Virus record (IMG/VR): IMGVR_UViG_3300036884_000495
Location: 1-64,000 of that record
From: a virus
Length of the DNA stretch: 64,000 nt
Strand: one strand, 5' to 3'
Part shown: positions 1-64,000 of the stretch, piece after piece
How the letters are laid out: every line of letters starts with the position of its first letter
Position numbering within the stretch: position 1 is the first letter of the stretch
The notes under the pieces: generated by a model
What the model was told of the DNA's origin: nothing
Database searches by the model: none
What the model saw: only the letters and a program-made list of their open reading frames with translations
Translations under genes and position numbers: made by a program

Positions 1-1
1 A

Positions 2-55
2 GCCAACATGCAGCCGAAGTCTGTTCCGAGGCGTAGCAGCAGGATCTTCCTCTAG
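2..55 (+). CDS. 3' end of a virion-type gene (partial)
   Basis: The second reading frame is open from the window edge to a TAG at 53-55 and encodes about 17 residues ending in RIFL. The TAG runs straight into the GGAG that serves the next gene, an arrangement that recurs after other virion genes here (1403, 37498, 39538). Those proteins also end in a hydrophobic or aromatic residue. Too little remains to assign a function. Confidence 0.4.
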   Translation, partial: ANMQPKSVPRRSSRIFL

Positions 56-64
56 GAGAACACC

Positions 65-1405
65 ATGGCGAATCAGATTGTGTGCCTTTCGACAACCTAC
101 AGCGCCTCTGGCGACAGCAGCTTCACCGTCTCTGGGGTGTTCTGGCTCGTAGTGCCTGCGAACAACGTGGTGCCGACACCTAAGTTCCAAAGTCAGGTGC
201 CGTTCATCGACGCTGCAACGCTCGTGCAGTTGCGTGCGGGCACGCTATTGGAGCAGTCATTCACGACCGGGTTGTTCGTCACAGGAACATCGTTGGCCAC
301 CATTCAGAGTTCGGTGCAGGCATTGTTCACGACTGCGCAGACGGTGCTGACGAATAGTGCATCACCTCTCGCCGGGCTTGTGGGGACTGAGTACTCCGGG
401 TCTGCGTGGGTGACGCCGCCTCTTGGGGCAGTCTTCGACCCGGCTCAAAACCTGATCTCTGACATGTACTGGGCGGCTGCTTCAGGGAGCATCCCCGGAG
501 TGACCTCGGGTCGTGCGACAGGCTATTGTTCGACGAACTCGTCGACCGTGAGCAAACCAGTCCGTGGGACTGTGTACACGCCACAAGGAACAGCGGCACA
601 ACGAAGTCTCGTGAGTTCTTCCGCGGCTGATTCCGCAAGCGGTATCGGCGCGCAACAAGTGTCGGTCACGTTTCTCGACACCAATTTCAAGTTGCTCACC
701 GAGGTGGTCACCCTGAACGGCACTACTCCCGTGACAATGGGTAGCGCGAACTGCGCGTACGTGGAGTCGATGGTGGTCACTCGTGTGGGTTCCGCGGGGC
801 AAAACTGCGGGGCTATCTCGATACTCACAGGTGCGAGTTCTGGTACCGCATGGGGGTCGATTGCTATCAATCAAGGCACCCCGCTCACGGGCACGGTGAC
901 TACGACGACATCAAGTACTTCGATCACATTCTCAGTCGCACAGACGCTTCCACTAGGACAGAGTTTGTATTTCAGCGGCCAGGGTGGCATCCCATACGTA
1001 CTGGCGAGCGCGGTGGCTAACAGCACCACAGGCACGCTTACAACAGCGGTCACCGGTGCGGGTGGCGCAGGACAGACGACAGTCCTTGCGAACGGTGATA
1101 ATCAAACTATGTGGGCTCACCACTATGTGCCTGCAGGCGTGACTTGCTACATACTGTCTTTTGACATCTCCTCGTTCGCGTTACTAGGCACCGGACTTCT
1201 TTTGACGACAGGGAATCCTTCTGTAGCAAACCAACCCCTCATACAGGTCGGCCCCACGTTGCTGCATCCTGGGGGGGGCTTCCGTGAGCACAGTTTCACC
1301 GCGGCTCTCGCAGTGCCGGGCCCGAACATGATCCAGCTATGCACGCGCCCAAGTACCGCCACAAATGACACCAGTATGGGCAACTTCGAATGGATTCAAT
1401 TCTAG
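65..1405 (+). CDS. Virion-type protein, unknown function
   Basis: 446 aa with an ATG start preceded by AGGAGAACACC. The protein is rich in Ser, Thr, Gly, Ala and Val, has few charged residues and no signal peptide or membrane helix. This is the composition of beta-rich tail or fibre proteins. It opens a tight rightward cluster with the next three genes, and its TAG stop overlaps the AGGAGG of the following gene. A tail, fibre or decoration role is inferred from composition and neighbours only; no named domain is recognised. Confidence 0.75.
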   Translation: MANQIVCLSTTYSASGDSSFTVSGVFWLVVPANNVVPTPKFQSQVPFIDAATLVQLRAGTLLEQSFTTGLFVTGTSLATIQSSVQALFTTAQTVLTNSASPLAGLVGTEYSGSAWVTPPLGAVFDPAQNLISDMYWAAASGSIPGVTSGRATGYCSTNSSTVSKPVRGTVYTPQGTAAQRSLVSSSAADSASGIGAQQVSVTFLDTNFKLLTEVVTLNGTTPVTMGSANCAYVESMVVTRVGSAGQNCGAISILTGASSGTAWGSIAINQGTPLTGTVTTTTSSTSITFSVAQTLPLGQSLYFSGQGGIPYVLASAVANSTTGTLTTAVTGAGGAGQTTVLANGDNQTMWAHHYVPAGVTCYILSFDISSFALLGTGLLLTTGNPSVANQPLIQVGPTLLHPGGGFREHSFTAALAVPGPNMIQLCTRPSTATNDTSMGNFEWIQF

Positions 1406-1416
1406 GAGGCATCGAA

Positions 1417-1611
1417 ATGAGAACGGTATTCATAGCTGCTTCCATCACGGAGTTGTTCGCCCTCACTGCGTTGGGGGTTGCGGGCACGCTGTATGACTCT
1501 GTTCCGCAGCCTATGCAGGCTTGGTGGACAGGGTTGCTCGTACTGCTACTCATTGTGTTCTTTGGCGCCGGGTTCACGATGGCCGTCAGCGCGGATAGGT
1601 ACCTGCGATGA
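1417..1611 (+). CDS. Small membrane protein with two helices; holin-like shape
   Basis: 64 aa. The start at 1417 is chosen because AGGAGG lies 7 nt upstream; an in-frame ATG at 1390 would sit inside the previous gene. Two hydrophobic segments, about residues 5-23 and 37-58, are separated by a short hydrophilic loop containing Pro. Length and topology are compatible with a class II holin or another small phage membrane protein, but there is no sequence signature and no lysin directly beside it. The gene overlaps the next one by ATGA. Confidence 0.65.
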   Translation: MRTVFIAASITELFALTALGVAGTLYDSVPQPMQAWWTGLLVLLLIVFFGAGFTMAVSADRYLR

Positions 1612-2153
1612 GTTCACAAGTTGCACCCACAGAAACGGCACTCCCCTTGGAACTGAACGTGAGTGAGCTCGGCATCGGGGGGCTCACGGGGTTGTCTCCA
1701 ACGGTGGCCATTCGGAACATCTCCGCTGGTACTCCTGCACGCTACTTGGATTGGAACGACAACACGTTCAAGACTTCCGGGTGGACAACGAAGTACTCGG
1801 TACTCTCCGAGGTCGAACGCGGCACCTACCAGCGCACGCTGAACGTGGTCGCTCTCAGTCTGTCGGCAGGCACGAAGCTGTCGGCGGAATACCACGTAGA
1901 CAACGGTGCGGGCGTCGTGGGGGATGACTCTGAGGTCTTCGAGCTCGTAGCACCCGCGAGCAGCGCGGACACGGTGCTCCTTCGCAAGGGCCTCACGAAT
2001 CGAATGGAGGAGACCCCAGGCAACCCTGGGCAGATCACCCTCTACGACGACGACGGCACCACGCCGCTCCTACGGTGGCCCCTACGTGACGTCTCCGGGG
2101 GCGCGGTGACAGCGACGGCGGGCACGCCCGCAAGGCGCGGAGCAGGCACGTGA
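1608..2153 (+). CDS. Virion-type protein, unknown
   Basis: 181 aa, start overlapping the previous stop (ATGA). The N-terminal 120 residues look like a beta-rich domain (motifs such as YLDWNDNTFKT and GTYQRTLNV), similar in style to the N-terminal modules of receptor-binding or upper-baseplate proteins. The C-terminal part holds YDDDGTTPLLRWPLRD, a pattern seen in phage structural proteins, followed by an Ala/Gly/Arg tail. An attachment or fibre-accessory role is inferred. It is coupled to the next gene by a GTGA overlap. Confidence 0.65.
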   Translation: MSSQVAPTETALPLELNVSELGIGGLTGLSPTVAIRNISAGTPARYLDWNDNTFKTSGWTTKYSVLSEVERGTYQRTLNVVALSLSAGTKLSAEYHVDNGAGVVGDDSEVFELVAPASSADTVLLRKGLTNRMEETPGNPGQITLYDDDGTTPLLRWPLRDVSGGAVTATAGTPARRGAGT

Positions 2154-2635
2154 GAAGCGGCTTTCTCGCTCGCTGCGGGATGCTGATTGGCGACGTCCTT
2201 ACCAGCTTCGGGTATGGCGGACTTTGGCAGGGCGGCGGGCACTATCCAGGGCCATGCACCGTCCTTGTGCCCGTATGGACGGTCGCCGTCGACCCCGTAG
2301 GTCTCGGCTTCGTCACACCAGACGTCAGGTCAAGACACGCCTATGTGAAGAACCCCAAGGGCAGCCTACTGATTGCGCCCGCGTATGCGGTGGCAGCCGT
2401 CGTTACGATCTTCGCACCGATACCGACGGTCATTACTACGCGGGAGCCTGTTAGCAAGCACAAGATAGTGAAGGCGCCAATACCCCTTCGCACCGTATGC
2501 CGAGAACCCAGAGGGGTGGCAACTGTGACACCAGCAGCCCCCGAGCCTGTGGCGGTGCGCACGCTGGTCCCCGATCCTGTAGGTCGCTGTACCGTAGCCA
2601 AGGATCCCGTAAGCGCGTACGACGGCTGCCCGTAA
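2150..2635 (+). CDS. Pro/Val-rich protein, unknown
   Basis: 161 aa from a GTG start overlapping the preceding TGA (GTGA). After a Gly-rich N-terminus the protein is built from short, loosely repeated Val-Pro-rich segments such as TVAVDPVG, VITTREPV, TLVPDPVG and TVAKDPV, spaced by about 10-12 residues. This suggests an extended beta-strand repeat. It is the last gene before a terminator. The overlap and lack of stops support a real gene, but the unusual composition lowers confidence. Confidence 0.5.
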   Translation: MRSGFLARCGMLIGDVLTSFGYGGLWQGGGHYPGPCTVLVPVWTVAVDPVGLGFVTPDVRSRHAYVKNPKGSLLIAPAYAVAAVVTIFAPIPTVITTREPVSKHKIVKAPIPLRTVCREPRGVATVTPAAPEPVAVRTLVPDPVGRCTVAKDPVSAYDGCP

Positions 2636-2648
2636 TCGTGGGCTAAAA

Positions 2649-2671
2649 AAGAAGGGGAGCAGCCCCTTCTT
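2649..2671. terminator. Bidirectional intrinsic terminator
   Basis: A 9-bp perfect stem (2649-2657 with 2663-2671) closes a 5-nt loop. On the minus strand it is followed by a run of T, so it should mainly end the leftward gene at 2677-3555. It also separates the convergent rightward cluster ending at 2635. Confidence 0.8.
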
Positions 2672-2676
2672 CCCGC

Positions 2677-3555
2677 CTACTCCGCGAGGATGTACGCGTA
2701 GTAGTTGTAGCAACCCAAGAGGGTAACTTGCAGTTTGACTGCAGTCCTCCAGTCGTCGTCTTCTGTGGGCCATTGAATGCGCACGAAGGACGCCGTGAAT
2801 TCTGCCTCGAGGTCGTGCACGCCTTCGAAGATACGCAGTGCCGTCGCCCGCACTTCGTATGCGGTATTTGACGGAACCGCCTGCTCTTGTTCGTCGGACT
2901 GTTGCTTCTGGCAGAAGCCAGAGGCACACGTGTCGATCTCGCACTTAGAAGCGAGCAGGATGCTCAGACGATTCGCCATTCCTTGAAGCGCCCGGTGGGT
3001 CACGTCGCAACCTTCCTCGGCCGCTTTCGTGTACTCAGGGATGTTCTCCAGCACGTACTTGCGAGTGATCTCAGACAGGTACTCCGTGCGCACCTGGGAT
3101 GCCTTTAGGACCATTGCTTGCTCTGTGTCCCAAGCAGTTTGCGCTTCTTGTAGCTGCGCGAGGAGCTCGTTGTGTTTCGATTGAACGCGAGGGTCGGCGC
3201 TGGGAATAGGGTTCATACGATAACCCCAGTCTTGTGTGGGGCGCGTGTACCCCGGAGGCGCGTACGTGTATGAGAGGAACTTTTGGATGTCCTCCTCCAG
3301 ACGCTCGACTCTCTTACGCTCTTCTTCTGCATGTTTCTCTGCGATCGCCTCAAGGGCAACGCACGTACTTTGGGACGTAGCATCCTCGACGTACAGGCTG
3401 GCGTAGCCGCAGGTGAGGAGTTCCTTCTTGGCGGGCTCTGAGAGGCCCGCCAGGTCGTTGTCAGTGAGCTCGACTTCCGTACCCCCGTAGTTGACACAGT
3501 TGCGGGCAACTGCAGATGCCTTCGTGATGCACACTTTGACTTTGATAGTTTCCAC
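2677..3555 (-). CDS. Hypothetical protein with coiled-coil segment
   Basis: 292 aa, GTG start with an AGGAAAG-type ribosome site about 7 nt upstream. Residues about 60-100 are Glu/Lys/Arg-rich and helical, followed by a Pro/Tyr-rich turn and a second helical stretch. Several Cys pairs are present (for example DTCASGFC about residues 208-215). The N-terminal 50 residues (IKVKVC, GGTEVELTDNDL) look like a small beta domain. No known family is recognised. It is the last gene of the leftward run and is preceded by about 200 nt of folded non-coding DNA. Confidence 0.65.
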   Translation of the reverse strand: METIKVKVCITKASAVARNCVNYGGTEVELTDNDLAGLSEPAKKELLTCGYASLYVEDATSQSTCVALEAIAEKHAEEERKRVERLEEDIQKFLSYTYAPPGYTRPTQDWGYRMNPIPSADPRVQSKHNELLAQLQEAQTAWDTEQAMVLKASQVRTEYLSEITRKYVLENIPEYTKAAEEGCDVTHRALQGMANRLSILLASKCEIDTCASGFCQKQQSDEQEQAVPSNTAYEVRATALRIFEGVHDLEAEFTASFVRIQWPTEDDDWRTAVKLQVTLLGCYNYYAYILAE

Positions 3556-3756
3556 TACGTACTTCTTTCCTCGCTCTCCGGCGAGATTGTTCGCGCTCCA
3601 TGCGCGGTGCCCTCGGGTGGACTCAAACCACCGGAGCGACCCTAATGAGACATGACTCTAACGACGTCATCACTCGCCGCTGGATACATCAGGATCGCCC
3701 GTCACCCGTTCGCGCCTCCACCCAGTAAAGGCGCGCGCTTCGGGGGCAAGTTTGTT
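3556..3756 (-). other. Non-coding stretch with several hairpins (leader of 2677-3555)
   Basis: No reading frame fits here. Read on the minus strand it contains a 6-bp stem CGCGCC/GGCGCG, an irregular 8-bp stem containing ATGAC/GTCAT with a 9-nt loop, and GGTGG/CCACC around the 7-nt loop TTTGAGT. The last two resemble tRNA D and T arms, but the 19-20 nt between them cannot form an anticodon arm and no acceptor stem pairs. It could be a structured 5' leader or a degenerate tRNA. Confidence 0.4.
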
Positions 3757-4131
3757 CTACGCTTCTTTCTTTGGCGGCGTAGCGAGTTTTACGGCAGGAC
3801 CGAGATGCAATAGGCACGCTTTGCACTCTAGGGGTTTCTCAGTAGGGTCGAAGTCCACAAGCGGATTTACGGCTTGGGCCTTTTTGCTAGCCGCGAACTG
3901 AGCGAGGGTACTGGAGAGGGCCGTAGTCCACGTGGAACCACAGCCTTCAGCGCTGCACGGTGTGCCCATGCAGCCATCCCAAACCCACGTACGCTTCGGG
4001 GTCGGTTCTGGAAATCCATAGCCAGTAACAATCTGCAAGCCTGGGTGTGCGTTTTCCCAGGCGGCTATTCTATTGCGTACTAGCGGCCCAGGCCAGGGTC
4101 CGCGCTTCTTTGTCTTCGGTTTGGTCGTCAT
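3757..4131 (-). CDS. Small Cys-rich, probably zinc-binding protein
   Basis: 124 aa, ATG with AAAGGAA upstream. The N-terminus is very basic (KPKTKKRGPWPGP), followed by Cys residues in GCMGTPCSAEGCGSTW (about 53-68) and CKACLLH (about 102-108), which could form one zinc site. The C-terminus is Lys-rich. The layout suggests a nucleic-acid-binding protein, but no family is recognised. A leftward promoter-like element lies about 65 nt upstream of the start. Confidence 0.65.
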   Translation of the reverse strand: MTTKPKTKKRGPWPGPLVRNRIAAWENAHPGLQIVTGYGFPEPTPKRTWVWDGCMGTPCSAEGCGSTWTTALSSTLAQFAASKKAQAVNPLVDFDPTEKPLECKACLLHLGPAVKLATPPKKEA

Positions 4132-4194
4132 AGAACGTTCCTTTTCGATGTGTGAGTAGCCTGCTTTGGGCGCAGGGAAACCAAGGGCCTGTGC

Positions 4195-4219
4195 CCTTCA
4201 ATGTTGTTGTACCCGAAGG
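4195..4219 (-). promoter_or_regulatory. Leftward promoter-like element (GGYATAA class)
   Basis: On the minus strand this reads CTTCGGGTACAACAACAT followed by TGAAGG. It matches the element at 6475-6499 in all but a few positions, and more loosely those at 4980, 21622 and 58069. It lies in a leader upstream of 3757-4131 and directly downstream of a terminator, as expected for an operon promoter. A good -35 TTGACA is not visible. Confidence 0.55.
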
Positions 4220-4254
4220 CGCCGCATAATTTATGTGTTACTTTGCGGGGCTAA

Positions 4255-4282
4255 AGTAAAACAAGGCGAACCTTGTTTTACT
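4255..4282. terminator. Bidirectional terminator with 12-bp perfect stem
   Basis: AGTAAAACAAGG pairs perfectly with CCTTGTTTTACT around a CGAA tetraloop, with A/T-rich flanks. It closes the leftward lipoprotein gene that ends at 4289. Confidence 0.85.
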
Positions 4283-4288
4283 CAGTGA

Positions 4289-4936
4289 CTACTTCGCGAC
4301 CAGGAATCTATCCTCGGGATAGCCGGCGTCGTCGACAACGGTGTCGAGCGTACCTGGTGCCCCGCACGCGGTGCCCGCAGGCATAGAGGAGATGACGTCA
4401 CACTCACCCCATGCTATGCCCCCGGGGGAGCCCTTGTTTGCGTAGCGAACAACCACACGTGTGCAGTACACGGTGCGCCTGCCAACGTCAGCGTACACAG
4501 ATGTGTAGACATCGCAGTATAGCGGCTGGCCGTCGCATACTTGCGGTATGGGGATAGCGCACCCTGCGGGGTATCCGGTAAGTGGATCACCCTCTATACC
4601 AGTGGAGCACACCATGGGCACGCTTACCGTGCACGGCGGGTCGACACCCGCTTCTGCAGCAGTAGCAGCGTCGGGCGCCAACGAGCCGCTGTCGGGTATC
4701 TGGGTGTCTGGCATTGCAGCATCCGCGGTCATGGTTGCAGACGCCGACGATGTCGACGACGAAGCCTGTGCGTCTGTTGAAACGCCTCCATCGGTAGAGG
4801 GAATGGGAGCTTCTGTTTCGAGTGCAGTACTGTCCCCACCTGTTTCGGCGGTGACGTAGATGTATTCGATGTTAGCGCCGCCACAGGCGGACACCATGAG
4901 CAATCCAAGAGTCAAAGCGATGTTTGAGTAGAACAT
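4289..4936 (-). CDS. Predicted outer-surface lipoprotein with Asp/Ala/Ser linker
   Basis: 215 aa. The start at 4936 is chosen because AAGGAGAC precedes it and the protein then begins with a lipoprotein signal: MFYSNI, hydrophobic core, lipobox LMVSAC with Cys18. Residues about 25-100 are a low-complexity Ser/Thr/Asp/Ala linker (TDGGVSTDAQ, PDAATAAEAG). The C-terminal domain has about ten Cys residues, implying disulfides and an extracytoplasmic location. The pattern resembles secreted lipoproteins of Myxococcota. A role in superinfection exclusion or surface change is plausible but inferred. Confidence 0.8.
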   Translation of the reverse strand: MFYSNIALTLGLLMVSACGGANIEYIYVTAETGGDSTALETEAPIPSTDGGVSTDAQASSSTSSASATMTADAAMPDTQIPDSGSLAPDAATAAEAGVDPPCTVSVPMVCSTGIEGDPLTGYPAGCAIPIPQVCDGQPLYCDVYTSVYADVGRRTVYCTRVVVRYANKGSPGGIAWGECDVISSMPAGTACGAPGTLDTVVDDAGYPEDRFLVAK

Positions 4937-4979
4937 TTGATGTCTCCTTGTGGGGGTTTGAAGAGCAGAAAGGGCTCTC

Positions 4980-5004
4980 CCTTCATTGCTATTATGCCTG
5001 TTTC
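4980..5004 (-). promoter_or_regulatory. Leftward promoter-like element for the lipoprotein gene
   Basis: Minus strand reads CAGGCATAATAGCAATGAAGG. CATAAT is a good -10, and the GAAGG at a fixed spacing matches the elements at 4195 and 6475. It sits about 45-70 nt upstream of the lipoprotein start at 4936. Confidence 0.6.
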
Positions 5005-5007
5005 TGT

Positions 5008-5232
5008 TCAGTAATTGCCTGTGCGCTGCTGAGTGCCTAGCGCGCGCGTAACATACCCGCCATACGCTTCTTCCCACAGATATGTGCGCGCCTTACCCAG
5101 TGCAAAGAGCCAGTCCAAGCAGGTGCAGTCCGCGTAGTCCTCGATCAAAGCGTCAGGGGGCATGTGGTCGTAGTAGTCGTGTGGGCAACCTACTTGGGTC
5201 GTGCACCAAACCACAGTAGGATGCTCGGTCAT
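5008..5232 (-). CDS. Hypothetical small protein
   Basis: 74 aa. It is acidic and rich in Tyr, Trp and Cys (VVWCTTQVGCPHDYYDH, YADCTCLDWL), so it may bind a metal. The start overlaps the stop of the upstream gene by 4 nt (ATGA), which fixes the start. No family is recognised. It is part of a coupled chain of small genes running from 6355 to 5008. Confidence 0.65.
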   Translation of the reverse strand: MTEHPTVVWCTTQVGCPHDYYDHMPPDALIEDYADCTCLDWLFALGKARTYLWEEAYGGYVTRALGTQQRTGNY

Positions 5233-5588
5233 TCCGATACAGCCTTTTGAATCCAGTGCCAGTACCCATCCCGAGGCTTCCCGTCTTCGTTGTACTTACA
5301 CTTGACAGTCTTGAACTGGCGCAGATCATCGGAGATGGCGATGCCCGCCCAATTGGGGCAGACCTTATGCGGGGCGTAGTAAGCGCACTCTGCACACCCC
5401 ACGTGCTTATTGCGCGGAACGCACTCCCCAACTATGCGGAGCACGGACAGTTTCCGCGCATCGATAGCGGCCAAGCGAGCGCGCAGGCTGCTGAACTCGG
5501 TAAGGTCCTCGCCGTCTTTCTTGTCGTATAATTCCTCAAGAGCATCCTCGAGGTGCTGTTCCAGCGTGCGCTTTTCGGGTTCGCTCAT
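5229..5588 (-). CDS. Small Cys-rich protein with helical N-terminus
   Basis: 119 aa. The start at 5588 has AAGGAAG upstream and overlaps the previous stop by ATGA. Residues 1-55 are Glu/Leu-rich and helical (LEQHLEDALEELYDKK). A Cys cluster follows (GECVPRNKHVGCAECAYYAPHKVC, about 54-77), then a basic tail. A four-Cys zinc ribbon joined to a coiled coil is the likely fold. Function unknown. Confidence 0.7.
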   Translation of the reverse strand: MSEPEKRTLEQHLEDALEELYDKKDGEDLTEFSSLRARLAAIDARKLSVLRIVGECVPRNKHVGCAECAYYAPHKVCPNWAGIAISDDLRQFKTVKCKYNEDGKPRDGYWHWIQKAVSE

Positions 5589-5755
5589 TTGCCTTCCTTC
5601 TTGTACGGGCACACACTCACGGTGGGTGTTCGGCATGTGTAATCAAACGAGCAGAGTACTTGCCCGCTTCTGTGTGCATCTAGTTTCCACTGGGCGCGCA
5701 TACAGCGTACGGAGCACGTACCGTTTTCTTCTGGCGCTGGCTCTTTACTTTCCAT
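5585..5755 (-). CDS. 56-aa Cys-rich micro-protein
   Basis: Start ATG at 5755 with AAGGAG 8 nt upstream; stop TGA overlaps the next start (ATGA). The product begins MESKEPAPEENGTC and carries five Cys (CSVRC, LCSF, YTCR, VCPYK), a likely small zinc-binding unit. Both ends are translationally coupled to neighbours, which supports it as a real gene despite its size. Confidence 0.65.
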   Translation of the reverse strand: MESKEPAPEENGTCSVRCMRAQWKLDAHRSGQVLCSFDYTCRTPTVSVCPYKKEGK

Positions 5756-5963
5756 TGAGGACTCCTTTCAACGCGAGAAGCCCCTTGTGTTCTGGGGCGG
5801 CAGCAAGGCGCACGTCAAGCCATGCACGTACAGCATTGAGCTTCATATGCAGGTGGCGGTTTTCGGCTCTAAAAGCAACGAGGGCCGCTGCATCCGCACA
5901 TCGGATGCAGTAGCCGTCGCTGTCGATCATGTCCCCGCAGGATGCGCAGGAGTATCGAGTCAC
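5745..5963 (-). CDS. Small zinc-ribbon protein with helical tail
   Basis: 72 aa from a GTG start overlapping the upstream TGA (GTGA), with AAAGGA about 9 nt upstream. The N-terminus has two CxxC pairs (CASCGDMIDSDGYCIRC), a treble-clef or ribbon knuckle as in TraR/DksA-like or other short zinc fingers. The rest is an Ala/Leu/Arg-rich helix. No DksA-type acidic motif is seen, so the family is not assigned. It overlaps the next gene by 11 nt. Confidence 0.7.
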   Translation of the reverse strand: MTRYSCASCGDMIDSDGYCIRCADAAALVAFRAENRHLHMKLNAVRAWLDVRLAAAPEHKGLLALKGVLNGK

Positions 5964-6355
5964 TTCGCGGGGTCCTTTCCGCAGTAGTCCTGCTGGCACA
6001 TGTCGTAGAGTGCTTGCAGCTTGTTCTGCGCCTTGGGGTTGACCCAGGTGGGGTCTATAACCACTTGCTCTATGCACTTCCAGGACACCGAGCACGTGTT
6101 CGTAGTCGGTTCCTTTGGTGCAAGCGCGTTGCGCACGATGTTCGCGACGTCAGCGAACGTATCCGAATTCCACTGTTCATTCTGCTCCCCTGCGGGCCAC
6201 AAGAGATCGCCAAGCATCAGAAGAGCCCCGTGGTGGCGCTCTACCAGATCGAGACGTCGATAGAAGGCCGCCTCGTCTTCTTCTGTGCCCTGACACGAGA
6301 TGTACGTGTAGTGAGCGGCGAGGGGTAGTTGCGACGGATCATCAATAATAGGCAT
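5960..6355 (-). CDS. Hypothetical protein
   Basis: 131 aa. The start at 6355 is preferred because GGAG lies 7 nt upstream; ATGs further out lie in the leader. The sequence is acidic and mixed alpha/beta (HHGALLMLGDLLWPAGE, DTFADVANIVRNAL), with several C-terminal Cys (MCQQDYC). No recognised domain. It heads the coupled group 6355-5008 and is preceded by a promoter-like element and a hairpin. Confidence 0.65.
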   Translation of the reverse strand: MPIIDDPSQLPLAAHYTYISCQGTEEDEAAFYRRLDLVERHHGALLMLGDLLWPAGEQNEQWNSDTFADVANIVRNALAPKEPTTNTCSVSWKCIEQVVIDPTWVNPKAQNKLQALYDMCQQDYCGKDPAK

Positions 6356-6384
6356 AGAAAACTCCATACAGTAGAAATAAAAGT

Positions 6385-6424
6385 GCGGCACGTACAGCCC
6401 ACCGAAAAAAGCCGTACGTGCCGC
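6385..6424 (-). terminator. Terminator-like hairpin in the leader of 5960-6355
   Basis: An 11-bp perfect stem (6385-6395 with 6414-6424) surrounds an 18-nt loop. On the minus strand it is followed by ACTTTTATTTC, then GGAG and the ATG. Because it lies between the promoter-like element and the gene it may attenuate transcription or protect the mRNA end. Confidence 0.55.
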
Positions 6425-6474
6425 GGGTACTCCGAGTGTGACCCCGGAGAAGTGTTTGTAGCACCACTAGGATG

Positions 6475-6499
6475 CCTTCGATGTTGTTATACCGGAAGA
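6475..6499 (-). promoter_or_regulatory. Leftward promoter-like element (best copy)
   Basis: Minus strand reads TTCCGGTATAACAACATCG then AAGG, with TATAAC as a clear -10. It is nearly the same as 4195-4219 and similar to 21622-21643. It lies between the end of 6504-6794 and the leader hairpin of 5960-6355. Confidence 0.6.
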
Positions 6500-6503
6500 G
6501 CCT

Positions 6504-6794
6504 TCAGTCTTTCAGTACAGGTAGGTAGCGACGGCGCCTTCTTGGGAGGGTTGTAGACCCGATGCTTACCGAGACGTCTACGAGATGGGTGTCCTGTGGC
6601 GCGTCTGGTGCTATTTGTTTGTAGGCTGCTTGTTCTTCCTCGGATAGTTGCCACCACAGGGCATCTAGGCGATCCACGTATGCGGACTCGGTGTCCTCCG
6701 GTAGCACGCCGTTGACGCCATCCAATTCGCGAACAAGCAGCAGCTCACCCAGAAGAGCACGATAGCGTTCTAGGTTTGTAGTAAGGGCATCCAT
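6504..6794 (-). CDS. Hypothetical helical protein with Arg-rich tail
   Basis: 96 aa. The N-terminal 65 residues are helical (RYRALLGELLLVREL, DALWWQLSEEEQAAYKQI); the C-terminus carries RRRRRY. The start overlaps the stop of the micro-gene upstream (TGATG). Function unknown. Confidence 0.6.
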   Translation of the reverse strand: MDALTTNLERYRALLGELLLVRELDGVNGVLPEDTESAYVDRLDALWWQLSEEEQAAYKQIAPDAPQDTHLVDVSVSIGSTTLPRRRRRYLPVLKD

Positions 6795-6880
6795 CAGTTG
6801 GTCACCCAGTACAGAACACAGACGCCAACGATAATGAGCGCGATATCAGTAATCACCCGTGCGCGGTGTTTATCGGTCAC
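6794..6880 (-). CDS. 28-aa single-helix membrane micro-protein
   Basis: GTG start at 6880 overlaps the upstream stop (GTGA), and its TGA overlaps the next ATG (TGATG). The product begins VTDKHRARVITD and continues into a hydrophobic helix (IALIIVGVCVLYWV). Coupling on both sides makes translation plausible. Its neighbour 6877-7176 is also a membrane protein. Confidence 0.5.
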   Translation of the reverse strand: MTDKHRARVITDIALIIVGVCVLYWVTN

Positions 6881-7176
6881 GGCGTGACCTCGTGTGAGTA
6901 CTCCGGTGCAGTAGGCTGTTGTTCGACGAAACGCTTGACGTGTTCGAAGGAGCCCTTGGCTTTTTCCTTCGTCGTGGTGCTGGCAACGTAGCGAACATGA
7001 ACGGTCATGCGCTTCGTGCGGGCGAGTTCCGCCAGTTCTGCGACACCACGCTCTCGCCCGAGTTCGATGCCCCGTGCGAATGCGTTTCGTTGTCCTTTAC
7101 GCCAAAGCCAGCGAAAGAGATGACCGAGGCAGAAGAGGGCAGCGGCAACCGCCGCCCAAATCATGGCCTCTCTCAC
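6877..7176 (-). CDS. Small membrane-anchored protein
   Basis: 99 aa. The GTG at 7176 overlaps the upstream stop (GTGA). One hydrophobic segment (about residues 5-22, MIWAAVAAALFCLGHLF) is followed by a basic patch and a cytoplasmic helical tail (ELGRERGVAELAELARTKR). Single-pass with a cytosolic domain is the likely topology. No family is recognised. Confidence 0.65.
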   Translation of the reverse strand: MREAMIWAAVAAALFCLGHLFRWLWRKGQRNAFARGIELGRERGVAELAELARTKRMTVHVRYVASTTTKEKAKGSFEHVKRFVEQQPTAPEYSHEVTP

Positions 7177-7547
7177 ACGTGCTCCTGAACGAACCGCACC
7201 CAGTCGTGGTGAACGCCTGTATCGTGCATACGCTTGTCAAGCAACTCCATGATCGCGGTAGTGTCTTCCACGCTCAAGATGCTTGGGATCTTGACGAAGA
7301 TGGTGATGTCCGAGTGCGCGCACTTGGAGCAGCGGTACTCCGAGCGAGCCTCAAGGCGGGGACGCCCCGGGCCGCAGACGTCACGGATAGCGATGGCGCC
7401 ATCGAGAAGAGTCGCCACGATACCTTTGTCGTTGATGATAGCCTCCATAAGGTACGGCAGGTCTTTCTGCTCTGGCAGGTTGTAGAAGCCCGACAACTTA
7501 TGGATGTTGGGGGACATGGCTTCTGAATTCATGTGTTCTTTGGGCAT
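7173..7547 (-). CDS. Hypothetical protein with CxxC pair
   Basis: 124 aa. The start at 7547 overlaps the upstream stop (TGATG). Middle residues include YRCSKCAHSDITIFVKIP, a CxxC knuckle before a beta strand, and the C-terminus is acidic and helical (VEDTTAIMELLDKRMHD). No known family. Confidence 0.65.
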   Translation of the reverse strand: MPKEHMNSEAMSPNIHKLSGFYNLPEQKDLPYLMEAIINDKGIVATLLDGAIAIRDVCGPGRPRLEARSEYRCSKCAHSDITIFVKIPSILSVEDTTAIMELLDKRMHDTGVHHDWVRFVQEHV

Positions 7548-7801
7548 CAGGGATTCTCCGGTGTGACTGGGTTGGCGTCGATAAGGACTCCCTCGGCGTC
7601 GAATGTCAGGTCGTAAAGATCTCGATGTCCGACAGCCCAAGAAGTAAGAAGGCCTTCCTCGCTAGGTCCGCGAGTAAGTTTGAAGCGACGTGGGTAGTGA
7701 CTACGCTGTTCTGGTTCTGTACACAACTGCGTTTCGTCGTTGAAGCTCTCGATGGCTGTTATGTGTACGCGGAGGGTCTTTGGTTTCTTACTTGCTGGCA
7801 T
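7547..7801 (-). CDS. Hypothetical small beta-rich protein
   Basis: 84 aa, ATG with AAAGGAGATAC upstream. Basic N-terminus (MPASKKPKTLRVHITAI), then alternating polar and hydrophobic strands. It overlaps its upstream neighbour by 15 nt and its downstream neighbour by TGATG. Function unknown. Confidence 0.6.
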   Translation of the reverse strand: MPASKKPKTLRVHITAIESFNDETQLCTEPEQRSHYPRRFKLTRGPSEEGLLTSWAVGHRDLYDLTFDAEGVLIDANPVTPENP

Positions 7802-8066
7802 GTATCTCCTTTGCTTGCATAAGGGCCCCTGCCGCGACTAGTGCGGCCAAGACGGTAGTACAGACGTCCACCCGCCCCTGCCGCTTGAGGATGGCATCGT
7901 CGTCGATGACGACAGAGGTGCCGTATCCGCGCCGCATGTCTACCCGTCGCATGGTGCGCATCTTGGCAAGGCCCTGACGTGCTAGGCGTAGGGCCTCGCG
8001 CAGGTCGCCCTTCTCCTGCGCCTTCTCATAGGCCCTATCGGCCCTGGTCTTTCTCTTCCTATCCAT
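7788..8066 (-). CDS. Hypothetical basic protein
   Basis: 92 aa, start ATG with AAAGGAA 7 nt upstream. The first 45 residues are strongly basic and helical (DRKRKTRADRAYEKAQEKGD, ALRLARQGLAKMR), suggesting nucleic-acid contact. The C-terminal 30 residues are Ala/Val-rich and may form one membrane or packing helix. A terminator-like hairpin ends about 16-20 nt before the start codon. Confidence 0.6.
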   Translation of the reverse strand: MDRKRKTRADRAYEKAQEKGDLREALRLARQGLAKMRTMRRVDMRRGYGTSVVIDDDAILKRQGRVDVCTTVLAALVAAGALMQAKEIHASK

Positions 8067-8081
8067 CGTGTTCCTTTCACA

Positions 8082-8115
8082 AAGAAAAACGGCACCTTAC
8101 TTTCGTAGGATGCCG
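8082..8115 (-). terminator. Terminator-like hairpin just upstream of 7788-8066
   Basis: Minus strand: CGGCATCCTAC pairs with GTAAGGTGCCG (one mismatch, one G-T) around a GAAA tetraloop, followed by TTTTTCTTTG. It should end the transcript of 8136-8345, yet it sits directly in front of the ribosome site of the next gene. Confidence 0.7.
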
Positions 8116-8135
8116 CTATCGCTGTCTGCGCGCAC

Positions 8136-8345
8136 TTAGCGTTGTGTGCTCGTTGTTGTGGGCGCCTTGAAGTCTTCCCAAGCGAGCAAAGCCATCGCAT
8201 AGCGTTCGCGGGCGCCCCAAAGGCATGTGGCGTACTTACCTGCGGTATTCCCGTTATCGGTGACCGCCCGCCAGTCCTCGAAGGATTTTCTGGCTTCCTC
8301 TAGTTCAGCGTGCAACTCACGCTCTTTGGAAAACGCATCGCTCAT
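8136..8345 (-). CDS. Hypothetical helical protein
   Basis: 69 aa, ATG start preceded by AGGAACGACC. Mostly one charged helix (KERELHAELEEARKSFEDW), then a short Cys/Trp segment. Unknown function. Confidence 0.55.
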   Translation of the reverse strand: MSDAFSKERELHAELEEARKSFEDWRAVTDNGNTAGKYATCLWGARERYAMALLAWEDFKAPTTTSTQR

Positions 8346-8357
8346 GGTCGTTCCTTT

Positions 8358-8909
8358 CTAGTAGTCGTCTGGCGTGTTGAGCATCATCTCGATGCGCTTC
8401 GCGCGAAACAGTCGGTGTCTGGACTCATTGAAGCCCCAATCACAGCGCCCCGATGCGTACAGGTTTAGTAGGGCGTACTCGTTGGTTGTGGCGCATGCAA
8501 AGCTCATACGAACAATGGCGAGTTCTGTGCGGATGCATTTCTTGCGATCGGACGTGAGGTCCTTACCGGTCCATCCATCAGGGGCACCGTATGTGACGGT
8601 CCCGTCCTCGTTGATCCGGATGCGTCCCTTCCCGATGTTGATTTGTGCGAGGCACCACGACGAGCCCCCATCTCCTTTGCGTGAGCCTTCATCGACATCG
8701 CGGCGAAAGCCGCTTTCAAAGGACATGATGGAGAGCAGCACGGCATCCGTTTTGATGCGCGAGTCATCGTCGTCATACAGCGGCTTTTCCGAAGACGTGA
8801 CGTCATAGATATCTTGCGCAATGGACTCGTGGCGAGCAGCTTCCTGGACGCTCGTAGTCGGCGCATAGGTTTCGATGACGGCAACGATGATGGGAATAAG
8901 TGCGTTCAT
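8358..8909 (-). CDS. Lytic transglycosylase-like (SLT fold) enzyme
   Basis: 183 aa. The start at 8909 is chosen because GGAGG lies 8 nt upstream; it gives a hydrophobic N-terminus (NALIPIIVAVI) that may act as a signal or anchor. Residues about 57-93 match the lysozyme-like core of soluble lytic transglycosylases: the catalytic Glu65 in SIMSFESGF, and WCLAQINIG in place of the usual SxGLMQI strand. Such enzymes cleave the MurNAc-GlcNAc bond of peptidoglycan. Since it lies among small accessory genes it could act in lysis or wall entry. Confidence 0.7.
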   Translation of the reverse strand: MNALIPIIVAVIETYAPTTSVQEAARHESIAQDIYDVTSSEKPLYDDDDSRIKTDAVLLSIMSFESGFRRDVDEGSRKGDGGSSWCLAQINIGKGRIRINEDGTVTYGAPDGWTGKDLTSDRKKCIRTELAIVRMSFACATTNEYALLNLYASGRCDWGFNESRHRLFRAKRIEMMLNTPDDY

Positions 8910-8978
8910 TATTGATCCTCCAACTACGGTTGTAGTCGGTCCTGTTGTTCGTTTCAAGCGCGTACGTAAGGGCAGTCT

Positions 8979-9293
8979 CTACGTAGTAGGGGGCTGCCTT
9001 CCTTGTACGAAGAAGCCAGCGTGTTCTGGCTCCGTAATCTGGTAGTTCTTTCCGTCGTGTGAGAGGAGGGCGTTTACGGCGCCTGCGCGAACGCAGACAC
9101 TACGAGCACCCGACCAAACCCACAACACGTCACCGTCACGCCACTCAATACGCGTGTCGGGGGCAGCCAGGCGTATGCCCGCGAAGTACGCCGTCGCCAT
9201 CAGCATTGTGGTGGATGCGTACCCTAGCTTGTCGACGTATCGGTTGTAGAAGGCGGCGCGGCTTCTTCGCTCGCAGGTGTGACAGGTAGACAT
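8979..9293 (-). CDS. Small protein with N-terminal CxxC
   Basis: 104 aa, ATG start at 9293. Begins MSTCHTCERRSRA, a short zinc-knuckle-like motif, followed by a helix and a beta-rich part (IEWRDGDVLWVWSGARSVCV). No clear Shine-Dalgarno is seen. Family unknown. Confidence 0.6.
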   Translation of the reverse strand: MSTCHTCERRSRAAFYNRYVDKLGYASTTMLMATAYFAGIRLAAPDTRIEWRDGDVLWVWSGARSVCVRAGAVNALLSHDGKNYQITEPEHAGFFVQGRQPPTT

Positions 9294-9329
9294 TCTCGTA
9301 GCTTACTGCGGGCAAAGATCCGCTCTAGG

Positions 9330-9902
9330 TTATAGACCGCTTCCCTTGTATCCAGTCTGGGGTCTGGCTTTGCGCCGTAGGCATTCTGGGTTGAACTTCC
9401 AGATAGGAGACGTGAGTACCCACTTCAACTCCATATAAAGAGCTTCTTGTTTGTGTGTGAGCCCTTCGAGTGTGTACTGGTAGCTGTATGCTGCTTGTAT
9501 CTGCGGAGAGGCGAGAGCATCGGCGACCTTCTCTTGTAGCCTCGGGGACATGCCCCAGCGCTTTCCAGTACGCCGCTCGACAGGCGTTGTGATGTCGTAG
9601 TTCTCGACGGCGTACATGCGGATCGCTTGCATAAGCCAGGTGGGTACCCACGCGCTTTTGTCCTTGTACGGCGCGCAGTCTACGAAGGTACTCGCAAGGG
9701 CGTACATACCGCAGCTTGTATGCGCAAGCCCGTAGCCCTCGTCTCGTTTGCGCAGACAGAACTGCAGCTGCAGACACTTGTCATTGGTACGTTGGTGCTG
9801 TTGCAGCCCCCTCTTGTTCTTGCAGCGCGTTTTGCACACAGGGCACACTGCGTGTGTCGCACGTATTTCGTCGGTCGTAGGCATTTTGGGTTGAATTTCC
9901 AT
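9330..9902 (-). CDS. Zinc-finger protein of unknown function
   Basis: 190 aa. Residues 20-43 form a C2HC-like finger (CPVCKTRCKNKRGLQQHQ with a later Cys43). The rest is helical and aromatic with no recognised domain. A CATAAA hexamer ends 7 nt before the ATG and no Shine-Dalgarno is present, so the mRNA may be leaderless; a second Met at residue 7 is an alternative start. A 26-bp direct repeat lies at both ends of the gene, and the downstream copy encodes in another frame the same LEVQPRMPT-type start as this protein, hinting at a past duplication or deletion. Confidence 0.65.
   Translation of the reverse strand: MEIQPKMPTTDEIRATHAVCPVCKTRCKNKRGLQQHQRTNDKCLQLQFCLRKRDEGYGLAHTSCGMYALASTFVDCAPYKDKSAWVPTWLMQAIRMYAVENYDITTPVERRTGKRWGMSPRLQEKVADALASPQIQAAYSYQYTLEGLTHKQEALYMELKWVLTSPIWKFNPECLRRKARPQTGYKGSGL
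9376..9401. repeat. Direct repeat, copy 1 (3' end of 9330-9902)
   Basis: CGTAGGCATTCTGGGTTGAA plus CTTCCA, matching the copy 500 bp away with two mismatches. In an alternative frame it still encodes a start-like LEVQPRMPT. Confidence 0.75.
9876..9901. repeat. Direct repeat, copy 2 (5' end of 9330-9902)
   Basis: CGTAGGCATTTTGGGTTGAA plus TTTCCA; it encodes the N-terminal MEIQPKMPT of the zinc-finger protein. Exactly 500 bp from copy 1. Confidence 0.75.
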
Positions 9903-10212
9903 CAGAGTGTTTATGCCTGCTGGTGTCGGCTACTTGCTGAAAAAGAGGAGCGTGGCAGGTATAAGGCCTACGAAGATGTCATTACATAATAGTTTAGAGG
10001 CCGCAGATGTCGGCCCACTTCTGCTGAAAGGGTACTGGCCACGACTTGCACCAGTGCGCACAGAAAGTGCACACATACCCTTCGAGATGGGCCCCCTACT
10101 TATACAGGTGGCAGCGTTACCAAAGCTGGCGCACGGGACGGTGGACACGTCTACTGAGCGCCTGCCTACAAGGAGGACAGGAACGATAAGTACTAAGGAG
10201 CGGTGGGAACCG
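9903..10212. other. Divergent intergenic region between leftward and rightward genes
   Basis: About 310 nt between the leftward gene at 9902 and the next clear rightward gene. It holds TTTATG (9910-9915, giving CATAAA on the minus strand) and rightward -10 candidates (GGTATAAGG near 9957; ACATAATAG near 9984). The rightward frame stays open from an ATG at 9976, but it lacks a ribosome site and its codon use is weak until about 10195. Two Shine-Dalgarno-like AAGGAG runs occur near 10172 and 10195. Confidence 0.4.
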
Positions 10213-10455
10213 GTGGAGTGCGCAGTGCTGTGGCTAATGCGTGTAAAGCGCCACGGCGTAGACGCCGCCGGCTACTCGCGCGATCTTGTACGCTACTGGG
10301 GCGATTCGAACTTGCGTGCGGCGCTACTCACGCAGTACCTTGTGGCAGGGTATATTCGCGAGCAGGTTGCACAAAAACAGATGCGCACTGCGATCGACAG
10401 CGCCCTGAACCTACTCAATCTGAAAATTAGCCTGACATTGAAGGTGGAACCATGA
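10213..10455 (+). CDS. Hypothetical helical protein (start uncertain)
   Basis: 80 aa from GTG at 10213, 12 nt after AAGGAG. The same frame is open back to ATG 9976 without a ribosome site. The protein is helical (ECAVLWLMRVKRHG, DLVRYWGDSNLRAALLTQYL, AIDSALNLLNLKISL) with no recognised domain. Its stop overlaps the next start (ATGA), which supports the downstream part as coding. Confidence 0.55.
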   Translation: MECAVLWLMRVKRHGVDAAGYSRDLVRYWGDSNLRAALLTQYLVAGYIREQVAQKQMRTAIDSALNLLNLKISLTLKVEP

Positions 10456-10967
10456 GCGAGCTACTTGATTCTCTATCTGCAGAACGCATATTCAGCCTGT
10501 TCATCATCGACCTTGAACAGGTGAAGGAACACGGCGACAGCCCCTACTTGCTGAAGATCGTGTTGCCTCGATACGCCAAGTTTCTAGGCATCTTGAATAT
10601 CCCCTCGCCCCTCGCGGGCTTGGGCCTGCCCGTAGGTGGTGGGCGTGATGCTTACGCGTTTCTTTGTGACCCGAATGAAGTAGAAACGAGCAACTTCTAC
10701 GTCACGCCTTTGAAGCACGACATGGCTTTCCCGTGGGAGCGCCCCGGCGACCTCCTCAAATCCATGCTGGTGCGCTGCACGGCGCTCGCTATGACAGCAC
10801 CAGGGGGCGTTCCAGTCCTGCACGTGCAAACGTCGGTCAACAGAGACAAGTACGAGCAGTTCGAACAAGAAGTGCGCGATGCTGGCTACCTGCTTCTGAA
10901 CGGCATTCCGTACACACAGGCCCAAAGTTTCATGGCATCCATGTTCGCTCCGCCCCTAAAAGCGTAA
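10452..10967 (+). CDS. Hypothetical protein
   Basis: 171 aa starting at an ATGA overlap. Mixed alpha/beta: a helical N-terminus (LDSLSAERIFSLFIIDLEQV), a Gly-rich loop (AGLGLPVGGGRD), then regular strands and helices (MTAPGGVPVLHVQTSVNRD). No known motif. It forms a two-gene unit with the preceding gene and is followed by a sigma70-like promoter. Confidence 0.65.
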   Translation: MSELLDSLSAERIFSLFIIDLEQVKEHGDSPYLLKIVLPRYAKFLGILNIPSPLAGLGLPVGGGRDAYAFLCDPNEVETSNFYVTPLKHDMAFPWERPGDLLKSMLVRCTALAMTAPGGVPVLHVQTSVNRDKYEQFEQEVRDAGYLLLNGIPYTQAQSFMASMFAPPLKA

Positions 10968-10974
10968 ACGTGGT

Positions 10975-11002
10975 TTGCCTCCGAAGGCCCCCGCGCTAGG
11001 CT
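10975..11002 (+). promoter_or_regulatory. Sigma70-like promoter
   Basis: TTGCCT, 16-bp spacer, TAGGCT. The predicted start near 11009 leaves a short leader before AGGAG and the ATG at 11045. It would drive 11045-11519 and the folded RNA that follows. Confidence 0.6.
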
Positions 11003-11044
11003 GGGAGAACGCGATTGAGCACCGCGTACTAACCAGGAGCACAC

Positions 11045-11314
11045 ATGCATGTAGTCAAGCCGGTGGCTTGGTCTCAGACCAAGCCGCAGATGGGTACGTT
11101 TGCGTTTTCGTCGGCGAATGCGAGTAACCACCGCCTTCTGCGTATGACGGGAACGTTCCCCGCGGTGTACGGCGTAGTCACATACGTCGACCCCTACTTA
11201 GACTTTGTTTCGGTCGATGTTCTAGCATCCGACGGTACCCAGTCGTCTTGGGCGGGAACGCACCAACAATGTGACGACACGTGGGAACCCTTTCTGATAC
11301 AAGGAGCTACGTGA
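11045..11314 (+). CDS. Hypothetical small beta-rich protein
   Basis: 89 aa with CAGGAGCACAC before the ATG. Beta-rich (FPAVYGVVTYVDPYLDFVSVDVLASDG), with no membrane segment. The downstream gene starts one nucleotide past its stop. Function unknown; possibly a small virion or DNA-contact protein given the position before structural genes. Confidence 0.65.
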   Translation: MHVVKPVAWSQTKPQMGTFAFSSANASNHRLLRMTGTFPAVYGVVTYVDPYLDFVSVDVLASDGTQSSWAGTHQQCDDTWEPFLIQGAT

Positions 11315-11315
11315 C

Positions 11316-11519
11316 ATGCCCAAACCAAAGACGCGCGCTACAAGCATCGACTTCGAAGACCTCGATCCAGACCTGCAAGAGATTGCAGCGCAATTACGAG
11401 CGTCGCTAGTAGAAGAAATCGACGACGCCACAAAGAATCCGCAGGAGCGAATCGCCATGTTGCGCGATATTATGGAGCGACTCGAAGAACGTATTGAAGA
11501 ATACGAAGACATCGGGTAG
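11316..11519 (+). CDS. Small acidic helical protein
   Basis: 67 aa with AAGGAG upstream. Almost wholly one or two acidic amphipathic helices (DPDLQEIAAQLRASLVEEID, MERLEERIEEYED). Likely a coiled-coil or scaffold-type partner; no family is assigned. The transcript continues into the structured RNA at 11525. Confidence 0.65.
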   Translation: MPKPKTRATSIDFEDLDPDLQEIAAQLRASLVEEIDDATKNPQERIAMLRDIMERLEERIEEYEDIG

Positions 11520-11524
11520 CTTTC

Positions 11525-11741
11525 TCTGTGCCGGTGGCCTTCGGCCTCAAACGAGCAGTTTGCTCAGACCGGCAATTACTTGATGTTCTCAATGAGGTGT
11601 TGGATATGCCGAACTTATGCACTTGTGCATCTCGGCGAGCATCCCCTAGTACAGAAGGAACGACGTCCAACGACCTCTGTACGCGCGCCCTGAGTAGGGG
11701 GAGAACGTCGGGGAGAAGGCAGGGTTACACCTGCCTTTTCT
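11525..11741 (+). ncRNA. Structured RNA candidate, about 215 nt
   Basis: Five folded elements follow each other. (1) A three-way junction: TGCCGGT 11529-11535 pairs with ACCGGCA 11568-11574 and encloses two perfect hairpins, GGCC/GGCC (11536-11546) and GAGCA/TGCTC (11553-11565). (2) GCCGA/TCGGC (11608-11612, 11632-11636) with an inner ATGCA/TGCAT hairpin. (3) GTACAGA(A)GG with CCTCTGTAC (11649-11658, 11674-11682), itself enclosed by CCCCTA/TAGGGG (11643-11648, 11695-11700). (4) Loop bases CGACGT 11661-11666 can pair with ACGTCG 11705-11710 as a pseudoknot. (5) A terminator. An open frame at 11528 lacks a ribosome site and runs into the terminator, so it is not taken as coding. It may be a free small RNA or a 3' UTR; its role is unknown. 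Confidence 0.6.
11716..11741 (+). terminator. Intrinsic terminator
   Basis: AAGGCAGG pairs with CCTGCCTT (8 bp, 6-nt loop), followed by TTTCTTTT. It ends the 11045-11741 transcript. Confidence 0.9.
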
Positions 11742-11792
11742 TTTAGCCCACGATATCGTTGTACACTCATGCAATAGACGTAGGAGGTTTTC

Positions 11793-12866
11793 ATGTCCGA
11801 AGGTTCAGGTCTCTTTACGAATGCGCGTCCGATGAATGCCAACTTGGTGAAGCCCGGGCAGGGCGGCATCGGCGGCGAAGTGGGCGATCTTCGCCAAGAC
11901 GTCGCCAAGACGTTGGCGCCGATGGCTGCCATTTGCATCGCGGAGTACATCAACCCGCTTGCTGCCGCCGCGAACAACGTGATGGCTGCTTCTGTCACTC
12001 CCGCTGCGGGCGTTGTGGCCACGCTGTTGCCTGTGGCGGGCGGCGGTACCAATAAGCTCACGAAGGCAACGACGGACAACCTCAAGATTGCATCGCGACA
12101 ACTAACGTTCACAACGGCGGGCAGTACAGCGGCGAATGCGCCTGCGACGGCGTCGGTGCTGGGCAAGGACGAACATGGCCTTCAGTTCACGGAAGTCGTA
12201 GCCCTCCAGCAGGTTGCAGGGGTGGTCACCACGTCCAACTTCTTCGCCGAGGTGGACAAGATTACGTACTCCGTTGGCAAAGGCGCGGGCGCAACGATTG
12301 CTATCGGGTTGGGGGCAACTTTGGGGCTGACCCGCACGCTTGTCAAACGCGCAGGACGTTACGCCATTCTTCAAGAATCGGCGGCGGGCTCTGTGGTGAC
12401 CACTGGCACCTTCAAGCTCGCAAGCGAGGGTACCGTGGCCACCGCACTGGGCACCGTGGACCTTGTGACGGCAGTGCCCGTTATGCCGACCACGCAAGTG
12501 ATCACCTTTCTTATCGAAGGCGTGACCAAGGCTGTGACCTTCTCAAGCCCCGCGGATCTCGCGGGCATTGTTTCGCAAGTCAACGCCGTCTGTGGCGCCG
12601 GCTTTGCGGCCGCCGGGGGCGTGGCTAGTAAGTTCTTGGCGCTCTCCGACAACGTCGTGGGCGCTGCGGGCAACAGCAGCACAATCGTGGTGGTGTCCGG
12701 CACAGGAACGGGCGGCTCGAACATCCTCACGGTTCTCGGGCTCACAGCAGGTGTCGTGCACTACGGCGCCAGCCAGGGTAAGCGCGGTTCGTACGCGCCG
12801 TCCAGCGCACCCAACGGTGCAACAAGCTACGCCGTGTACTACGAGTACAACGGCGCCGAGCTCTGA
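11793..12866 (+). CDS. Abundant-type virion protein, paralogue 1
   Basis: 357 aa, ATG with AGGAGG upstream. It is collinear, without gaps, with the next gene, roughly half or more of residues identical by eye; the shared core includes VMAASVTPAAG, LLPVAGGGTN, TTSNFF and DLVTAVPVMPTTQ. Residues about 230-330 resemble a beta module often found in phage tail proteins (FLIEGVTKAVTFSSPADLAG then IN-rich and LGL at the end). Strong ribosome site, low charge and tandem duplication fit a major virion component such as a tail tube, cement or fibre protein, but which one is unknown. Confidence 0.8.
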   Translation: MSEGSGLFTNARPMNANLVKPGQGGIGGEVGDLRQDVAKTLAPMAAICIAEYINPLAAAANNVMAASVTPAAGVVATLLPVAGGGTNKLTKATTDNLKIASRQLTFTTAGSTAANAPATASVLGKDEHGLQFTEVVALQQVAGVVTTSNFFAEVDKITYSVGKGAGATIAIGLGATLGLTRTLVKRAGRYAILQESAAGSVVTTGTFKLASEGTVATALGTVDLVTAVPVMPTTQVITFLIEGVTKAVTFSSPADLAGIVSQVNAVCGAGFAAAGGVASKFLALSDNVVGAAGNSSTIVVVSGTGTGGSNILTVLGLTAGVVHYGASQGKRGSYAPSSAPNGATSYAVYYEYNGAEL

Positions 12867-12902
12867 TAGCGGGTACTCGGAAGCTAACTGCAGGAGGTTG
12901 TC

Positions 12903-13976
12903 ATGTCTGAGGGTTCAGGTCTCTTTACAAAAGTGCGCCCGGTGGATGCCTATTCGGTGAAGCCTAGGCTGGGTGGTATCAGTGGCGAAACGAAGGACCT
13001 ACGCAAAGACGTGACGAATGCGTTTGCGCCGATGTCGGCGCTGTGTGTGGAAGAGTATGTCAACCCACTTGCTCCTGCAGTTGGCAACCTGATGGCGGCG
13101 TCTGTCACGCCCGCTGCAGACGTAACGCTCACGCTCCTACCTGTGGCGGGCGGGGGCACCAACGCGTTGACGCTCGTTACAGTCCAAAACCTTACCCAAG
13201 CCCCGCGGCAACTTGTGTTCACTACAGGTGGCGCCACAGAAACGGATGCACCAGCGTCAGCCACGGTCTACGGCCTCGATGAGCGTGGAGTTCAGTTCAC
13301 GGAAGTTGTACCGTTGCAGCAGGTGGCCGCCGCAGCGACTACGTCCAACTTCTTCTCGTCCATTACCAAGATTGTCTACGCCGTCGGCGAGGGTGCAAAC
13401 GCAACGATTGCCATCGGGCTCGGAAGCATCATCGGTATCTCTCGCTCACTCATTATGCGCGCGGGGCGCTACGCCATCATTCAAGAGGTGGCGGCGGGTG
13501 TAGCCGTGACCAATGGTGTGTTCAAACTTGCCAGCGAGTCTTTGCCGGCTACTGTGCTAGGTACTGTGGATCTTGTAACAGCGGTGCCTGTTATGCCGAC
13601 GACGCAGTCCATTACGTTTGAGGTTGGTGGAAGGCAGCGGACTATCACCTTCCACAATCCCGCGGATCTGGCGGCAATCTGCTCGACGATCAGCCACCTT
13701 ATTGGACCCGGCTTTGCTACAGCAGGCGGCACGGACAATAAGTACCTCAAACTCACAGACGATACGCTAGACTGGTCCGGCACGCAAAGTACGCTCCGCG
13801 TAGTATCCGGTACCGGTGTTGGTGCGGATAACATCCTCAACGTTCTTGGCCTTCTTCCCAATGTATTGTACCGAGGGGTCAGCCAGGGTAAGTTCGGCTC
13901 TTATACGCCCAACCACACACCGGATGGCTCGACCAGCTATGCCGTCTACTACGAGTACGATGGCGCTGCGCCCTGA
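12903..13976 (+). CDS. Abundant-type virion protein, paralogue 2
   Basis: 357 aa, same length and domain order as 11793-12866. Its leader (AGGAGGTTGTCATG) and first codons are nearly the same as those of the first copy, marking a tandem gene duplication. Differences are concentrated in surface-type positions in the middle (for example residues 240-310), while N- and C-terminal motifs (MSEGSGLFT; SYAVYYEY) are kept. The two may assemble together or provide alternative subunits. A terminator follows. Confidence 0.8.
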   Translation: MSEGSGLFTKVRPVDAYSVKPRLGGISGETKDLRKDVTNAFAPMSALCVEEYVNPLAPAVGNLMAASVTPAADVTLTLLPVAGGGTNALTLVTVQNLTQAPRQLVFTTGGATETDAPASATVYGLDERGVQFTEVVPLQQVAAAATTSNFFSSITKIVYAVGEGANATIAIGLGSIIGISRSLIMRAGRYAIIQEVAAGVAVTNGVFKLASESLPATVLGTVDLVTAVPVMPTTQSITFEVGGRQRTITFHNPADLAAICSTISHLIGPGFATAGGTDNKYLKLTDDTLDWSGTQSTLRVVSGTGVGADNILNVLGLLPNVLYRGVSQGKFGSYTPNHTPDGSTSYAVYYEYDGAAP

Positions 13977-13999
13977 TCTAGTGCATTCGAGAGCTAAGA

Positions 14000-14030
14000 A
14001 AAAGGGAGCCTTGTGGGGCTCCCTTTTGTT
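14000..14030. terminator. Bidirectional intrinsic terminator
   Basis: AAAGGGAGCC (14001-14010) pairs with GGCTCCCTTT (14017-14026), followed by TGTTTTG on the plus strand and A/T-rich sequence on the other side. It separates the convergent genes ending at 13976 and 14040. Confidence 0.85.
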
Positions 14031-14039
14031 TTGTAATAG

Positions 14040-14234
14040 TCACGAAAGGATCTTGTGCCCATTGGTTTTGGGCGTGCTTTGCAGGCGCACTTGGCGCGCA
14101 ACGAGGAGGGCGTTCGCATAGGCTGCGGCCACCGACGGTGCGTGGGCGGTTAGGTCGACGATCATGTCAGCGAGTGAATACCAACCGGACCGCACGGATT
14201 CAATAAGCCGGCGGCAGATGTCATAGTTGCTCAT
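14040..14234 (-). CDS. Hypothetical small helical protein
   Basis: 64 aa (MSNYDICRRLIESVRSGWYS then an Ala-rich helix). The ATG at 14234 lies inside the end of the methyltransferase gene (14-nt overlap); the frame is open further upstream but only as a shadow of that gene. Function unknown. Confidence 0.55.
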   Translation of the reverse strand: MSNYDICRRLIESVRSGWYSLADMIVDLTAHAPSVAAAYANALLVARQVRLQSTPKTNGHKILS

Positions 14235-14742
14235 TTGGGATCTTCCACGGTTGGATGATGGGAGCGATTGCTCCGCGAAGGAGGTCGCGCGTGAATACAA
14301 CGAGCATCGAGGGGAAGGGTGCGGCGTCGCCCGCCACACCATCGACCTCGAAAGCGATGCGACCCTCAATGAGGTAGACATCCCCCTTCGTACAGAGACG
14401 ATGGAAGTACTGCGTGTCTGTGCGCGCCGGCAGCAGACAGCACACCAAGTTCGTGTGACCGACACGGACCTCGTCGAGCGCCTTCTCAATCCAAAGGCCG
14501 ATCTTGCGCCCGTACGGTGGGTTCATCCAGACGTGCCCCGTCCACTTCTGTGTAAGGGCGTCGTCGCTTGGCGACCAGAAGCGCGGTACCTTCGCAACAT
14601 GCGAGCTGGCGGCGCAGGCGTCGAGTGTGAACTTCGTTCGCTTCTTCCGGGTCTTACTAAGCAGGTTTTCGACAGCGTGAATAACGTACCAGGGGGTTCC
14701 CCATTCGCTGCTGGCACTTGAAAACATGAGTGCATTATCCAT
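14221..14742 (-). CDS. Phage DNA N6-adenine methyltransferase (Dam-like)
   Basis: 173 aa, ATG with AGGAAACC upstream. Matches the short phage adenine methyltransferase family: WGTPWYV near residues 14-20, LDACAA (40-45) for the SAM-binding turn, and the catalytic NPPYGR (74-79). This family transfers a methyl group to N6 of adenine in duplex DNA, usually to shield phage DNA from host restriction. It is coupled to the ASCH-like gene upstream (TAATG). Confidence 0.85.
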   Translation of the reverse strand: MDNALMFSSASSEWGTPWYVIHAVENLLSKTRKKRTKFTLDACAASSHVAKVPRFWSPSDDALTQKWTGHVWMNPPYGRKIGLWIEKALDEVRVGHTNLVCCLLPARTDTQYFHRLCTKGDVYLIEGRIAFEVDGVAGDAAPFPSMLVVFTRDLLRGAIAPIIQPWKIPNEQL

Positions 14743-15269
14743 TAGGTTTCCTCTTTCATTTCATAGTCGCAGTTGAAGTCACCGGTATCTACTTCGTTGC
14801 CGGTTTCGTTGCCATCCTCGTCGCACTCCGGCTCCATAACCGGTTCGACGTTGACGGCAGTAGCGCGCCAAAGCACGCGCGGGTAGCACGTGCTGATTGT
14901 GATGTTGTCAGTCTCATCGTGCCAAGAGTCCCCGGGGTACTCGGGGCGGCAGGTATCAATGAAGTCCTTGGCGGCTTCGAGCGCTTCCTCGATGCTGCCA
15001 TAGCACTCCGTCGCATCGTTTGGGCTGCTCACCAAGAAGTTTCGGTTGTGGGGCGTGAACGAGAAGATGACCGTTTCATGGCGGCCCGCAGACTCAATCC
15101 AATCCACGGTCACTGTTATTGCGTGTCTCGTGCAGGGTGTGCTGCCTGCTTCGAAACGCACGGTGTCGCCAACGCTCAAACCTGCCATCGCGAAGTTGAA
15201 GCGCTTACGACCGCTGAGGATGGCACTGAATGCCGCTTCAGAGATCTCGATACGAGTTATGTGGCTCAC
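14742..15269 (-). CDS. ASCH/DUF3850-like protein with acidic tail
   Basis: 175 aa. GTG at 15269 overlaps the upstream TGA (GTGA); a TTG at 15281 is an alternative. Residues about 5-60 read like an ASCH-type beta barrel: AAFSAILSGRKRFNFAMAG then VGDTVRFEAG. ASCH-like domains bind RNA or modified nucleotides. The C-terminal 35 residues are very acidic (EPVMEPECDEDGNETGNE). The match is by pattern only. Confidence 0.6.
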   Translation of the reverse strand: MSHITRIEISEAAFSAILSGRKRFNFAMAGLSVGDTVRFEAGSTPCTRHAITVTVDWIESAGRHETVIFSFTPHNRNFLVSSPNDATECYGSIEEALEAAKDFIDTCRPEYPGDSWHDETDNITISTCYPRVLWRATAVNVEPVMEPECDEDGNETGNEVDTGDFNCDYEMKEET

Positions 15270-15601
15270 AACGGTATCCAATCTGTACGCCCGCGCTTTT
15301 GCAGGAGGAAAGAGGCTTTCGGGAATAGGGACTGCGCGTGCTTCAGCGCCTTTGGGCTCTTGTCCCGCAGGATGAAGTCGATAGTGCCATCATCGTTGGT
15401 CACCCAGTACACGGGGTCTCCGCCTACGCCGAAGTAGGTGCCGTTCTTGTCGTAGCCCCAGCGGTTGATGTAGACGTTGCTGAAGTAGACCTTGCCGGTG
15501 TACTCGGGGGTTTCTTCGTTGATGGTGGGGCGCCCGAGGGCGGCGCCCCGTGAGGGGTCGCCTCCCCACCCTTTCGGGTCGTTCGTCCTGTAGTCAGGCA
15601 T
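15266..15601 (-). CDS. Hypothetical protein
   Basis: 111 aa, start overlapping the ThyX stop (TGATG). Gly/Asp/Tyr-rich N-terminal half (NDPKGWGGDPSRGA, RWGYDKNGTYFGVGGDP), then a strand-helix end (TIDFILRDKSPKALKHAQSL). No family is recognised; the coupling suggests a nucleotide or modification role with its neighbours. Confidence 0.6.
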   Translation of the reverse strand: MPDYRTNDPKGWGGDPSRGAALGRPTINEETPEYTGKVYFSNVYINRWGYDKNGTYFGVGGDPVYWVTNDDGTIDFILRDKSPKALKHAQSLFPKASFLLQKRGRTDWIPL

Positions 15602-16512
15602 CAGTTATCCTTCCGTACGCGTGCCTCGGCGAGAATGTCTTCCTCGCCGCCGATCATTTTGCGGTATTGCACCCAGCCCTTTAGATTGCCTATGAAGGGG
15701 GCGGGGGTACGCGGCACGTAGTGGCAGTCTGCGTCTGTCACGGGACGCGCAACGTGCTCAAAGGGGCTCAGATGCCCACTACTAAGCATCTTATGTGCGC
15801 GTTCGATGTCCTTGTTGGGGTCGCTGGTGTCTTCGTGACGAAGGTAGGAGACGCGGGCTACGCGGCCCACGCTGATGTCACGGATCACTTTGATAACATC
15901 TCCAGGGTATGCATCGGGTCCGAACGTGTCGCGGGCGGCCGCGAACGTGTCCGGGTCTTGCGGGTCTACGAGAGGCAAGTGCCACTCGCCGTAGTCGAGG
16001 GGTTCGGGCGTACTGCCATCCATCTCCATCCTCATCAAACGTGCAATGTGCTGGATGTCTGGGTGGGCATCGTGGTGGATGCGCAGGTGGAAGAAGTTGT
16101 CCCATTCCGTTGCCGTGATGACTTCTGTCATCCATTGGAACGGCTCGAGCAACCTGTTGGTCCACTGTTTGTGAACGCCGAGACTTAGCAGCGTGTTCAC
16201 GTGGGTGACCGACGCATCACGTGCCTTGAGCCACGCCAGCTTGGAAGCGGCGTTGTCGAAGTCCGTGAAGTTCGTACCGGCCTGCATCCCAGGCTGGTTC
16301 GCGGCGAACGTCTCAGGGACGTAGGGGTCGTTGATCACTTGTTCGAGAAAGCGCTGTACGGGGATGGCGCGTGAGCTCGCCGCGCACCTACTGAACATCC
16401 TGTGCCTGAGCATCTCACTGTGGATAATTCTCGGGTACGTGCAGCTCATAGTGGTCAAACGAACGCCATCAGGGCTGATGGAGTCCGCTAGGATCTTTGC
16501 GTCGAAGCCCAT
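15601..16512 (-). CDS. thyX: Flavin-dependent thymidylate synthase
   Basis: 303 aa, ATG with GGAGA upstream. Contains the ThyX signature region RHRMFSRCAASSR (residues 36-48), a variant of RHRxxSxNxxSxR, and HHDAHPDIQHIARLM in the middle, where the family has flavin and dUMP contacts. ThyX makes dTMP from dUMP using methylene-tetrahydrofolate and FAD. At 303 aa it is longer than typical bacterial ThyX (220-250). Loss of the usual Asn/Glu in the signature is worth noting. It should supply dTTP for phage replication. Confidence 0.85.
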   Translation of the reverse strand: MGFDAKILADSISPDGVRLTTMSCTYPRIIHSEMLRHRMFSRCAASSRAIPVQRFLEQVINDPYVPETFAANQPGMQAGTNFTDFDNAASKLAWLKARDASVTHVNTLLSLGVHKQWTNRLLEPFQWMTEVITATEWDNFFHLRIHHDAHPDIQHIARLMRMEMDGSTPEPLDYGEWHLPLVDPQDPDTFAAARDTFGPDAYPGDVIKVIRDISVGRVARVSYLRHEDTSDPNKDIERAHKMLSSGHLSPFEHVARPVTDADCHYVPRTPAPFIGNLKGWVQYRKMIGGEEDILAEARVRKDN

Positions 16513-16859
16513 TATGCGTCTCCGTCATCTTCGTAGGAGGCTTCTGCGATTGTGACGAAGCGGAAGTCTTCTTCACGCACTTGGATGGCGATGCGTACCT
16601 CGCCCTGGTCTTCATCCTTACAACCCTGGCGAAGGGCGGCGTTCACGAGGCCGAGAAAGCCAAGCTTACCGTCCGTTGTAACGATGATGTCTGGGTGATC
16701 TGCGACGGTGTCACTGACCTGAATACGTGTCTCGATAAGCGCCTGGATTGCGGCATACGTGTCTACGTCTGCGTCGCGAACCAAACGATTGAGGCGTTGG
16801 GCAAGATCTTCGGCGAATATCGCGTTGTTCGATTCAACTTTTGGGCTGTCAAAGGACAT
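16512..16859 (-). CDS. Hypothetical protein upstream of thyX
   Basis: 115 aa, ATG with AGGAG upstream; stop overlaps the thyX start (TAATG). Acidic, alpha/beta (FAEDLAQRLNRLVRDADVD, VRIAIQVREEDFRFVTIAEAS). No family is recognised. It heads the leftward unit with thyX and the methyltransferase. Confidence 0.6.
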   Translation of the reverse strand: MSFDSPKVESNNAIFAEDLAQRLNRLVRDADVDTYAAIQALIETRIQVSDTVADHPDIIVTTDGKLGFLGLVNAALRQGCKDEDQGEVRIAIQVREEDFRFVTIAEASYEDDGDA

Positions 16860-16883
16860 AGCAATCTCCTAGTTCGGTACGTG

Positions 16884-16890
16884 TTATGGT
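16884..16890. promoter_or_regulatory. Overlapping divergent -10 elements
   Basis: TTATGGT on the plus strand (TATGGT -10 for 16920) reads ACCATAA on the minus strand (CATAAC -10 for 16859). The 60-nt gap between the divergent genes has room for both promoters; -35 boxes are weak. Confidence 0.4.
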
Positions 16891-16919
16891 CGGTGTGAGC
16901 ACAGAGAAAGGATTCCCCT

Positions 16920-17792
16920 ATGCCGTCAGTACAAGATAAGCAAGTTCGATTCAATGCATGGAATGCGACTTTCAACATCGCAATCCCGTTTGGGCGCGGG
17001 CAGTTCACGGCGTTGATTGCCGACGGCGTTCTGGGCCCGAGGTCTACGGCGGCTTTCGCTGCGATGACCGCGAAGAAGCCTGCGTGGCTGTTGGAGACGC
17101 CACCACCCACGATTACTGCGGTGGACTCCCTTTCTGAAGTAAGTGCGCCCCTCCTTTCGCTTGTAACGAGCGCCATCGGGGTCAAGCCAGTGTGGTGGGG
17201 GCGCTACATCAGCGTGTTCAAGGCAGCAGACGTTTGCGCCATCTCCAGCGCAGAAGGTGCTGTACTTGCTGATGCCTCGATTCCTGTGCAGCCTATTTCT
17301 GCCAATGCCGCTCGCTTGGGCCTTCTGAGCAAAGGGGCGGCAACAGGCGCGAGTGAGGCCGTGCGTGACTTGCAGTTGCTACAACAGGTGACGAAGAACG
17401 CGCCGAGAATGACCAAGCGGGTGTTCCTCGACATTGAGGAGAATACGTCGCTCAGTCCGGCGTTCTACGTGGCGTGGTCGACGGCAATGGCCAAAGCAGG
17501 TTGGGAGCCGGCCGTGTACATGCCCAATCGGCTGCACCCAGGGCAGTGGATCGCTTTGCGTACAGCCATCGGCATGGGCGCAGTCTGTGCGGGGATATGG
17601 TCTGCGTGGTACGCCTTCCAGACGCAGGCCGCACTAGATGCGGGTTCGAGCCATTACATGGCCGTTCCATGGGACGCATGCTTCGCAGGGAATGACGACA
17701 GCCATGACTGTGCCTGGCAGTACATGGGCGCCCTCGACGGCGACAAGTGGGATGCGACGGTATTCAAGCCCGGTGTTCAGGCTTGGTGGTGA
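16920..17792 (+). CDS. DUF1906-like glycoside-hydrolase-fold protein, lysin candidate
   Basis: 290 aa, ATG with GAAAGGA upstream. Residues about 93-200 match the Rv2525c/DUF1906 TIM-barrel pattern: WGRYIS, then AEGAVLADASIPVQPIS, GASEAVRDLQL, and the acidic strand VFLDIEENTS (168-177), which holds the likely catalytic or metal acids. GH25-like barrels of this type are used as cell-wall lysins by phages. The first 85 residues form a separate N-terminal part. It is a single-gene unit between a promoter and a terminator. It could be the endolysin or a virion wall hydrolase. Confidence 0.7.
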   Translation: MPSVQDKQVRFNAWNATFNIAIPFGRGQFTALIADGVLGPRSTAAFAAMTAKKPAWLLETPPPTITAVDSLSEVSAPLLSLVTSAIGVKPVWWGRYISVFKAADVCAISSAEGAVLADASIPVQPISANAARLGLLSKGAATGASEAVRDLQLLQQVTKNAPRMTKRVFLDIEENTSLSPAFYVAWSTAMAKAGWEPAVYMPNRLHPGQWIALRTAIGMGAVCAGIWSAWYAFQTQAALDAGSSHYMAVPWDACFAGNDDSHDCAWQYMGALDGDKWDATVFKPGVQAWW

Positions 17793-17794
17793 AA

Positions 17795-17822
17795 GGGAGG
17801 GCGAAGGCCCTCCCAATCTTCT
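17795..17822 (+). terminator. Intrinsic terminator
   Basis: GGGAGGGC pairs perfectly with GCCCTCCC around a GAAG loop (17795-17814), followed by AATCTTCTT. Confidence 0.85.
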
Positions 17823-17836
17823 TATCCCCGTTTTGG

Positions 17837-18193
17837 CTAGGCGCTTTCCTGCTGCGGGGTGCGTACAAAGATACCCAATAAGCACTGGAACTGTCCGGCG
17901 CTGATGATGCCGTAGCCGTATTCCGGGTGTTGCTTCTGTAGTTCACGCAGGCGCGCGTGCAACTCCTTCACCGTGAGCGCGGGCTCCGCCTGCGTGCCAA
18001 AGCCAGATACATCGCACAGAAGTGTGCTCTTTGTCAGGTGCCAGCCGGGCGGGGTGTAGTCACCCATGTCGGGGAAGACGAAGCGCCAGTCTTCTATGTC
18101 TTCTGCTTCGAGTACAAGCGGTTCTTGCTTCTTCTTTGCGGCGCGTGATGCCGCCGCAGCATTATCCGCGCGTATATCTTCAAGTGACTTCAT
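17837..18193 (-). CDS. Hypothetical protein
   Basis: 118 aa, ATG with AAGGAACCC upstream, overlapping the GIY-YIG gene end by 14 nt. N-terminal basic Ala-rich helix (DNAAAASRAAKKKQEP), then an alpha/beta part with ELHARLRELQKQHPEYGYGI, a pattern common in small phage proteins that regulate access to residues by pairing with other proteins. Unassigned. Confidence 0.6.
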   Translation of the reverse strand: MKSLEDIRADNAAAASRAAKKKQEPLVLEAEDIEDWRFVFPDMGDYTPPGWHLTKSTLLCDVSGFGTQAEPALTVKELHARLRELQKQHPEYGYGIISAGQFQCLLGIFVRTPQQESA

Positions 18194-18458
18194 TGGGTTC
18201 CTTGTAAAGGTTGTATTGGCACCATTGAAGACGGTCTTCTTTGGTGAGTGACTTCAAGTAGTGCTCGAAGCGGAGGGCCTGGCTCTGGGTACCGGCCGCG
18301 CGTAGGGCAAGAACGCGCCAAGGCCCACGACCGCGCGTGTACTTGGCGCCCTTCCCCGCGTTGTGCACCTTTAGGCGGCGCACGATATCCACAGTGATCC
18401 CGCAGTACAGCCTGTTCACAGACAGTGACTGCAGAACGTAGACGAACCACTCTTTCAA
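18180..18458 (-). CDS. GIY-YIG nuclease (YhbQ/UvrC-N type)
   Basis: 92 aa from a TTG that overlaps the upstream TGA (TTGA). The GIY-YIG fold is clear: VYVLQS (GIY strand, residues 6-11), LYCGIT (YIG strand, 17-22), the conserved Arg in VDIVRRLKVH and the metal-binding Glu in RFEHYLKSL. Stand-alone YhbQ-like proteins cut DNA with little sequence specificity and appear in repair or defence against competitors. It is coupled to the SLOG gene. Confidence 0.8.
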   Translation of the reverse strand: MKEWFVYVLQSLSVNRLYCGITVDIVRRLKVHNAGKGAKYTRGRGPWRVLALRAAGTQSQALRFEHYLKSLTKEDRLQWCQYNLYKEPNEVT

Positions 18459-19066
18459 AACGGTACGTCCTGATCTTCGTAGACCTGTATCTGCTGCCCT
18501 GGGTCGAGCAGCTTCTTCGCGGCCGTCCACATGGCAGGGGGAACGCGCCGACCTCCGTAGGTCTCGTCGTTCTGTGTGAACTCTACGGCCTCTTTGAGCG
18601 CCGCCTTTAGGGGCGCCGCCTTCGTAGCGTAGAAGTTGTTGAGCGCACGGAGGGAAAGCATCCGCCAAGTGAGCTGCGTGTACGGCTCGTAGGCGTTGTA
18701 GCAGTTGCCGTGCTCCGGCCCGAAGATGGGTACGTCCATCATACGCCCCCGGTGAACCATATCCGCGGTACCAGCACCTCCGGGCATGGCGAGGATAGAG
18801 ATGTTGTAGTCGCACGCGATCGCCAGGAGATAGGACAGCATGCGCTGATTGCGCAGCGGGCCTGCTGCCTTTCCTTCTGTGTCCCAGCTTGCGAAGAAGG
18901 TCTGATTGGGCACTTTGAACTCCAGTGCCCAAAGGCGCGCGATTTCGTCTGCACCCGTAGCGCCCCCTTCGGTCAGCGCCGCGATGTCCATGCCTGCCAG
19001 CCACGTACGTAGCATTGTCGCATCCGAGAAGTCGCGGCCACCACAGACAAGAACAGCGTGATTCAC
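18455..19066 (-). CDS. SLOG-domain (DprA/YspA-like) protein
   Basis: 203 aa, GTG start overlapping the upstream stop (GTGA) with GAGGAAAA before it. Residues 1-110 carry the nucleotide-binding Rossmann-like SLOG signature: VCGGRDF (7-13), EGGATGAD (33-40), GKAAGPLRNQRM (65-76) and MPGGAGTADMV (94-104). SLOG proteins bind or sense nucleotides or derived messengers. Residues about 125-203 form a second, helical domain that is not recognised (PLKAALKEAVEFTQND). Coupling to a GIY-YIG nuclease suggests a sensor-nuclease pair, but this is inference. Confidence 0.75.
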   Translation of the reverse strand: MNHAVLVCGGRDFSDATMLRTWLAGMDIAALTEGGATGADEIARLWALEFKVPNQTFFASWDTEGKAAGPLRNQRMLSYLLAIACDYNISILAMPGGAGTADMVHRGRMMDVPIFGPEHGNCYNAYEPYTQLTWRMLSLRALNNFYATKAAPLKAALKEAVEFTQNDETYGGRRVPPAMWTAAKKLLDPGQQIQVYEDQDVPF

Positions 19067-19428
19067 TTTTCCTCCATGATGGCTTTCATAGCCTCGTAGA
19101 TGCGCACGATCTTGTCATCTGGGATTTTCGTACCCACGTGCTTTGAGAAGCCAAACGCCCATATACCGTTATGGGCCGCAGTCAGGCACGAGGCGTACGC
19201 GTGCTGGTCATCAGTCATAAGACGGCCAACCCAACCTCCGACTGTTTCGTAGCCCTTTTCCCAGCCGCTGTCTTTGTTATATGGGCGCCCGAGGGGGCGC
19301 AAAGGTTGGGAGGCTTGGCATACCTCGATGTACTTGCGCTTGATGGAGAAGACTTGTACGCGCTTTGCGCTGTTTAGATTCACGAGCCAAACAAGGTCAC
19401 CTACTTTACAGTCAGATAGCGTCTTCAT
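19063..19428 (-). CDS. Hypothetical protein with SH3-like start
   Basis: 121 aa from ATG 19428, preceded by AGGGGG. The N-terminal 45 residues (CKVGDLVWLVNLNSAKRVQVFSI) look like a small beta barrel, the rest mixed. GTGA overlap with the SLOG gene makes it part of the same operon. Function unknown. Confidence 0.6.
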   Translation of the reverse strand: MKTLSDCKVGDLVWLVNLNSAKRVQVFSIKRKYIEVCQASQPLRPLGRPYNKDSGWEKGYETVGGWVGRLMTDDQHAYASCLTAAHNGIWAFGFSKHVGTKIPDDKIVRIYEAMKAIMEEK

Positions 19429-19464
19429 CGCGCGGCCCCCTGTCTGAAACATCTAGCGCAAAGC

Positions 19465-20163
19465 TCATGACGCCTCCAGCGCGGCCATGACGGACGCAAA
19501 CTCGAAGTGTTTTCGCAGAAGGTCGCAATTTACGACGTTCTGCGTTCTGCGGGCGGCGTCGTTGGCGGCGGCGTTGGCGGCGTAAGCGTGGGCGGCGGCG
19601 GCGCCGGCGTAGGCGGCGTAAGCGGCGTTGGCGGCGGCGTTGGCGGCGGCGTAGGCGGCGTCGGCGGCGGCGTTGGCGTTGGCGGCGTCGGCGGCGGCGT
19701 TGGCGGCGGCGTAGGCGGCGTAAGCGGCGTAAGCGGCGGCGTAAGCGGCGGCGTAGGCGGCGTCGGCGTGGGCGTAGGCGTAGGCGGCGTTGGCGGCGGC
19801 GTAGGCGGCGTCGGCGTGGGCGTAGGCGTAGGCGGCGTTGGCGGCGGCGGCGTCGGCGGCGGATCGCGCCGCACGCAGCTCCGCGGTTGTCGCGTCCCCC
19901 GCAAGATGCCGTCGCGCGGTTTCGATCGCGACCCGTGGGCGGTCCTCGCCCGCCGGCACAAATCGCAGCACAGACTCCGCTATGTCGCACACGGCTAGCC
20001 GAAACCGCACGTCGTCGTGCGATATAATCCGTCCGAGCAGCCAGAGCATCCAGTCGGATCGCACACACGTTTCCCACGCGGTGCGTGGGTCGGGTTGCGC
20101 CGCTAGCCATACGGCTCCATTGGCACATGGCTCAAGTTTCTTGAGTTTCGATATGTCAATCAT
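19465..20163 (-). CDS. Ala/Tyr-rich repeat protein
   Basis: 232 aa, ATG with AGAGGAG upstream. Residues 1-95 are an ordinary globular or helical part (TAWETCVRSDWMLWLLGRII). Residues about 98-205 are built of AAYAAA/AANAA/AYAHADAA units, then a normal C-terminal helix (CDLLRKHFEFASVMAALEA). Such Ala-rich segments occur in several phage proteins of unknown function and probably form a long helix or helix bundle. The DNA holds a perfect 48-bp tandem repeat and many GGCGGCGTA units, all in multiples of three, so repeat slippage would change length without shifting frame. Confidence 0.7.
   Translation of the reverse strand: MIDISKLKKLEPCANGAVWLAAQPDPRTAWETCVRSDWMLWLLGRIISHDDVRFRLAVCDIAESVLRFVPAGEDRPRVAIETARRHLAGDATTAELRAARSAADAAAANAAYAYAHADAAYAAANAAYAYAHADAAYAAAYAAAYAAYAAYAAANAAADAANANAAADAAYAAANAAANAAYAAYAGAAAAHAYAANAAANDAARRTQNVVNCDLLRKHFEFASVMAALEAS
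19753..19848. repeat. Perfect 48-bp tandem duplication
   Basis: 19753-19800 and 19801-19848 are identical, each coding 16 residues of the Ala-rich protein. The flanking 19550-19870 is a degenerate GGCGGCGTA/GGCGGCGTT array. Confidence 0.85.
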
Positions 20164-20189
20164 TATTTATTTCTCCTCTATTGCAGAAA

Positions 20190-20429
20190 TTATCGGGTCT
20201 CTGCATGTTGTGCGAGCGCAGGCACTTCCGTGGCTAGGGCGCGCGCCTGCGCCAGTACGGAGGACAAGAGCAGCGCGATGTCATCGCTGCCATCGCGAAT
20301 GGCCTCGATGTGCGTACGGTGCTCCTTGTAGAGTGCCGCAAGGCGCGCGATGATCATATCGCGGACTTCTGCGCGGATGTTCGTAGGTACTAGGTCTTGG
20401 AAGTTCGGTTCATTGGGGTCGGTTGGCAT
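20190..20429 (-). CDS. Hypothetical helical protein
   Basis: 79 aa, ATG with AAAGGACC upstream. Helical (RAEVRDMIIARLAALYKEHR, ALLLSSVLAQARALATEVP). No domain is recognised. Lies between the Ala-rich protein and the ligase. Confidence 0.6.
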   Translation of the reverse strand: MPTDPNEPNFQDLVPTNIRAEVRDMIIARLAALYKEHRTHIEAIRDGSDDIALLLSSVLAQARALATEVPALAQHAETR

Positions 20430-20467
20430 GGTTGGTCCTTTGTGTCGGTTCGTGCACGCGTATGCTG

Positions 20468-21613
20468 TCAGGTTCCAGGGGGCCTTATAGCGATTCCGGT
20501 AGGTTGCATTGGTGTGTTGTCATCGGACAGCTCGAAGTAGCTGACCGTCAGTTGTTGCCCGATTAGGTTGGCAGCATTCGCAAGTATCTGTGCGCGCTCC
20601 TCCATCGTGCCGTTCATCACGGCCTCGAAGGTCTTGCCGTTGGGCGCTTTGCAGACGAAGATAGGCACGCCCGCAAACTTGCCCTTCCCCGTAGTCCAGC
20701 CGACGATCGGGAACTCCGCATCTTGGTACAGCTTGTACTTCAGGAGGTCCGAGCTTCGCTTCCCGAAGTTGTAGATGCCCTCGGGCATTCGAAGAATGAC
20801 GCCTTCGAAGCCGCGCGCCACTAGGCGCGCATGGTGCGCTTTCAGGCTTTCTTCGTCGGTGACTTCAAAGGTCTCGACGCCGCATATTGGGCCCCATGCG
20901 TGCGTGTGCTTTGCCAGCCAGGTTTGCAGAAGATACTTCCGCTGTGTCCAGGGCGCCGCACGCTCTATACCGTGTAGCCATGCCATGTCGTAGACGTTGT
21001 ACGTCAGTAAAAGGCTGTCTGGTTGTGGGCGACGGCACAGGCTTAGAATCTGCTGCAGGCTGGTGCCGTGCGCGTACAACTCGCCGTCGAGGGTGATGCC
21101 AGGTTGCAACAGCTTGGAAAGTGCCTCAGAGACATGGGCAACGCTGTACGCATCGCCGCCCCGAGACTGCAGAAGGATAGGCCCGCCTTCCTCCGTACGG
21201 TATGCGAGGCAGCGCACGCCATTGAGCTTTGGTTGCCCGTCGACAGGCCACGGGATGCGTCCTTTGATGTCGCCGTACTTCTTCGCCAACATAGGCGCCA
21301 GTCGAAGCGTGGTTGCTGCCTGTTCCTCCTGTGCATAGTAGCCTTTCTTCTTGCACTGCTTCTTCCACTTGGAGATGGCTTCCGCGATGGCTTGCTGCCT
21401 GACGTCGGTCGCGTTGGTGCGCCCGACGTTCTTTGGTGTGCACGCGAAGCGAGCATCTTGCATGGCCCCGTCTTTTTGACCGTACTGTGTGCACACGTCA
21501 CCACCCTCTACCCAGCAGATCCACACTTGGATGGCACCGGTGGCCGTCTTTGCGTAGAGAGTGGGCAGCGTCCCCGTGCCATCCCAAGAATCAACATCAG
21601 GTTCATTCGACAT
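20468..21613 (-). CDS. ATP-dependent DNA ligase with WGR-like N-terminus
   Basis: 381 aa, ATG with GAAGGAG upstream. Nucleotidyltransferase motifs are in order: motif I QPKLNGVR (Lys129 as the AMP acceptor), motif III LDGELY (175-180), motif IV GFEGVILR (268-275), motif V LLKYK (290-294), then an OB-like C-terminus (TVSYFELSDDN). Residues about 18-92 resemble a WGR-type domain found at the start of some phage ligases (KNVGRTNATDVRQQAIAEA). Motif I has Asn in place of Asp in KxDGxR, which is unusual. It seals nicks during replication and repair. Confidence 0.85.
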   Translation of the reverse strand: MSNEPDVDSWDGTGTLPTLYAKTATGAIQVWICWVEGGDVCTQYGQKDGAMQDARFACTPKNVGRTNATDVRQQAIAEAISKWKKQCKKKGYYAQEEQAATTLRLAPMLAKKYGDIKGRIPWPVDGQPKLNGVRCLAYRTEEGGPILLQSRGGDAYSVAHVSEALSKLLQPGITLDGELYAHGTSLQQILSLCRRPQPDSLLLTYNVYDMAWLHGIERAAPWTQRKYLLQTWLAKHTHAWGPICGVETFEVTDEESLKAHHARLVARGFEGVILRMPEGIYNFGKRSSDLLKYKLYQDAEFPIVGWTTGKGKFAGVPIFVCKAPNGKTFEAVMNGTMEERAQILANAANLIGQQLTVSYFELSDDNTPMQPTGIAIRPPGT

Positions 21614-21621
21614 TCAGTACT

Positions 21622-21643
21622 CCTTCACAGTTCTTATACCCGG
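21622..21643 (-). promoter_or_regulatory. Leftward promoter-like element for the ligase operon
   Basis: Minus strand reads CGGGTATAAGAACTGTGAAG then GAG. It matches the GGTATAA...GAAGG elements at 6475 and 4195. Its GAAGGAG also serves as the ligase ribosome site. Confidence 0.6.
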
Positions 21644-21659
21644 TAGGCGGCGTGTGTTG

Positions 21660-21665
21660 TAGGCT
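21660..21665 (+). promoter_or_regulatory. -10 hexamer (TAGGCT) 7 nt before the start of 21673
   Basis: TAGGCT ends 7 nt before ATG 21673 and no Shine-Dalgarno is present, so transcription would begin at or very near the start codon (leaderless mRNA). No convincing -35 is visible. Confidence 0.45.
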
Positions 21666-21672
21666 TGTAAGC

Positions 21673-22134
21673 ATGGCAAGCGCACCCGCACTCCCAAACG
21701 TTTCTACGCCAAGCTTACCTACTACACCCACGCTGCCCGCGGCGCCCAATACATCGGCGCCCACCGGCTCGCTACCGGGCGCAGGGTCGCCGCAGGGGCT
21801 GTCTACGGATCAACAGAAGCAGCAAGATCAGATGAAGATGCGGGAGGCACTCGGTGACGCCTACGCAGCTCTTGTGGCGCAGCAGAACACGCAGTCATTT
21901 GTTGCCTTCACATTCGAGGAAGCCGCCGCAAACCAACTAGATCGGTTGACCGGGCCTTCTACCCGGCTACGCCCGAATGAAGTAGACCGCGTAACGCGCA
22001 TCCGCGACAACCTCACAACGGCCATCGCGGCGATCAAGAAGATCCCGCCGGAGGCCTTCCTCGAACCGAACGAGGGTCGCGACGTCAACACACCTAGTGG
22101 TGGCGCGGGCACCCCCGGCACATTATCGGGTTGA
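21673..22134 (+). CDS. Virion-type protein with Pro/Thr-rich N-terminus
   Basis: 153 aa. The ATG at 21673 is chosen over an in-frame start at 21433, which would lie antisense to the ligase. Residues 1-50 are Pro/Thr/Ser-rich and unordered (SLPTTPTLPAAPNTSAPTGS), the middle is helical (QDQMKMREALGDAYAALVAQ) and the end is Gly-rich. It opens the tail operon. Function unknown, possibly a small tail or connector subunit. Confidence 0.65.
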   Translation: MASAPALPNVSTPSLPTTPTLPAAPNTSAPTGSLPGAGSPQGLSTDQQKQQDQMKMREALGDAYAALVAQQNTQSFVAFTFEEAAANQLDRLTGPSTRLRPNEVDRVTRIRDNLTTAIAAIKKIPPEAFLEPNEGRDVNTPSGGAGTPGTLSG

Positions 22135-22159
22135 CAGGCGCATGCGTAAGACGTAGTAT
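22131..22159 (+). promoter_or_regulatory. Near-consensus sigma70 promoter
   Basis: TTGACA (22131-22136), exactly 17 bp, then TAGTAT (22154-22159). The -35 overlaps the stop codon of the gene ending at 22134. Best consensus promoter in the window. Confidence 0.75.
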
Positions 22160-22195
22160 GCCTGCGTTGTTGGCTGCGTGCTTCCTGTGCTCCTT

Positions 22196-22228
22196 GAGGA
22201 CCTGCCGGGTTTTATCCGGCGGGTCTTC
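22196..22228 (+). terminator. Hairpin between promoter and baseplate genes
   Basis: A 13-bp stem including G-T pairs (22196-22208 with 22216-22228), with core GACCTGCCGG/CCGGCGGGTC and a 7-nt loop, is followed by ATCTTTGTGG. It may be a weak terminator giving a short RNA of about 65 nt from 22166, or an attenuator for the tail operon. Confidence 0.55.
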
Positions 22229-22252
22229 ATCTTTGTGGTGTAGAATCCTTCT

Positions 22253-22912
22253 GTGGCCATCGATATCCAGACGGTACATCCGCAGAACAGCATTCCAGTC
22301 ACAAGCACGGTGATGATCTTGTTGGGCGGTCTGCGCGCCCTCGACGTCACAGGCGAGGACTTTCGTAGCGTCGATACCGTCTACATCAATGACATGGAAA
22401 GCCCTGATGTCATCGTCGTCAGCCCCACAAGACTGTACGCGCAGCTACCTCCAAGCCTGCAGCAGAACCCAGACGTACAGAGCATCACGGTGCTGAGCCG
22501 TCAACTTACGCTCACAGCTAGTAGCGTGCTGCGTTTCGTTCTGGGGGATACCCCCAGTGCGGTGACGGGGATGCTTCGCCTGATGCAGCTCTTTGTGAAG
22601 CTGCTTCTGAGTGAGCCCGAGAGCGACATCTTCAATCGGGCTCTGGGCGGTGGTCTTCTTCGCTACGTGGGCGCCACGTTTGGAAGCGATGAAGGAGACG
22701 CCATACGTACCAACGCCGTCATCGCCGTGAACTCGGTCGCCAAACAGATCGTATCCATTCAGAGTCGTTTAGGCACTCTCCCGCGGGATGAGCGCCTTCT
22801 AAGCGCAAAGATGCTCGGTGCGACGTTCTCTCGCGCAAGTACTACGATGTTTTTGAGCATCGAGTTGATGAACCAACTCGGTATACCCGCACGCCTCAAC
22901 TTGGAGCTGTAG
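22253..22912 (+). CDS. Tail/baseplate-associated protein
   Basis: 219 aa from GTG 22253. TAGAAT ends 6 nt upstream and there is no Shine-Dalgarno, so the mRNA may be leaderless. The first 85 residues look like an immunoglobulin-type beta domain (VTSTVMILLGG, YINDMESPDVIVVSPTRLYAQLP); the rest is helical (FVKLLLSEPESDIF, AVNSVAKQIVSIQSRLG). The following baseplate-J gene starts directly at its stop. The position fits a baseplate or tail-wedge partner; no family is named. Confidence 0.65.
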   Translation: MAIDIQTVHPQNSIPVTSTVMILLGGLRALDVTGEDFRSVDTVYINDMESPDVIVVSPTRLYAQLPPSLQQNPDVQSITVLSRQLTLTASSVLRFVLGDTPSAVTGMLRLMQLFVKLLLSEPESDIFNRALGGGLLRYVGATFGSDEGDAIRTNAVIAVNSVAKQIVSIQSRLGTLPRDERLLSAKMLGATFSRASTTMFLSIELMNQLGIPARLNLEL

Positions 22913-25900
22913 ATGGCAATTCGTGACCTTGAAGCATTCATGCGCCAGTCGGCGGCGAACTACGATTCGAACCTCGATACGACGCCAGGGTCGCCGTTCG
23001 ATACCAAGGTCATGCAGCCGCTCATACAGCGCCTGGGTATCGACCCGTTCTCCGTGGACCTGCAGACGTTCGTGGTGGAGCGCCTTCGGCAGGCTTATCC
23101 GAAGTTGGCGACGAACGAGGGTGACAACATCAATGACCTTCTGGTCAAGCCCGCGACGCTTCTGTGGGATCCCATCATCCGTGAGATCAACAGGGTAAAG
23201 CGCAGCCTCTCTTTTCAAGACCCCACCACGCTGACGAACGACGAAGCGGATAGCTTGGGCGGCAACTTCTTCACGGCGCGGGAGACCGGAGCATTCTCGC
23301 GGGGCGTGGCGCGCATCTACTTTGCAAGCCCACAGCAGGTCACCGTCACCCAGAACAACTTCGTGACGTCGAACACGGGGCTTGTGTACTTCCCCACATC
23401 CATACAGAGCATACGCAGCCAGGAGATGCTCCTGAACATCGATGCGAGCGGCGCGTACTACTTCGACATCGCGGTGATAGCGAGCAACCCAGGGCAGGCC
23501 TACGATGTCAGCACGAATAGCCTGACCGCGGTGGCCAACCTGCCTGCCGCAATTCGCGTGACCAACCTCGCCCGCTTCCAGGGAGGCCTCGACGAGGAAT
23601 CACCTACGGACTACGCAGCACGCTTGAATCAAAGCCTAGGCGAAAAGAGCCTGGTGACTTTGCGTGGTATCGCTGCCAAGTTGCTTGAGGGTTTTCCCAG
23701 CATCAACCGTCTGAATGCCATTGGGTTCAATGACCCGGAGATGCAACGGGATGTCATCAAAGGCGGGGGTACCGGGCCGATCATAGCCTCGGGTATCGCA
23801 GGGAGCGCCATCAGTGACGGGCGGGCGCAGTCGCGCACAACGCGATTTACAACGACAGAAGCAAACTTCGACTTGCTCGTTGGCGCGGGTACCGACTTTG
23901 TTCTGACTGTAGTCAGCGCGGCGGCAGGTACAGCGGCAGTAGTCGACTTGGACGTCGCCGGCGTCGTAGACCAGAACACCATTGATGTCACAACGTCTTC
24001 TCTCATCTTGGCGCGGACGAACATCGCATGGACGTTGCGCCAGAAGTCCCTCACACTCAGTTCTATTCCGGGCGGCATCTTGTTCCCTAATACGGCGAAC
24101 GGCCAGCTCACAGTTCCGAGCGGCACTATCCACATCGGCGGTGCGTACGACACGTATGTTCGTGAGTCGAGCTTCGACGACGCCACGATGGTCCTGCAAA
24201 CGGTTGTAGACGACCAACCGGCTCTTTCGGGTACGCGGCTTCTTGTGACGGACAATACGGGTGGCGGCATAACAGGCACATCGCTCCTCTCCCTGGCGGA
24301 CTACACCTTCGACACCAACTACATCAGCGGGGATACCACCGATGTTTTGTTGGGGATCGCGGAGTACGAGGGCTACGCCCTCCAAGTTCAGGACGGCCCC
24401 AACGCAGGGACGTATCGCGTGCTGGAGTACTTCCCAGGGACGACCGCAGGCGATCAGCCATCCCTGCGCATCGACGGCTCACTCGCCGTGACCTCGCTTG
24501 TTCCCGTGCAGTGGAAGCTGTCTGTGGCAATCTACGTCGACCTCGTGGAACCGAAGGAGACGCGTGTTTCGGGTGGCGACTTGGTGATGACCCAGGGCAC
24601 GAACATCATCACTACCGCAGGTGGCATCGACTTCAGCGCTTTTGGCGTCGCAAAGGGGGACATACTGCGCGTACAGGACGGGCCCAATGCTTCCGACTAC
24701 GCGCTGGTGGCGGACCCCCTTGCGCCTATCTTCGCGACGCTGCAACTTGATCGCACGGCACCCTTCTCCAGTGCGGACACGCGATACACCATCTTCCGTT
24801 CGGAGGCGGTCGCGCTGCAAACGCCGTTTGTGCGTATCAAGACCATCGAGATCCTCGACGCCACAACGCAACCCCAAGGCAGCTACATCCCGTATGCAAA
24901 GCCTGTCGACATCCAGAGCCGCTCCTTTCAGAACCCTGCGCGCGGCGTGAAGCATGACTTCCGCGAGGCACGCGTAGGCCTTGTAAGTGCGCCTGCCAAC
25001 GAAGTGACGAAGACGTTTGTAGTCACGCTGTCCACGAACACGCTGGCTTTCTACATCCCGATACTGCCTACGCCCAACTTCAGTATCGTGCTTCCAGCCG
25101 GCAGTTACCTAGTGGCGGACTTGGTGGCGGCAATCAACAGTGCGGTACTCGCCGCGACAGGGACACTTCCGGGCATCGCAGTACAACTCACAGATTTGCT
25201 ATTCGGTATCCGGCCTGTGGGCAATGGCTTCGCGGCGATCACCGGGGGCAACGCAATGTCGACACTGTTCGGCGGCGTGGACCTGCGTACCACCGCGGAT
25301 ATCAGAACAGACGAGGGCGACGCCGTGAACTATTGGTGGGACACGCTGTCCCCCACCATTGACTTCACAACGGGCCTGGACGTCATTCAAGTAATTGATG
25401 GTCGTGACGTAGGCTTCTACCAGGGGCCGTTCCTCACTGATGTCGTGTACGGGACTCCAGTCTCCCGCGCTTTGATGGTGGGTGCGGACTTCACCTCAGT
25501 CAGGACAGGCGGCGGTACATACTTCGCCCCGGACGCTCACCGACACGTGCTCGTAGGCGCGCGCTCTATTGGCAGTGCACGTGTGTACTTCTTGGAGCCC
25601 ACAACCTTCGAGGTGAACGCCGATACGGTCTTCTCGCTCGATACGGGAGCCACGGGCATCGCGGAGTTCGTGCCGGACCCCACGATGGAGTACCAGCAGA
25701 TTCCGCCACGCCCAAACGGTGTAACCCCAAAAGACGGGACGTCCACTACGGGCGGCACTGTATTCACCAGCGCAGGGCAGGACTTTCTGCTCTCTGGTAT
25801 CAACATCGGCGACAATCTGTACATCGAAACGCAACCCCTGACGGGGGCTCTTGCGCAGACGCTGTACTACGTTGCGAACCTGGCGGGCACCACGCTCATT

Positions 25901-27025
25901 TATGGCATCGATGATGGGCCTGACCGCACGCTGGTTTTCGTGCGCGACGATCCCTCTCTCGCAGCCGACCAAGTATCGACGGCAAGCGTGCTTGAGCAGA
26001 TCAACGCCTCTATCGGCCTAAGCGTCGCGAGCTACGACAGCAATGGGCGTGTCACCTTTCAGACGGCGCTGGCTTTTGTTATTCGCGCATCCAGTACGTG
26101 CCTTCCGTACCTTCTGGGGGACGTTCTGGGATATGCGGGGCCGAAGGCGTTCAACGCGTCCGATACATCGAACGAGTCACCGCACTACGTGGATAGCGGC
26201 TACATAATCAGCGGTGTCGGGCAGACGACGCTTACTGTCCTTACCGCGTTCGCATCGACAGATACGAACTGGCCGGCCACAATCTCCGGCGAGACATTTA
26301 CGGTCACGCGCAAGGGCGTGCAGCGAATCAATACAACGGCAATGGCAGCGCAGACGGCAGAAGCCAGCCTGTACTACTTCGACGTGCAGCTTGTGAGCCA
26401 AGGCACCGGCGACTTCTGGAACATCGCCGCCAGCCAGCAGATGACAGCAGCCGGCTACAAGGCGGACGGCTACTACCTGACGGTGGCGGATTCCGACCTC
26501 ACGTTCAGCACGAACGAGCGCCCGACGCTGGTGATGTCCCGCTCTATCCTTGAACAAGGCGTGGACGACGACCCGCGGAACGCGACCTACCTCACGGGGC
26601 AGAGCGTACAAATCAGCTACGACCGATCCGGCATTGTGAGCGACGTGCAGAACTTCCTGCTGGCGGAAACGGAGCGTACGGTCTGTGCGAGCCCTCTCTC
26701 ACGGCACCTGATTCCGCACTTCGTACGCTTTGACCTCGAGTACTTCGGCGGCAGCACCGAGGATATCGTGAGTAAGGACGTCAATACTTACATCCAACAG
26801 GTCTACCCGGTGGACGGCTTGAACGCCTCACAGCTCGTACAAATCTGCTGCAAACGCGGGGCTACGAAGGTGACCAACCCAATCACCATGCTCGCAATCG
26901 TGCACTACGTGGACCGCACAGTCTACGCACAGCGCTCGCAGAACACGCTGCGCACAGGGCGCTTGAATGCGTTCGTGCCAGACGCCGTGAACATCACAAG
27001 GAACATCTCAGGGAGCGGGCTGTGA
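22913..27025 (+). CDS. Baseplate-J-like wedge protein, very long (1370 aa)
   Basis: The N-terminal 300 residues follow the baseplate J/gp47 pattern: helical start, a beta part with VTVTQNNFVTSNTGLVYFP, and the helical GGLDEESPTDYAARLNQSLG. The C-terminal 150 residues (LSRHLIPHFVRFDLEYFGG, VDGLNASQLVQICCKRGATK) also suit such a protein. Between them lie inserted beta modules that repeat a theme, including VQDGPNAGTYRVLEY (about 490), VQDGPNASDYALVAD (about 585) and VIDGRDVGFYQG (about 825). Typical family members are 300-500 aa. Baseplate J proteins form the wedge around the tail hub, usual in contractile tails. Confidence 0.75.
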   Translation: MAIRDLEAFMRQSAANYDSNLDTTPGSPFDTKVMQPLIQRLGIDPFSVDLQTFVVERLRQAYPKLATNEGDNINDLLVKPATLLWDPIIREINRVKRSLSFQDPTTLTNDEADSLGGNFFTARETGAFSRGVARIYFASPQQVTVTQNNFVTSNTGLVYFPTSIQSIRSQEMLLNIDASGAYYFDIAVIASNPGQAYDVSTNSLTAVANLPAAIRVTNLARFQGGLDEESPTDYAARLNQSLGEKSLVTLRGIAAKLLEGFPSINRLNAIGFNDPEMQRDVIKGGGTGPIIASGIAGSAISDGRAQSRTTRFTTTEANFDLLVGAGTDFVLTVVSAAAGTAAVVDLDVAGVVDQNTIDVTTSSLILARTNIAWTLRQKSLTLSSIPGGILFPNTANGQLTVPSGTIHIGGAYDTYVRESSFDDATMVLQTVVDDQPALSGTRLLVTDNTGGGITGTSLLSLADYTFDTNYISGDTTDVLLGIAEYEGYALQVQDGPNAGTYRVLEYFPGTTAGDQPSLRIDGSLAVTSLVPVQWKLSVAIYVDLVEPKETRVSGGDLVMTQGTNIITTAGGIDFSAFGVAKGDILRVQDGPNASDYALVADPLAPIFATLQLDRTAPFSSADTRYTIFRSEAVALQTPFVRIKTIEILDATTQPQGSYIPYAKPVDIQSRSFQNPARGVKHDFREARVGLVSAPANEVTKTFVVTLSTNTLAFYIPILPTPNFSIVLPAGSYLVADLVAAINSAVLAATGTLPGIAVQLTDLLFGIRPVGNGFAAITGGNAMSTLFGGVDLRTTADIRTDEGDAVNYWWDTLSPTIDFTTGLDVIQVIDGRDVGFYQGPFLTDVVYGTPVSRALMVGADFTSVRTGGGTYFAPDAHRHVLVGARSIGSARVYFLEPTTFEVNADTVFSLDTGATGIAEFVPDPTMEYQQIPPRPNGVTPKDGTSTTGGTVFTSAGQDFLLSGINIGDNLYIETQPLTGALAQTLYYVANLAGTTLIYGIDDGPDRTLVFVRDDPSLAADQVSTASVLEQINASIGLSVASYDSNGRVTFQTALAFVIRASSTCLPYLLGDVLGYAGPKAFNASDTSNESPHYVDSGYIISGVGQTTLTVLTAFASTDTNWPATISGETFTVTRKGVQRINTTAMAAQTAEASLYYFDVQLVSQGTGDFWNIAASQQMTAAGYKADGYYLTVADSDLTFSTNERPTLVMSRSILEQGVDDDPRNATYLTGQSVQISYDRSGIVSDVQNFLLAETERTVCASPLSRHLIPHFVRFDLEYFGGSTEDIVSKDVNTYIQQVYPVDGLNASQLVQICCKRGATKVTNPITMLAIVHYVDRTVYAQRSQNTLRTGRLNAFVPDAVNITRNISGSGL

Positions 27026-27027
27026 CG

Positions 27028-27402
27028 TCAGCGACAGGCGCCAATCACGTCGTCGTCGAGAGGGATACTCCGCATAAGTTCACCCGCTTCTACGATCAGC
27101 CCGCTATGCGGGTTCAGGAGAAGGCGACAGGACAGGCAACGAAGAAGTGCCCTCGGCGTCGGCGAGCCTTCTACCCAGGTAACGCCCGCACCGCGCACGC
27201 CACCCAGAAACTCACGAACCATGTCGCTGCTGCATGTTGGGCAGCGAAACTGTCGGTAGAAGGCGGCGTCAGCTACGGCAGCTGGTGCGATTTCGTCCTT
27301 GTGTCCCTGTATTGCAAGGCGCGCGAGCTCGGGGTCCAACTCCTGAATGACTCCCCGGCGCTTCACGAAGTCCGCAAACGAGGTTCCCTTCTTCATAGGC
27401 AT
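27028..27402 (-). CDS. Zinc-ribbon protein encoded antisense within the tail operon
   Basis: 124 aa on the minus strand between two rightward tail genes. The sequence is protein-like: helical KGTSFADFVKRRGVIQELDPE, then RCPTCSS and CLSCRLLLN giving a four-Cys ribbon. The overlapping plus-strand frame (27022-27429) is Arg/His-rich and shadow-like. No clear ribosome site is seen before the ATG at 27402. Function unknown; small zinc ribbons of this kind often bind nucleic acids. Confidence 0.6.
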   Translation of the reverse strand: MPMKKGTSFADFVKRRGVIQELDPELARLAIQGHKDEIAPAAVADAAFYRQFRCPTCSSDMVREFLGGVRGAGVTWVEGSPTPRALLRCLSCRLLLNPHSGLIVEAGELMRSIPLDDDVIGACR

Positions 27403-27419
27403 CACGCGAGGATAACAGC

Positions 27420-29345
27420 ATGGCCATAAGCGCGCTACTCCAGTTCACACAGGGCACAAATGTGGGCGCGCAGGGCTGCGCCCTCGTGGTCACTGCGGGC
27501 ACGCCTGTGGTCATACGAAACTCCAACAACATCAGCACGCAGTCGTACCGCCTTGAGCTTTGCTACGCGCCACCGGGATCTACGTACGCCTTCACCCCCG
27601 GTACCACCGCCCCCACTATTCTGGCACAAAGCAACGGTGCCCCAAGCTTTTCTTTCACGCCCGACGTGGCGGGTTGTTATCGCTTTCGACTGACGGTATG
27701 GAACGGCTTCGGCTACACGGGGCAGCCGGATGTTGACATCCGCAATATCGGCATCGTCTTCGCTAACGGCCTTATCGCGCCCTCGTATCAGAAGTTCCCA
27801 GATCCCTTGCCCCTTCCAGGAACAGTGCTGCCCGGCGCAAAGCCAGGTGAGTTGAACTTCGGTGGGCAGCCTTATGGATGGCAGGGAGATGGAGATCCTT
27901 CGCGCCCGCTGCTGTACCAGGCCCTGCAAGCGATCGGCAGTGGTGGCGGGGGTGGTAGTGTATCGGTTACCGAGCCGCTCGCAGGCGATGGTACGTCAGA
28001 TAGCCCCCTGAGCCTGTCCATAGGGGGTATCTCGCACTCACTGCTCGGCGGGCTTAGCGGCGACGACCATACGGCGTACCTGCGCACCGACGGAATGCGG
28101 CTGGCAACAGGTACGATGGGCATGGACGGCAACCGCATTACAGGTGTCGGGGACCCCACCGACGGAAGCGACGCCACAAATAGGGCGTATGTTGCCGCGT
28201 TCGTTCAGGCGTGGGTGGAAGCAGATTACTTGGCAGACACACCCCTCGGCCCGACATACGCGGGTGAGGTAACGGTGGGTGGTGTCACAACGAGCCTTTC
28301 CCTCCTTTTACTGACAGCCGAAGCAGACGCAAGTAACAACGGCTTATGGCTAACAGGGCCGCTTGACTGGGTGCGCCCTTCTGTGTTTGCGGCAGGATCC
28401 CACGCAGCTGCGCGCTACTTATTCATAAAGGGAGACATGTATGCGGGCACGGGCTGGGTCTGTACGGCAGCCGCAGGCATGGATGTCATCGGCGTCAATG
28501 AACTTCACTGGCTTCAATTTGCACCTGGAGGGGTCCCCATAGGCAGTGGACCGAACACGGTGTACACGAGCAACGGGGAACACAATTCGTGGTCATCGGA
28601 CATTCAAGTCGCCAGCCTCACGATCACGAATGGCTACGGGGGTGCGCTGAATTCCCCAGGGGGCTCACTCACGGTAACCGTGCAAGGGAACGATGTACTT
28701 GTACTCACCAAGTACTCCGCTCTTTTGTCTGCGATGAATCTCACGCAGTTCTCGTCCTACTTCTCGGGCGCACCAAGCACCTCACAAGTTGAACATGCGG
28801 CGTTTCAGGGTGCGACAGTCCTCTCTCCTGTGAGCATCGAAGCGCGCCAGCAGACTACCGCCGTAAGCAGCCTCGCCTACGTAGACCACCCCATTCAGCA
28901 CTGCACCCAACACACGCAGATTCGTGTAGCTGGCAGTGCATCCAGCTTCACCATCAGCCCGTTCGAGATTGCATCGGGTATAGCGTATGCGGGCACGGTT
29001 CGGATCACGCGTGCGTCTTTTGCCACGGGCACAGGGGCAGATCACTTCCAGCACTATGCTGCCGTGACTCTGGGCTTCAACTGTAGTTATCTTGATGGTA
29101 TTCAGTTGGGCTCGATGGCTAACGACCAGACGACCCCGGTCGCTAGCGATTTTGTGCGTATGCAACCAGGGGGCAACACGTGGGACGCCCACGTACTACG
29201 CCAAGTTGCCGCGAGCTCCCCATATAGCGCCTGGTCGTCCACAATTACGAGCGGGGTACCCGCGCTTACTCTCACGTTCTACGAGCTTGGGGTAGTTAGC
29301 GTGTTCGACTTCTACTGGGAATTCTCCGCCATCACGATGCCGTAG
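27420..29345 (+). CDS. Tail-fibre-like protein
   Basis: 641 aa, ATG with GAGGAT upstream. The N-terminal 130 residues resemble a beta-sandwich (YRLELCYAPPGSTYAFTPG). A Gly-rich linker (SGGGGGSVSV, about 178) is followed by the fibre motif LLGGLSGDDHTAYLRTDGMR (about 207-226) and VGDPTDGSDATNRAYV (about 243-258), which occur in trimeric fibres where shafts meet attachment domains. The C-terminal part is a beta-rich receptor-type domain. It likely takes part in host recognition. Confidence 0.75.
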   Translation: MAISALLQFTQGTNVGAQGCALVVTAGTPVVIRNSNNISTQSYRLELCYAPPGSTYAFTPGTTAPTILAQSNGAPSFSFTPDVAGCYRFRLTVWNGFGYTGQPDVDIRNIGIVFANGLIAPSYQKFPDPLPLPGTVLPGAKPGELNFGGQPYGWQGDGDPSRPLLYQALQAIGSGGGGGSVSVTEPLAGDGTSDSPLSLSIGGISHSLLGGLSGDDHTAYLRTDGMRLATGTMGMDGNRITGVGDPTDGSDATNRAYVAAFVQAWVEADYLADTPLGPTYAGEVTVGGVTTSLSLLLLTAEADASNNGLWLTGPLDWVRPSVFAAGSHAAARYLFIKGDMYAGTGWVCTAAAGMDVIGVNELHWLQFAPGGVPIGSGPNTVYTSNGEHNSWSSDIQVASLTITNGYGGALNSPGGSLTVTVQGNDVLVLTKYSALLSAMNLTQFSSYFSGAPSTSQVEHAAFQGATVLSPVSIEARQQTTAVSSLAYVDHPIQHCTQHTQIRVAGSASSFTISPFEIASGIAYAGTVRITRASFATGTGADHFQHYAAVTLGFNCSYLDGIQLGSMANDQTTPVASDFVRMQPGGNTWDAHVLRQVAASSPYSAWSSTITSGVPALTLTFYELGVVSVFDFYWEFSAITMP

Positions 29346-29354
29346 GGGGTGCGT

Positions 29355-29900
29355 ATGCTGGGCGGCTCCTCTGACGTTGGCGACTTGTTGGTGCGTAAGT
29401 GGGTGCGTGATGTTCGCCCTGCGCGCACCTTTGACTTCGGCATGGGCGGCGGCAAGTACGGGGAGATGGTGCACACGATATACCCCGCCGCAAAAGTCTT
29501 TGGCTGTGATACGTGTTACCTCTCCGTAGAGGCCATGAAGATTCTTCATCGCTACGACACTTCTTTTCACAGTGACCTGCGCGAGGAGGTACATGCCGCC
29601 GTTGCGCAGTCTTGTGACCTGTGGGTGTTCGGCGATGTGCTCACACAGATCCCGAAGGAGGATCTTTCGCGTGTATGGGCTGCCGCAAATCTAGGCCCTC
29701 GCCGCATCCTCGTGACCGTGCCTATCGGTGCATGCCTACGCCGCACGTTGTACCCAGAGGAGCAAGAGGTACAACAGTGGAGTTGTACCCTTGACGACGT
29801 GTACGCGTGGCCGCTGCGCATCTTGGCGGTATGTGACCTACAAGCGTCTACGACACAATCTAGTCTGCACGTGCTTGCAGAAACACGGCAGGGCGTATAA
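29355..29900 (+). CDS. SAM-dependent methyltransferase-like protein
   Basis: 181 aa, ATG 29355 with AGGGGG upstream (GTG at 29349 is an alternative). Residues about 25-55 show the class I Rossmann start FDFGMGGGKYGEMVH, then VFGCD as the acidic end of strand 2. The middle (CDLWVFGDVLTQIPKED) fits strand 4. Substrate is unknown. Its place next to a fibre gene raises the possibility that it modifies a virion protein or a host molecule, but this is inference. Confidence 0.65.
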   Translation: MLGGSSDVGDLLVRKWVRDVRPARTFDFGMGGGKYGEMVHTIYPAAKVFGCDTCYLSVEAMKILHRYDTSFHSDLREEVHAAVAQSCDLWVFGDVLTQIPKEDLSRVWAAANLGPRRILVTVPIGACLRRTLYPEEQEVQQWSCTLDDVYAWPLRILAVCDLQASTTQSSLHVLAETRQGV

Positions 29901-29932
29901 GCCTAGTGGTACATTCTGGAAAAGGAGTTTGC

Positions 29933-30187
29933 ATGAAAAACCTATCGATTCAACAGTTCGCAATCTTGGGCGCGGTCATCATCGCGATCATAGCCAGCCT
30001 CACGGTCTTGGTCGTCACGGGGCACATGGACCCGTCGATGCTGAAGACGGTCATCGTTGGCATCATGGCGTGGTTGATCCCATCGCCGGCCATCAACCCC
30101 GCGTCGCAGCCGATAGCCTCTGGGGTCATTACTTCTCCCTTTGGCGCCGAGACGGTCCATGTGATCACAAAAGAGGGTGACAAGTGA
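29933..30187 (+). CDS. Holin-like membrane protein
   Basis: 84 aa, ATG with AAAGGAG upstream. Two hydrophobic segments (FAILGAVIIAIIASLTVLVV, residues about 9-28; and LKTVIVGIMAWLI, about 37-49) are separated by a short loop; the C-terminus is polar. Size, topology and linkage to a lipoprotein and a protease fit a class II holin. Coupled to the next gene by GTGA. Confidence 0.6.
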   Translation: MKNLSIQQFAILGAVIIAIIASLTVLVVTGHMDPSMLKTVIVGIMAWLIPSPAINPASQPIASGVITSPFGAETVHVITKEGDK

Positions 30188-30702
30188 TTCGCGCCGTCGC
30201 CCTCTTCGCAGTGTTGCTTTTCGTCACGCTCTCGACAGGCTGCGGGATGACCGTTCAACAGGTCGCCAATGCGGACGTCGTTATTTCTGCAGGTGTGGTC
30301 TCTGCCGCCCAAGCGCTCTGGCCGTCCATCTACTCGCTGATTCCCGCCGCGGATCAGGTGCAAGCTCAGAAAGACTTCAATGTGGCGCTCCTTACTGTGA
30401 GCACACAGGCTGCTGTTGTTCAAGACGGCGTTACCATGCTGTCTACGACGGACTTGCTGAAGCAGCTCGCGCTTCTGGATGATGCCATCATGAAGATCGT
30501 CAATCTTGTGAATGCCTTCAGAAACCTATCGCCTGATCCTCTCATCCAGAAGTCAATCAGGCAGTTGAATGACAAGTGCGCTGGCGCGCACAACATGGCA
30601 GTCGCCATGAAGATTAAGGCGGCCTCGGGCGCCTCGCACACGGAACTGCGCCACATGGCGGTCGCACTGAACGCCGAAGTTACGCAGGGCATGGCGCTAT
30701 GA
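30184..30702 (+). CDS. Predicted lipoprotein, spanin-like position
   Basis: 172 aa from a GTG overlapping the previous stop. The N-terminus is a lipoprotein signal (VALFAVLLFVTLSTGC, lipobox Cys20). The mature part is helical and Ala/Val-rich (NVALLTVSTQAAVVQDGV, LLKQLALLDDAIMKIVNLV). An outer-membrane lipoprotein after a holin-like gene recalls an outer spanin, but it is long and lacks the Pro-rich linker, so the role is uncertain. Confidence 0.65.
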   Translation: MIRAVALFAVLLFVTLSTGCGMTVQQVANADVVISAGVVSAAQALWPSIYSLIPAADQVQAQKDFNVALLTVSTQAAVVQDGVTMLSTTDLLKQLALLDDAIMKIVNLVNAFRNLSPDPLIQKSIRQLNDKCAGAHNMAVAMKIKAASGASHTELRHMAVALNAEVTQGMAL

Positions 30703-30998
30703 GGTACTTTTTCCTACTGGCATTCCTGTCGCTCAACTTGGCGATGGACTGCGCCCCAACGCCGCCCCCCGCGCCGCCCCCAAGCAAGTACACGTGCTCG
30801 GATGTAGCACTGAACCTCGCCAGCGTTGAAGGCGGCACGTGTGCAGACGCTGACGGCATCCTGTACTCGAAGCCAAACAAGAAGGGCGAGCTGTACGTCG
30901 ACACGTGTAGTAGCGCGCTGTCGATTCATGTGCCTGTTCCCCTCACTTGCCTAGCAACCGCAAAGACGTGCGCAGGAGCGAAACAATGTCGACCCTAA
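30699..30998 (+). CDS. Exported Pro/Cys-rich protein
   Basis: 99 aa, start overlapping the previous stop (ATGA). A signal peptide (RYFFLLAFLSLNLA) is followed by DCAPTPPPAPPPSKY, a Pro-rich stretch, and eight Cys residues overall. The Cys after the signal may be a degenerate lipobox. A periplasmic or outer-membrane role in lysis or exclusion is possible. Confidence 0.6.
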   Translation: MRYFFLLAFLSLNLAMDCAPTPPPAPPPSKYTCSDVALNLASVEGGTCADADGILYSKPNKKGELYVDTCSSALSIHVPVPLTCLATAKTCAGAKQCRP

Positions 30999-31870
30999 TG
31001 TGCATCACACGAACGGGTGTCTCGAACACGCCGTTCCGTCCGTTCGTACCCCCGGAGCACGCACGCATTCGTATGAAGGTTGTGCGCGCGACGTTGGGCA
31101 CACTAGTCGCGCTCATCGGCGTCTCCTACGTCGTGCCGAACATGCCGGGCGTCTACGACCAACAGAGCATCGGCGCGTGCGTGTGGATGGCGACCACGGG
31201 CTGCTACCACATCAAGACGGGCGTGCACCTCAGTGCGCTCTGCGGCTACTACTTCGATCGTTGCTGGCAGGGCCTGCCCACAGTCGATTGTGGCAGCGAC
31301 TCACAGAATGCGATCTACATCGTCAAGAATGTGGGCGTCTGTCGCGATGAATTGATGCCGTTCAACAACGCCATCGTGGATTCCAGCGGTAACGCTATTG
31401 CGCCGCCATTCCCTGATGGTATTCGCGATGCCGCAAACCACAAGATGCCAGACTCCAGCTGGCTTGCCTGTGAGACGCCTGATGATCTTGAGGCTGCACT
31501 CAAGTCAGGTGACGGACGCTCCGTCACCATGTTTGGTTCCGCCGTCTCATCGGACATCCAGAGCTACCAAAAAGGACAAGTCCTTGGCGCTCCTGATGCG
31601 ACGGACATCATTGGTGGGCATGAAACCACCATTGTGGGTGTGATCTACAGGTGGGAAGACACCGCGAAATACCCTGAGGTCTTCGGGGCGCTTCCCGTAC
31701 GGCCTACCCTGCCCGACGGCACCCTCTACAGGGATGGCGATCGCCTTTGGCTGGATCGTAACTCGTGGAGCGCGGACTACGGCTACAACGGGCATTTCCT
31801 GTGCACGGATGCCTTCTTGTTCAACGATACGGCGCTTGGTTCGCACTTCGCATTGATGCAAGCCGCGTAG
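30986..31870 (+). CDS. Papain-like (C1-type) cysteine protease
   Basis: 294 aa, ATG with AGGAG upstream, 13-nt overlap with the previous gene. Residues about 51-72 match the C1 active-site region: VPNMPGVYDQQSIGACVWMA with oxyanion Gln59 and nucleophile Cys65. His212 in GGHETTIVG and Asn259 in LDRNSWS complete the triad. About 15 residues before this are hydrophobic (LGTLVALIGVSYV). Papain-like enzymes are rare in phages. It could process a virion protein or cut a host protein during lysis or entry. Confidence 0.8.
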   Translation: MSTLMCITRTGVSNTPFRPFVPPEHARIRMKVVRATLGTLVALIGVSYVVPNMPGVYDQQSIGACVWMATTGCYHIKTGVHLSALCGYYFDRCWQGLPTVDCGSDSQNAIYIVKNVGVCRDELMPFNNAIVDSSGNAIAPPFPDGIRDAANHKMPDSSWLACETPDDLEAALKSGDGRSVTMFGSAVSSDIQSYQKGQVLGAPDATDIIGGHETTIVGVIYRWEDTAKYPEVFGALPVRPTLPDGTLYRDGDRLWLDRNSWSADYGYNGHFLCTDAFLFNDTALGSHFALMQAA

Positions 31871-31878
31871 TACGCAAC

Positions 31879-31919
31879 TACACGCGTGGAACTAGTCCTT
31901 CCGCGCGTGTATCTTTTTT
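31879..31919 (+). terminator. Intrinsic terminator
   Basis: A 13-bp stem (31879-31891 with 31899-31911, one G-T pair) and 7-nt loop are followed by TCTTTTTT. It ends the lysis-like cassette. Confidence 0.9.
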
Positions 31920-31931
31920 GTTAGGTACTGC

Positions 31932-31937
31932 TAGGAT
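31932..31937 (+). promoter_or_regulatory. -10 hexamer (TAGGAT) 6 nt before the start of 31944
   Basis: TAGGAT ends 6 nt before ATG 31944 and no Shine-Dalgarno is present. This suggests leaderless initiation, as also proposed at 21673, 22253 and 9902. Confidence 0.5.
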
Positions 31938-31943
31938 CGGGCA

Positions 31944-34900
31944 ATGGCGGGCAGCTTCGGAAACACACCGTGGGGTAGCAACTGGGGCGCGGGGCCCGAG
32001 GCAGGCGGCGGCCTAGCCACCACAATCCCCACGAGCCCCGCATGGGACGGCTTCGACTTGTCCGGCGTACGCAGCCCGCAGGATATCGATAACCTGCAGC
32101 TGTATGCAGGGGTTGTTTCCTTTGGCGGCGATGGTGCCTTCTTCCTCTCCTCTTTCAACATCGCCTCGGGCGGCCCGTATCCGGTAGCAACTGCCGCCTT
32201 GTACATCAGCACGGCAGTCGGCGCCTCCTTCACCGTGCAGTACGACGCGGTCTTCCCAGACCTTCCCGTGGACTTCACGGGGATTGCAGAAGGCGTAGCC
32301 GCCGGTAACTGCCTGTACATGGGCGTGTGGAGCTCACAAGACTACGCGGCGGGCTTCTTTATCTCGCAAGAGGGGTGGGCATACACCGGCGAGGTTACGC
32401 TAGATGGCTCCGGGAACGTGGTACCCGCACAGGCCGTAAACCTGATTCCAGGCAGCGACGGGTGGACGCAGGCAAGTAAGGAGTACAACATCCGCATCAT
32501 CGTCGATGCGACCTCTGACCTTGTCTACGTGTACATCGAGGATGTGGCCGCCAATACAGGGCTGCAGCTCAAGGCGCTTCTAGTCGCTATTCATACGGTG
32601 TCGCCGACCGTGTCCGACGCCGCCGTGTTGGCGGTAAGGGGCGACAGCACACACATCTCTTGGATCGAGCTATTCAACTATCAGCTCTCTTCCAAGGTCC
32701 TTCTACCCAGCCCCCCACCCGTTGCGCACGCAGGGTCCGACCAGGCGATGCTCCGTTGCGCGATTGTGCGCTTAGATGGCGGCAGCAGCATAGACCCTGC
32801 TGGGTACCCGCTCGCATACGAATGGCGGCTGGTAGACGCGCCGGCCACGAGTATCTTCTGCGTCTCAGGCGGCGATGGGCAGACGCTGACAGAGACGGTG
32901 CCAACAGGCTTCACCTTTTCGTTCTACAGCCAAGACCTGGCGGATGCCGATGTCGCCGAGCCCCTGCAGGTAAACGACGTGCTGACGTACTCCGCGGGGT
33001 CGTTCACCATCAAGAGCATCGTGCGTACACCGACCTTCCGCGTGGTCGTAGAGTACGAGCAACTACCCGAAAGCAAGGGCAGTATACCTTTCAAGGTACT
33101 ACGGCAGTCAGGTATCAACGGGCCGCACACCACCGCCCCAACGTTCTACCCAGACGCCCTCGGCTTCTACTCTTTCGACCTACGCGTAAGCGACGGCTTG
33201 GCGAGCTCCAGCCCCTTGGGTACGGATCGCAGCCGCACGCTGATCAACGTCATCGAGAGCCCCCTGCCGCGCGGGTGCTCGGTAGATACCTCGTTCCTAT
33301 TCAACTACCTGCTGTCCTTTTGGAAACAGGTCGAGGACAGCGACCGCATAGCTACCTTCTGGGAGGCCCTCGCGCGCGTGGCGTCCACGGAGCTGTACTC
33401 GCTCTGGCAGATTGAGTACTCGAAGTCCTTGCGGGACATCCAGCGTACGTTCGTGCGCCGATGGCTGCACTACGACATTCTGCTTCCAGAGCCCTCTCCC
33501 GAGCTTACTACGCTGCGCTACCTGTGGGGCGGCGTCACCTCGAACGCTATTACCGGTACCGTAGCGAGCGTGGGCGGGACGACCTTTACTATCAGCTCCC
33601 CCTTCCTTTCGAATACCGTCACGATTCCTTTACTATCCACGAGCGCCACGACGACCCCAGAAGCGTACGCACAGCAGCTACAGGCCCGCCTACGGGAGGT
33701 ACTCGGTCCAAGTGTCGTGAGCAGCGTTTGCTGGACACGTGCAGGAGCCGTTACGGGCGACCTTAGGGGCCTGCGATACCCTGCAGATGTCACGGGGCGC
33801 ACCCTCGTTGTCACCGCAGACGCGGGTGTCGCGCACACTGCGACGATCGGTATGCCCGCTACTTTTGCGGCGTTCGTGCAGGAGCTTGTTGACCAGCTCG
33901 CTGGCGTAGCTGTCTTTGCGAACCCAGACGGCACTGTGCGCATCGGGTCGCCAACGGTAGGCGGTGCTTCGGGAGTTGTTATCGACGCCGCGAGCACGCT
34001 GCTTACAGCGCACGGGGGGCCTGTATCTTTCGATACGCTAACAGCCACCGCTGTCGCCTACGTGCACATCGCCGCGAACATCCCGTTCACGCTGATGTCG
34101 TCATCCTCGGCACCGGCGTTCTCGTATCCGCAGATCAACAGCCTCATAGGCGCATCTAGCGGTGGTGATGTTGTAGGCCCGCGCGCTTTTCGCGTGTCGT
34201 ATTCCTTGGCGAGCACACCACTCAACGAGGATGATCTGCTTGTTGTGGGGCGGGATGCCTACCGCATTGTGCGCATCGTAGACGACGTACGCGACCCCTT
34301 CCCGTATCAGCGCATCGTGGTCAAAGACGACTTGCCCGCGGTCTCCAACTCGGACTGGGTCATACCTGGCTGGGTGGAGTCGAAGTTCCTCAACTTCTAC
34401 GCCGGTTTGGTGGACCGCGGGGACTATGTCGACTTCGAGGTGACTACGCCTGGGGGTGGGCTTACCCTTGTAACTACGACAGTCCTCGGAGCCAACGCCA
34501 CGTTGATAGGGCGTCTCGCAGTCAATACCGCAGTACTTGCAGCACAACTATCCCTAGTCCCAGGGCTGACAGTCTTCCTGGCGCGCGTTCTGCGCCGACG
34601 ATACATCCCAATCGATCCGCTCATTGTGGACATCCCTATCCTCACCGACGTCATCGAGGTGGTGGACACAGACGCCGTTCTACGCAGGAACGCGGACTAC
34701 TTCATTGAGACCTTCCGCGGGCACCAGGCTGTGCGGTTCTGTGTAAACGTCGGCGCCGACCTCGGAGATGTTTGGGAGGGCGACCGCCCACCCGCGCGCC
34801 TGTGGGCGGAGTACACGTACGTAGACAACGCGCCCCTCATACAGGCGAACTTCGGGGCAGCCATCGGGGTGACCCAAGATATGGTGCCCGACACAGTGGA

Positions 34901-36218
34901 CTATCTCAGCGCCGTACGCGGGCTTTGGTACGCCATGTACAACGGCCCCACGATGGCGGACCTGCGTATTGCTTTGCAGGTGTTCTTGGGGCTGCCATTT
35001 GCAGAAGCAGCGGGCACCATCCTAGAAGTCAACACCAACTTCCTCACGCAGCAAAGCCGGCTCTTGATCCAAGATGCTGCGAACAAAGAGCTGGTGCGCT
35101 CGTATGTGTACCCGCGCATACTGAGCGTGGAGACCAACCCAGGCACGGGGGTGGCTTACGTCGTGGGAGACGTCGTCGCGCAGTTCGCCCCGCTGGTCAC
35201 AGGAGCCTCTGTTACGGATTGGGTGAAGGACCCCAAGTGGTTCCAGGGGATAGTCAACCAGGGCGCCTTCTACGAAGTTCAGAAGTACCACACGTTCTTG
35301 GTGCGCGTAGATAGCCAGGCGTTCAACCTAGCCTCTTTGATGTTCGCACAGAAGTTCCTAGCGAAGATCAAACCAATCTATACCGACCCTCTGTACGTTG
35401 TGGCGCTGCCTGCGGGTCCAGATGAAATAGATGTTGTGGACTCCACTTCCTTTGCGCTGACGATGCGGTTGTATGACACCCCTTGTGACCGCATGGGCGC
35501 GAGCTACTACTTTGACGAACCATGGGCGGCGGGTGCAGAGGCGCTCACGATGCCTGGGGGCGCCGAGCGCTCGTATCGGAACAACTTCGACAGAGGCGAC
35601 GACCCTACGGCTCCTGTGCCCGACTACCCAGGCCCTTCGGATCTTGTAACGTGGGGGTTCGATAAGGAGTGGCTTTGTCCTGCAGACCGCCTTGAACTAA
35701 GCCGCAGTGAGGTGTACGCGCCCTCCGCGCTCCCGCGCTACGACAGCGTGTTCGCATTCGATATGCAGGTCACGCAGCAGGTGTTTACGACACTTTCTCC
35801 GCCCTCGTCTTATGGGGCGTTTCTCACCCTCTTCACAGCAGACCGCGCAGCCACTATCACGCGCTTCCAACTGCAACTGAACGGGCCCACACTGGGGGCG
35901 CTGGGAGCGCACTGGGGGGCAGACCTGCTTGTCAACGGCACTGTGCGGCAGACGCACGCCTTTGACGTCGGGTATGTACACCCAGTACTGGGGCTAGTAA
36001 TCACCATGCCCCAAAACATCGAACTGATTGTACCGGCGCTCTCCATAGCGATCTCCATCGGAGACGTTGTGAGCCTACACATCTACCCCACGTCCCTCGT
36101 CACACAGACGCCGGGGTGGACACAGATACTTGCCGCCACCTCTCTTGGCGAGGGGCCGTGGGGGTGGGATGCGCCGTTAGCCGGCGGCACGTACTACAAC
36201 GTCGGAGAGCTGGAATGA
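31944..36218 (+). CDS. Giant tail/baseplate protein (1424 aa)
   Basis: The first 230 residues look like a lectin/laminin-G-type sandwich. Residues about 255-430 include a PKD or immunoglobulin-like domain (AHAGSDQAMLRCAIVRLDGG, LAYEWRL). From about 450 the sequence switches to a helical core (FNYLLSFWKQVEDSDRIATF, RTFVRRWLHYD) of the kind found in large baseplate proteins, followed by mixed beta modules and a jelly-roll-like C-terminus. It may bridge the baseplate and fibres. No named family is certain. Start at ATG 31944 with no ribosome site. Confidence 0.7.
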   Translation: MAGSFGNTPWGSNWGAGPEAGGGLATTIPTSPAWDGFDLSGVRSPQDIDNLQLYAGVVSFGGDGAFFLSSFNIASGGPYPVATAALYISTAVGASFTVQYDAVFPDLPVDFTGIAEGVAAGNCLYMGVWSSQDYAAGFFISQEGWAYTGEVTLDGSGNVVPAQAVNLIPGSDGWTQASKEYNIRIIVDATSDLVYVYIEDVAANTGLQLKALLVAIHTVSPTVSDAAVLAVRGDSTHISWIELFNYQLSSKVLLPSPPPVAHAGSDQAMLRCAIVRLDGGSSIDPAGYPLAYEWRLVDAPATSIFCVSGGDGQTLTETVPTGFTFSFYSQDLADADVAEPLQVNDVLTYSAGSFTIKSIVRTPTFRVVVEYEQLPESKGSIPFKVLRQSGINGPHTTAPTFYPDALGFYSFDLRVSDGLASSSPLGTDRSRTLINVIESPLPRGCSVDTSFLFNYLLSFWKQVEDSDRIATFWEALARVASTELYSLWQIEYSKSLRDIQRTFVRRWLHYDILLPEPSPELTTLRYLWGGVTSNAITGTVASVGGTTFTISSPFLSNTVTIPLLSTSATTTPEAYAQQLQARLREVLGPSVVSSVCWTRAGAVTGDLRGLRYPADVTGRTLVVTADAGVAHTATIGMPATFAAFVQELVDQLAGVAVFANPDGTVRIGSPTVGGASGVVIDAASTLLTAHGGPVSFDTLTATAVAYVHIAANIPFTLMSSSSAPAFSYPQINSLIGASSGGDVVGPRAFRVSYSLASTPLNEDDLLVVGRDAYRIVRIVDDVRDPFPYQRIVVKDDLPAVSNSDWVIPGWVESKFLNFYAGLVDRGDYVDFEVTTPGGGLTLVTTTVLGANATLIGRLAVNTAVLAAQLSLVPGLTVFLARVLRRRYIPIDPLIVDIPILTDVIEVVDTDAVLRRNADYFIETFRGHQAVRFCVNVGADLGDVWEGDRPPARLWAEYTYVDNAPLIQANFGAAIGVTQDMVPDTVDYLSAVRGLWYAMYNGPTMADLRIALQVFLGLPFAEAAGTILEVNTNFLTQQSRLLIQDAANKELVRSYVYPRILSVETNPGTGVAYVVGDVVAQFAPLVTGASVTDWVKDPKWFQGIVNQGAFYEVQKYHTFLVRVDSQAFNLASLMFAQKFLAKIKPIYTDPLYVVALPAGPDEIDVVDSTSFALTMRLYDTPCDRMGASYYFDEPWAAGAEALTMPGGAERSYRNNFDRGDDPTAPVPDYPGPSDLVTWGFDKEWLCPADRLELSRSEVYAPSALPRYDSVFAFDMQVTQQVFTTLSPPSSYGAFLTLFTADRAATITRFQLQLNGPTLGALGAHWGADLLVNGTVRQTHAFDVGYVHPVLGLVITMPQNIELIVPALSIAISIGDVVSLHIYPTSLVTQTPGWTQILAATSLGEGPWGWDAPLAGGTYYNVGELE

Positions 36219-36853
36219 ACAACGTCTTCATCGAACACCGACGCGGCGGCACCCTTGTGGAAACAAGAGAGCTGCACAACGTGTGGACCTACTTCGGCAA
36301 ACTGTACTTGTCGCAGTTGGTCTCCAACGTGATCATCGATGACGTTGGTGGCGATGTGCCTGAATCCATCTTCCGTGTGCGCTCCCTGTGTCTTGGCATG
36401 GGTGGCGTAGAAGCTGCGGGCGCCGCGTACGGTGCGGCCTTCCTTACCGCGTACCCTCCGGGGCACGATCCACATGCTACTGCGGGGAACAAGTACGACA
36501 AGAACAACCCCACAGGGCCCGTGATTTCCACGCTAGAACGGCCTGTGCGCAGGTCGGGCGGCTTGACTCCGTATCCAGGCGGCTCCGGCGACGTCTGGCT
36601 GTTCGAACCGCCCAGCGTGCACTACCGGGATATCAACTCCGTGACATTCGAGACCGTCGTAGACTGCACCGCCGGGGACCTCGTGTACAGCACGCTCCCC
36701 TACATGCCTATTTCGGAGGCGGGCCTTTGTCACTCAGGCGCAAACGCAGCCACCGCGTACAATAACGTTGTAGCTTACGTCAACTTTGCTACCATCGTCC
36801 TTCAGAGCGACAGCATCGTGACCTTATCTTGGACCGTGAGGTTGGCATCGTGA
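36215..36853 (+). CDS. Tail protein, paralogue A
   Basis: 212 aa, start overlapping the preceding stop (ATGA). It shares with the next gene an N-terminal pattern (RGGTLVETRELHNVWTYFGK versus RGKIVARRDGHNIFVDLGRE), a Gly-rich centre and the motif TLERPVR followed by SGG, so the two are paralogues. Beta-rich with no membrane segment. Likely tail-tip or fibre-connector subunits; the function is not known. Confidence 0.7.
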   Translation: MNNVFIEHRRGGTLVETRELHNVWTYFGKLYLSQLVSNVIIDDVGGDVPESIFRVRSLCLGMGGVEAAGAAYGAAFLTAYPPGHDPHATAGNKYDKNNPTGPVISTLERPVRRSGGLTPYPGGSGDVWLFEPPSVHYRDINSVTFETVVDCTAGDLVYSTLPYMPISEAGLCHSGANAATAYNNVVAYVNFATIVLQSDSIVTLSWTVRLAS

Positions 36854-37500
36854 GATTCAACGAAGACATTCAGGTAAAGCAAAACCTCCACCTCGTTGCA
36901 CGTGAGCGCGGAAAGATTGTCGCCCGCCGCGATGGACACAACATCTTCGTGGACTTGGGCCGCGAGTGGCTCTCGCGCCTGATCGCCTACCAAAGCTATA
37001 GTCCTGACGTCTATCAACGCGACGACCGCGTTCGCTATATGGGGTTTGGTATCGGCGGCAACAGGCAGCTGGCGCTGTCTACTGCGAACGCCTTCCCAAT
37101 CGGCGGAGCCGGGAACCCCTACGCGGCGAGCAGCCACACAGGCGTCGGCGCCAACCAGCAGACAGACTTGGACCGCACAGTGACGACGCTGGAACGCCCT
37201 GTGCGCGTGAGCGGTGGGTCTACAGGCTATCCTGGCGTCAGCGGGGACAAGTGGCTCGGGCTGTTACAGGCACCCGCGCAGCACGCGAGTGGCACGAGCG
37301 TGACCTTCGTGCGCATGTTCTTGCCCGCAGATGTGAGCTACTTGCCGTTCGCCTCTGTGCCCCTCAGCGAAGTCGGGTTGTTCACGGCGGCCGCCGACCC
37401 AGGCTTCTACCTAAACACGCTGATCGCCTACGATACCTTTGATACTTTGAGCAAGACTTCGGCCATCTCACTCGAGGTCGATTGGACGTTCAACTTCTAG
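36850..37500 (+). CDS. Tail protein, paralogue B
   Basis: 216 aa from a GTG overlapping the upstream TGA (GTGA). Same domain plan as 36215-36853: HNIFVDLGREWLSRLI, RVRYMGFGIGG, TLERPVRVSGG and a C-terminal strand ending in WTFNF. The TAG stop merges with GAG of the next ribosome site. The pair may form a hetero-oligomer at the tail. Confidence 0.7.
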   Translation: MRFNEDIQVKQNLHLVARERGKIVARRDGHNIFVDLGREWLSRLIAYQSYSPDVYQRDDRVRYMGFGIGGNRQLALSTANAFPIGGAGNPYAASSHTGVGANQQTDLDRTVTTLERPVRVSGGSTGYPGVSGDKWLGLLQAPAQHASGTSVTFVRMFLPADVSYLPFASVPLSEVGLFTAAADPGFYLNTLIAYDTFDTLSKTSAISLEVDWTFNF

Positions 37501-37509
37501 GAGTCCGAG

Positions 37510-39540
37510 ATGCCATTTCATCGCTTTCAAGATCCGACATACAACAGACTCGGTGGCGCCTTTCCCGGCACCATCGGAACACAGACATACAGCCGCATCA
37601 ATGTCACCAATGGCGGTATCGGTGGCGGGGACGGCAGCGCAAATGCAGATGGCGCCAAAGGAAGCGGCCCGAATGCAGGCACGTACTTGGTGGCCTTCGG
37701 CGAGGATGCTACCAGTTCCGCGGCCAATCGCGGTTTGCGTGCGATGGCGCAGAACACGGACGCTATCGATAACGTCATCCGAGGAAGCATCCCGTACGTC
37801 AAGCGCGTGACCGTCACGACCGTTTCGAGCAGCATCGATGTAGCGCTCGGCACTGAGATGTTTGTGGGCGAGCAAGGACTAGGCGCGTCTGCGCCGGTCT
37901 TGGCAGGTCTTGTACATATCGAGAATACGGACGGCACTCCCGTAGCAGGCACAACCCAGCCCACAATCATCTTGATCCATGATGGCACCGGCATCAACGT
38001 GGTGGGCGTGCCGGCGGACGGATTCTACGCAACGCCCACTATTCGCTTCTCAGCGTCTATCCCCGCGGGCACCTACGTGCTCTTCGTCGGTGTGCGTACG
38101 AGCTACGCTGACTTGCTCGAGACCAAGCTCCACTACACGGTCAACGAGCTCCTGGCGAACCGCACGTACAACACGCAGAACTGGTACAGCTTCACGCAGG
38201 GTTTGAACGAGAAGTACCGCCGGTCGACTACCAGGGCTGCGGGGGCGCTTGATACCCCAGGGTCTGGTGCCGTCATCACTCGCGACGGTAAAGCCGTCAC
38301 CGTGGAGATGGTGGAGCACCCATGGGCAACGCCTGTAGCGGGCGCAGACCCGTTCGATGCGGGCATCATCGTGCAGCTTCCGAGCGCGTTCGGCACACCA
38401 GGTACCGCCACTGACTACGATCGAACGCTGCCGGGGAACCTCGGCTACGTGTACGTCACGAATCGCCGCGGGGGCAACAACCCACTTGAGTATACGAAGC
38501 CCTCGCAGCCGTTGGCCGCCTTCGCTATTCTGAATCCCATGGACGTGCACTCCGGCTCGTCGGGTCCGTGGGTTGCGCGCACCTTCATCCCAGAAGGCAT
38601 ATCTGCCACTCTGAACCCAGATGGCGCACACGCCAGCCGTGTGCAGGTATTCACCCCCTACTACTTTCGAGAGTCGTCATATCACACCACCGCAATCCTT
38701 CTCGGCTTCGACGGTTTGCTGATCACGATAGCCGGTGTCACGCAGTGGTACATCATCGATTCCATCGTATCTGACGGGGTCGTTACTGTGGTATTCCCTG
38801 GTGGAACTCCTGCGGGTTTCAGCACGGCGACGTCGGCTACTATTCAGTGGGTGCAGTTTTCTGCCTGCTTTGGTGGCGCAGGGCGCGGCAGCAGCGTCGA
38901 CTCCAAACAGCATTGGGCGGGCTTCGTGTGGACCGATCCCATGCGTCTTATGGCTCCTAGCGGATCGTGGCCGGACGTCGCCGATGGCTATCAAGAAGAC
39001 GCACCTATTCACATCACAAAGACCTCCGGGGATATTGCTTTCCGCGCTGGCGTGTTCAATCCGACGACAGGCAGCTACGATATCGGTTGGTTTCTAACGG
39101 CGGGAGGCGTGCTGTACCCAGGCCCCTCCAACACGCAGTCATCAACGAGCAGCACCGGCGGCTTGCTACTCAAGGCAAACCAGGGGTCGATAACAGATAC
39201 GCACGCGCTGATCACGGGTGGATCGAATAGTGTGCTGATTGACGTGTGGGCCGCATCGTGCGTATTCCTAACGCACGGCACGCTGACTGGGGATGTCTAC
39301 GTTTCCATAGGGCTGACTCACGGCCCAAATTGGTCGGGGACGTCCGGCGACCACATTGAGGTTTTCCTCTACAAGACCACAACGGCACACGCCATCGACC
39401 TAGGGTGGGATCTAGGCCAATTCGCATTCAGCGGTAATGACGGTGTTGTCCCCGCCGGAATCGCCGCAACATACAAGTGGACGGGTACTAGGTCCTTCAA
39501 CGGCAAGTTCTACATGACTCGAACGGATTACCCACTCTAG
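37510..39540 (+). CDS. Tail-fibre or baseplate protein
   Basis: 676 aa, ATG with TAGGAG upstream. N-terminal Gly/Asn/Ala-rich stretch (NGGIGGGDGSANADGAKG), helical region (LLETKLHYTVNELLANRTYN), then several beta domains (VHIENTDGTPVAGTTQPT; YVTNRRGGNNPLEY). The C-terminal half has a typical receptor-domain composition. Part of the same rightward unit as its neighbours. Exact role unknown. Confidence 0.7.
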   Translation: MPFHRFQDPTYNRLGGAFPGTIGTQTYSRINVTNGGIGGGDGSANADGAKGSGPNAGTYLVAFGEDATSSAANRGLRAMAQNTDAIDNVIRGSIPYVKRVTVTTVSSSIDVALGTEMFVGEQGLGASAPVLAGLVHIENTDGTPVAGTTQPTIILIHDGTGINVVGVPADGFYATPTIRFSASIPAGTYVLFVGVRTSYADLLETKLHYTVNELLANRTYNTQNWYSFTQGLNEKYRRSTTRAAGALDTPGSGAVITRDGKAVTVEMVEHPWATPVAGADPFDAGIIVQLPSAFGTPGTATDYDRTLPGNLGYVYVTNRRGGNNPLEYTKPSQPLAAFAILNPMDVHSGSSGPWVARTFIPEGISATLNPDGAHASRVQVFTPYYFRESSYHTTAILLGFDGLLITIAGVTQWYIIDSIVSDGVVTVVFPGGTPAGFSTATSATIQWVQFSACFGGAGRGSSVDSKQHWAGFVWTDPMRLMAPSGSWPDVADGYQEDAPIHITKTSGDIAFRAGVFNPTTGSYDIGWFLTAGGVLYPGPSNTQSSTSSTGGLLLKANQGSITDTHALITGGSNSVLIDVWAASCVFLTHGTLTGDVYVSIGLTHGPNWSGTSGDHIEVFLYKTTTAHAIDLGWDLGQFAFSGNDGVVPAGIAATYKWTGTRSFNGKFYMTRTDYPL

Positions 39541-39549
39541 GAGCTTCAC

Positions 39550-40440
39550 ATGCCCGTATTTCTATCGCCAGTTACGATTCCTTACCCCGATACTAGCGGC
39601 AATATTAGCCTAACAACGGCGGGATCCGCGCATATTGGCGGCGGACTGCAGGTTGACGGCGACGCGATCCTTAGTGGCCACGTGCGCGTTGACGGCGGTT
39701 TTAGTACACCACATATAGCCTTGGGCGCACTTGGCTCATATACGGGTACGGACCGCGAATTGCTTACGTGCACGACGGCAAACGGCCAGCAGGTGTTCCA
39801 GTATGATGCCGGGGATACGATCACACCCACAGCACTTCCGTGGGCACAGCGAGGTCCAGGTGGCGTCGGTTGCTGGAAGGTTGTGAATTACGGGCAGGTG
39901 TGTAAGACTGTGCACGACGCCCAGTATGATACTGATGGTGGGACTGTCGCATACCCCAGCGGCGGTGTACACACGTATCACATATCAGACCTTTCTGTCA
40001 TGAACGGAAACTACGCCATGGGTAGCGGAGCACGCCCAAAGGCAGTTAACGGCTATGAAGTAGATGCACAGCTAACGTGGGCGCTGTTTACCCCGTGGCC
40101 CGAGTCATCCACTATACCCGAGGGTAACAACATCGCAGGCAGCATAGTTGCGCACATCGACAATAATGGGAGCGGCGGGCCAGGTACCTACTACGATCCG
40201 GGCGGAGTAGCCGCGGCTACCTTTGTTACGTCCCGTGGCAGTCTGCTGTACAAGCAAGTTGGTGCTACAAAGTTCACTACAATAGTGAAGCTGCATAGTA
40301 TGCTGTACCTGCCTGCAGGCCCGCTAGCTGTAGATAACATTGAACTGATGGTGCTTATCCGCACGGATCCTGTCGAATTCGCTACGTATGCATTTGGCGG
40401 GTCTGCTATAAGCCTGTGTGTAACCATCAGGGCTTTCTAG
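39550..40440 (+). CDS. Tail-fibre tip-like protein
   Basis: 296 aa, ATG with TAGGAGC upstream. The opening VTIPYPDTSGNISLTTAGSA then GGLQVDGDAILSGHVRV is the repeat style of fibre shafts (G-x-L-x-V-x-G-x-A). The remainder is a compact beta-rich domain. It probably forms the distal part of a fibre. Its end overlaps no gene; the following CDS starts 6 nt later. Confidence 0.7.
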   Translation: MPVFLSPVTIPYPDTSGNISLTTAGSAHIGGGLQVDGDAILSGHVRVDGGFSTPHIALGALGSYTGTDRELLTCTTANGQQVFQYDAGDTITPTALPWAQRGPGGVGCWKVVNYGQVCKTVHDAQYDTDGGTVAYPSGGVHTYHISDLSVMNGNYAMGSGARPKAVNGYEVDAQLTWALFTPWPESSTIPEGNNIAGSIVAHIDNNGSGGPGTYYDPGGVAAATFVTSRGSLLYKQVGATKFTTIVKLHSMLYLPAGPLAVDNIELMVLIRTDPVEFATYAFGGSAISLCVTIRAF

Positions 40441-40445
40441 CAACT

Positions 40446-41306
40446 ATGGCCGAGACCTCCGAATACCACCCGTTTGCGCGGTCCTCGGAGGACGAAACCG
40501 GGGACACCCAGATCTGTGTCTTCACGAAGGGCGGCAAAGAAGTAGCGTCCGCGCTTCTTCGTGAATCCTTGGGCGAGAACGACGGGAACCGTCTGGAGAA
40601 GCTGCAGGTCGACTCTGCGCACCGGGGGCGGGGTCTTGCGCGCCTGCTGTTGCAAGAGGCGAAGAAGCGCGCGACAAAGGATCTGTACATCAAGCCGAGA
40701 CCTTTCGGCGACATGCCCGCCAGCATCGAGGCGCTCAAGAAGCTCTATCGCAGTGAGGGCTTCAAGGAAGCCGACGACAAGGACAACATGGTCTACAAGA
40801 AAGCAGCAAGCGAGCCCACAGGCAGCTACCAGGGTAAGCCTGCGAACCCCAACACGGTGAAGTTCGAGAAGGACTTTCAGGGGCTGAAGATCAAGGTTGA
40901 CCGCCCCAAGGGCTTCACCATGTCTGGCAAAGACCCCGAGGGGAAAGCTTGGGCGCGCACATACCAGTACGACTACGGCTACATACCGCAGACGCTTGGC
41001 GGGGACAACGACGGCCTTGACGTCTACCTGGGTCCGAACAAGACGGCGAAGGATTCCTACTGGGTGGTGCAGACCAAACCCAATGGCAAGTTCGACGAGT
41101 ACAAGGTGTTCCTCGGATTCAACAGCGAGAAGGATGCCGTCGCCGCGTACAAGGCGCACACGCCTGCGAAGCTTCTTCACAGCGTATCGGCGATGTCCAT
41201 CGAGATGATGAAGGCGATGCTGGGAGACAAGAACCCACGAGAAGACCTTGAGAAGAAGGCGATGTGGGGCGGCTTCCTCGACGAGCTCACGCGAATCGGG
41301 GGCTAA
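40446..41306 (+). CDS. GNAT acetyltransferase fused to inorganic-pyrophosphatase-like domain
   Basis: 286 aa. Residues about 20-115 are a GNAT fold: LQVDSAHRGRGLARLLLQEA with the acetyl-CoA loop HRGRGL (59-64), and YRSEGFKEA. Residues about 140-245 match the phage InPase-like domain: VDRPKGFTMSGKDPEG, YQYDYGYIPQTLGG, DNDGLDVYLGPN and FDEYKVFLGF. The InPase-like domain is normally found in large phage polyproteins. No ribosome site precedes ATG 40446; a GTG at 40416 is possible. The biochemical role of the combination is unknown. Confidence 0.75.
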   Translation: MAETSEYHPFARSSEDETGDTQICVFTKGGKEVASALLRESLGENDGNRLEKLQVDSAHRGRGLARLLLQEAKKRATKDLYIKPRPFGDMPASIEALKKLYRSEGFKEADDKDNMVYKKAASEPTGSYQGKPANPNTVKFEKDFQGLKIKVDRPKGFTMSGKDPEGKAWARTYQYDYGYIPQTLGGDNDGLDVYLGPNKTAKDSYWVVQTKPNGKFDEYKVFLGFNSEKDAVAAYKAHTPAKLLHSVSAMSIEMMKAMLGDKNPREDLEKKAMWGGFLDELTRIGG

Positions 41307-41311
41307 AAGAA

Positions 41312-41337
41312 AACGGGGAGGTAGCGGCCTCCCCGTT
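41312..41337. terminator. Strong bidirectional terminator
   Basis: AACGGGGAGG pairs perfectly with CCTCCCCGTT around TAGCGG. On the minus strand it is followed by TTTTCTTTT, so it mainly ends the leftward replication operon; it also faces the convergent tail operon. Confidence 0.9.
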
Positions 41338-41340
41338 CAC

Positions 41341-41460
41341 TCACGCCAATTCAGCGCCTTGCAGCTGCCTTAGTGGCGAGTCTTTCGTGCCGAACACGAC
41401 GATTCCGGCGTCTACTACGATGTTGCGTAGAAGGCCCTCTGGTAAGGATTCGTCCACCAT
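41341..41460 (-). CDS. Small gene, or -1 frameshift extension of 41523-42866
   Basis: As a stand-alone gene: ATG 41460 with GGAAG 8 nt upstream, 39 aa (MVDESLPEGLLRNIVVDAGI...). The same frame is open and protein-like for another 22 codons upstream (IVDADAAGLWPGCVLPRPED) to the stop region of 41523-42866, but without any start codon. A G GGA AAA site there (41526-41532) would join the two as one protein by -1 frameshifting, adding 61 residues. Confidence 0.55.
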   Translation of the reverse strand: MVDESLPEGLLRNIVVDAGIVVFGTKDSPLRQLQGAELA

Positions 41461-41522
41461 GAGGACGTCTTCCGGCCGGGGAAGAACACACCCCGGCCAG
41501 AGACCCGCCGCATCGGCGTCGA

Positions 41523-42866
41523 CTATTTTCCCGCAGACTCCGCAGGGAACGCCTGGAGAAGTTCGTTTGCGACCTGCACGTGCGCATTCGCCTTGATCTG
41601 TTGCTTGTACCAGTTGAGGGCCGTGGGCAAGTCGCAGCCGTTCTGCTGTTGCACGAAGAGCACGATCGCCATGAGCGAGAGGTTGTCAATGCGTGCATTG
41701 CCGATCACACGCGCGTGGATGTCCTTCACGTATTCGTCGACGCCCTCTTGCGCCTTGCGCATGGCATCCATCGCCGTTGCGAGCGTCTTCACTTGCGCCA
41801 TCAAGGTCGCAATGTCTGCGCCGCCCGTGGGCGCCGTTGGTTGCGGCTGCGGCATCTGTTGGATGCCTGGCTGCCACTGGGTGGGTACCAGTGGCGCGCC
41901 CTGCATTCCCATGGATGGCGCACCTTGCATCGGCGGTGGTGAGCCCATCGGCGCACCCTGCATTCCCGGAAAGCCGCCACCCATCGGCGGTCCCATTTGA
42001 GGGCTAGAAGTTCCCATACCAGGGATGCCGCCCGTCGGTTGCATCATGGGCATCGTCGGCATCTGTTGGCTGACCATGTGCTGTCCCGTCTGCGCCATTT
42101 GGGGCTGCTGTTGTCCCATCATCATGGGCTGCCCCATGGGAGCGGGCGCTTGTTGTAGGCCGGGGATTTGCTGTTGATTCTGTGCTTGCGGGTGACTGGG
42201 TGCCATGGGTTCTGCTTCCTTCTTCTTCTGATCGTATTCGATGAGTGCTTCGTGTACTGCGGCCGCGCGTTGCTCTTTAGGCATCGCGTTGAACGCCAGC
42301 TTTTGCTCTTGGGTGTTTACTTTTCCTGTGAGGTACATCAATCGGTACTGGTGGGACAGCGGCAGCGCCATGAGCGCGTGCAGTTCACGGGGTACTTCTT
42401 TTATGTCGACAGTGCCGGCCATCATGCTGTTTTCCTTCGGTGTGATGGCTACGTAGGGCGTAGCCAGTTGCAGTTGTTGTAGACGTTGCCTGTTTTGGGG
42501 TGATAGGTTGGCGACACAAGCCACAACTTGCATGTCCATGCATTTGTAGCAAGGCCTCGCATCCTTCTTAGCGGGGTCTGGGTGCCGCATGTTCTTGGCG
42601 GGGCACTTCAGTTGCGCCTGTAGTTGCTGCCAGTACTCGTCGATGAAGGCTATGAGCCCGTTGCGAATGCCATCGATAATGTGCTCCTCGGCAGCTTCGG
42701 GGAGCATGAAGGTGAGTACGCCTAGGTAGTATTCACGAGGCTGATGCGGTTGTACGCACAAGCCAGCTTTGCGACAGCACTGATACAGTTCTGTGGGGTT
42801 GAGCTGCGCGTACCCCTCATAGAGCGCTTGTACTTCTGGTGGCCACGAATTGGGCGATTGGTCCAT
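41523..42866 (-). CDS. Replication-operon protein with Q/P/M-rich middle
   Basis: 447 aa from ATG 42866 with GGAG 8 nt upstream. The N-terminal 200 residues are helical with Cys-pair motifs (LYQCCRKAGLC; CYKCMDMQVVAC) that may bind zinc. Residues about 215-345 are low-complexity Gln/Pro/Met/Gly. The C-terminal 90 residues are helical (ADIATLMAQVKTLATAMDAM). No family is recognised. Probably a scaffold or nucleic-acid-associated protein. The gene ends at a possible -1 frameshift site. Confidence 0.65.
   Translation of the reverse strand: MDQSPNSWPPEVQALYEGYAQLNPTELYQCCRKAGLCVQPHQPREYYLGVLTFMLPEAAEEHIIDGIRNGLIAFIDEYWQQLQAQLKCPAKNMRHPDPAKKDARPCYKCMDMQVVACVANLSPQNRQRLQQLQLATPYVAITPKENSMMAGTVDIKEVPRELHALMALPLSHQYRLMYLTGKVNTQEQKLAFNAMPKEQRAAAVHEALIEYDQKKKEAEPMAPSHPQAQNQQQIPGLQQAPAPMGQPMMMGQQQPQMAQTGQHMVSQQMPTMPMMQPTGGIPGMGTSSPQMGPPMGGGFPGMQGAPMGSPPPMQGAPSMGMQGAPLVPTQWQPGIQQMPQPQPTAPTGGADIATLMAQVKTLATAMDAMRKAQEGVDEYVKDIHARVIGNARIDNLSLMAIVLFVQQQNGCDLPTALNWYKQQIKANAHVQVANELLQAFPAESAGK
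41526..41532 (-). promoter_or_regulatory. Candidate -1 ribosomal slippery site (GGGAAAA)
   Basis: On the minus strand the codons are GCG GGA AAA TAG. Slipping back one base gives GGG AAA ATA and avoids the stop. A CGCC/GGCG hairpin begins 7 nt downstream, and a second, stronger GGCCGGGG/CCCCGGCC hairpin follows about 28 nt downstream. Confidence 0.5.
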
Positions 42867-43290
42867 TCTCAAACTCCCCCCACGCCCATACTTCAACGTA
42901 CGGGTCTTGGCCAGGCATTACTTCTCCTTTGGTGACACTGATTGATATGTGCTGGGCGTCGTCGTAGCCAGCGGCCTCCACGATCGTATCCTCCAATAAC
43001 TTGACTCGGTTACTGGCGTCTGTTTTCTTATGCCGCCGAACCTTGGGGTCTTTCCCCCAGGTTTTGCAGTACACGTCGCCGATGGCGAAGAGCGCGATGA
43101 TAACCACCTCGAACTCCTCGTCCTTCCGTGAGAAGAAGGAGAGGAACTCGGGGTGGTTTCGTCCAAGGAAGTTCTGGACCTCACGCTTGTATGCTTTGCC
43201 TTCCTTCTTTAGAACGCGCATGTTCCTGCCCACGGTGGCATACGCATTGTTAGCGGATGGTGGGAAGAAAGGGACAGTGATGTGGATCAT
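42817..43290 (-). CDS. RusA-family Holliday junction resolvase
   Basis: 157 aa, ATG overlapping the upstream TGA. It has the RusA layout: N-terminal FFPPSANNAY (8-17), then KKTDASNRVKLLEDTIVEA (88-106) with the metal-binding Asp91, and GYDDAQHI (109-115) with paired Asp110/Asp111. RusA enzymes cut four-way DNA junctions in replication and recombination. It overlaps the next gene by 50 nt. Confidence 0.8.
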   Translation of the reverse strand: MIHITVPFFPPSANNAYATVGRNMRVLKKEGKAYKREVQNFLGRNHPEFLSFFSRKDEEFEVVIIALFAIGDVYCKTWGKDPKVRRHKKTDASNRVKLLEDTIVEAAGYDDAQHISISVTKGEVMPGQDPYVEVWAWGEFENGPIAQFVATRSTSAL

Positions 43291-43865
43291 TCAGTGAGCC
43301 TACGCTGCCCCCTGCGTCCGCCCGCAGCGCCTCCGAGTTCGATGCTCTGTCCGCGTAGGGTGACCTGGCGGCTAAGGCCCCGTGCATGACGCTCGAGGCC
43401 CTCTAGCTGAGCGTCTAGGTGTCGTTGCATGATGTAGTAGTCCTGCTCAAGGCGCAGTAGTTCGCGGTAATGAGGGAGCTCCTGTAGGAGGTCCTTCATC
43501 TCGGCTTCCGAGGGCTTCTTTCGTGTCTTCGCTTCCACCTCGAGGCGGACTTGCTTACGAAGGTCTACGCCCATCATCGCCATCTCGTTGCGGATGGTGT
43601 CGAGGCGCCCCTTCACCATGGCGAGCGTGGCCCCGGTGTACGCAAACCAGGCGTCTACTTTCCCCATGAGGATGGAGTACGCATCGCCTTCCAGTTGCGT
43701 GTACGTCTCGGGGTTGATCTGTGGGCAGGGGAACGGGGGCTGCCCAGGAGGGTCGAAGCCGTCTACGGACAGCTTCATGAAGATCTCGTCGTAGCTATCC
43801 CAGGCCGCATGTTCGGCCTGCTGCTGCGACTGGCCAATGCCAATATTCGAAGGTGCTTGTAACAT
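43287..43865 (-). CDS. Hypothetical helical protein
   Basis: 192 aa, ATG with AAGGAAG upstream. Mostly helical, with long Glu/Arg/Leu-rich stretches (RKQVRLEVEAKTRKKPSEAE, LRLEQDYYIMQRHLDAQLE) suggesting a coiled coil, and a basic tail (GGRRGQRRL). It lies between a Cas4-like nuclease and RusA, so a recombination or DNA-binding role is plausible. No family is recognised. Confidence 0.65.
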   Translation of the reverse strand: MLQAPSNIGIGQSQQQAEHAAWDSYDEIFMKLSVDGFDPPGQPPFPCPQINPETYTQLEGDAYSILMGKVDAWFAYTGATLAMVKGRLDTIRNEMAMMGVDLRKQVRLEVEAKTRKKPSEAEMKDLLQELPHYRELLRLEQDYYIMQRHLDAQLEGLERHARGLSRQVTLRGQSIELGGAAGGRRGQRRLTE

Positions 43866-44728
43866 TACGTGAGCTTCCTTGCCTTTCTGGTGGGTGCGGG
43901 GGCCTGCCTCGCGGCAGCCATTCGGTTGTAGGAGGGCTCACAGGTCTTGGCGTAAGAACACCAGGAGCACGGCATGCCCTCCTCTCTATCCGGCAGGGTG
44001 CCCTGCCGGGCGAAGTCGTGTGCTTGAACCATCCGACTCTCTAGGCGGTTCCAGGTGCCCCTGTCGAATGGAACGATCCAAGGGGTGAGTGGTGGCGTGT
44101 TGTTCGAGTTGCTCTTGTTGTAGTAGAGGAACCAGATCAGGGGCACATCAAAGCACTTCTGGTAGAGCGTGCCTTGCATAACGTGCGGTTCCTTTGGCTT
44201 GTTCGCCTTCTCGAATTCGGGCCCGCTCATGGACTTGATCTCAAGTGCCACCCGTAGGTACGGGTTGTCATGCTCGTCGTAGAAGACGAAGATGCCGTCG
44301 GTGCTGGAGGATACCTGGAACTTCGCGGCGACGTCGCTGGTCTTAGATGTGATGCGCGCTTCGTCCGTGAAGACGATGCGTCCATCTGTCAGCATGCACA
44401 TGCGCTGGAAGTCGTCTTGGATGAGGGCGTGCACCATATGCCCTATGTCGAAGCGCTTCTGCATGTTGATGTTGGCGTTGTCCGTATCTGCGTTGTTCTC
44501 GGTGCCTATCAGCGAGTAGGTAGCCTGGCGAAGGCACCCGCAGATCTCTGAGGCGTGGATACCGGGCGCCCTGTGCCCATCGCCGCCAATGTGGATAGGG
44601 AAGTGGCGGTCACCGTGGTACGTCGCCTTGTACTTATCCCAGATCGCCTGGAGTGCAGCCACGTGATCCAGAAGCGGCTTCCAGTCGTTGTCAGGGGCGG
44701 TCAGATCATCAATCGTCAGAAGTCTCAC
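43865..44728 (-). CDS. Cas4/RecB-like PD-(D/E)XK exonuclease with Fe-S-type cysteines
   Basis: 287 aa, GTG start overlapping the upstream gene by 20 nt. It has the Cas4/AddB nuclease core: HASEICGCLRQATYSL (58-73), GHMVHALIQDDF with His100, STDGIF with Asp144, and LEIKSMSG with Glu163 and Lys165. C-terminal Cys254, Cys257 and Cys263 with a Cys near the start fit a 4Fe-4S cluster as in Cas4. Such phage nucleases process DNA ends for recombination. No Cas1/Cas2 is present, so a CRISPR role is not suggested. Confidence 0.8.
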   Translation of the reverse strand: MRLLTIDDLTAPDNDWKPLLDHVAALQAIWDKYKATYHGDRHFPIHIGGDGHRAPGIHASEICGCLRQATYSLIGTENNADTDNANINMQKRFDIGHMVHALIQDDFQRMCMLTDGRIVFTDEARITSKTSDVAAKFQVSSSTDGIFVFYDEHDNPYLRVALEIKSMSGPEFEKANKPKEPHVMQGTLYQKCFDVPLIWFLYYNKSNSNNTPPLTPWIVPFDRGTWNRLESRMVQAHDFARQGTLPDREEGMPCSWCSYAKTCEPSYNRMAAARQAPAPTRKARKLT

Positions 44729-45227
44729 TCAGTACCTTCTTCCAGTGTTCGTAGGGGACGAGAATCCATTGGTCCTCCACCATACAGGTGCCTTGGTTGG
44801 TGAAGTTGACTTGGAAGAGAGGCACCTCTCCGTAGCCGCACTCGCCGCGGATCTTGGAGAGCTCCTCCCGCGTAATGGTGATGCCCTTTGTGAACCGCGT
44901 TTTGTTCTCTATGCGGTACTTGCCCTTCACTACGCCGTCACCCTTACGCCAAGGGACAGCGCCGGAGCCTCGCTGCCGCTGTCCACCCATGTCTTCTGCG
45001 ACACGGGTTTCTTGCTTCATCGATGCCTTCTTCATCTGCTTGGCAGAAGGCATGGGCGGTGCGGGTTCCTTGAGGATGATGGTGATGGGGCGCTGCTTTT
45101 CGAGGGCGTCGAGCAGTGTGTTGTGGGTGCACTGCCAGAAGCCAGTCGCCTGCCCCACGGCGCATGCAACCGTGTACGTACCCGTAGGGTCGACCCCCAC
45201 GGGCAATAGCTTCAGCGATACAAGCAC
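44709..45227 (-). CDS. PD-(D/E)XK nuclease-like protein
   Basis: 172 aa from a GTG at 45227 (start uncertain; no clear ribosome site). Residues about 85-110 show the restriction-endonuclease-like active site: GSGAVPWRKGD (87-97) then YRIENKT with Glu107-x-Lys109. The N-terminal 80 residues are basic and helical. Similar small nucleases resolve or trim DNA in phages. It lies between RecA-like and Cas4-like genes. Confidence 0.65.
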   Translation of the reverse strand: MLVSLKLLPVGVDPTGTYTVACAVGQATGFWQCTHNTLLDALEKQRPITIILKEPAPPMPSAKQMKKASMKQETRVAEDMGGQRQRGSGAVPWRKGDGVVKGKYRIENKTRFTKGITITREELSKIRGECGYGEVPLFQVNFTNQGTCMVEDQWILVPYEHWKKVLSETSDD

Positions 45228-46501
45228 TGAACGCCCGCTGCTTTGAGGATCTCTTGGCGCAGGAAGAACTCGAAGGTGAGGTCTGTCCAAATGCGCTCTC
45301 GAATCTCGCGGTCGGTCTTGTAGCAAGTAGGTTCGATGGGCTGGCGCGTAGCGGGGTCCGTCACGCGCAAACCATCCCCGAAGTGCATGATGACGCTGTA
45401 GTGGTAGGCGGCCTGTAGCAACTCGCCCGCTTCGTCGGTGCCGAACCACTTCCAGTAGTAGTTGTACGTGCCGGCGACGTTGTCGTGCGTGCCCGCCTTG
45501 CCTTTGGCGGTCTTCCAGTGAATGGCTTTGCCCACGACTTCATCGCCCACTTTTTGCTGGGCGCCGCTGTACACGGTAAGGTCTATGAGCTTGTAGTGCT
45601 TGGTGGCTTCGCTGCCTTTGGCTTCCCACTCAGGCAGGTACTTGGCGGCGTATCCAGCGTTCGCTTTATCACGCTGAACAACCTGTTGAACGAGCATCGT
45701 GGTTGTCACGTTTGTGCCGGCGCGCATCATCGGGTTGAAGCGAAGCCAGAACTCCTTCATCATGCCCGCGGAACCCGCGCGCTTGCTGTCTTCGTCCATC
45801 GTCTTGTCGGCGTCGAAGCGCGATTGGAGACCAGAGATACTGTCCACAGCGACGATGTTGAACACGTTCTCCTTGTTGGCGTTTAGGACACCTTGGAGAA
45901 CGTCGTCACCTGTATCGCCTTTGATGACTTCGACGATACCCACTTGGCGCTTGTAGCTGTCTACCTGCTCGTTTGTGAGCTCGGGTCGTCGCTCATTTCG
46001 CAGCACCTTATTGAGGTCGTCGATCACACCATCAGGGACTGAGATCTTGAACCCAGAGTTGTGCATGTACAGGTAGTCGATTGCGCCCTCTACGTGGGCG
46101 ATGGCGCACGCAAAGGCATTGCCATAAAGTCGCTGTTGTAGCCCGCACATACGCCAAAGTAGATTGCTCTTTGTGGATCCAAAGGGGCCGCTTAGGCAGG
46201 AGGCGCCACCCGCCGGGAAGCCGCCGGCGAGCGCGATATCCAGAGAGATGATGCCCGTAGGGCGACGAAGAATGTACGGGGACGACATGGCATCGATGTC
46301 GACAAACGTCTCCGGGTTCTTCTGGCGAAGAGCGCTGATCTTGCGCATCTTCTCTTCGTACGTGAGGTCCGTGACCCGCTTGTCGACTTCGGGCTCAAGT
46401 CCTTGTAGTTCGTACGCCGGTGCCGCGGGGGCATCCGGCATATGAATCTTCGCGGCTTTGCCTTCTACCTTGACGGGTGCGCTTTGCTTCTTTGCGGCCA
46501 T
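45212..46501 (-). CDS. RecA/UvsX-type recombinase
   Basis: 429 aa, ATG with AAGGAGAG upstream. RecA core: Walker A GPFGSTKS (105-112), a post-Walker A helix, Walker B VFNIVAVD (213-220) followed by SISGL, and a basic loop region (QQVVQRDKANAGYAAKY). The first 70 residues are a linker and helical N-terminal arm. Ser-Thr in the P-loop departs from the usual GxxxxGKT, as in some phage UvsX proteins. It should catalyse strand exchange in replication and repair. Confidence 0.8.
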   Translation of the reverse strand: MAAKKQSAPVKVEGKAAKIHMPDAPAAPAYELQGLEPEVDKRVTDLTYEEKMRKISALRQKNPETFVDIDAMSSPYILRRPTGIISLDIALAGGFPAGGASCLSGPFGSTKSNLLWRMCGLQQRLYGNAFACAIAHVEGAIDYLYMHNSGFKISVPDGVIDDLNKVLRNERRPELTNEQVDSYKRQVGIVEVIKGDTGDDVLQGVLNANKENVFNIVAVDSISGLQSRFDADKTMDEDSKRAGSAGMMKEFWLRFNPMMRAGTNVTTTMLVQQVVQRDKANAGYAAKYLPEWEAKGSEATKHYKLIDLTVYSGAQQKVGDEVVGKAIHWKTAKGKAGTHDNVAGTYNYYWKWFGTDEAGELLQAAYHYSVIMHFGDGLRVTDPATRQPIEPTCYKTDREIRERIWTDLTFEFFLRQEILKAAGVQCLYR

Positions 46502-46653
46502 GTCTCTCCTTCAAACGGCTCGGTGCCGTGTTTAGGGCACGAAAGTACGTGCCCTAGTTTTTCAAGTTGACTGCCGCATACGGGGCATCCGTGTGCAGCG
46601 CGCTTCTCGAGTTCTTCTTGGTCAACGGTCTCTACTACGCCGAGCTTTTCCAT
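46465..46653 (-). CDS. Small zinc-ribbon protein
   Basis: 62 aa, ATG with AAGGAGAAC upstream. Residues 23-40 hold CPVCGSQLEKLGHVLSC, a one-site zinc ribbon, and the C-terminus is basic. It overlaps the start of the RecA-like gene by 37 nt and the end of the HU-like gene, so all three are coupled. Possibly a regulator or accessory subunit. Confidence 0.65.
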   Translation of the reverse strand: MEKLGVVETVDQEELEKRAAHGCPVCGSQLEKLGHVLSCPKHGTEPFEGETWPQRSKAHPSR

Positions 46654-46969
46654 GTTCGTTCTCCTTCAGTGCGACCCGTAATTGAGGCGCTTTTGAAAAG
46701 TATATGCGTACCTGGGTCTGGACGTGGAAGCTAGCTGTTGTGCGCTTTCCTGCGAAGTGACCTTGTACGAGGGCCACTTCGTGGTTGAAGCGCGAGACAC
46801 AGCGCCGGAGAGTTCCGACGCCTGGGATGGTGACTACACCGGCCTCCACGAGTTCTTCACGAAGTAGCTCGTAGAAGGCGTTGAGTGCTGTAGCGACCTT
46901 GCGCGGATGAACGCCCGAACGCCGGGCGACTTCACTATGTAGGGCGGCTCTGTTGTTAGTTCTTGGCAT
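46622..46969 (-). CDS. HU/IHF-family DNA-binding protein
   Basis: 115 aa, ATG 7 nt after the polymerase stop region. HU fold: helical start LHSEVARRSGVHPRKVATAL, helix LNAFYELLREELVEAG, and the beta arm start VVTIPGVGTLRRCVSRF. HU-like proteins bend DNA and assist replication or packaging. It is longer than HU (about 90 aa) with a basic C-terminus. Coupled to a zinc-ribbon and the RecA-like gene. Confidence 0.75.
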   Translation of the reverse strand: MPRTNNRAALHSEVARRSGVHPRKVATALNAFYELLREELVEAGVVTIPGVGTLRRCVSRFNHEVALVQGHFAGKRTTASFHVQTQVRIYFSKAPQLRVALKENEHGKARRSRDR

Positions 46970-46975
46970 GTTGTT

Positions 46976-48985
46976 TTACTTCGCTTCGGCCCAGCTCTTA
47001 CCGCGCCCGCCATCGGCAGGAAGCGGGCAAAGCAGGTCGATACTGAATGGGTGCGCCATCGCGTCTTCAATCTCCCGCAGGCATTCGTCCGCGTGTTCAT
47101 CCGGCACCTCGTACACCAATTCGTCGTGGACTTGGAGCACGCAGTGACAGTCGAAGAAACGATCTAGGCCGATGCAGTCGATGTTGGTCTGCGCTGCGCG
47201 CGTGACGTCTGCCGCACTTCCTTGGATCTGTGTATTTACCGCGAGACGTTCTCCGAGAGCTTGTTCCGCCTTACTCGATGAACCGATCATCGGGATGTTG
47301 CGGCGACGGCCCATCACGGTGAACGCGAACCCGTACTTCTTGCCCTCCTCGATAGCTTCTTTCATGAAGTGCTCGACGGCTGGATATGTGCCCTTGTACT
47401 GTGCGATCTTGTCCTTGGCTTCGCTGACGGTGCAGCCGATGTCCCCCGCGAGCTTGTTTGGACCCATTCCGTAATTTAAGCCGAAGCCGACCGCCTTCGC
47501 GGCAGTTCGCCAGAAGGCGCACTGACGAAGGTAGCCATCGAGGGTCATCTGCCTGTCGGAGGCGCGGGCAAGAACACCAGGGAGTTTGGACTCCGCAGCG
47601 TCGATGGTCTCCCCCGGCGTGCTGCACTTCTTCAACTTCTTGAGGAGATCTTTCGCCTCGTTGATGTCCTCGTAGTCCTTGCTGTTATTGAACATCAGAG
47701 CGGCGTTGCCCGCGTGGATGTCCCACCCCCGCAAGAAGACATCGACCATCGACTGCTCTTGTGCGGCACATGCTAGAAGACGCATTTCCAGCTGTTGATA
47801 ATCGGCGCAAAGTAGGGACCAACCGGGCTCCGTGATGAAGGCGCCGCGAAGGTTCCACTCGTCGTTCTCCGCACGAGGTAAATTTTGCAAGTTCGGATCA
47901 CTGCAGCTAAGACGACCAGTCCTGGCTCCCGCCTGGTTATAGTTCGCGTGGATACGGTCGTTCGGGTCCACAATCTCATTGAGGCCGATGATGTACGTAC
48001 CCAGCAACTTCGAGTACTCGCGTTCTTCGAGCATTAGTTTGAAGAGCGGCACTTCGTGCTCGTAGTGCTCTAGGACCGTGGAGTCCCATGAGGGTTTTCG
48101 CTCGCCTGTCTTGCCGCCTTTGGTCCACTTGATGGGCGGTATCTTTTGCTTCTCGGCGTAGGCAGCGAGTTGCTTCGTAGAGTTCGGGTTGATTGGCTCC
48201 CCTGCGAGGTGCACAATCTCTCGACGTATCTCTTTGATCTTCTCTTCCGCCTCGGGGCGCGCGGCGAGAAAGCGTTGCCGGTCGATCTTCACACCCCGGC
48301 GCTCCATCTTCCACAGCGCCTTCGTGTAGGGGCTCTCTATCTTGGAGAAGAAGTCCCAGAGCGCCTCGATGTACGGGGGATGACGTTGGAAGAGGGAATA
48401 GGTCTTCTCTCGCTCCAACATCTCTTTGAGGGCGAAGTAGCTGCGTAGCGTGCCCCACGCATCATTCGCGGCATACTCAATGAGCAACGCCATGTTCTCG
48501 CGTTCTGCCTTCTCAATGAGTTGCTTGGGGGATTGTGCGGCGCAGATCTTTCCAAACTGGTCCTGGAAGTCGGCCCACGTCCACCCGAGAATGTGCTGCG
48601 CGATGTACTTTAGCTTGTGCGGTTTGTCGTCGAACATGAGGGCGTGCATGACCTGCACGTCGTGCCACTTGCCGAGAATCGAGTAGCCGTAGTTCGCGAG
48701 GATGTGCATGTCATACTTCGCGTTGGCGAGCGGCCACGTGATGTCCGGGTTACCGAAGCACGGTATGAAGTGTGGCAGCATGTCTGCGTGTAGCGTGGCG
48801 CGCTGATTACCCCAGGCCAGAGAGAAGTAGAGGGGGACATCCCGCCACTTCACAAGCCCGGTGGTCTCAGTATCGATAGCGACGACAGGCGAGTGGTACA
48901 CCTCGGTGACAATGCGTTGTATTTCATGTGCGGGCGTTTGGTGTCCGACGTATTGGGCGGTTGGTGCGTCTATATTCCAGGCCAT
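46976..48985 (-). CDS. Family A DNA polymerase with 3'-5' exonuclease
   Basis: 669 aa from ATG 48985 (GGAG 5 nt upstream). The exonuclease domain begins with VVAIDTETTGL (Asp38, Glu40), followed by NAKYDMHIL and YAANDAW. Polymerase motifs: A LLCADYQQLEMRLLA (near 395), B RTAAKAVGFGLNYG, and C LQVHDELVYEV (His620-Asp621-Glu622). TGRLSCSDPNLQNLP precedes motif A. It lacks the 5'-3' nuclease domain, as usual in phages. It is the replicative polymerase of this operon. Confidence 0.95.
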   Translation of the reverse strand: MAWNIDAPTAQYVGHQTPAHEIQRIVTEVYHSPVVAIDTETTGLVKWRDVPLYFSLAWGNQRATLHADMLPHFIPCFGNPDITWPLANAKYDMHILANYGYSILGKWHDVQVMHALMFDDKPHKLKYIAQHILGWTWADFQDQFGKICAAQSPKQLIEKAERENMALLIEYAANDAWGTLRSYFALKEMLEREKTYSLFQRHPPYIEALWDFFSKIESPYTKALWKMERRGVKIDRQRFLAARPEAEEKIKEIRREIVHLAGEPINPNSTKQLAAYAEKQKIPPIKWTKGGKTGERKPSWDSTVLEHYEHEVPLFKLMLEEREYSKLLGTYIIGLNEIVDPNDRIHANYNQAGARTGRLSCSDPNLQNLPRAENDEWNLRGAFITEPGWSLLCADYQQLEMRLLACAAQEQSMVDVFLRGWDIHAGNAALMFNNSKDYEDINEAKDLLKKLKKCSTPGETIDAAESKLPGVLARASDRQMTLDGYLRQCAFWRTAAKAVGFGLNYGMGPNKLAGDIGCTVSEAKDKIAQYKGTYPAVEHFMKEAIEEGKKYGFAFTVMGRRRNIPMIGSSSKAEQALGERLAVNTQIQGSAADVTRAAQTNIDCIGLDRFFDCHCVLQVHDELVYEVPDEHADECLREIEDAMAHPFSIDLLCPLPADGGRGKSWAEAK

Positions 48986-49002
48986 AAAACTCCATAGGCA
49001 AA

Positions 49003-49037
49003 GAAAACCCCCGCACCGGAAAACCGGCACGGGGGTT
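49003..49037 (-). terminator. Hairpin with U-tract directly before the polymerase gene
   Basis: A stem of AACCCCCG with CGGGGGTT plus an inner CCGG/CCGG part and an A/T loop (49006-49037) is followed on the minus strand by TTTTCTTTG, then GGAG and the ATG 18-20 nt later. It should end the transcript of 49052-50500, yet no separate polymerase promoter is visible. Confidence 0.75.
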
Positions 49038-49051
49038 GTTTCAGGTTTCTA

Positions 49052-50500
49052 TCAGCGCTGTCCTGGATACGGCATGCCCGGCGCCGGATACCCCTGTGGC
49101 GGGTAGTAGGGTGCGGGTTGCTGCGCCGGGGGCTGCTGCACCTGTGAGTAGCCGGGGGGCTGCATGTATGCCGGCGGGGGCATGTAGCCGTTCGGAACCA
49201 TCTGTGTCTGGGGCGCTTGCATGTAGCCGCCCGCGGGTTGCTGCACCTGGGGTGCGTAAGCCTGCGGATGGTTCTGTTGCTGCCAGTGCGGCGCCGGAGC
49301 TTGTTGCACGGGGGCAGCAAGAGGAGGTATCGCCGACTGGTCCCCTGTAATCAGCGGGATCCCCCACAATTCCGCCTGCTTCTCGAGCGACGTAGGTGTG
49401 TACTTTGCGAGCAGATCCAAGGGCGCGGGCATCGGTCCCGGGCCTTGGAAGGGGCACGGATTGGAGCGATCGAGGATCTGCAGATTGGTCTGTTGCCCGT
49501 CGCCGCTCTTCACAGCCCACAGCTGGAAGTAGACGTCGAACAGAGTCGCGCGCCGTGGTTGCAAGACCTTGTCCGGGGTGCTGTATTGCGCGCACACCGG
49601 GCAAGCCACGAGCTCTTGAATGAGACCCTTGTGTGCACAGACAGGGCACGTGTACGGCTTCGATTCCAGCTCCTCACGCTGTTGCGGGGTGAGCGTGGAG
49701 TTCTGTGGGTCGTACACTTGGTGCTGGCACTGCGGGTTGCTACACACCTTGCTCACGCAACGGATGGACCCTTTCGTTCCACACGTTGCACAGTCGTGCA
49801 TGATGGTCTGGTCCATGTACTGGACCAGGGTGTCCTTGTGAGTGACGCTCATCGGCCACGCAACGAGACGACCCACACTGCTTTCGTACTGGTTGCGACG
49901 TGGGTCGTTGGCCGCGTCGAAGCTCTGTACGGGCTCCCAATCCAAGAATGGATCCTGCGTACCCTGCTTTAGCACTGGAGCGCCGTTGGCCCCGATGCGC
50001 GGAAGTTTGAGCCACAGTCCCGTGTCGTACCAGTTGAATGCGTACATGGGTCTGCTGGACATGCGATTCGGCCCGCGGCTTTGGTCGCCCCGGTTCTTTT
50101 TCTCACGACGTGCGCGCACGTCTTCCCAGAACACCTGGCATCCGATACAGGGTTCTGCTTTGTTCTTTGCGTCGTAGTACGGGCCCGCGCTGCAGATGGC
50201 GCCGCGCTTGTTAGCGGCGTAGTAGTGCTCGCGGAACATGACGTACTCGAGGGTGACCATCTGCACGCTGTCATCGTCACAGATGTCAGGCTGCGTGTAC
50301 TCGCCGGGGATGAAGCGCCCTGTGCGGTGATGGTCCGTGGGTACCTTGAATTGATCTTGCCAGTAGGCGCTGTTCCCTGTGGAACGGCTTGCGCGGTTTT
50401 GCGCCACTTGATTCTTGCGCACCTTGTCTCGTTGAGACATCGTGCCGGATCCGAATGGGGCGATGCCCGCTGCGTCTCGTGGGTCTTTTCCAAAGCTCAT
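49052..50500 (-). CDS. Multi-zinc-ribbon replication protein with P/Q-rich tail
   Basis: 482 aa, ATG with AGGAGG upstream. The N-terminal half includes a Gln/Asp-rich beta part (FIPGEYTQPDICDDDSVQMV). Several CxxC pairs lie in two clusters (CIGC; CATCGTKGSIRCVSKVC with CQH; CPVCAHKGLIQELVACPVC), fitting at least two zinc ribbons. Residues about 390-482 are Pro/Gln/Tyr-rich and unordered. Placed between primase and polymerase, it is a candidate single-stranded DNA-binding protein, though it lacks a recognisable OB signature. Confidence 0.6.
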   Translation of the reverse strand: MSFGKDPRDAAGIAPFGSGTMSQRDKVRKNQVAQNRASRSTGNSAYWQDQFKVPTDHHRTGRFIPGEYTQPDICDDDSVQMVTLEYVMFREHYYAANKRGAICSAGPYYDAKNKAEPCIGCQVFWEDVRARREKKNRGDQSRGPNRMSSRPMYAFNWYDTGLWLKLPRIGANGAPVLKQGTQDPFLDWEPVQSFDAANDPRRNQYESSVGRLVAWPMSVTHKDTLVQYMDQTIMHDCATCGTKGSIRCVSKVCSNPQCQHQVYDPQNSTLTPQQREELESKPYTCPVCAHKGLIQELVACPVCAQYSTPDKVLQPRRATLFDVYFQLWAVKSGDGQQTNLQILDRSNPCPFQGPGPMPAPLDLLAKYTPTSLEKQAELWGIPLITGDQSAIPPLAAPVQQAPAPHWQQQNHPQAYAPQVQQPAGGYMQAPQTQMVPNGYMPPPAYMQPPGYSQVQQPPAQQPAPYYPPQGYPAPGMPYPGQR

Positions 50501-50530
50501 TGTGAGCCTCCTGTAATTGACATTGTGTCG

Positions 50531-50544
50531 TCCATTTATATGCC
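50531..50544 (-). promoter_or_regulatory. Possible leftward -10 element (GGCATATAAATGGA)
   Basis: TATAAA follows GGCA on the minus strand in the short gap before 49052-50500, recalling the GGYATAA elements, though the GAAGG part is missing. Confidence 0.35.
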
Positions 50545-50545
50545 G

Positions 50546-51577
50546 TTACGGCGTTGTGATCGGGGCGGTGCCCGTACGTTTCATAAGCCAAGCTTCTGCA
50601 TCGACTGCATCGAAGAACTGTTCCCAGATCTCCTCCGCAGTTAAGTTGTCTGGCTGCGCGTGATCGTCATCCGCGAGCCTGTAAGGATATTCGATGACAT
50701 GCGCATCGATAGTAGAACCGTGGTCACGCATGGTCTTGCAAGCGTCGTAAGTGCCTGTGATGCCGGCATCATTGTTGTCCAAGAAGAAGTACACCCGGCC
50801 GTCGAACTTCTCAATAAGCCAGCGTTGTTCCCACGAAAGATAAGAGCCCATAAGGGCGACCACGTTGCGTATTCCCGCTTGCCACACCCACATGCACGCC
50901 TTGTAGCCTTCTACAACTACTAGGTGCTTCTGTGACGGCGTGTTGTGCGCCTGCTGCGCGGAGTAGATCGTGTGCAGGTTGTACAAGACCTTTCGCTTAT
51001 CCCAAGAGATGCGTGCAGGCAAGCCCCACTTCGTGTACTCGCGATCGTAGATCTTGTAGCGAGGGCGTGTGCCCTCGTAGATTGTGCGCCCGTTGATGGC
51101 TACAAGGCGCCCTTCAACATCGTATATGGGGTAGGTAATGCGCCCATGCCACCTGTCGTAGCCCACATCAAAGTGCCGGATGGTTTGCTCTTCAAAACCG
51201 TTGGCTAACAATGACGTGAGCGTGTACCCGTCGAAGTGCCCAAGTACGCTCTCGTCTAACGGAGAGAGGGAGAAGACTCCAGGGTCCGACGTACTGGGCG
51301 CCGCGGGTGCTGCCCTTCTCGCCTCCGTAAGGAGCTCCTTGTACTGGAGGTCCATCATGGCGCGAGATACGCCCACACCCCGAAGGAATGTGTACAGGTT
51401 TCCCTTCGCGTGGCAGGAGTGACAGAAGTACACCCCGTTCAAGACGTTCATCGCGAACGATGGCGTGTTGTCCTCATGAAAAGGACACAACGACATGATG
51501 TTCTCAGCACCCGAGGGCCGCACATTCTGCAGGTACTTCTGCGCGATGTCTAGGATCTCGGTGCGCGTATCAAGCAT
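50546..51577 (-). CDS. dnaG: DnaG-type primase
   Basis: 343 aa, starting 8 nt inside the helicase end. CHC2-type zinc site: CPFH (31-34) with CHSC (52-55), followed by the primase region and a TOPRIM fold: VVVEGYKACMW (Glu223) and YFFLDNNDAG (Asp267, Asp270). It is short compared with bacterial DnaG (about 580) and lacks the helicase-binding domain. It makes RNA primers and works with the DnaB-like protein encoded upstream. Confidence 0.9.
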   Translation of the reverse strand: MLDTRTEILDIAQKYLQNVRPSGAENIMSLCPFHEDNTPSFAMNVLNGVYFCHSCHAKGNLYTFLRGVGVSRAMMDLQYKELLTEARRAAPAAPSTSDPGVFSLSPLDESVLGHFDGYTLTSLLANGFEEQTIRHFDVGYDRWHGRITYPIYDVEGRLVAINGRTIYEGTRPRYKIYDREYTKWGLPARISWDKRKVLYNLHTIYSAQQAHNTPSQKHLVVVEGYKACMWVWQAGIRNVVALMGSYLSWEQRWLIEKFDGRVYFFLDNNDAGITGTYDACKTMRDHGSTIDAHVIEYPYRLADDDHAQPDNLTAEEIWEQFFDAVDAEAWLMKRTGTAPITTP

Positions 51578-52973
51578 GGGAGATGAGCCCGGCGACGTCT
51601 GCCGCCGCCTTATTCACTTCCGCAGCATCCTTCTTCTTGGTAAGCGCTCGCGCAGGTTTGGCGCCTTTCGCTTCCGAGCTCGCTGCATCTACTTTCAGCG
51701 CGGCCTCCGCTTCCTTCTCGGAGAGCTCGCCGTAGTAGCCAAAGTTGACTGCAGGCATCCCATAGATGCGCAGCCCTCGCAGCTTGTATCGGCGGCTGGC
51801 GCCACCCATAACAAGTGCGAGCGTATTCGCGCCCTTTTTCCACTCGTTGACGATACGAATCAACATCGTGGCGTCTTGGGCAAGAGAGTCAGAGAACGCC
51901 ACTTCCTCGGTGTTCGCCTCCTCGTTCTTTGCGGCTTCACGGTTCGCTTGTACGGTGGCGATGACGGGGATCTTCTTGCGCAGAACCAGTTGGCGCATGG
52001 CGCGACTGACACTGGCGACGCGCTCGTTGTTCTTCTTGGAGCCACTCGCGTCGCTCATAAGGTACATGCCATCCACGAAGATGGCGTGCGGTTGGTACTT
52101 CTCGACTTTCGATTCGAGCCAGGCGACCGTGTCCTGCCCTTGCTTGACGTCCTGCGCGGACAGGCACACGACTACCTGCTGCAGTCGCATGCAGTCCAAG
52201 AAAGACAGCACGATAGCGAAGTTGGCGCGCTCTTCGGGGGTCAGGCGGGCGCCTACGAAGTTCTCGTAGGACACCCCCGCAAGTAAGCAACCAATGCGTT
52301 CGAAGATCTCGTCGGCATCCATCTCCTTGGAGTAGATCAACAGACGGTAATCGGCGCTGGCGTTGATGATCGTGGCCGCCACATAGCAAAGTATCCACGA
52401 CTTCATACTTTTCGGCCTTCCATAAAATATGATATAGTCTGTACTCCGTACGCCGAGCGTGGCCTCTTGTAGGGGCGGCCATGGCCATGGGAAGACGGAG
52501 ACGCGCTCCCCCTTCTCTGCACCGCAGTAGTCGCCCCATACGCGCTCCATCGCGTCGGCGATATGCACGTCCACCTTCTTTGGTGTGCACTCGTTGCGAA
52601 GTCGTGCGGCAGTCTCCTGCAGCATGCTCACAGCATCTACGGGCGCGGAATCTATCAGCTCGTTTGCAGCAACTATGAGGCGCTTGCTCTCGACTCTGAT
52701 CCTATCTAGGCGCACCTCGTGGCATAGGGCCTCGGTGGTCATCGTAGGGTCGTCGCAGAGATGAAAGTGGGGGAATATCTGCTGTAGCGCGTTTGGTCCC
52801 CACACGCTGCCGGCAGTCTCTGGCGCCGAGTGGTACGCGATGATTTGTGTGTAGTAGCCCTTTGGCTCCCCCATCGTGAAGTCATCGGGCGTGATGCCCC
52901 ACTGGATGACGCGGTTTAGGTCACCGCTACGAACGATCCGCGCGACCAGCTGATGCTGAAATGAGTAGGACAT
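51570..52973 (-). CDS. dnaB: DnaB-type replicative helicase
   Basis: 467 aa; ATG 52973 is chosen over an in-frame TTG at 52979. The C-terminal RecA-like core has Walker A GRPKSMKS (185-192), the DnaB-like motif YSKEMDADEIFERI, Walker B HAIFVDG (296-302) and QANREAAKNEE. The N-terminal 140 residues are helical. The tail is Ala/Lys-rich and unordered. It unwinds DNA at the fork together with the primase and polymerase. Confidence 0.9.
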   Translation of the reverse strand: MSYSFQHQLVARIVRSGDLNRVIQWGITPDDFTMGEPKGYYTQIIAYHSAPETAGSVWGPNALQQIFPHFHLCDDPTMTTEALCHEVRLDRIRVESKRLIVAANELIDSAPVDAVSMLQETAARLRNECTPKKVDVHIADAMERVWGDYCGAEKGERVSVFPWPWPPLQEATLGVRSTDYIIFYGRPKSMKSWILCYVAATIINASADYRLLIYSKEMDADEIFERIGCLLAGVSYENFVGARLTPEERANFAIVLSFLDCMRLQQVVVCLSAQDVKQGQDTVAWLESKVEKYQPHAIFVDGMYLMSDASGSKKNNERVASVSRAMRQLVLRKKIPVIATVQANREAAKNEEANTEEVAFSDSLAQDATMLIRIVNEWKKGANTLALVMGGASRRYKLRGLRIYGMPAVNFGYYGELSEKEAEAALKVDAASSEAKGAKPARALTKKKDAAEVNKAAADVAGLISHA

Positions 52974-52979
52974 CGTCAA

Positions 52980-53078
52980 TCACTCTTTCACTAGTAGGCA
53001 CTTCCAGCGCCTGCCGTGTTTTATGTTGTTGATCACGGCGCAAGTTGTAAGGAATATGACATCTACTAACTTCTCCAA
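52980..53078 (-). CDS. 32-aa membrane micro-protein (or readthrough of 53145-53483)
   Basis: TTG 53078 to TGA 52982. The product (EKLVDVIFLTTCAVINNIKH...) has one short hydrophobic helix and a basic end. The ribosome site is weak. The same frame is open back through the amber stop of 53145-53483, so it could instead be a readthrough tail. The stop lies 6 nt before the helicase start. Confidence 0.35.
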   Translation of the reverse strand: MEKLVDVIFLTTCAVINNIKHGRRWKCLLVKE

Positions 53079-53087
53079 GATGGTTAT

Positions 53088-53132
53088 GCCCCACTCACCC
53101 CGGACCTTTTTGCGATCCGAGGTGAGTGGGGC
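53088..53132. repeat. 12-bp perfect inverted repeat with inner stem
   Basis: GCCCCACTCACC (53088-53099) pairs with GGTGAGTGGGGC (53121-53132); a CGGA/TCCG stem lies inside. It sits between the amber stop of 53145-53483 and the helicase gene. It has no clear U-tract for a terminator on the minus strand. Confidence 0.7.
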
Positions 53133-53144
53133 AACGTCGTGTTG

Positions 53145-53483
53145 CTAGAAGCTGGCGACGCCGTCGTCGGAGAGGAACTCCCCTAGACCTGCGGGTGCCT
53201 CTCTTCTCTTTGCCGTCGGTTTGCCAGGGGCGTCAGGGACGTCAGTACCGCCCTCGAATACAACCCGCGCGACATCCTGCTCGAGGCTTTGAATCACCTG
53301 ACGTATGAGCGCCGTGGTTTCCTCGCTCCAGACGTTGCCCCCGAAGGTCAGGCGGGACTTCGTACCCAGTACGGGGTCTGTGAGCGCGATTACAACGTGC
53401 GTCTCCGTCGGGTCCTTTATGAAGTCGAGTTCCAGCTTCACAAGGGATAGGCGCGTGAGCTTGCTGATTCCGTCGATGGACAT
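53145..53483 (-). CDS. Hypothetical replication-operon protein
   Basis: 112 aa, ATG 53483 after TAGGATAGG. Beta-rich N-terminus (LSLVKLELDFIKDPTETHVVIALTD) and helical middle (EETTALIRQVIQSLEQD), ending in a low-complexity tail (PDAPGKPTAKRREAP). No family is recognised. The TAG stop is followed by an open frame and a hairpin. Confidence 0.6.
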   Translation of the reverse strand: MSIDGISKLTRLSLVKLELDFIKDPTETHVVIALTDPVLGTKSRLTFGGNVWSEETTALIRQVIQSLEQDVARVVFEGGTDVPDAPGKPTAKRREAPAGLGEFLSDDGVASF

Positions 53484-53487
53484 TCGC

Positions 53488-53808
53488 CTATCCTACCGGT
53501 GGGAGTTCGAGGGCGTCCGCGGCTTGGTTCACCAGGCGCTTTGCGATGATGAAGGCGGCCTCGGAAGTGAACGAGATACAGGCCTCCGTGCTCGGACAGG
53601 GGCACGTAATTGTAACGGTTACGCGTGCCCGTGAATAGTCCGCAGAAGCAGTAGAGAGTGAGAACGACACGGAGGCCGGGGCGGCCTCCTGTTGTATGTG
53701 CGCAAGTTTCGCCATCTGCGCGAAGGGGTCGAAAGCTAACGGCCCGCCCTGTACTTCAGGAGCCATGCCGTATCTCTCGAACATGGCACGCCAGGTAGGC
53801 TCCGTCAT
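53488..53808 (-). CDS. Hypothetical protein
   Basis: 106 aa, start overlapping the upstream stop (ATGA). A helical N-terminus (WRAMFERYGMAPEVQ) leads to a beta part (ASVSFSLSTASADYSRARVT) and a helical end. Three Cys lie close (ITCPCPSTEACISF). Unknown function. Confidence 0.55.
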   Translation of the reverse strand: MTEPTWRAMFERYGMAPEVQGGPLAFDPFAQMAKLAHIQQEAAPASVSFSLSTASADYSRARVTVTITCPCPSTEACISFTSEAAFIIAKRLVNQAADALELPPVG

Positions 53809-54233
53809 GGCAGGCCCACCGACTTCGGCGTGTGGTACATCTGCGTTTCTGAGACGGTCTCGTCCATAATGTTCTGGGGTACGAGACCTTGCGCGGCCGC
53901 GAGTTGCAGCTTCTTCGCGTCGACTTTGTACGCCACTGCGAAGGCAACGGAGCCGCCTACGGTGATGTACAGGGGGCGCCCCAGCGCATCGTGTAGTGCC
54001 TTGCCATCTACGGCAGGTCTCTTCGAATAAAGATCAAAGTCGCCGCAGGAGACCTGCTGCGCGCGTACTACCTTGTCCGCGGCTTCGAGCTTCTGGTTGT
54101 AGTCCTCAACGAGCTGCATGAGCATGTCGTAGTAGGCGCTGTTGGCTGCTTTGAACTGCATCAGGCGCTGCTTTGCCTGATCAAAGGCAACTACTTCTGG
54201 GATGGCGGATGTGGGAACAACGTTGTGGCTCAT
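53805..54233 (-). CDS. Hypothetical protein
   Basis: 142 aa, ATG with GAGGAG upstream, directly after the uracil-DNA glycosylase gene. Helical first half (DQAKQRLMQFKAANSAYYDM, LVEDYNQKLEAADKVV), then a beta part (PLYITVGGSVAFAVAYKVD). No recognised domain; location suggests a replication or repair role. Confidence 0.6.
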   Translation of the reverse strand: MSHNVVPTSAIPEVVAFDQAKQRLMQFKAANSAYYDMLMQLVEDYNQKLEAADKVVRAQQVSCGDFDLYSKRPAVDGKALHDALGRPLYITVGGSVAFAVAYKVDAKKLQLAAAQGLVPQNIMDETVSETQMYHTPKSVGLP

Positions 54234-55103
54234 TCAATACTCCTCGTCGCTGGAGGCAGCGGCGTCGATTTGTTCCATGCTTACGGCTTCACCGGGTAGC
54301 GTCTCGCCGAAGACGACGCGTACATATTCGTTGTAGACCTTGCGTACGTTAGTCATCCCCCTCGCGAATCGATCCTTGGGGCTACCGAGTGCGTTGTCTG
54401 CGGCGCTGCGCAGAACGAAGGAGGGGTGAAGTAACGGGATGACTGGGTACTCCACGACGTCTTGTTCGGTGTTCGCGACCCACTCTTTGCGCACCCGGTG
54501 GTGCCAAACACCTTTCGGAGTAAGAACGGCTTTGAATCCCGCGCCGGGTAAGCGCAGGACAGTACCGGGTTCTCCAGAGGCGTCTGCGCGTAGGTCCCCA
54601 GATTCCATGAGGATCTTCACAGGCCGGCCCAGGATTGTCTCCGCGGCGGCGCCCCCAAGGGTCACGATGAGGATTGGGTCGACTGTGTAGATCTCTTGAT
54701 GTAGTCGGTCGAAGCAGGCCGCCCGCTGCTTGGGGGTGGGTGCTTCGTCTTGATCTACGGGCGTTGACTTGCCGTTGCGCGTGCTAAAGCGCTGATGGCC
54801 CTCGTTATCGTATTGGTAGGCGAAGCTACGGCAGCTCACGGTATTCGTGATGTAAAAGTGGTGCAGTTCGATCTGCTTGAGGATGGTGCGTAGAAACACC
54901 CCACTCTTTCCAACAAAGGGGCGCCCCTCGGCGTCCTCTTCGCGGCCAGGGCCTTCGCCAATAAACATAACCCCACCGGGGGTGCCCTCGCCAAAGACGA
55001 AGGCGCCGCCAGTTGATTGTCGTACTTCACCGAGATTGCAGGCAGTGCATGCCTCCCACTCCTGGCGAAGTACAGTCAGATTCTTTCGTGCATCAGGTAA
55101 CAA
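54234..55103 (-). CDS. Uracil-DNA glycosylase (family 4/5-like)
   Basis: 289 aa from a TTG start at 55103 with AGGAGG 8 nt upstream. It has the family 4 pattern: N-terminal CTAC (19-22), VMFIGEGPGREEDAEGRPFVG (45-65, water-activating GEGPG) and LLHPSFV near the end. Additional Cys in VSCRS and RAACFD could complete a 4Fe-4S site. Family 4/5 enzymes remove uracil from DNA. Longer than typical family 4 (about 200 aa) due to inserted loops. Confidence 0.8.
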   Translation of the reverse strand: MLPDARKNLTVLRQEWEACTACNLGEVRQSTGGAFVFGEGTPGGVMFIGEGPGREEDAEGRPFVGKSGVFLRTILKQIELHHFYITNTVSCRSFAYQYDNEGHQRFSTRNGKSTPVDQDEAPTPKQRAACFDRLHQEIYTVDPILIVTLGGAAAETILGRPVKILMESGDLRADASGEPGTVLRLPGAGFKAVLTPKGVWHHRVRKEWVANTEQDVVEYPVIPLLHPSFVLRSAADNALGSPKDRFARGMTNVRKVYNEYVRVVFGETLPGEAVSMEQIDAAASSDEEY

Positions 55104-55548
55104 GTTTCGGTCCTCCTTGCGGGATCGTTTGTGCCACCTGGATGCCTGCCTTTTTCGCACGCGCATGCAGCATGGCCGCGAGGACGCGATCGTATAGCTC
55201 CTTGTAGCGCGCGCCCTTGTCTTCCATGTCCGCGAACAGCCGCAAGTTCGCAATCTGGTACACGTTGATGTCGACCGTGCTGTCTTCCTGGTCTACGGGC
55301 GTGCACGTGGCTTGGTAGCCTTCCTGCAGTCCGGGGCCTTGGGGTGTCATCGCGGGGATAAGGACTGCGTTGCAGTGCAGTTCGATGGCGTCGTACACGA
55401 CGCACGGAACAACGTCGCGTGTGAGCGCGATGCCATCCTCTTCGTAGATCCGCATGGGAGCAATACGACCGACAAGGCGGCGAGTGCCGCTGTCGACTAT
55501 TGCCCAAACAAGTTTGTCGTCGCCTGCATTTTGTTCTTTGATCGCCAT
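55093..55548 (-). CDS. Hypothetical protein
   Basis: 151 aa; the ATG at 55548 lies 52 nt inside the helicase gene, with only a weak ribosome site. Beta-rich first half (KLVWAIVDSGTRRLVGRIAP, YDAIELHCNAVLIPAM), helical end (DKGARYKELYDRVLAAMLHA). The first 60 residues resemble an SH3-like or Sm-like strand pattern (VGRIAPMRIYEEDGIAL). Coupled with the downstream glycosylase. Function unknown. Confidence 0.6.
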   Translation of the reverse strand: MAIKEQNAGDDKLVWAIVDSGTRRLVGRIAPMRIYEEDGIALTRDVVPCVVYDAIELHCNAVLIPAMTPQGPGLQEGYQATCTPVDQEDSTVDINVYQIANLRLFADMEDKGARYKELYDRVLAAMLHARAKKAGIQVAQTIPQGGPKLVT

Positions 55549-57266
55549 GTGTCGGGAAACCCTATGAGGACTGGTTCATACGGTCCGCCCGCCTCAGTAG
55601 GCCAGGACCGCAAGTGGTTTATCAGTTTACGGGCCATGCCAATGACAGGGCCGATGTTGTCTACGACAGCTAGAAGAACAGGTTGCTTCTTCCCAGGAAC
55701 GGGCCGTGTGGGCCGCCCTATGAGCTGCTGTAGTGCATTCGAATCAGAGAACAGCGACGACAGGATGACCGTGTCGAGGCGTGGGTTGTTCATACCCTCC
55801 TTGCCGTACTTCATGATGGAGAAGATGATGTCGCGTTCTTTTATGAACTTCTGGCGCGTGGCCGGCGGCACCGACTCTGTAAGCATGCCCACGTGCTTTA
55901 CTTCTTTCGTGAGCTGTTGGATGTACTGGCGCTGTCGCTTGGCAAGTTCGTTGTCAAGCTTTACGGCAACTTCGTGTTGCTTTAGCGACTGCAGGCATAG
56001 GTTCAAGGAAGCCTGTAGGGTGGCCGTGTCCGGCCCGCCTGCCGCCTTGGTGATCTGCGCATTGAGTGCCGCTATCTTTCGCTCAAGCTTCTCGCGGTCT
56101 CTCTTTTGCAGCAAGATTGGATTGAGCTGCTCTCCGATATCGGCGAGCGTGGGGAGGGGGATGTCTGTGTACAGCGGGTGTCCCGGGCGTTCCCAACAAG
56201 TAGCTAAGTTGACGATTTCTGCGACGCTGTTTCCAAGTAGCATCACCGTACGCCCGACGGCATGCGCCTCGTGTACAAGACGTAGCATTTGGTTCATCCG
56301 CTCTGGCCACTGCCCGTTGTAGGACGTGAGCTTCGAGAGGTGTACTTCTTGGTTGATGTCCATGACCTTGCCAGCCACCAGCGGGTCACGGAGATTGAGT
56401 TCGAGACCCGTCCACACGAAGCCGAAGGACGGCTGCATCAAGGGAGCCAAGTCTTTGATCAAGACAGGGCCTATGTGGCCTTCGGATAGAACATGCAGAC
56501 CGTCAGAGCGCTCTGGAGTTGCTGTCAACCCGTAGCGCGCTCCGTAGAACATGTCCGCGGTTTTGGAGAACATAGGCGCCGGACAGTGGTGCGCCTCCTC
56601 CCAGAAGATCTGCCCGAACCAACGGCGCGCTTCTTCTGGGATGGTGTCCGCCCAGTTGGCGATGGAGTGGTATGTGGCGAGTACGAGCCCCTTCTGCCAC
56701 TCCTTCTTTCCCTGGCCGAAGATGCCCACACCACCAGGCACGTCGAGGAGGGCCTCTACTTCGCCCATCCACTGGTGCAGAAGGTTGGTGTTGTCGATGA
56801 TGACGAGCGCGGGGACGCGCCCTTGTGCGATCTTCTCAAGGGCGATGACGGTCTTACCTCGTCCACAGGCGAGCTGTACAATACCACCGGGTGCACCGAG
56901 CATGGCATCTAGACTGCGCTGTTGGAGCGTCTCCCCCGTGGGCATCAGCACCTTCTTTCCGTCCACTAGCTGCAGTCGGTGATCGAGTTTGATTCGACTT
57001 TTGAAGTCGATGGTTTGGTGCGTGCGCGGGCGGCAATCGATCACGCGGCATGGAAGGCGCGTGGGGTCCCAGTGGTTCCGAGGAAGAAGCAGATGGTGCT
57101 GCGATTCTTTCCATAGGTAAAGAAGCCGCGTATGGCCTTCACCATACGCGGACGCGATCTCGTACGTGAGCGCGCTCTTTACGCTGTTTTGATCGACGTA
57201 CTTCTTGGGCACCCATAAGAACCTATCCAGATAGGCGCATTCTGGGTCCCTTCTTACAATGTACAT
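55497..57266 (-). CDS. SF2 DNA helicase (UvsW/type III restriction-like)
   Basis: 589 aa, ATG with GGAAGAACC upstream. Motifs in order: Q-like GETLQQRSLDAML, Walker A ACGRGKTV (133-140), motif Ia LVIIDNTNLLHQW, motif II WEEAHH (222-227), motif III LTATPERS (247-254), then RecA-like domain 2 ending with LSSLFSDSNALQQLIGRPTRP (motif VI). Like T4 UvsW it could remodel forks and R-loops. The N-terminal 100 residues are a separate domain. Confidence 0.85.
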   Translation of the reverse strand: MYIVRRDPECAYLDRFLWVPKKYVDQNSVKSALTYEIASAYGEGHTRLLYLWKESQHHLLLPRNHWDPTRLPCRVIDCRPRTHQTIDFKSRIKLDHRLQLVDGKKVLMPTGETLQQRSLDAMLGAPGGIVQLACGRGKTVIALEKIAQGRVPALVIIDNTNLLHQWMGEVEALLDVPGGVGIFGQGKKEWQKGLVLATYHSIANWADTIPEEARRWFGQIFWEEAHHCPAPMFSKTADMFYGARYGLTATPERSDGLHVLSEGHIGPVLIKDLAPLMQPSFGFVWTGLELNLRDPLVAGKVMDINQEVHLSKLTSYNGQWPERMNQMLRLVHEAHAVGRTVMLLGNSVAEIVNLATCWERPGHPLYTDIPLPTLADIGEQLNPILLQKRDREKLERKIAALNAQITKAAGGPDTATLQASLNLCLQSLKQHEVAVKLDNELAKRQRQYIQQLTKEVKHVGMLTESVPPATRQKFIKERDIIFSIMKYGKEGMNNPRLDTVILSSLFSDSNALQQLIGRPTRPVPGKKQPVLLAVVDNIGPVIGMARKLINHLRSWPTEAGGPYEPVLIGFPDTWRSKNKMQATTNLFGQ

Positions 57267-57279
57267 GGTTCTTCCGAAC

Positions 57280-58041
57280 CTAGCCGCCCCACGGAAAATG
57301 GTCCATCATGTTCGCCGCGGTCCAGAGCATCCCCTTCAAACCTGCACGCATCATGCTGTTGCACACCATGGGCAGTAGCTTGCCGTTGTAGGGTTCTGGC
57401 ACCGTGAGATACGCGGGGACTTGTGCGCCCATTTGCACGTGGTTCTGTGGAACAAACGCCGGCATGTGTGCCTGCGCGGGGTCCACCATGTACGTGGGCA
57501 TTTGCTGTTGCGGATACATCGCCTGTGGCTGCTGCGGGTAGGTCGCCTGCGGTACACGCGGTGGTTGCAGCACAGGCTGCGGTTGTTGTACTTGCTGCTG
57601 CGTTATCGGCTGTTGTACTTGCTGCCGGGCGGCGAGTTGTTGTTGCAGGTCCGCTTGTGTGAACGACCTTTGGGGTTGCTGCAGTGGCACCATTGTGGGC
57701 TGCGCGTACTGTGTGGGCATCGGCCGCATTGGTGCAGACGGTAGCGGGGCGCGCGGCAGCTCCCCTATGATTGGCGGAAATCCCACTGTCCTTGTCTGGT
57801 TCAATTGTGTCTCCTGACATGCCCTGTAGTGAGAGCACTGATTTCGTATTGAGCTATTCCCTGTCCAGAATGTTGGGTCTTCCCCTCCTTTGCATTTCAC
57901 GTTTGTGTCGCTGTGTAGCTGTCCGAAGCAGACAGGCCCCGTCCACCCACAGTAATTGCAACGGCTCTCCTCCGAGCCGTCGCTCTTGGCTGTGATGTAA
58001 ACAGTGCTGCATCTGCAGCTCGGACACAGTTTGGTTTCCAT
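57280..58041 (-). CDS. Zinc-ribbon protein with Q/P-rich region
   Basis: 253 aa, ATG with AAGGAGA up. N-terminal CPSCRCSTVYI with CNYCGWTGPVCFG and further Cys form a zinc-binding module of about 65 residues. Residues about 95-215 are Gln/Pro/Met-rich repeats (LQQQLAARQQVQQPITQQQ), then a short helical end. Heads the leftward replication operon. Layout (zinc plus unordered Q/P segment) resembles 49052-50500. Confidence 0.65.
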   Translation of the reverse strand: METKLCPSCRCSTVYITAKSDGSEESRCNYCGWTGPVCFGQLHSDTNVKCKGGEDPTFWTGNSSIRNQCSHYRACQETQLNQTRTVGFPPIIGELPRAPLPSAPMRPMPTQYAQPTMVPLQQPQRSFTQADLQQQLAARQQVQQPITQQQVQQPQPVLQPPRVPQATYPQQPQAMYPQQQMPTYMVDPAQAHMPAFVPQNHVQMGAQVPAYLTVPEPYNGKLLPMVCNSMMRAGLKGMLWTAANMMDHFPWGG

Positions 58042-58068
58042 GTGTCTCCTTGGGGCTAGGTGTGCTTG

Positions 58069-58089
58069 CCTCCATTTCTCTTATGCCCG
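58069..58089 (-). promoter_or_regulatory. Leftward promoter-like element for the replication operon
   Basis: Minus strand reads CGGGCATAAGAGAAATGGAG then G, matching the element at 4980 (GGCATAATAGCAATGAAGG) in 17 of 21 positions. It lies upstream of 57280-58041, the first gene of the replication operon. Confidence 0.55.
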
Positions 58090-58141
58090 ACGCTTCGCTA
58101 CTCTTTCTACTGCGTGATTGTGCTACTTTGAGGCGAGGCCT

Positions 58142-59743
58142 ATGGAAAAGATCAGCGGTTTAGTCCTGGATGTATTCGACGACCCCAGTGGTCACGTGCT
58201 CAAAAGTCTCTACCCGAAGGCGTCGGATCTCCCGGAGAACGTGAAGACGGCATCGGTCGTTTCGCGGGATCAGCTTGATCAGCTCCCTGACGACGTCTTC
58301 GCCCTTGTTTTGCACCAGGGTGATACGACCCTGAGAAAGTATGCCTGTCTTGACAGCGGGCACACGCTGCTGAACATCGGCTACTTCATAATGAATCACG
58401 AGAAGCTGCCTTTGGAGGCAATCAAGACAGCGGCCTCGAATCTTGTTACGGCCTGTCATTGGTACGACATCGAGCCACCAGAGGAGCTGAAGAAGCTCAG
58501 TACAGGGAACATCGATGTCATCGGCCGCCAACGCATCTGGAAGGATACGGACGGCACGACCTACGGCCATGACAACGCCGGCTGGGATCTACACAAGACC
58601 GCTGATGTTGTGGGCACTGCGGATATGCCGAACGCCTTCGGCTTGGACGATCTAAAGAGCCGCCTGAAGACGCCTCTATCCTCGCCCAAGACCGCCGCTG
58701 ACGGCATGACGAACTTGGTGGATACGGACGCCGCCACGAGGGGCGACGAGGATACCATCCTCGAACAAGCGTTCGCCATCCCCGGTATGAATCCTGCGGC
58801 GTTTCCGCAGGTGAAGACTACGCTTAGCCCGCATGTGGACGTGACAAACAAGGAGCCGCCGACGCTCATCGAAGAAAAGAAGGCGAGCTACTACGCGCTT
58901 CCCTACGAACGCCGCTACCCGCTCGATAGCTACGCGCAGGTGAAGGCCGCAAGCGCGTACTTCGACGAATACCAGTGCATGCTGGCCCCCGACGATCGGC
59001 ACACGTTCGCCGTCAACCTTCTTCGTCGCGCGGAGCCTCTGGAGATCTCGGTGAGCGATGCGGTACAGAACTACGGGCAAACGAAGTACGCGTCGGCGGA
59101 GCACCTAGAGGTGTGTGTCGGCCAGCGCATTCAGCTTCTTGTACCTCTTGCTGACGGCTTCAATGTGCTGTCGAAGATCGCTGAGATTGTGCCTACGCAC
59201 GCGCACTTCAAGTCCATGGGCTTGAACGACGCCGATTCCGCGGACATGGCAACCAATTGGCACAAGCTGAAAGCGCATTTGACAGACGCCGATCACCAGA
59301 GCTATCAAGATGCTTTCAAAAAGCACGATGCCTCAAAGACCGCCAGCGTACATGCACTCGGTTTGTACCGTGACTTACTCGTGCAGCGCCCCCTGCTGGA
59401 CCCGGAAGTCTTCGCGCGCACCCTCGGCGAAGTCGATAAGGTAGCCGGCCTCGACGAGTTCTGGGACCACGATGTCATTGACCCCTTTGCATCGACGTTT
59501 CACAAGGCGGCGGAAGAGGACGGCACGAAAGACGCACTCGTCGTGGGTAACGAGTACATGAGCCTCAAGGCGCTCAAGTACTTCGTCATGCAGAAGCCTG
59601 ACGTCCTTCGCCGCAAGTTCAGCGAGGAGTTCGTCAAAGAGTTCCAGGCGGACCCACAGGGCATCTTCGAGTCATTGCCCATCGACCAGAAGATGGTCAT
59701 CATGCGCATTGTGAATACAGCCAATGAAACAACTGCTACATAG
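58142..59743 (+). CDS. Head-proximal protein, unknown
   Basis: 533 aa from ATG 58142 (GAGGCGAGG upstream; in-frame 58118 is less likely). The first 130 residues form an alpha/beta domain (SGLVLDVFDDPSGHVLKSL). The middle is Asp/Thr-rich, the C-terminal 250 residues helical (YRDLLVQRPLLDPEVFART; FHKAAEEDG). Position two genes upstream of the portal suggests a head or packaging-related protein, but there are no terminase or protease motifs. Confidence 0.65.
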   Translation: MEKISGLVLDVFDDPSGHVLKSLYPKASDLPENVKTASVVSRDQLDQLPDDVFALVLHQGDTTLRKYACLDSGHTLLNIGYFIMNHEKLPLEAIKTAASNLVTACHWYDIEPPEELKKLSTGNIDVIGRQRIWKDTDGTTYGHDNAGWDLHKTADVVGTADMPNAFGLDDLKSRLKTPLSSPKTAADGMTNLVDTDAATRGDEDTILEQAFAIPGMNPAAFPQVKTTLSPHVDVTNKEPPTLIEEKKASYYALPYERRYPLDSYAQVKAASAYFDEYQCMLAPDDRHTFAVNLLRRAEPLEISVSDAVQNYGQTKYASAEHLEVCVGQRIQLLVPLADGFNVLSKIAEIVPTHAHFKSMGLNDADSADMATNWHKLKAHLTDADHQSYQDAFKKHDASKTASVHALGLYRDLLVQRPLLDPEVFARTLGEVDKVAGLDEFWDHDVIDPFASTFHKAAEEDGTKDALVVGNEYMSLKALKYFVMQKPDVLRRKFSEEFVKEFQADPQGIFESLPIDQKMVIMRIVNTANETTAT

Positions 59744-59751
59744 GCGGCCCA

Positions 59752-60585
59752 ATGCCTACCAATTTCTTCCCGGAGCCCGGCGGCCCTGAAACGAAAGCCG
59801 TCGAACAAGTAGCTGCGCGCGGTACAAGCGAGGAAACGCCGAAGACCATCGCACGTCTTGTGAACGCACCCTTGGACGGGGAGACGACGCGCGTAAAGGA
59901 AACCCTAGAACCGCGCACGCATCTGGATGTCAAGCCGGCCCCGCGCATCCCCGCGGGCATGAACCTATTCCAGCACCCGGACGCCCACCCATTCGCCTTG
60001 GATGTCGCGCTGATGAAGGAGTACGGGCCAGAGTGGCTGGAGTGGGAGATGCCCTTGCTCGCCGCGAAGGTCCGCATGGACTTCAAAACACAGAGCATCA
60101 GCACCCTGAACATCGACAAGATCCAAGCGGTGAAGACGCTGCATCTCGTGGACACCTTTTGGTCGGAGTGGCTTGTGTTCAATCCGTGCACGCAGGCGCT
60201 GTCTGGTATGCATGCGGAGTTTCGCGTGCTGAGCGCGCCCACGGTGCCCCAGGCGATGATTGCGGTGGACATCGCGGCGAAGTTGCGAAGTGACCTGCCC
60301 TACAGCCTTGAAGTCAAAGGGTTCTTGTCGGCGGTTCACATTCACGATGGCATGCTTGTACCCATCGATCCGCTCGCCGATTTCGTGGAGGTGGACGCTT
60401 CCCGCTATGATGTGGATGTCGCCCGCGTACGGAAGCTTTGGGAAGGCGTGCGCGCCGCGAACAAGGCGCCCAGTGGGATGACGCCAGAGAACGTACAGCT
60501 ACAACGAATGCTCGAGGCGCATAACATCCTCGAGGATAGCCGGCGGCAGCTCCGCGATCAGCTGCCACTCTTGTACCATGATTGA
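59752..60585 (+). CDS. Head-proximal hypothetical protein
   Basis: 277 aa, ATG 8 nt after the previous stop region. An unordered first 80 residues precede a helical or mixed domain with FALDVALMKEYGPEWLEWEM, a pattern seen in several uncharacterised phage head proteins. Stop overlaps the next start (ATGATTGA). Function unknown. Confidence 0.65.
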   Translation: MPTNFFPEPGGPETKAVEQVAARGTSEETPKTIARLVNAPLDGETTRVKETLEPRTHLDVKPAPRIPAGMNLFQHPDAHPFALDVALMKEYGPEWLEWEMPLLAAKVRMDFKTQSISTLNIDKIQAVKTLHLVDTFWSEWLVFNPCTQALSGMHAEFRVLSAPTVPQAMIAVDIAAKLRSDLPYSLEVKGFLSAVHIHDGMLVPIDPLADFVEVDASRYDVDVARVRKLWEGVRAANKAPSGMTPENVQLQRMLEAHNILEDSRRQLRDQLPLLYHD

Positions 60586-61753
60586 CCCATTCCTCCTCGA
60601 GTACATGCGTCGTGAGATGTGCAAGGAAGCAATTCCGTTCGCCGTCCCCCCTTCCTTGCGGTCGGCGGCTCAAAACGCCGGCCGATACCTTGCCCCCGCA
60701 GCCCAGAGCGCCGGCAAGTACCTTACGCAATCCGCAGGGAACATCGGCGCGGGTATGGGCGTGGGCGCAGTTGCTGGCGGCCTTGCCGGTGGTATCCACG
60801 GGGCAGTCAAAGGCTATCGAGGCAACCCAGAGGAAGAAGGTAGCGGTGGCGTTATCGGCGCCCTTGGCGGTGGTCTGTCTGGTCTGGGTCGCGGCACCCT
60901 GGCGGGAACAGCCATCGGAGGTGCGGCGGGCTTGGCATCCGGCGGCCGCGGGTCGCAACAGGTGCAGCAGCTTACGAGAGGCGCGTACAACCCCCTTGGC
61001 ATCGCCGCGCGCATGGGACAGCGCCAACTGCACTCCGTGACCGGGCTCGTTCCAGGAGGGGCGCAGCGGGGCTCTCAGGAGTACATCAAGGCGCTCACGC
61101 AGATCAATGCGGGCGGGCTTCAAACAAAAGCGCAGGCGCTTGCCACAGCCTCGAATCCGCAGCGGTCCTTTGTGGGTAAGCTTCTTGGGCGTGCGGCGCC
61201 TGTTGCAGACCCCGCGCACGTCATGCAGGCACACCAAGCATACGATGCCGCTGTACAGGCCGCGCACGCAGGGCAGACAAGCGTCGTGGGCCTGGGACAC
61301 AATCTCGCGGAGAAGGGCCTACGGCGTGGCGGCGCTGACATTCTGCACGCGGCTGGTAGCAACCTAAAGCAGCAGGGTGTCGTCGGCGGGGGCCTTATGC
61401 TCGCGGGCGCCGCCGCTCCTATAGCAATGGCGGCAGCCTCTCAAGATGACCCGAACAACCCCACGAAGGGGAGGAACGTAGGGCAGGCAGCAGGCCAAGG
61501 AATCGCGGGTGCGCTCACGCCCATGATCGGTTCTACGGGCGCACAGCTTATAGGGCGTGGCGGTAGTGCAGTAGGCGGTACAATCGGGTCGGGCATCGAC
61601 AAAATAGTAGGTGCAGTTCGCCGCCCTTCTGGTAGTGGTTTTGGTGCAGGTTCAACCACTCCGGGCGCGCAACCCGACTTGGCCTCGCCGCCCGTACAGC
61701 GTGAGTACACCAACGCCGCTCTCGGCAAACCACCTGAAGGTCTCCAGCTATGA
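60578..61753 (+). CDS. Gly/Ala-rich protein, possible internal virion or ejection protein
   Basis: 391 aa. Glycine-zipper segments (GAGMGVGAVAGGLAGGIHGA, residues about 58-77; ALGGGLSGLGRGTLAGTAIG) alternate with polar helical parts; a second hydrophobic Ala/Gly stretch is near 270-290 (GGGLMLAGAAAPIAMAAAS). This resembles membrane-active or DNA-ejection proteins. It overlaps the portal start (ATGA). Function inferred from composition and position. Confidence 0.6.
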   Translation: MIDPFLLEYMRREMCKEAIPFAVPPSLRSAAQNAGRYLAPAAQSAGKYLTQSAGNIGAGMGVGAVAGGLAGGIHGAVKGYRGNPEEEGSGGVIGALGGGLSGLGRGTLAGTAIGGAAGLASGGRGSQQVQQLTRGAYNPLGIAARMGQRQLHSVTGLVPGGAQRGSQEYIKALTQINAGGLQTKAQALATASNPQRSFVGKLLGRAAPVADPAHVMQAHQAYDAAVQAAHAGQTSVVGLGHNLAEKGLRRGGADILHAAGSNLKQQGVVGGGLMLAGAAAPIAMAAASQDDPNNPTKGRNVGQAAGQGIAGALTPMIGSTGAQLIGRGGSAVGGTIGSGIDKIVGAVRRPSGSGFGAGSTTPGAQPDLASPPVQREYTNAALGKPPEGLQL

Positions 61754-64000
61754 GTTTTTCCTTTGGCAACTTCTCCCTAGGGTCTGCATCGGGCGCAGGG
61801 CGATTAGCCGGCGGAATGACCCGCGGACGCATGCAGGGTGGCAACACTCAAGGGGTCAACTACCCCTCGCCGTTCTTCGATGTAGCGCACACGTATCTGC
61901 CGACAACCGTCAAGCAGATGTTCAAGTTCTGTCGCTACTACTTCATGACGAACCCGTTGATCAACGCGATCGTCTGCAAGCTCTCAGAGTACCCAGTCAC
62001 GGACATCGTGATCGACCACGAAGACCCCGAGGTTGTTCGCCGGTGGACGGAGTACTTCAACGAAACCATTCGCTTTCGGTCCTTTCAGATTGAGTGCGGG
62101 CTGGACTACCACGCGTACGGAACAAGTGCGGTGAGTCTGAGCTTCCCCTTTCAGAAGTACCTCACATGCACCGCGTGTGGCTTCAGCGAACAAGCGCGCA
62201 AGATTCGTGAAAACTGGATATATTCTAGCCACGAATTTCGTCTGACCTGCCCCAAGTGCGGACAGACGGGCGCGGCCACTCCGAAGGACTGGTACTACCG
62301 CGATGCCAGCGCCATCAAACCCGTACGTTGGAACGCGGAGGATATCGAAGTTAGCTACAACGACATCACGGGTGACTGCACGTACTTCTACACGATGCCG
62401 GCCCCCGTCCGTGCAGACGTCACGCTTGGGAAGAAGGACATCGTAGAAACGATGCCCCAGATCTTCTTGCAGGCCATGCGCCAGGAGAAGGGCGTTGTCT
62501 TCAGCAAGGCGAACCTGTTCACGATGAAGCGCCCTGGACTTGCCACGCAAGACCGCGGGTGGGGCACACCACTGATTCTGCCAGTGCTGAAGGACACCTT
62601 CTATCTGCAGATCATGAAGAAGGCCCAAGAATGCGTGGCGCCAGGGACTTTGCTGGAAACGCCAGCAGGCTTGCAGCCCGCCGGTTCTTTGGGCGTGGGG
62701 GATATTGTCCGTAGCCACACGGGCGCTTGGCGCCATATCACACAGAAGAAGCTGCGACCTATGCTGGCCGAGAACGGGGATTATGCAGTCAAGTTTTCCA
62801 TCAGCGGGTTGCGGCAGCTGCCAAGTACGGTCTCAAATACGCACCCGATATACGTACTGCGCAGGAACCAAAAGAATCGCCGTATAGATACGAAGGAGCA
62901 CCGGCGCTCAAGCTATATGCTGCGAAATCCCAGCCTGTACGACCTGCATTTTGTGGACGCCGGAGAGATAGAAGTAGGGCAATATGTCGGGTACCCGATC
63001 GCGCGCAGCAAGGATTGTACGGAAGTAGATCTGGCTTCGTACGCGGGCGACTTCGCGGTTACGGAGAAGTACGTATACAGCGGTGTTAGTCTGGCTACTG
63101 CTACGGCTTTCGAAAGCCTAGAGGCAGGGGAGCGCGTACTTCACAACAATGCAGGGCGTGTAGCAAAGAGGGCTATTGCGGCGGTAGATGCCCCAAAGCG
63201 CGCAGAGCGGTGGCTGGAGTTGGATGAAGACCTGGCATACATCGCGGGCTGGTACGTGGGTGATGGGAGCATCGGTGCGCGCCGCGTGGACTTCTCTATG
63301 GGCCCTGATGACAACGGCGTCGAACTAGAGCAAGCGATTGATCGCGTGTTTGGTTGTGTGTGCACGCATACTCCGTCTGAAACTTCTCGCGGATGGAACT
63401 TGTGCGCATCCGAAACAATCTTTTCCCAGTTCTTTTCCAACTGGATTCCTGGGGGTTCGCATGAGAAGCGAATACCGAGAGAGGTACTAGAGGCACCGAA
63501 TGCCATCGTCCTTGCTTTTTTCCGTGGGTACCTAGAAGCAGACGGGTGGACGCGCGGTGATGGCAGCCGAATAGCTGCATGCCTTTGTAATGGCGGCCTC
63601 GCATATCAGCTGTGGCAGCTGTCGCTTAGTTTGCGCTGCATAGCCACCGTTTCGGAACGAGAGAGTACGGAGACAACCATCACGAACCGCAAAGGGAAGA
63701 AGATGGTGTTAAGTGCCGGGCGTCCCGTGTTCCAATTCGCGGTGAATACAGCGTCTGCCCGGCGCTTGTGCGGCCTAATGGAGGGGCGTGACGTTGACTC
63801 CATTGAAACAGGCAAGAGTGGCTTCTTTCTGGGGGACTACTTTCTAGGGAGAATCAATAGCGTTGAGTGCGTCCCCTGCTCTGAGGTCATTAGCTTCGAG
63901 GTGGAGGAGGAGCACACATTCTGTCTACCTGGCATGGCCACACACAACAGCATTTTACTCGAGCACATAGTCCCCCTGCGTATCTTGTTCCCACAAGCCG
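61750..64000 (+). CDS. Portal protein, interrupted by an intein (3' end beyond window)
   Basis: The frame is open from ATG 61750 to the window end. The N-extein (residues 1-294) has YPSPFFDVAHTYLPTTVKQM, ALIC-like helices and WGTPLILPVLKDTFYLQIMK. The C-extein resumes with SILLEHIVPLRILFPQ, which together give a typical portal stem motif (LKKAxE-xxLEHIVPLRI). A four-Cys zinc ribbon (Cys140, Cys143, Cys167, Cys170) is inserted in the N-extein. Portals form the dodecameric DNA gate of the head. The intein must be spliced out for a functional protein. Confidence 0.8.
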   Translation, partial: MSFSFGNFSLGSASGAGRLAGGMTRGRMQGGNTQGVNYPSPFFDVAHTYLPTTVKQMFKFCRYYFMTNPLINAIVCKLSEYPVTDIVIDHEDPEVVRRWTEYFNETIRFRSFQIECGLDYHAYGTSAVSLSFPFQKYLTCTACGFSEQARKIRENWIYSSHEFRLTCPKCGQTGAATPKDWYYRDASAIKPVRWNAEDIEVSYNDITGDCTYFYTMPAPVRADVTLGKKDIVETMPQIFLQAMRQEKGVVFSKANLFTMKRPGLATQDRGWGTPLILPVLKDTFYLQIMKKAQECVAPGTLLETPAGLQPAGSLGVGDIVRSHTGAWRHITQKKLRPMLAENGDYAVKFSISGLRQLPSTVSNTHPIYVLRRNQKNRRIDTKEHRRSSYMLRNPSLYDLHFVDAGEIEVGQYVGYPIARSKDCTEVDLASYAGDFAVTEKYVYSGVSLATATAFESLEAGERVLHNNAGRVAKRAIAAVDAPKRAERWLELDEDLAYIAGWYVGDGSIGARRVDFSMGPDDNGVELEQAIDRVFGCVCTHTPSETSRGWNLCASETIFSQFFSNWIPGGSHEKRIPREVLEAPNAIVLAFFRGYLEADGWTRGDGSRIAACLCNGGLAYQLWQLSLSLRCIATVSERESTETTITNRKGKKMVLSAGRPVFQFAVNTASARRLCGLMEGRDVDSIETGKSGFFLGDYFLGRINSVECVPCSEVISFEVEEEHTFCLPGMATHNSILLEHIVPLRILFPQA
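62632..63948 (+). other. Full-length intein with LAGLIDADG motifs inside the portal gene
   Basis: 439 codons, in frame with both exteins. Block A: CVAPGTLLETPAGLQPAG with Cys1. Block B: SNTHPIYV with His71. Homing-endonuclease motifs: YIAGWYVGDGSIG (about 203-215) and FFRGYLEADGW (about 296-306), the two LAGLIDADG helices with their acidic residues. Blocks F/G: HTFCLPGMATHN, ending in His-Asn before Ser(+1). All splicing residues appear intact, and no stop codon interrupts it. Confidence 0.9.

Follow-up and report, generated by a model that had tools for sequence, protein, structure and literature searches.

A probable two-module noncoding RNA in the tmRNA slot of a phage genome

Introduction

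Phage-encoded tmRNA is already known, for example from mycobacteriophage Bxz1 and Bacillus phage G (PMC4131195). In mycobacteriophage DS6A, the tmRNA is reduced to its tRNA-like domain, and inhibition of tmRNA, perhaps through titration of SmpB, has been reported for this type of reduced molecule (PMC4131195).

Here we describe a folded RNA that lies where a related phage carries its tmRNA gene. The DNA analyzed (hereafter the window) is the initial 64 kb of a virus record that is 117,624 bases long. A preliminary description made from the sequence of the window had pointed to a structured RNA of about 215 nt upstream of duplicated virion genes. Our analysis makes it very probable that the region 11529-11741, on the plus strand, is a genuine RNA gene of the phage. 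We consider it fairly likely that this gene encodes an independently terminated phage noncoding RNA of ~215 nt that occupies a tmRNA slot and is built from two modules.

Materials and Methods

Relatives of this phage were found by aligning the beta' part of its fused RNA polymerase with distant homologues. The polymerase is encoded outside the window by a single open frame (73854-82487 of the record; L005:1854-10487) of 2,877 aa with beta and beta' domains. A LAGLIDADG-type domain, perhaps an intein or an insertion, was observed between the two (residues 1409-1471). The beta' alignment led to 80 viral loci, the nearest being G001 (61%) and G032 (55%). Direct queries of viral contigs with the virion protein P0001, the alignment of its paralogues, the DNA polymerase and the protein encoded from 10452 returned no relatives, and neither did searches of public phages with the neighboring virion genes. 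With an alignment of the 10452 family, the only matches were G001 and the G032 group. A 1370-aa virion-type protein had no kin in genome contigs. Comparison of the RNA itself by blastn with phages, plasmids and 32 related records gave nothing beyond chance.

Fold stability was compared with dinucleotide shuffles, and the record was scanned in 217-nt windows at 200-nt steps on both strands of its 117.6 kb. The covariance model (CM) used to search the related records was built from this phage's RNA alone. Automatic alignments misplaced one arm of the G032 junction or an entire sequence, so the three distinct junction sequences were aligned by hand according to their structure before base pairs were counted. 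A descriptor of the junction that used structure only was too weak on its own, with 0.3-1.4% of random 68-nt windows scoring comparably.

Results

Every helix named in the preliminary description is present within 11529-11741, where the sequence and its predicted fold place the three-way junction, the nested hairpin, the enclosed bulged stem and the terminator as it had described them. The 5' module (11529-11574) is the three-way junction, closed by P1 (11529-11535/11568-11574) and bearing the arms P1a (11536-11539/11543-11546) and P1b (11553-11557/11561-11565). Its fold, CM matches and two-sided pair changes mark it as a leader common to the tmRNA genes of relatives. A linker follows (11575-11582), the 3' half of which here belongs to P2. 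The 3' module (11579-11712), defined by its fold and by segment shuffles, supplies the 134 nt behind the leader that we call the cargo. It consists of the closing stem P2 (11579-11590/11701-11712), the stem S1 with one bulged G (11594-11604/11666-11677), the nested hairpin P3 (11608-11612/11632-11636, with an inner helix at 11617-11621/11626-11630), and either a possible pseudoknot, S2 (11643-11653 with 11678-11682 and 11695-11700), or the alternative P4, a local 4-bp hairpin (11688-11699). The last element is a hairpin resembling an intrinsic terminator (stem 11713-11723/11730-11740), with a U-rich tail that runs to 11746.

The whole RNA folded to a minimum free energy of -91.8 kcal/mol, compared with -71.1 +/- 4.6 for the shuffles (z -4.45), and none of 200 shuffled sequences equaled it; the opposite strand of the region folded more weakly. 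In the record-wide scan, the region ranked 10th of 1,171 windows after refinement (z -4.5). Much of this unusual stability is supplied by the terminator hairpin, which alone reached z -5.6 and whose stem had a pair probability near 1 in the ensemble, as compared to -2.8 for the three-way junction and -2.5 for the P2-S1-P3 domain. The preliminary argument that so many perfect helices exceed chance is accordingly sound for the whole RNA and less so for its middle domain. A consensus terminator scanner did not list the hairpin at 11713-11740, probably as a result of some of the T run being included in the 11-bp stem. Elsewhere in the record, outside the window, the strongest fold of all was an imperfect palindrome of ~270 nt between genes (115170-115439; L004:15170-15439), with z of about -12 on one strand and -11 on the other.

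Individual helices were also compared with shuffled segments. No shuffle among 5000 matched P2, and the corresponding probabilities were p 0.0024 for P1 and p 0.0004 for S1. For S2, values of p 0.009-0.020 were obtained in one shuffle test and 0.074 in another, so that the pseudoknot is only weakly supported against shuffled segments. S1 and S2 compete in nested folding (S1 pairs mostly ~0.6, S2 0.12-0.25), and S2 also competes with P4. The pairing suggested in the preliminary description is present in the sequence, and as S1 and S2 share just one base, the two might form jointly as a pseudoknot.

The CM recovered the junction ahead of the tmRNA genes of three relatives, G001, G032 and G035. 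In G001, the match (8469-8513) ends 8 nt before the tmRNA, with an E-value of 0.032 in 253 kb and 1.3e-4 in 1 kb. The G032 junction, likewise 8 nt before the tmRNA, was matched at E 1.1e-4 in 0.7 kb, and that of G035, at the same spacing, at E 0.013 in 67 kb unfiltered, where the next match stood at 0.56. The tmRNA gene of G001 (8522-8890, tag ANDNANQAAA) lies at the place of this phage's RNA: homologues of 10452-10967 and 11045-11314 occur there in the same order, followed by the junction and the tmRNA. The tag of the G032 tmRNA is ANDNYLADVA.

Across the three distinct junction sequences, standard pairs fill 47 of 51 cells, and 7 of the 17 pairs show two-sided changes. G-U pairs occur among the variants. 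The compensatory changes that the preliminary description had proposed to look for are found, in the 5' junction of two related groups. The segment between the junction arms reads UCAAAC here, UUAAUG in G001 and UCAAUG in G032. The 5' module of this phage has the conserved arms, the UYAAWS linker segment and the position 8 nt before the next RNA that characterize the leader. An alternative fold of equal energy competes with the arms in the G001 junction, where their probability is ~0.2; P1 is certain. Judging by these sequences, the junction appears to be a leader carried before tmRNA by two related groups, namely G001 and G032 with its kin.

Among 36 related records with this polymerase, ten contained a tmRNA over the Rfam cut-off (G001, G011, G016, G025, G027, G028 and G032-G035). 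The junction was not found before other phage tmRNAs; of 27 phage stretches matched by a tmRNA-subtype pattern, only those of G001 and the G032 group had it. When viral contigs were searched with an IUPAC pattern of the junction, the single true site was that of G001, and eight other sites were chance matches. Across 84,980 genomes of bacteria and archaea the pattern occurred seven times, never close to a tmRNA. In the part of the literature covered, we did not come across any account of phage tmRNAs preceded by a conserved three-way-junction leader, nor of any other RNA behind such a leader. SmpB was not recognizable in the eight phages of the group that were searched, and the phage tmRNAs of this group would therefore use the SmpB of the host. 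Other RNA genes were seen in passing: the related phage contig G007 carries thirty tRNA genes in ~4 kb (L176:4400-8540), and ARAGORN reported permuted tmRNA genes (tmRNA*) in the viral contigs L221, L227, L232, L235 and L239.

An open frame of 72 codons spans the RNA region on the plus strand, from GTG at 11528 to TAG at 11744. It matches no Pfam family at cut-off, and the junction varies in length by 1-2 nt among relatives; together these lend no support to a conserved protein frame, the observation that the preliminary description had named as counting against an RNA. Upstream, a 67-aa acidic protein (11316-11519, plus strand) ends 9 nt before the RNA. Its C-terminal half is charged and probably helical. 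The protein could be placed in no PHROG or Pfam family, and the four relatives compared have no homologue of it.

Downstream lie two tandem paralogous genes that are not part of the RNA (11793-12866 and 12903-13976, plus strand, 62% identical), which we regard as virion genes since their counterparts in relatives sit next to the capsid gene. Homologues of the tandem gene occur in eight of the related records found by RNA polymerase. In G004, G008 and G029, the homologue directly follows a 374-aa gene, which in G004 is the major capsid gene and 75% identical to that of this phage.

This arrangement raises the possibility that the RNA is a cis-acting leader (a riboswitch or attenuator) of the virion genes at 11793-13976, its fold deciding whether transcription terminates before them. 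The RNA is on the same strand, lies 50 nt upstream of the first of these genes, ends in a terminator and contains several competing pairings, a layout that would suit such a leader. We nevertheless hold this to be unlikely. No comparable RNA was found upstream of the virion-gene homologues in the eight related records, the conserved half of the RNA precedes tmRNA in relatives instead, and on unsystematic inspection no segment stood out as a clear anti-terminator partner of the terminator arms. The preliminary description had allowed for a regulatory element; the same comparison gives no support to control of the virion gene pair. A packaging element, also considered there, likewise finds no support: Rfam gave no match, phi29 pRNA included, and the conserved neighbor in relatives is a tmRNA rather than a terminase or capsid gene.

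Known RNA classes gave no account of the region. The tmRNA model RF00023 had no match in the window, in a local scan at E<=1 or in the whole 117,624-base record, and ARAGORN, permuted forms included, reported no tmRNA or tRNA in the record. The record may fall short of the full genome, in which case the phage might carry a tmRNA elsewhere. The preliminary judgement that tRNA and hammerhead do not fit agrees with our searches, as ARAGORN found no tRNA cloverleaf with an anticodon and Rfam no hammerhead ribozyme. Neither phi29 pRNA (RF00044) nor any other Rfam family reached its gathering threshold; two weak matches at E near 1 were far below their cut-offs. We saw no T-loop, acceptor-stem tRNA-like domain or tag frame in the cargo. 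Within the related records, no homologue of the cargo was found by CM or blast, and its alignment with the tmRNAs of relatives was no better than shuffled (p 0.47-0.89).

How such a cargo might have come to stand behind a shared leader is suggested by G032 and G035 (L194 and L191). These two are identical in the upstream region, in the 60 nt containing junction and linker, and in the opening two dozen bases of the tmRNA, after which the rest diverges abruptly (~65-75% where alignable, with many gaps and different tags). At the sequence level, this looks like an RNA exchanged behind a fixed front end by recombination inside the tmRNA gene. In the phage studied here the exchange would have gone further, as the RNA behind the junction is unlike the tmRNAs of relatives. 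Separately, a second folded region was observed behind the G001 tmRNA (L126:8930-9285); its 3' part (~9120-9235) is tRNA-like, and it includes a hairpin of terminator type. It was recognized by neither ARAGORN nor Rfam, and as a candidate homologue of the cargo it was rejected, aligning only marginally (p 0.07).

The cargo might alternatively be the remnant of an ancestral tmRNA that has decayed or been strongly rebuilt. The syntenic slot and the leader held in common with the G001 tmRNA are what this would predict, and tmRNA bodies change fast in the group. Set against this, the missing Rfam and ARAGORN signals, the lack of a visible T-loop or tag frame and the shuffled-like alignment to relatives' tmRNAs speak against a remnant, and the helices show stability and no sign of decay. 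Such an origin strikes us as quite improbable.

There is only a slim chance, in our view, that the junction acts as a DNA element (a promoter, say, or a site recognized by the phage RNA polymerase), with the rest serving as spacer and terminator. The junction does sit at the expected start of the transcript, a beta-beta' RNA polymerase is encoded by the phage itself, and a TTGACA-like hexamer lies upstream in G032. Against a DNA element, the CM detected the junction only once in this record, whereas a polymerase would need several sites; the G-U pairs among variants favor pairing as RNA; and P2 and S1 exceed chance. Lastly, that an intergenic region rich in G+C and bearing a strong terminator folds well by accident is very improbable for the RNA as a whole, even with the terminator giving much of the z-score and nine other windows of the record ranking higher, given independent CM matches at a fixed distance before tmRNA in two groups, with compensatory changes, one of them at the syntenic place in G001; leader homology makes chance unlikely, and for the cargo alone it is possible.

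Discussion

Of the functions entertained in the preliminary description, a phage small RNA fits best, and we favor a noncoding RNA of two modules in the tmRNA slot. This reading draws on the position and fold of the region, the homology of its leader with the compensatory changes, synteny with G001, the lack of tmRNA hallmarks and the terminator sequence. The points against it are that only three distinct junction sequences are available and were aligned by hand, that the G001 junction has an alternative fold, that searches gave neither a promoter of known type nor a promoter motif common to the record, and that no homologue, and with it no covariation, was found for the cargo.

The RNA would be transcribed on the plus strand as a discrete unit and ended by its own intrinsic terminator. 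The transcript most likely begins with the junction leader, which may protect the RNA or present it for 5' processing. The cargo of P2, S1 and P3 would then be a different stable RNA occupying the tmRNA slot, probably acting in trans. Its most plausible target is the host translation or ribosome-rescue machinery, which the tmRNA of relatives addresses; the shared slot and the DS6A precedent are what suggest this target, and we offer it tentatively.

A wider proposal would be that, in phages that have their own fused RNA polymerase, a constant junction front end serves exchangeable stable RNAs, usually tmRNA, and that the cargo here, a folded and possibly pseudoknotted RNA of a new class, takes over from tmRNA the management of stalled host ribosomes. 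We regard this as speculative and rather doubtful.

To our knowledge, what phage tmRNAs do for the phage is an open question. A phage that keeps the leader and has another folded RNA in the slot is a natural comparison for studying that role. Viral contigs could also be screened with the conserved leader for more RNAs that have escaped annotation. Should the cargo act on ribosome rescue, it would be a novel means by which a phage controls translation in its host.

Among known systems, riboswitch and attenuator leaders resemble this RNA in combining alternative pairings with a terminator ahead of a gene; they differ in that this RNA is not linked to the downstream gene in relatives and has no evident anti-terminator. 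We take phi29 pRNA (RF00044) to be similar as a phage RNA of similar length with junctions, whereas the RNA described here has no Rfam match, lies in a tmRNA-like slot and is not tied to packaging genes. The reduced tmRNA of DS6A is likewise a phage RNA that replaces a full tmRNA, but it keeps the tRNA-like domain that this RNA lacks. A further likeness is to the phage tmRNAs (ssrA; RF00023) of G001 and G032, stable noncoding RNAs of tailed phages that stand behind the same three-way-junction leader at the same 8-nt spacing, that of G001 in the same genomic slot. From these, the present RNA is set apart by its want of a tRNA-like domain, tag frame and Rfam or ARAGORN match, by a cargo without sequence similarity to theirs, and by its own terminator, which follows directly after the cargo.

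Follow-up and report, generated by a model that had tools for sequence, protein, structure and literature searches.

Three predicted inteins in the portal gene of an uncultivated virus, with probable change of target within the gene

The window analysed here comprises bases 1-64000 of the 117,624-base record of an uncultivated virus. Close to its end, at position 61750 of the plus strand, starts a portal reading frame that is still open at the last base of the window. Read on the contig, this frame reaches its stop at 68034, amounts to 2094 codons and contains three inteins, I1, I2 and I3, with I1 alone falling wholly inside the window. The initial annotation had reported a single intein: it is real, but it is the first of three, and the portal frame runs beyond the window. 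Excision of I1, I2 and I3 in silico leaves a portal of 696 residues that resembles its intein-free relatives. Taken as a whole, the explanation that we favour, drawn from sequences and structural models, is that these are very probably class 1 self-splicing inteins whose LAGLIDADG endonucleases would promote homing into empty alleles, with changes of target.

The host gene and its surroundings

The portal N-extein (61750..62631, plus strand, 294 codons of the reading frame), with which 31 intein-free portals align, is followed by I1 at what we name site a (62632..63948, plus strand). The second extein begins with SILLEHIVPLRILFPQA (63949..64000, plus strand) and continues beyond the window to contig 64089. 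I2 (contig 64090-65424, L002:3091-4425) has 445 amino acids, with junctions D↓C..CN↓T, the arrows marking the splice points, and the extein that separates it from I3 ends at contig 65577. I3 (contig 65578-67119, L002:4579-6120; 514 amino acids, M↓C..HN↓S) includes, between its endonuclease and its C-terminal splicing part, a helix-turn-helix (HTH_17, E 1.3e-6); the C-extein extends from its end to the stop at contig 68034. The exteins separating I1 from I2 and I2 from I3 thus consist of just 47 and 51 residues.

The spliced 696-residue sequence matches 51 distinct IMG/VR loci, mostly without insertion, at 42-87% identity. The portal protein annotated in Salmonella phage Arash shares 31% identity with it, and matching proteins also occur in three Vibrio phages. 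An AF2 model of L005, an intein-free relative that is 81% identical, has moderate confidence (pLDDT 70), and the 50 PDB matches listed for it are all portals, portal-vertex, neck or connector structures, including that of Haloferax virus HFTV1 (8qsy, E 2e-6) and the HK97 and lambda portals. Because PHROGs and Pfam gave no convincing match for the portal itself, its identity rests on the fold and on phage Arash, and these two support the original proposal that the host gene encodes a predicted phage portal. In the N-extein, window positions 62167-62265 (portal residues about 140-172) encode four cysteines in two CxxC pairs, invariant in 31 portals, forming a zinc-ribbon-like insert.

The genomic neighbours of the portal gene include Pol A, UvsX-like, DnaB-like, ligase and baseplate J-like genes, consistent with a large tailed phage; a tRNA scan found none. 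Directly 3' of the portal lies an SNF2/helicase-like gene (contig 68031-69548, L002:7032-8549). A fourth intein interrupts another gene of the contig (92799-93986, L003:12799-13986; 396 amino acids, DVSMG↓C..HN↓SKVPFD). Its host is a 938-codon open frame, contig 92262-95075, which we take to resemble a head-maturation protease; PHROGs gave no support for this identity.

Structure of the first intein

I1 consists of 1317 bases, that is, 439 in-frame codons with exact boundaries: it starts with TGC (Cys1, 62632-62634), ends with CAC AAC (His-Asn, 63943-63948) and is followed by AGC (Ser+1) at 63949. Its N-terminal splicing half, approximately 62632..63006 on the plus strand, comprises Cys1 and a block B, SNTHPIYVL, with His71, and its C-terminal splicing part, EVISFEVEEEHTFCLPGMATHN (63841..63948, plus strand), holds blocks F and G (both from alignment A3). 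Between them lie the first LAGLIDADG motif, LAYIAGWYVGDG (63232..63267, plus strand; conserved G206/G212), and the second, VLAFFRGYLEADG (63508..63546, plus strand; PF14528, E 1.2e-5), with cores GWYVGDG and RGYLEADG that keep both acidic residues. Pfam recognizes LAGLIDADG_3 (PF14528) in I1 with 25.9 bits against a cut-off of 22.5, while the match to Hint_2 is weak. The catalytic set is present (Cys1, block B His71, His438, Asn439 and Ser+1), and Cys1 and His71 are invariant across 14 aligned inteins. Aligned by eye, I1 has Ser at the block B Thr position (B:7) and at the block F Asp position (F:4); Thr B:7 and Asp F:4 are the usual assisting residues, typical rather than defining (for their roles, see PMC4031507).

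The AF2 model of I1 (pLDDT 89.6, pTM 0.88) finds as its best PDB matches by Foldseek complete inteins with an endonuclease, TliVMA (7qsu, E 2.7e-19) and PI-SceI, and its endonuclease fold also matches I-DmoI. A profile of eleven related inteins likewise matches PI-PkoII (6e-22), TliVMA and PI-SceI. With these three inteins (7qsu, 1vde, 2cw7) I1 shares the architecture of a LAGLIDADG endonuclease inserted in the splicing domain, but it is only about 10-16% identical to them and they reside in other host proteins. Coordinates, Pfam and fold therefore agree with the features first read from the DNA (a 439-codon insertion with Cys1, a THPI block B, paired LAGLIDADG motifs and HN followed by Ser), and confirm I1 as an intein of class 1 type that contains a LAGLIDADG endonuclease with two motifs and is predicted to splice and to cut.

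The junction is as sharp in the exteins. Intein-free portals with 43-81% identity align unbroken over it, between KKAQE and SILLE, as the initial annotation had suggested checking; 85 intein-free portals read through site a. Since the contig is a metagenome assembly, an intein wrongly joined into the portal gene might be feared. This is scarcely credible, for a homologous intein occupies the same site and frame in seven independent contigs (L053, L056, L151, L167, L168, L171 and L176), and the exact splice residues are found on both sides of I1. That the site is invariant, as had been proposed, is true of its upstream side, where Glu occupies position -1 in 85/85 intein-free portals, but not of +1, mostly Ala in intein-free portals and Ser in carriers. 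Its placement in a conserved portal helix agrees with a helix modelled by AF2 at residues 276-307, but pLDDT is only 33-46 over residues 281-320, the portal model being weak around sites a and d. Conservation around site a is indeed high (94th percentile), sites d, b and c standing out less (percentiles 68, 77 and 51).

Seven insertion points in related portals

When similarity and later scans are combined, related portals display seven insertion points, lettered in order of discovery: a (KKAQE↓S), b (WRxD↓T/S), c (GGM/L↓S/T), d (SDPY↓T), e (GLDYH↓C), b' (RRWR↓C..HN↓SD in L151, two codons upstream of b) and c' (GGLSY↓C..HN↓SGSN in L176, two codons downstream of c). At each of them, intein-free portals continue without interruption. 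Inteins were present in 11/88 distinct related portals collected by similarity; as such scans favour uninterrupted portals, this is not a frequency. In one search for relatives, the best 80 of 209 were covered. L151, first brought in by an intein-profile scan, was matched again by a scan for the site-a junction pattern, which added L167, L168, L171 and L176, together with the partial L166 and L175. Three further candidates of that scan, L165, L169 and L173, were discarded, being portals without an intein in which a Cys naturally occupies the pattern position. A junction-pattern scan for site b returned the known carriers plus three chance matches, and no new carrier. As sole query, I3 had no match in IMG/VR and no plasmid match.

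Three contigs have portals with three inteins, in different combinations: a, b and c in the window phage (L002), a, d and b' in L151, a contig of 193 kb, and a, d and c' in L176. The nearest portal relatives of the window phage are L024 (87%), with an intein at site b only, and L005 (81%), which is empty. Homologous inteins that sit two codons apart (b/b', c/c'; L151, L176, L002) could have arisen by a shift of the insertion point or by independent invasions.

The ends of these inteins vary. At site b they finish with CN, VN or AN, without the penultimate His, and in some other site-a alleles the penultimate position is Lys. Class 1 phage inteins without penultimate His exist, and one such still splices, according to a mycobacteriophage survey (PMC5050341). 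Among other alleles, the site-b intein L055:397-1631 misses an internal stretch and changes frame, through decay of the allele or through misassembly; the site-e inteins of L141 and L144 (about 310 amino acids, Gly-Asn end, Cys+1) are apparently of a different type; and one site-d intein belongs to a contig that shares a bin with a Candidatus Eisenbacteria MAG.

Inteins were also seen outside this group of portals. The unrelated portals L062-L069 (MASKDWSAS...) have one or two inteins each, at other positions, with junctions R↓C..KN or RN↓TWWF and K↓C..N↓TNPW, L068 being without the second. L070, a terminase-like frame as judged by its sequence, has two inteins (282-1436 and 2412-3248), the first related to I2. 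I1-related inteins are found in other genes of the viral contigs L154, L155, L156 and L163; by sequence, the hosts are trypsin-like protease, radical-SAM-like and sugar-epimerase-like, and that in L154 is without clear identity.

Signs of selection and of splicing

Frames remain intact over diverged intein alleles, with pN between 0.22 and 0.39 and synonymous sites saturated; for I1 against L056, pS is 0.75 and pN 0.22. Saturation of dS precludes a dN/dS ratio for the inteins. In the same comparison the endonuclease part of I1 is as conserved as the whole (68% vs 69%). The residue that must act as nucleophile downstream of the intein tells a similar story. At site a, position +1 is Ser in 8/8 carriers, against Ser/Thr in 15/85 intein-free portals (Fisher 5e-6, relatives counted as independent); at site b it is Thr/Ser in 5/5 carriers against 3/83 (Fisher 1e-6, relatives again counted as independent), intein-free portals having mostly Ala or Asn/Pro. 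The bias runs in the direction that splicing requires, though relatedness inflates the p-values.

It could be argued that the insertions are degenerate, the precursor being cleaved or inactive while another, intact copy of the portal gene supplies the function; the partly non-canonical assisting residues and the frame-broken site-b allele of L055 would fit. We find this very improbable: the contig of 117,624 bases has a single portal match, the catalytic nucleophiles are all present, the inteins are under purifying selection, and the +1 nucleophile tracks intein presence. We infer that the portal inteins splice and that their endonucleases are active.

Origin and probable transfer of the inteins

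A tree of 25 inteins, with paired support values, places the site-a inteins in a monophyletic group (99/99) and the site-b inteins in one clade (99/98) to which b' is sister (100/100); a, b, b' and d together make one clade (99/99). The c' intein of L176 joins I3 first, and the site-c intein of L054 next (96/95, 99/98). One intein lineage thus appears to hold sites a, b/b' and d of the portal gene, though the clade could break once inteins from other genes are included, and a second, that of I3 with its extra helix-turn-helix, holds c and c'. Given this common clade of inteins at a, b/b' and d, the first lineage probably changed target within the portal gene at least twice. An origin of I1 and I2 by duplication inside the window phage was discarded, as the tree puts each with alleles of its own site from other phages.

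In the portal tree, by contrast, L002 (the window phage), L053 and L056, which carry the site-a intein, do not come together, and well supported branches force at least three changes at site a, with L056 on a long branch. Such scatter means transfer, or else an older gain with repeated loss. I1 and the L056 allele share 69% amino acid identity, with only 56% between their N-exteins, and the comparison with L053 is reversed (intein 55%, N-extein 62%). For I1 and L056 the simplest reading of these identities is recent transfer between portal lineages, the alternative being loss from an old gain; any direction given to the transfer is likewise read from the sequences. Co-conversion around site a, looked for between the window phage and L024, L005, L053 and L056 (L007, out of register, was left out), is suggestive only: against L024 there is a slight dip on the right side, 0.63 vs 0.67-0.87 elsewhere.

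This weak signal leaves some room for another account, in which I1 splices but its homing endonuclease is inactive, the intein being inherited vertically with repeated loss. Endonuclease decay does occur in the family, as in L053 (site a), where Asn replaces the acidic residue of the second motif (GYLEANG). I1, however, retains both acidic residues, its endonuclease part is conserved like the rest, and the site-a inteins form one clade even though the portals that carry them fall in separate parts of the portal tree. We hold vertical inheritance to be unlikely, while granting it more weight than the other alternatives, and prefer active homing.

In the scheme based on active homing, the 2094-codon frame would be translated as a single precursor, from which each intein would excise itself in the class 1 manner, with an acyl shift at Cys1, an attack by Ser/Thr+1 and Asn cyclisation. 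Assembly of the portal ring would have to wait for the 696-residue portal. Once released, the endonucleases would cleave portal alleles that lack an intein in relatives infecting the same cell, and repair of the cut allele would copy the intein in. One may also imagine that the inteins do more than persist as parasites, three splicing events per subunit delaying the assembly-competent portal or making it conditional, on redox state or temperature for example, and thereby setting the time of capsid nucleation in these large phages, but this we regard as very improbable.

Comparison with known inteins and significance

Phage inteins are mostly discussed in DNA-metabolism enzymes and terminases. 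The suggestion that portal hosts are uncommon needs revision in its turn: portal inteins as such are already known, in mycobacteriophages and in Eggerthella phage LE2-3, and they are frequent in the present lineage. Six portal inteins (PORT), likewise in a phage portal gene, were reported in 2016 in cluster C1 mycobacteriophages, a table giving all six cases under one portal entry, with no multiple inteins per portal found there (PMC5050341); that lineage is unrelated to the window phage, whose portal carries three. The intein of the Eggerthella phage portal (QXJ36669) has full-length similarity to I1 (21%, E 3e-9), but it is a single intein of 398 amino acids in a different portal family (NPVMRA↓C..HN↓CLEVY). 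Several inteins in a phage packaging gene are also known from the terminase TerL of crAss-like phages, which differs in having two Hint-Hop inteins and stop-codon recoding (PMC7886860). Haloarchaeal MCM resembles the window portal in its several close intein sites, in horizontal spread and in the limit that the +1 residue sets to invasion; by contrast, its four neighbouring sites belong to a cellular replication helicase of archaea, not to a virion structural gene, and the study of it found no evidence of joint homing (PMC10643990). In the literature searched, the coverage of which was partial, we found no report of three inteins in one virion structural gene.

Within one lineage, a virion structural gene has been invaded at seven points, and three inteins occur together in each of three independent genomes. 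The existence of empty, single and triple alleles, together with homologous inteins at neighbouring sites, makes target-site switching directly testable in a phage gene, and the same allele series makes interference between neighbouring inteins and selection of the +1 residue testable as well. The portal gene is thus a natural system for the study of intein coexistence and target change within one gene.
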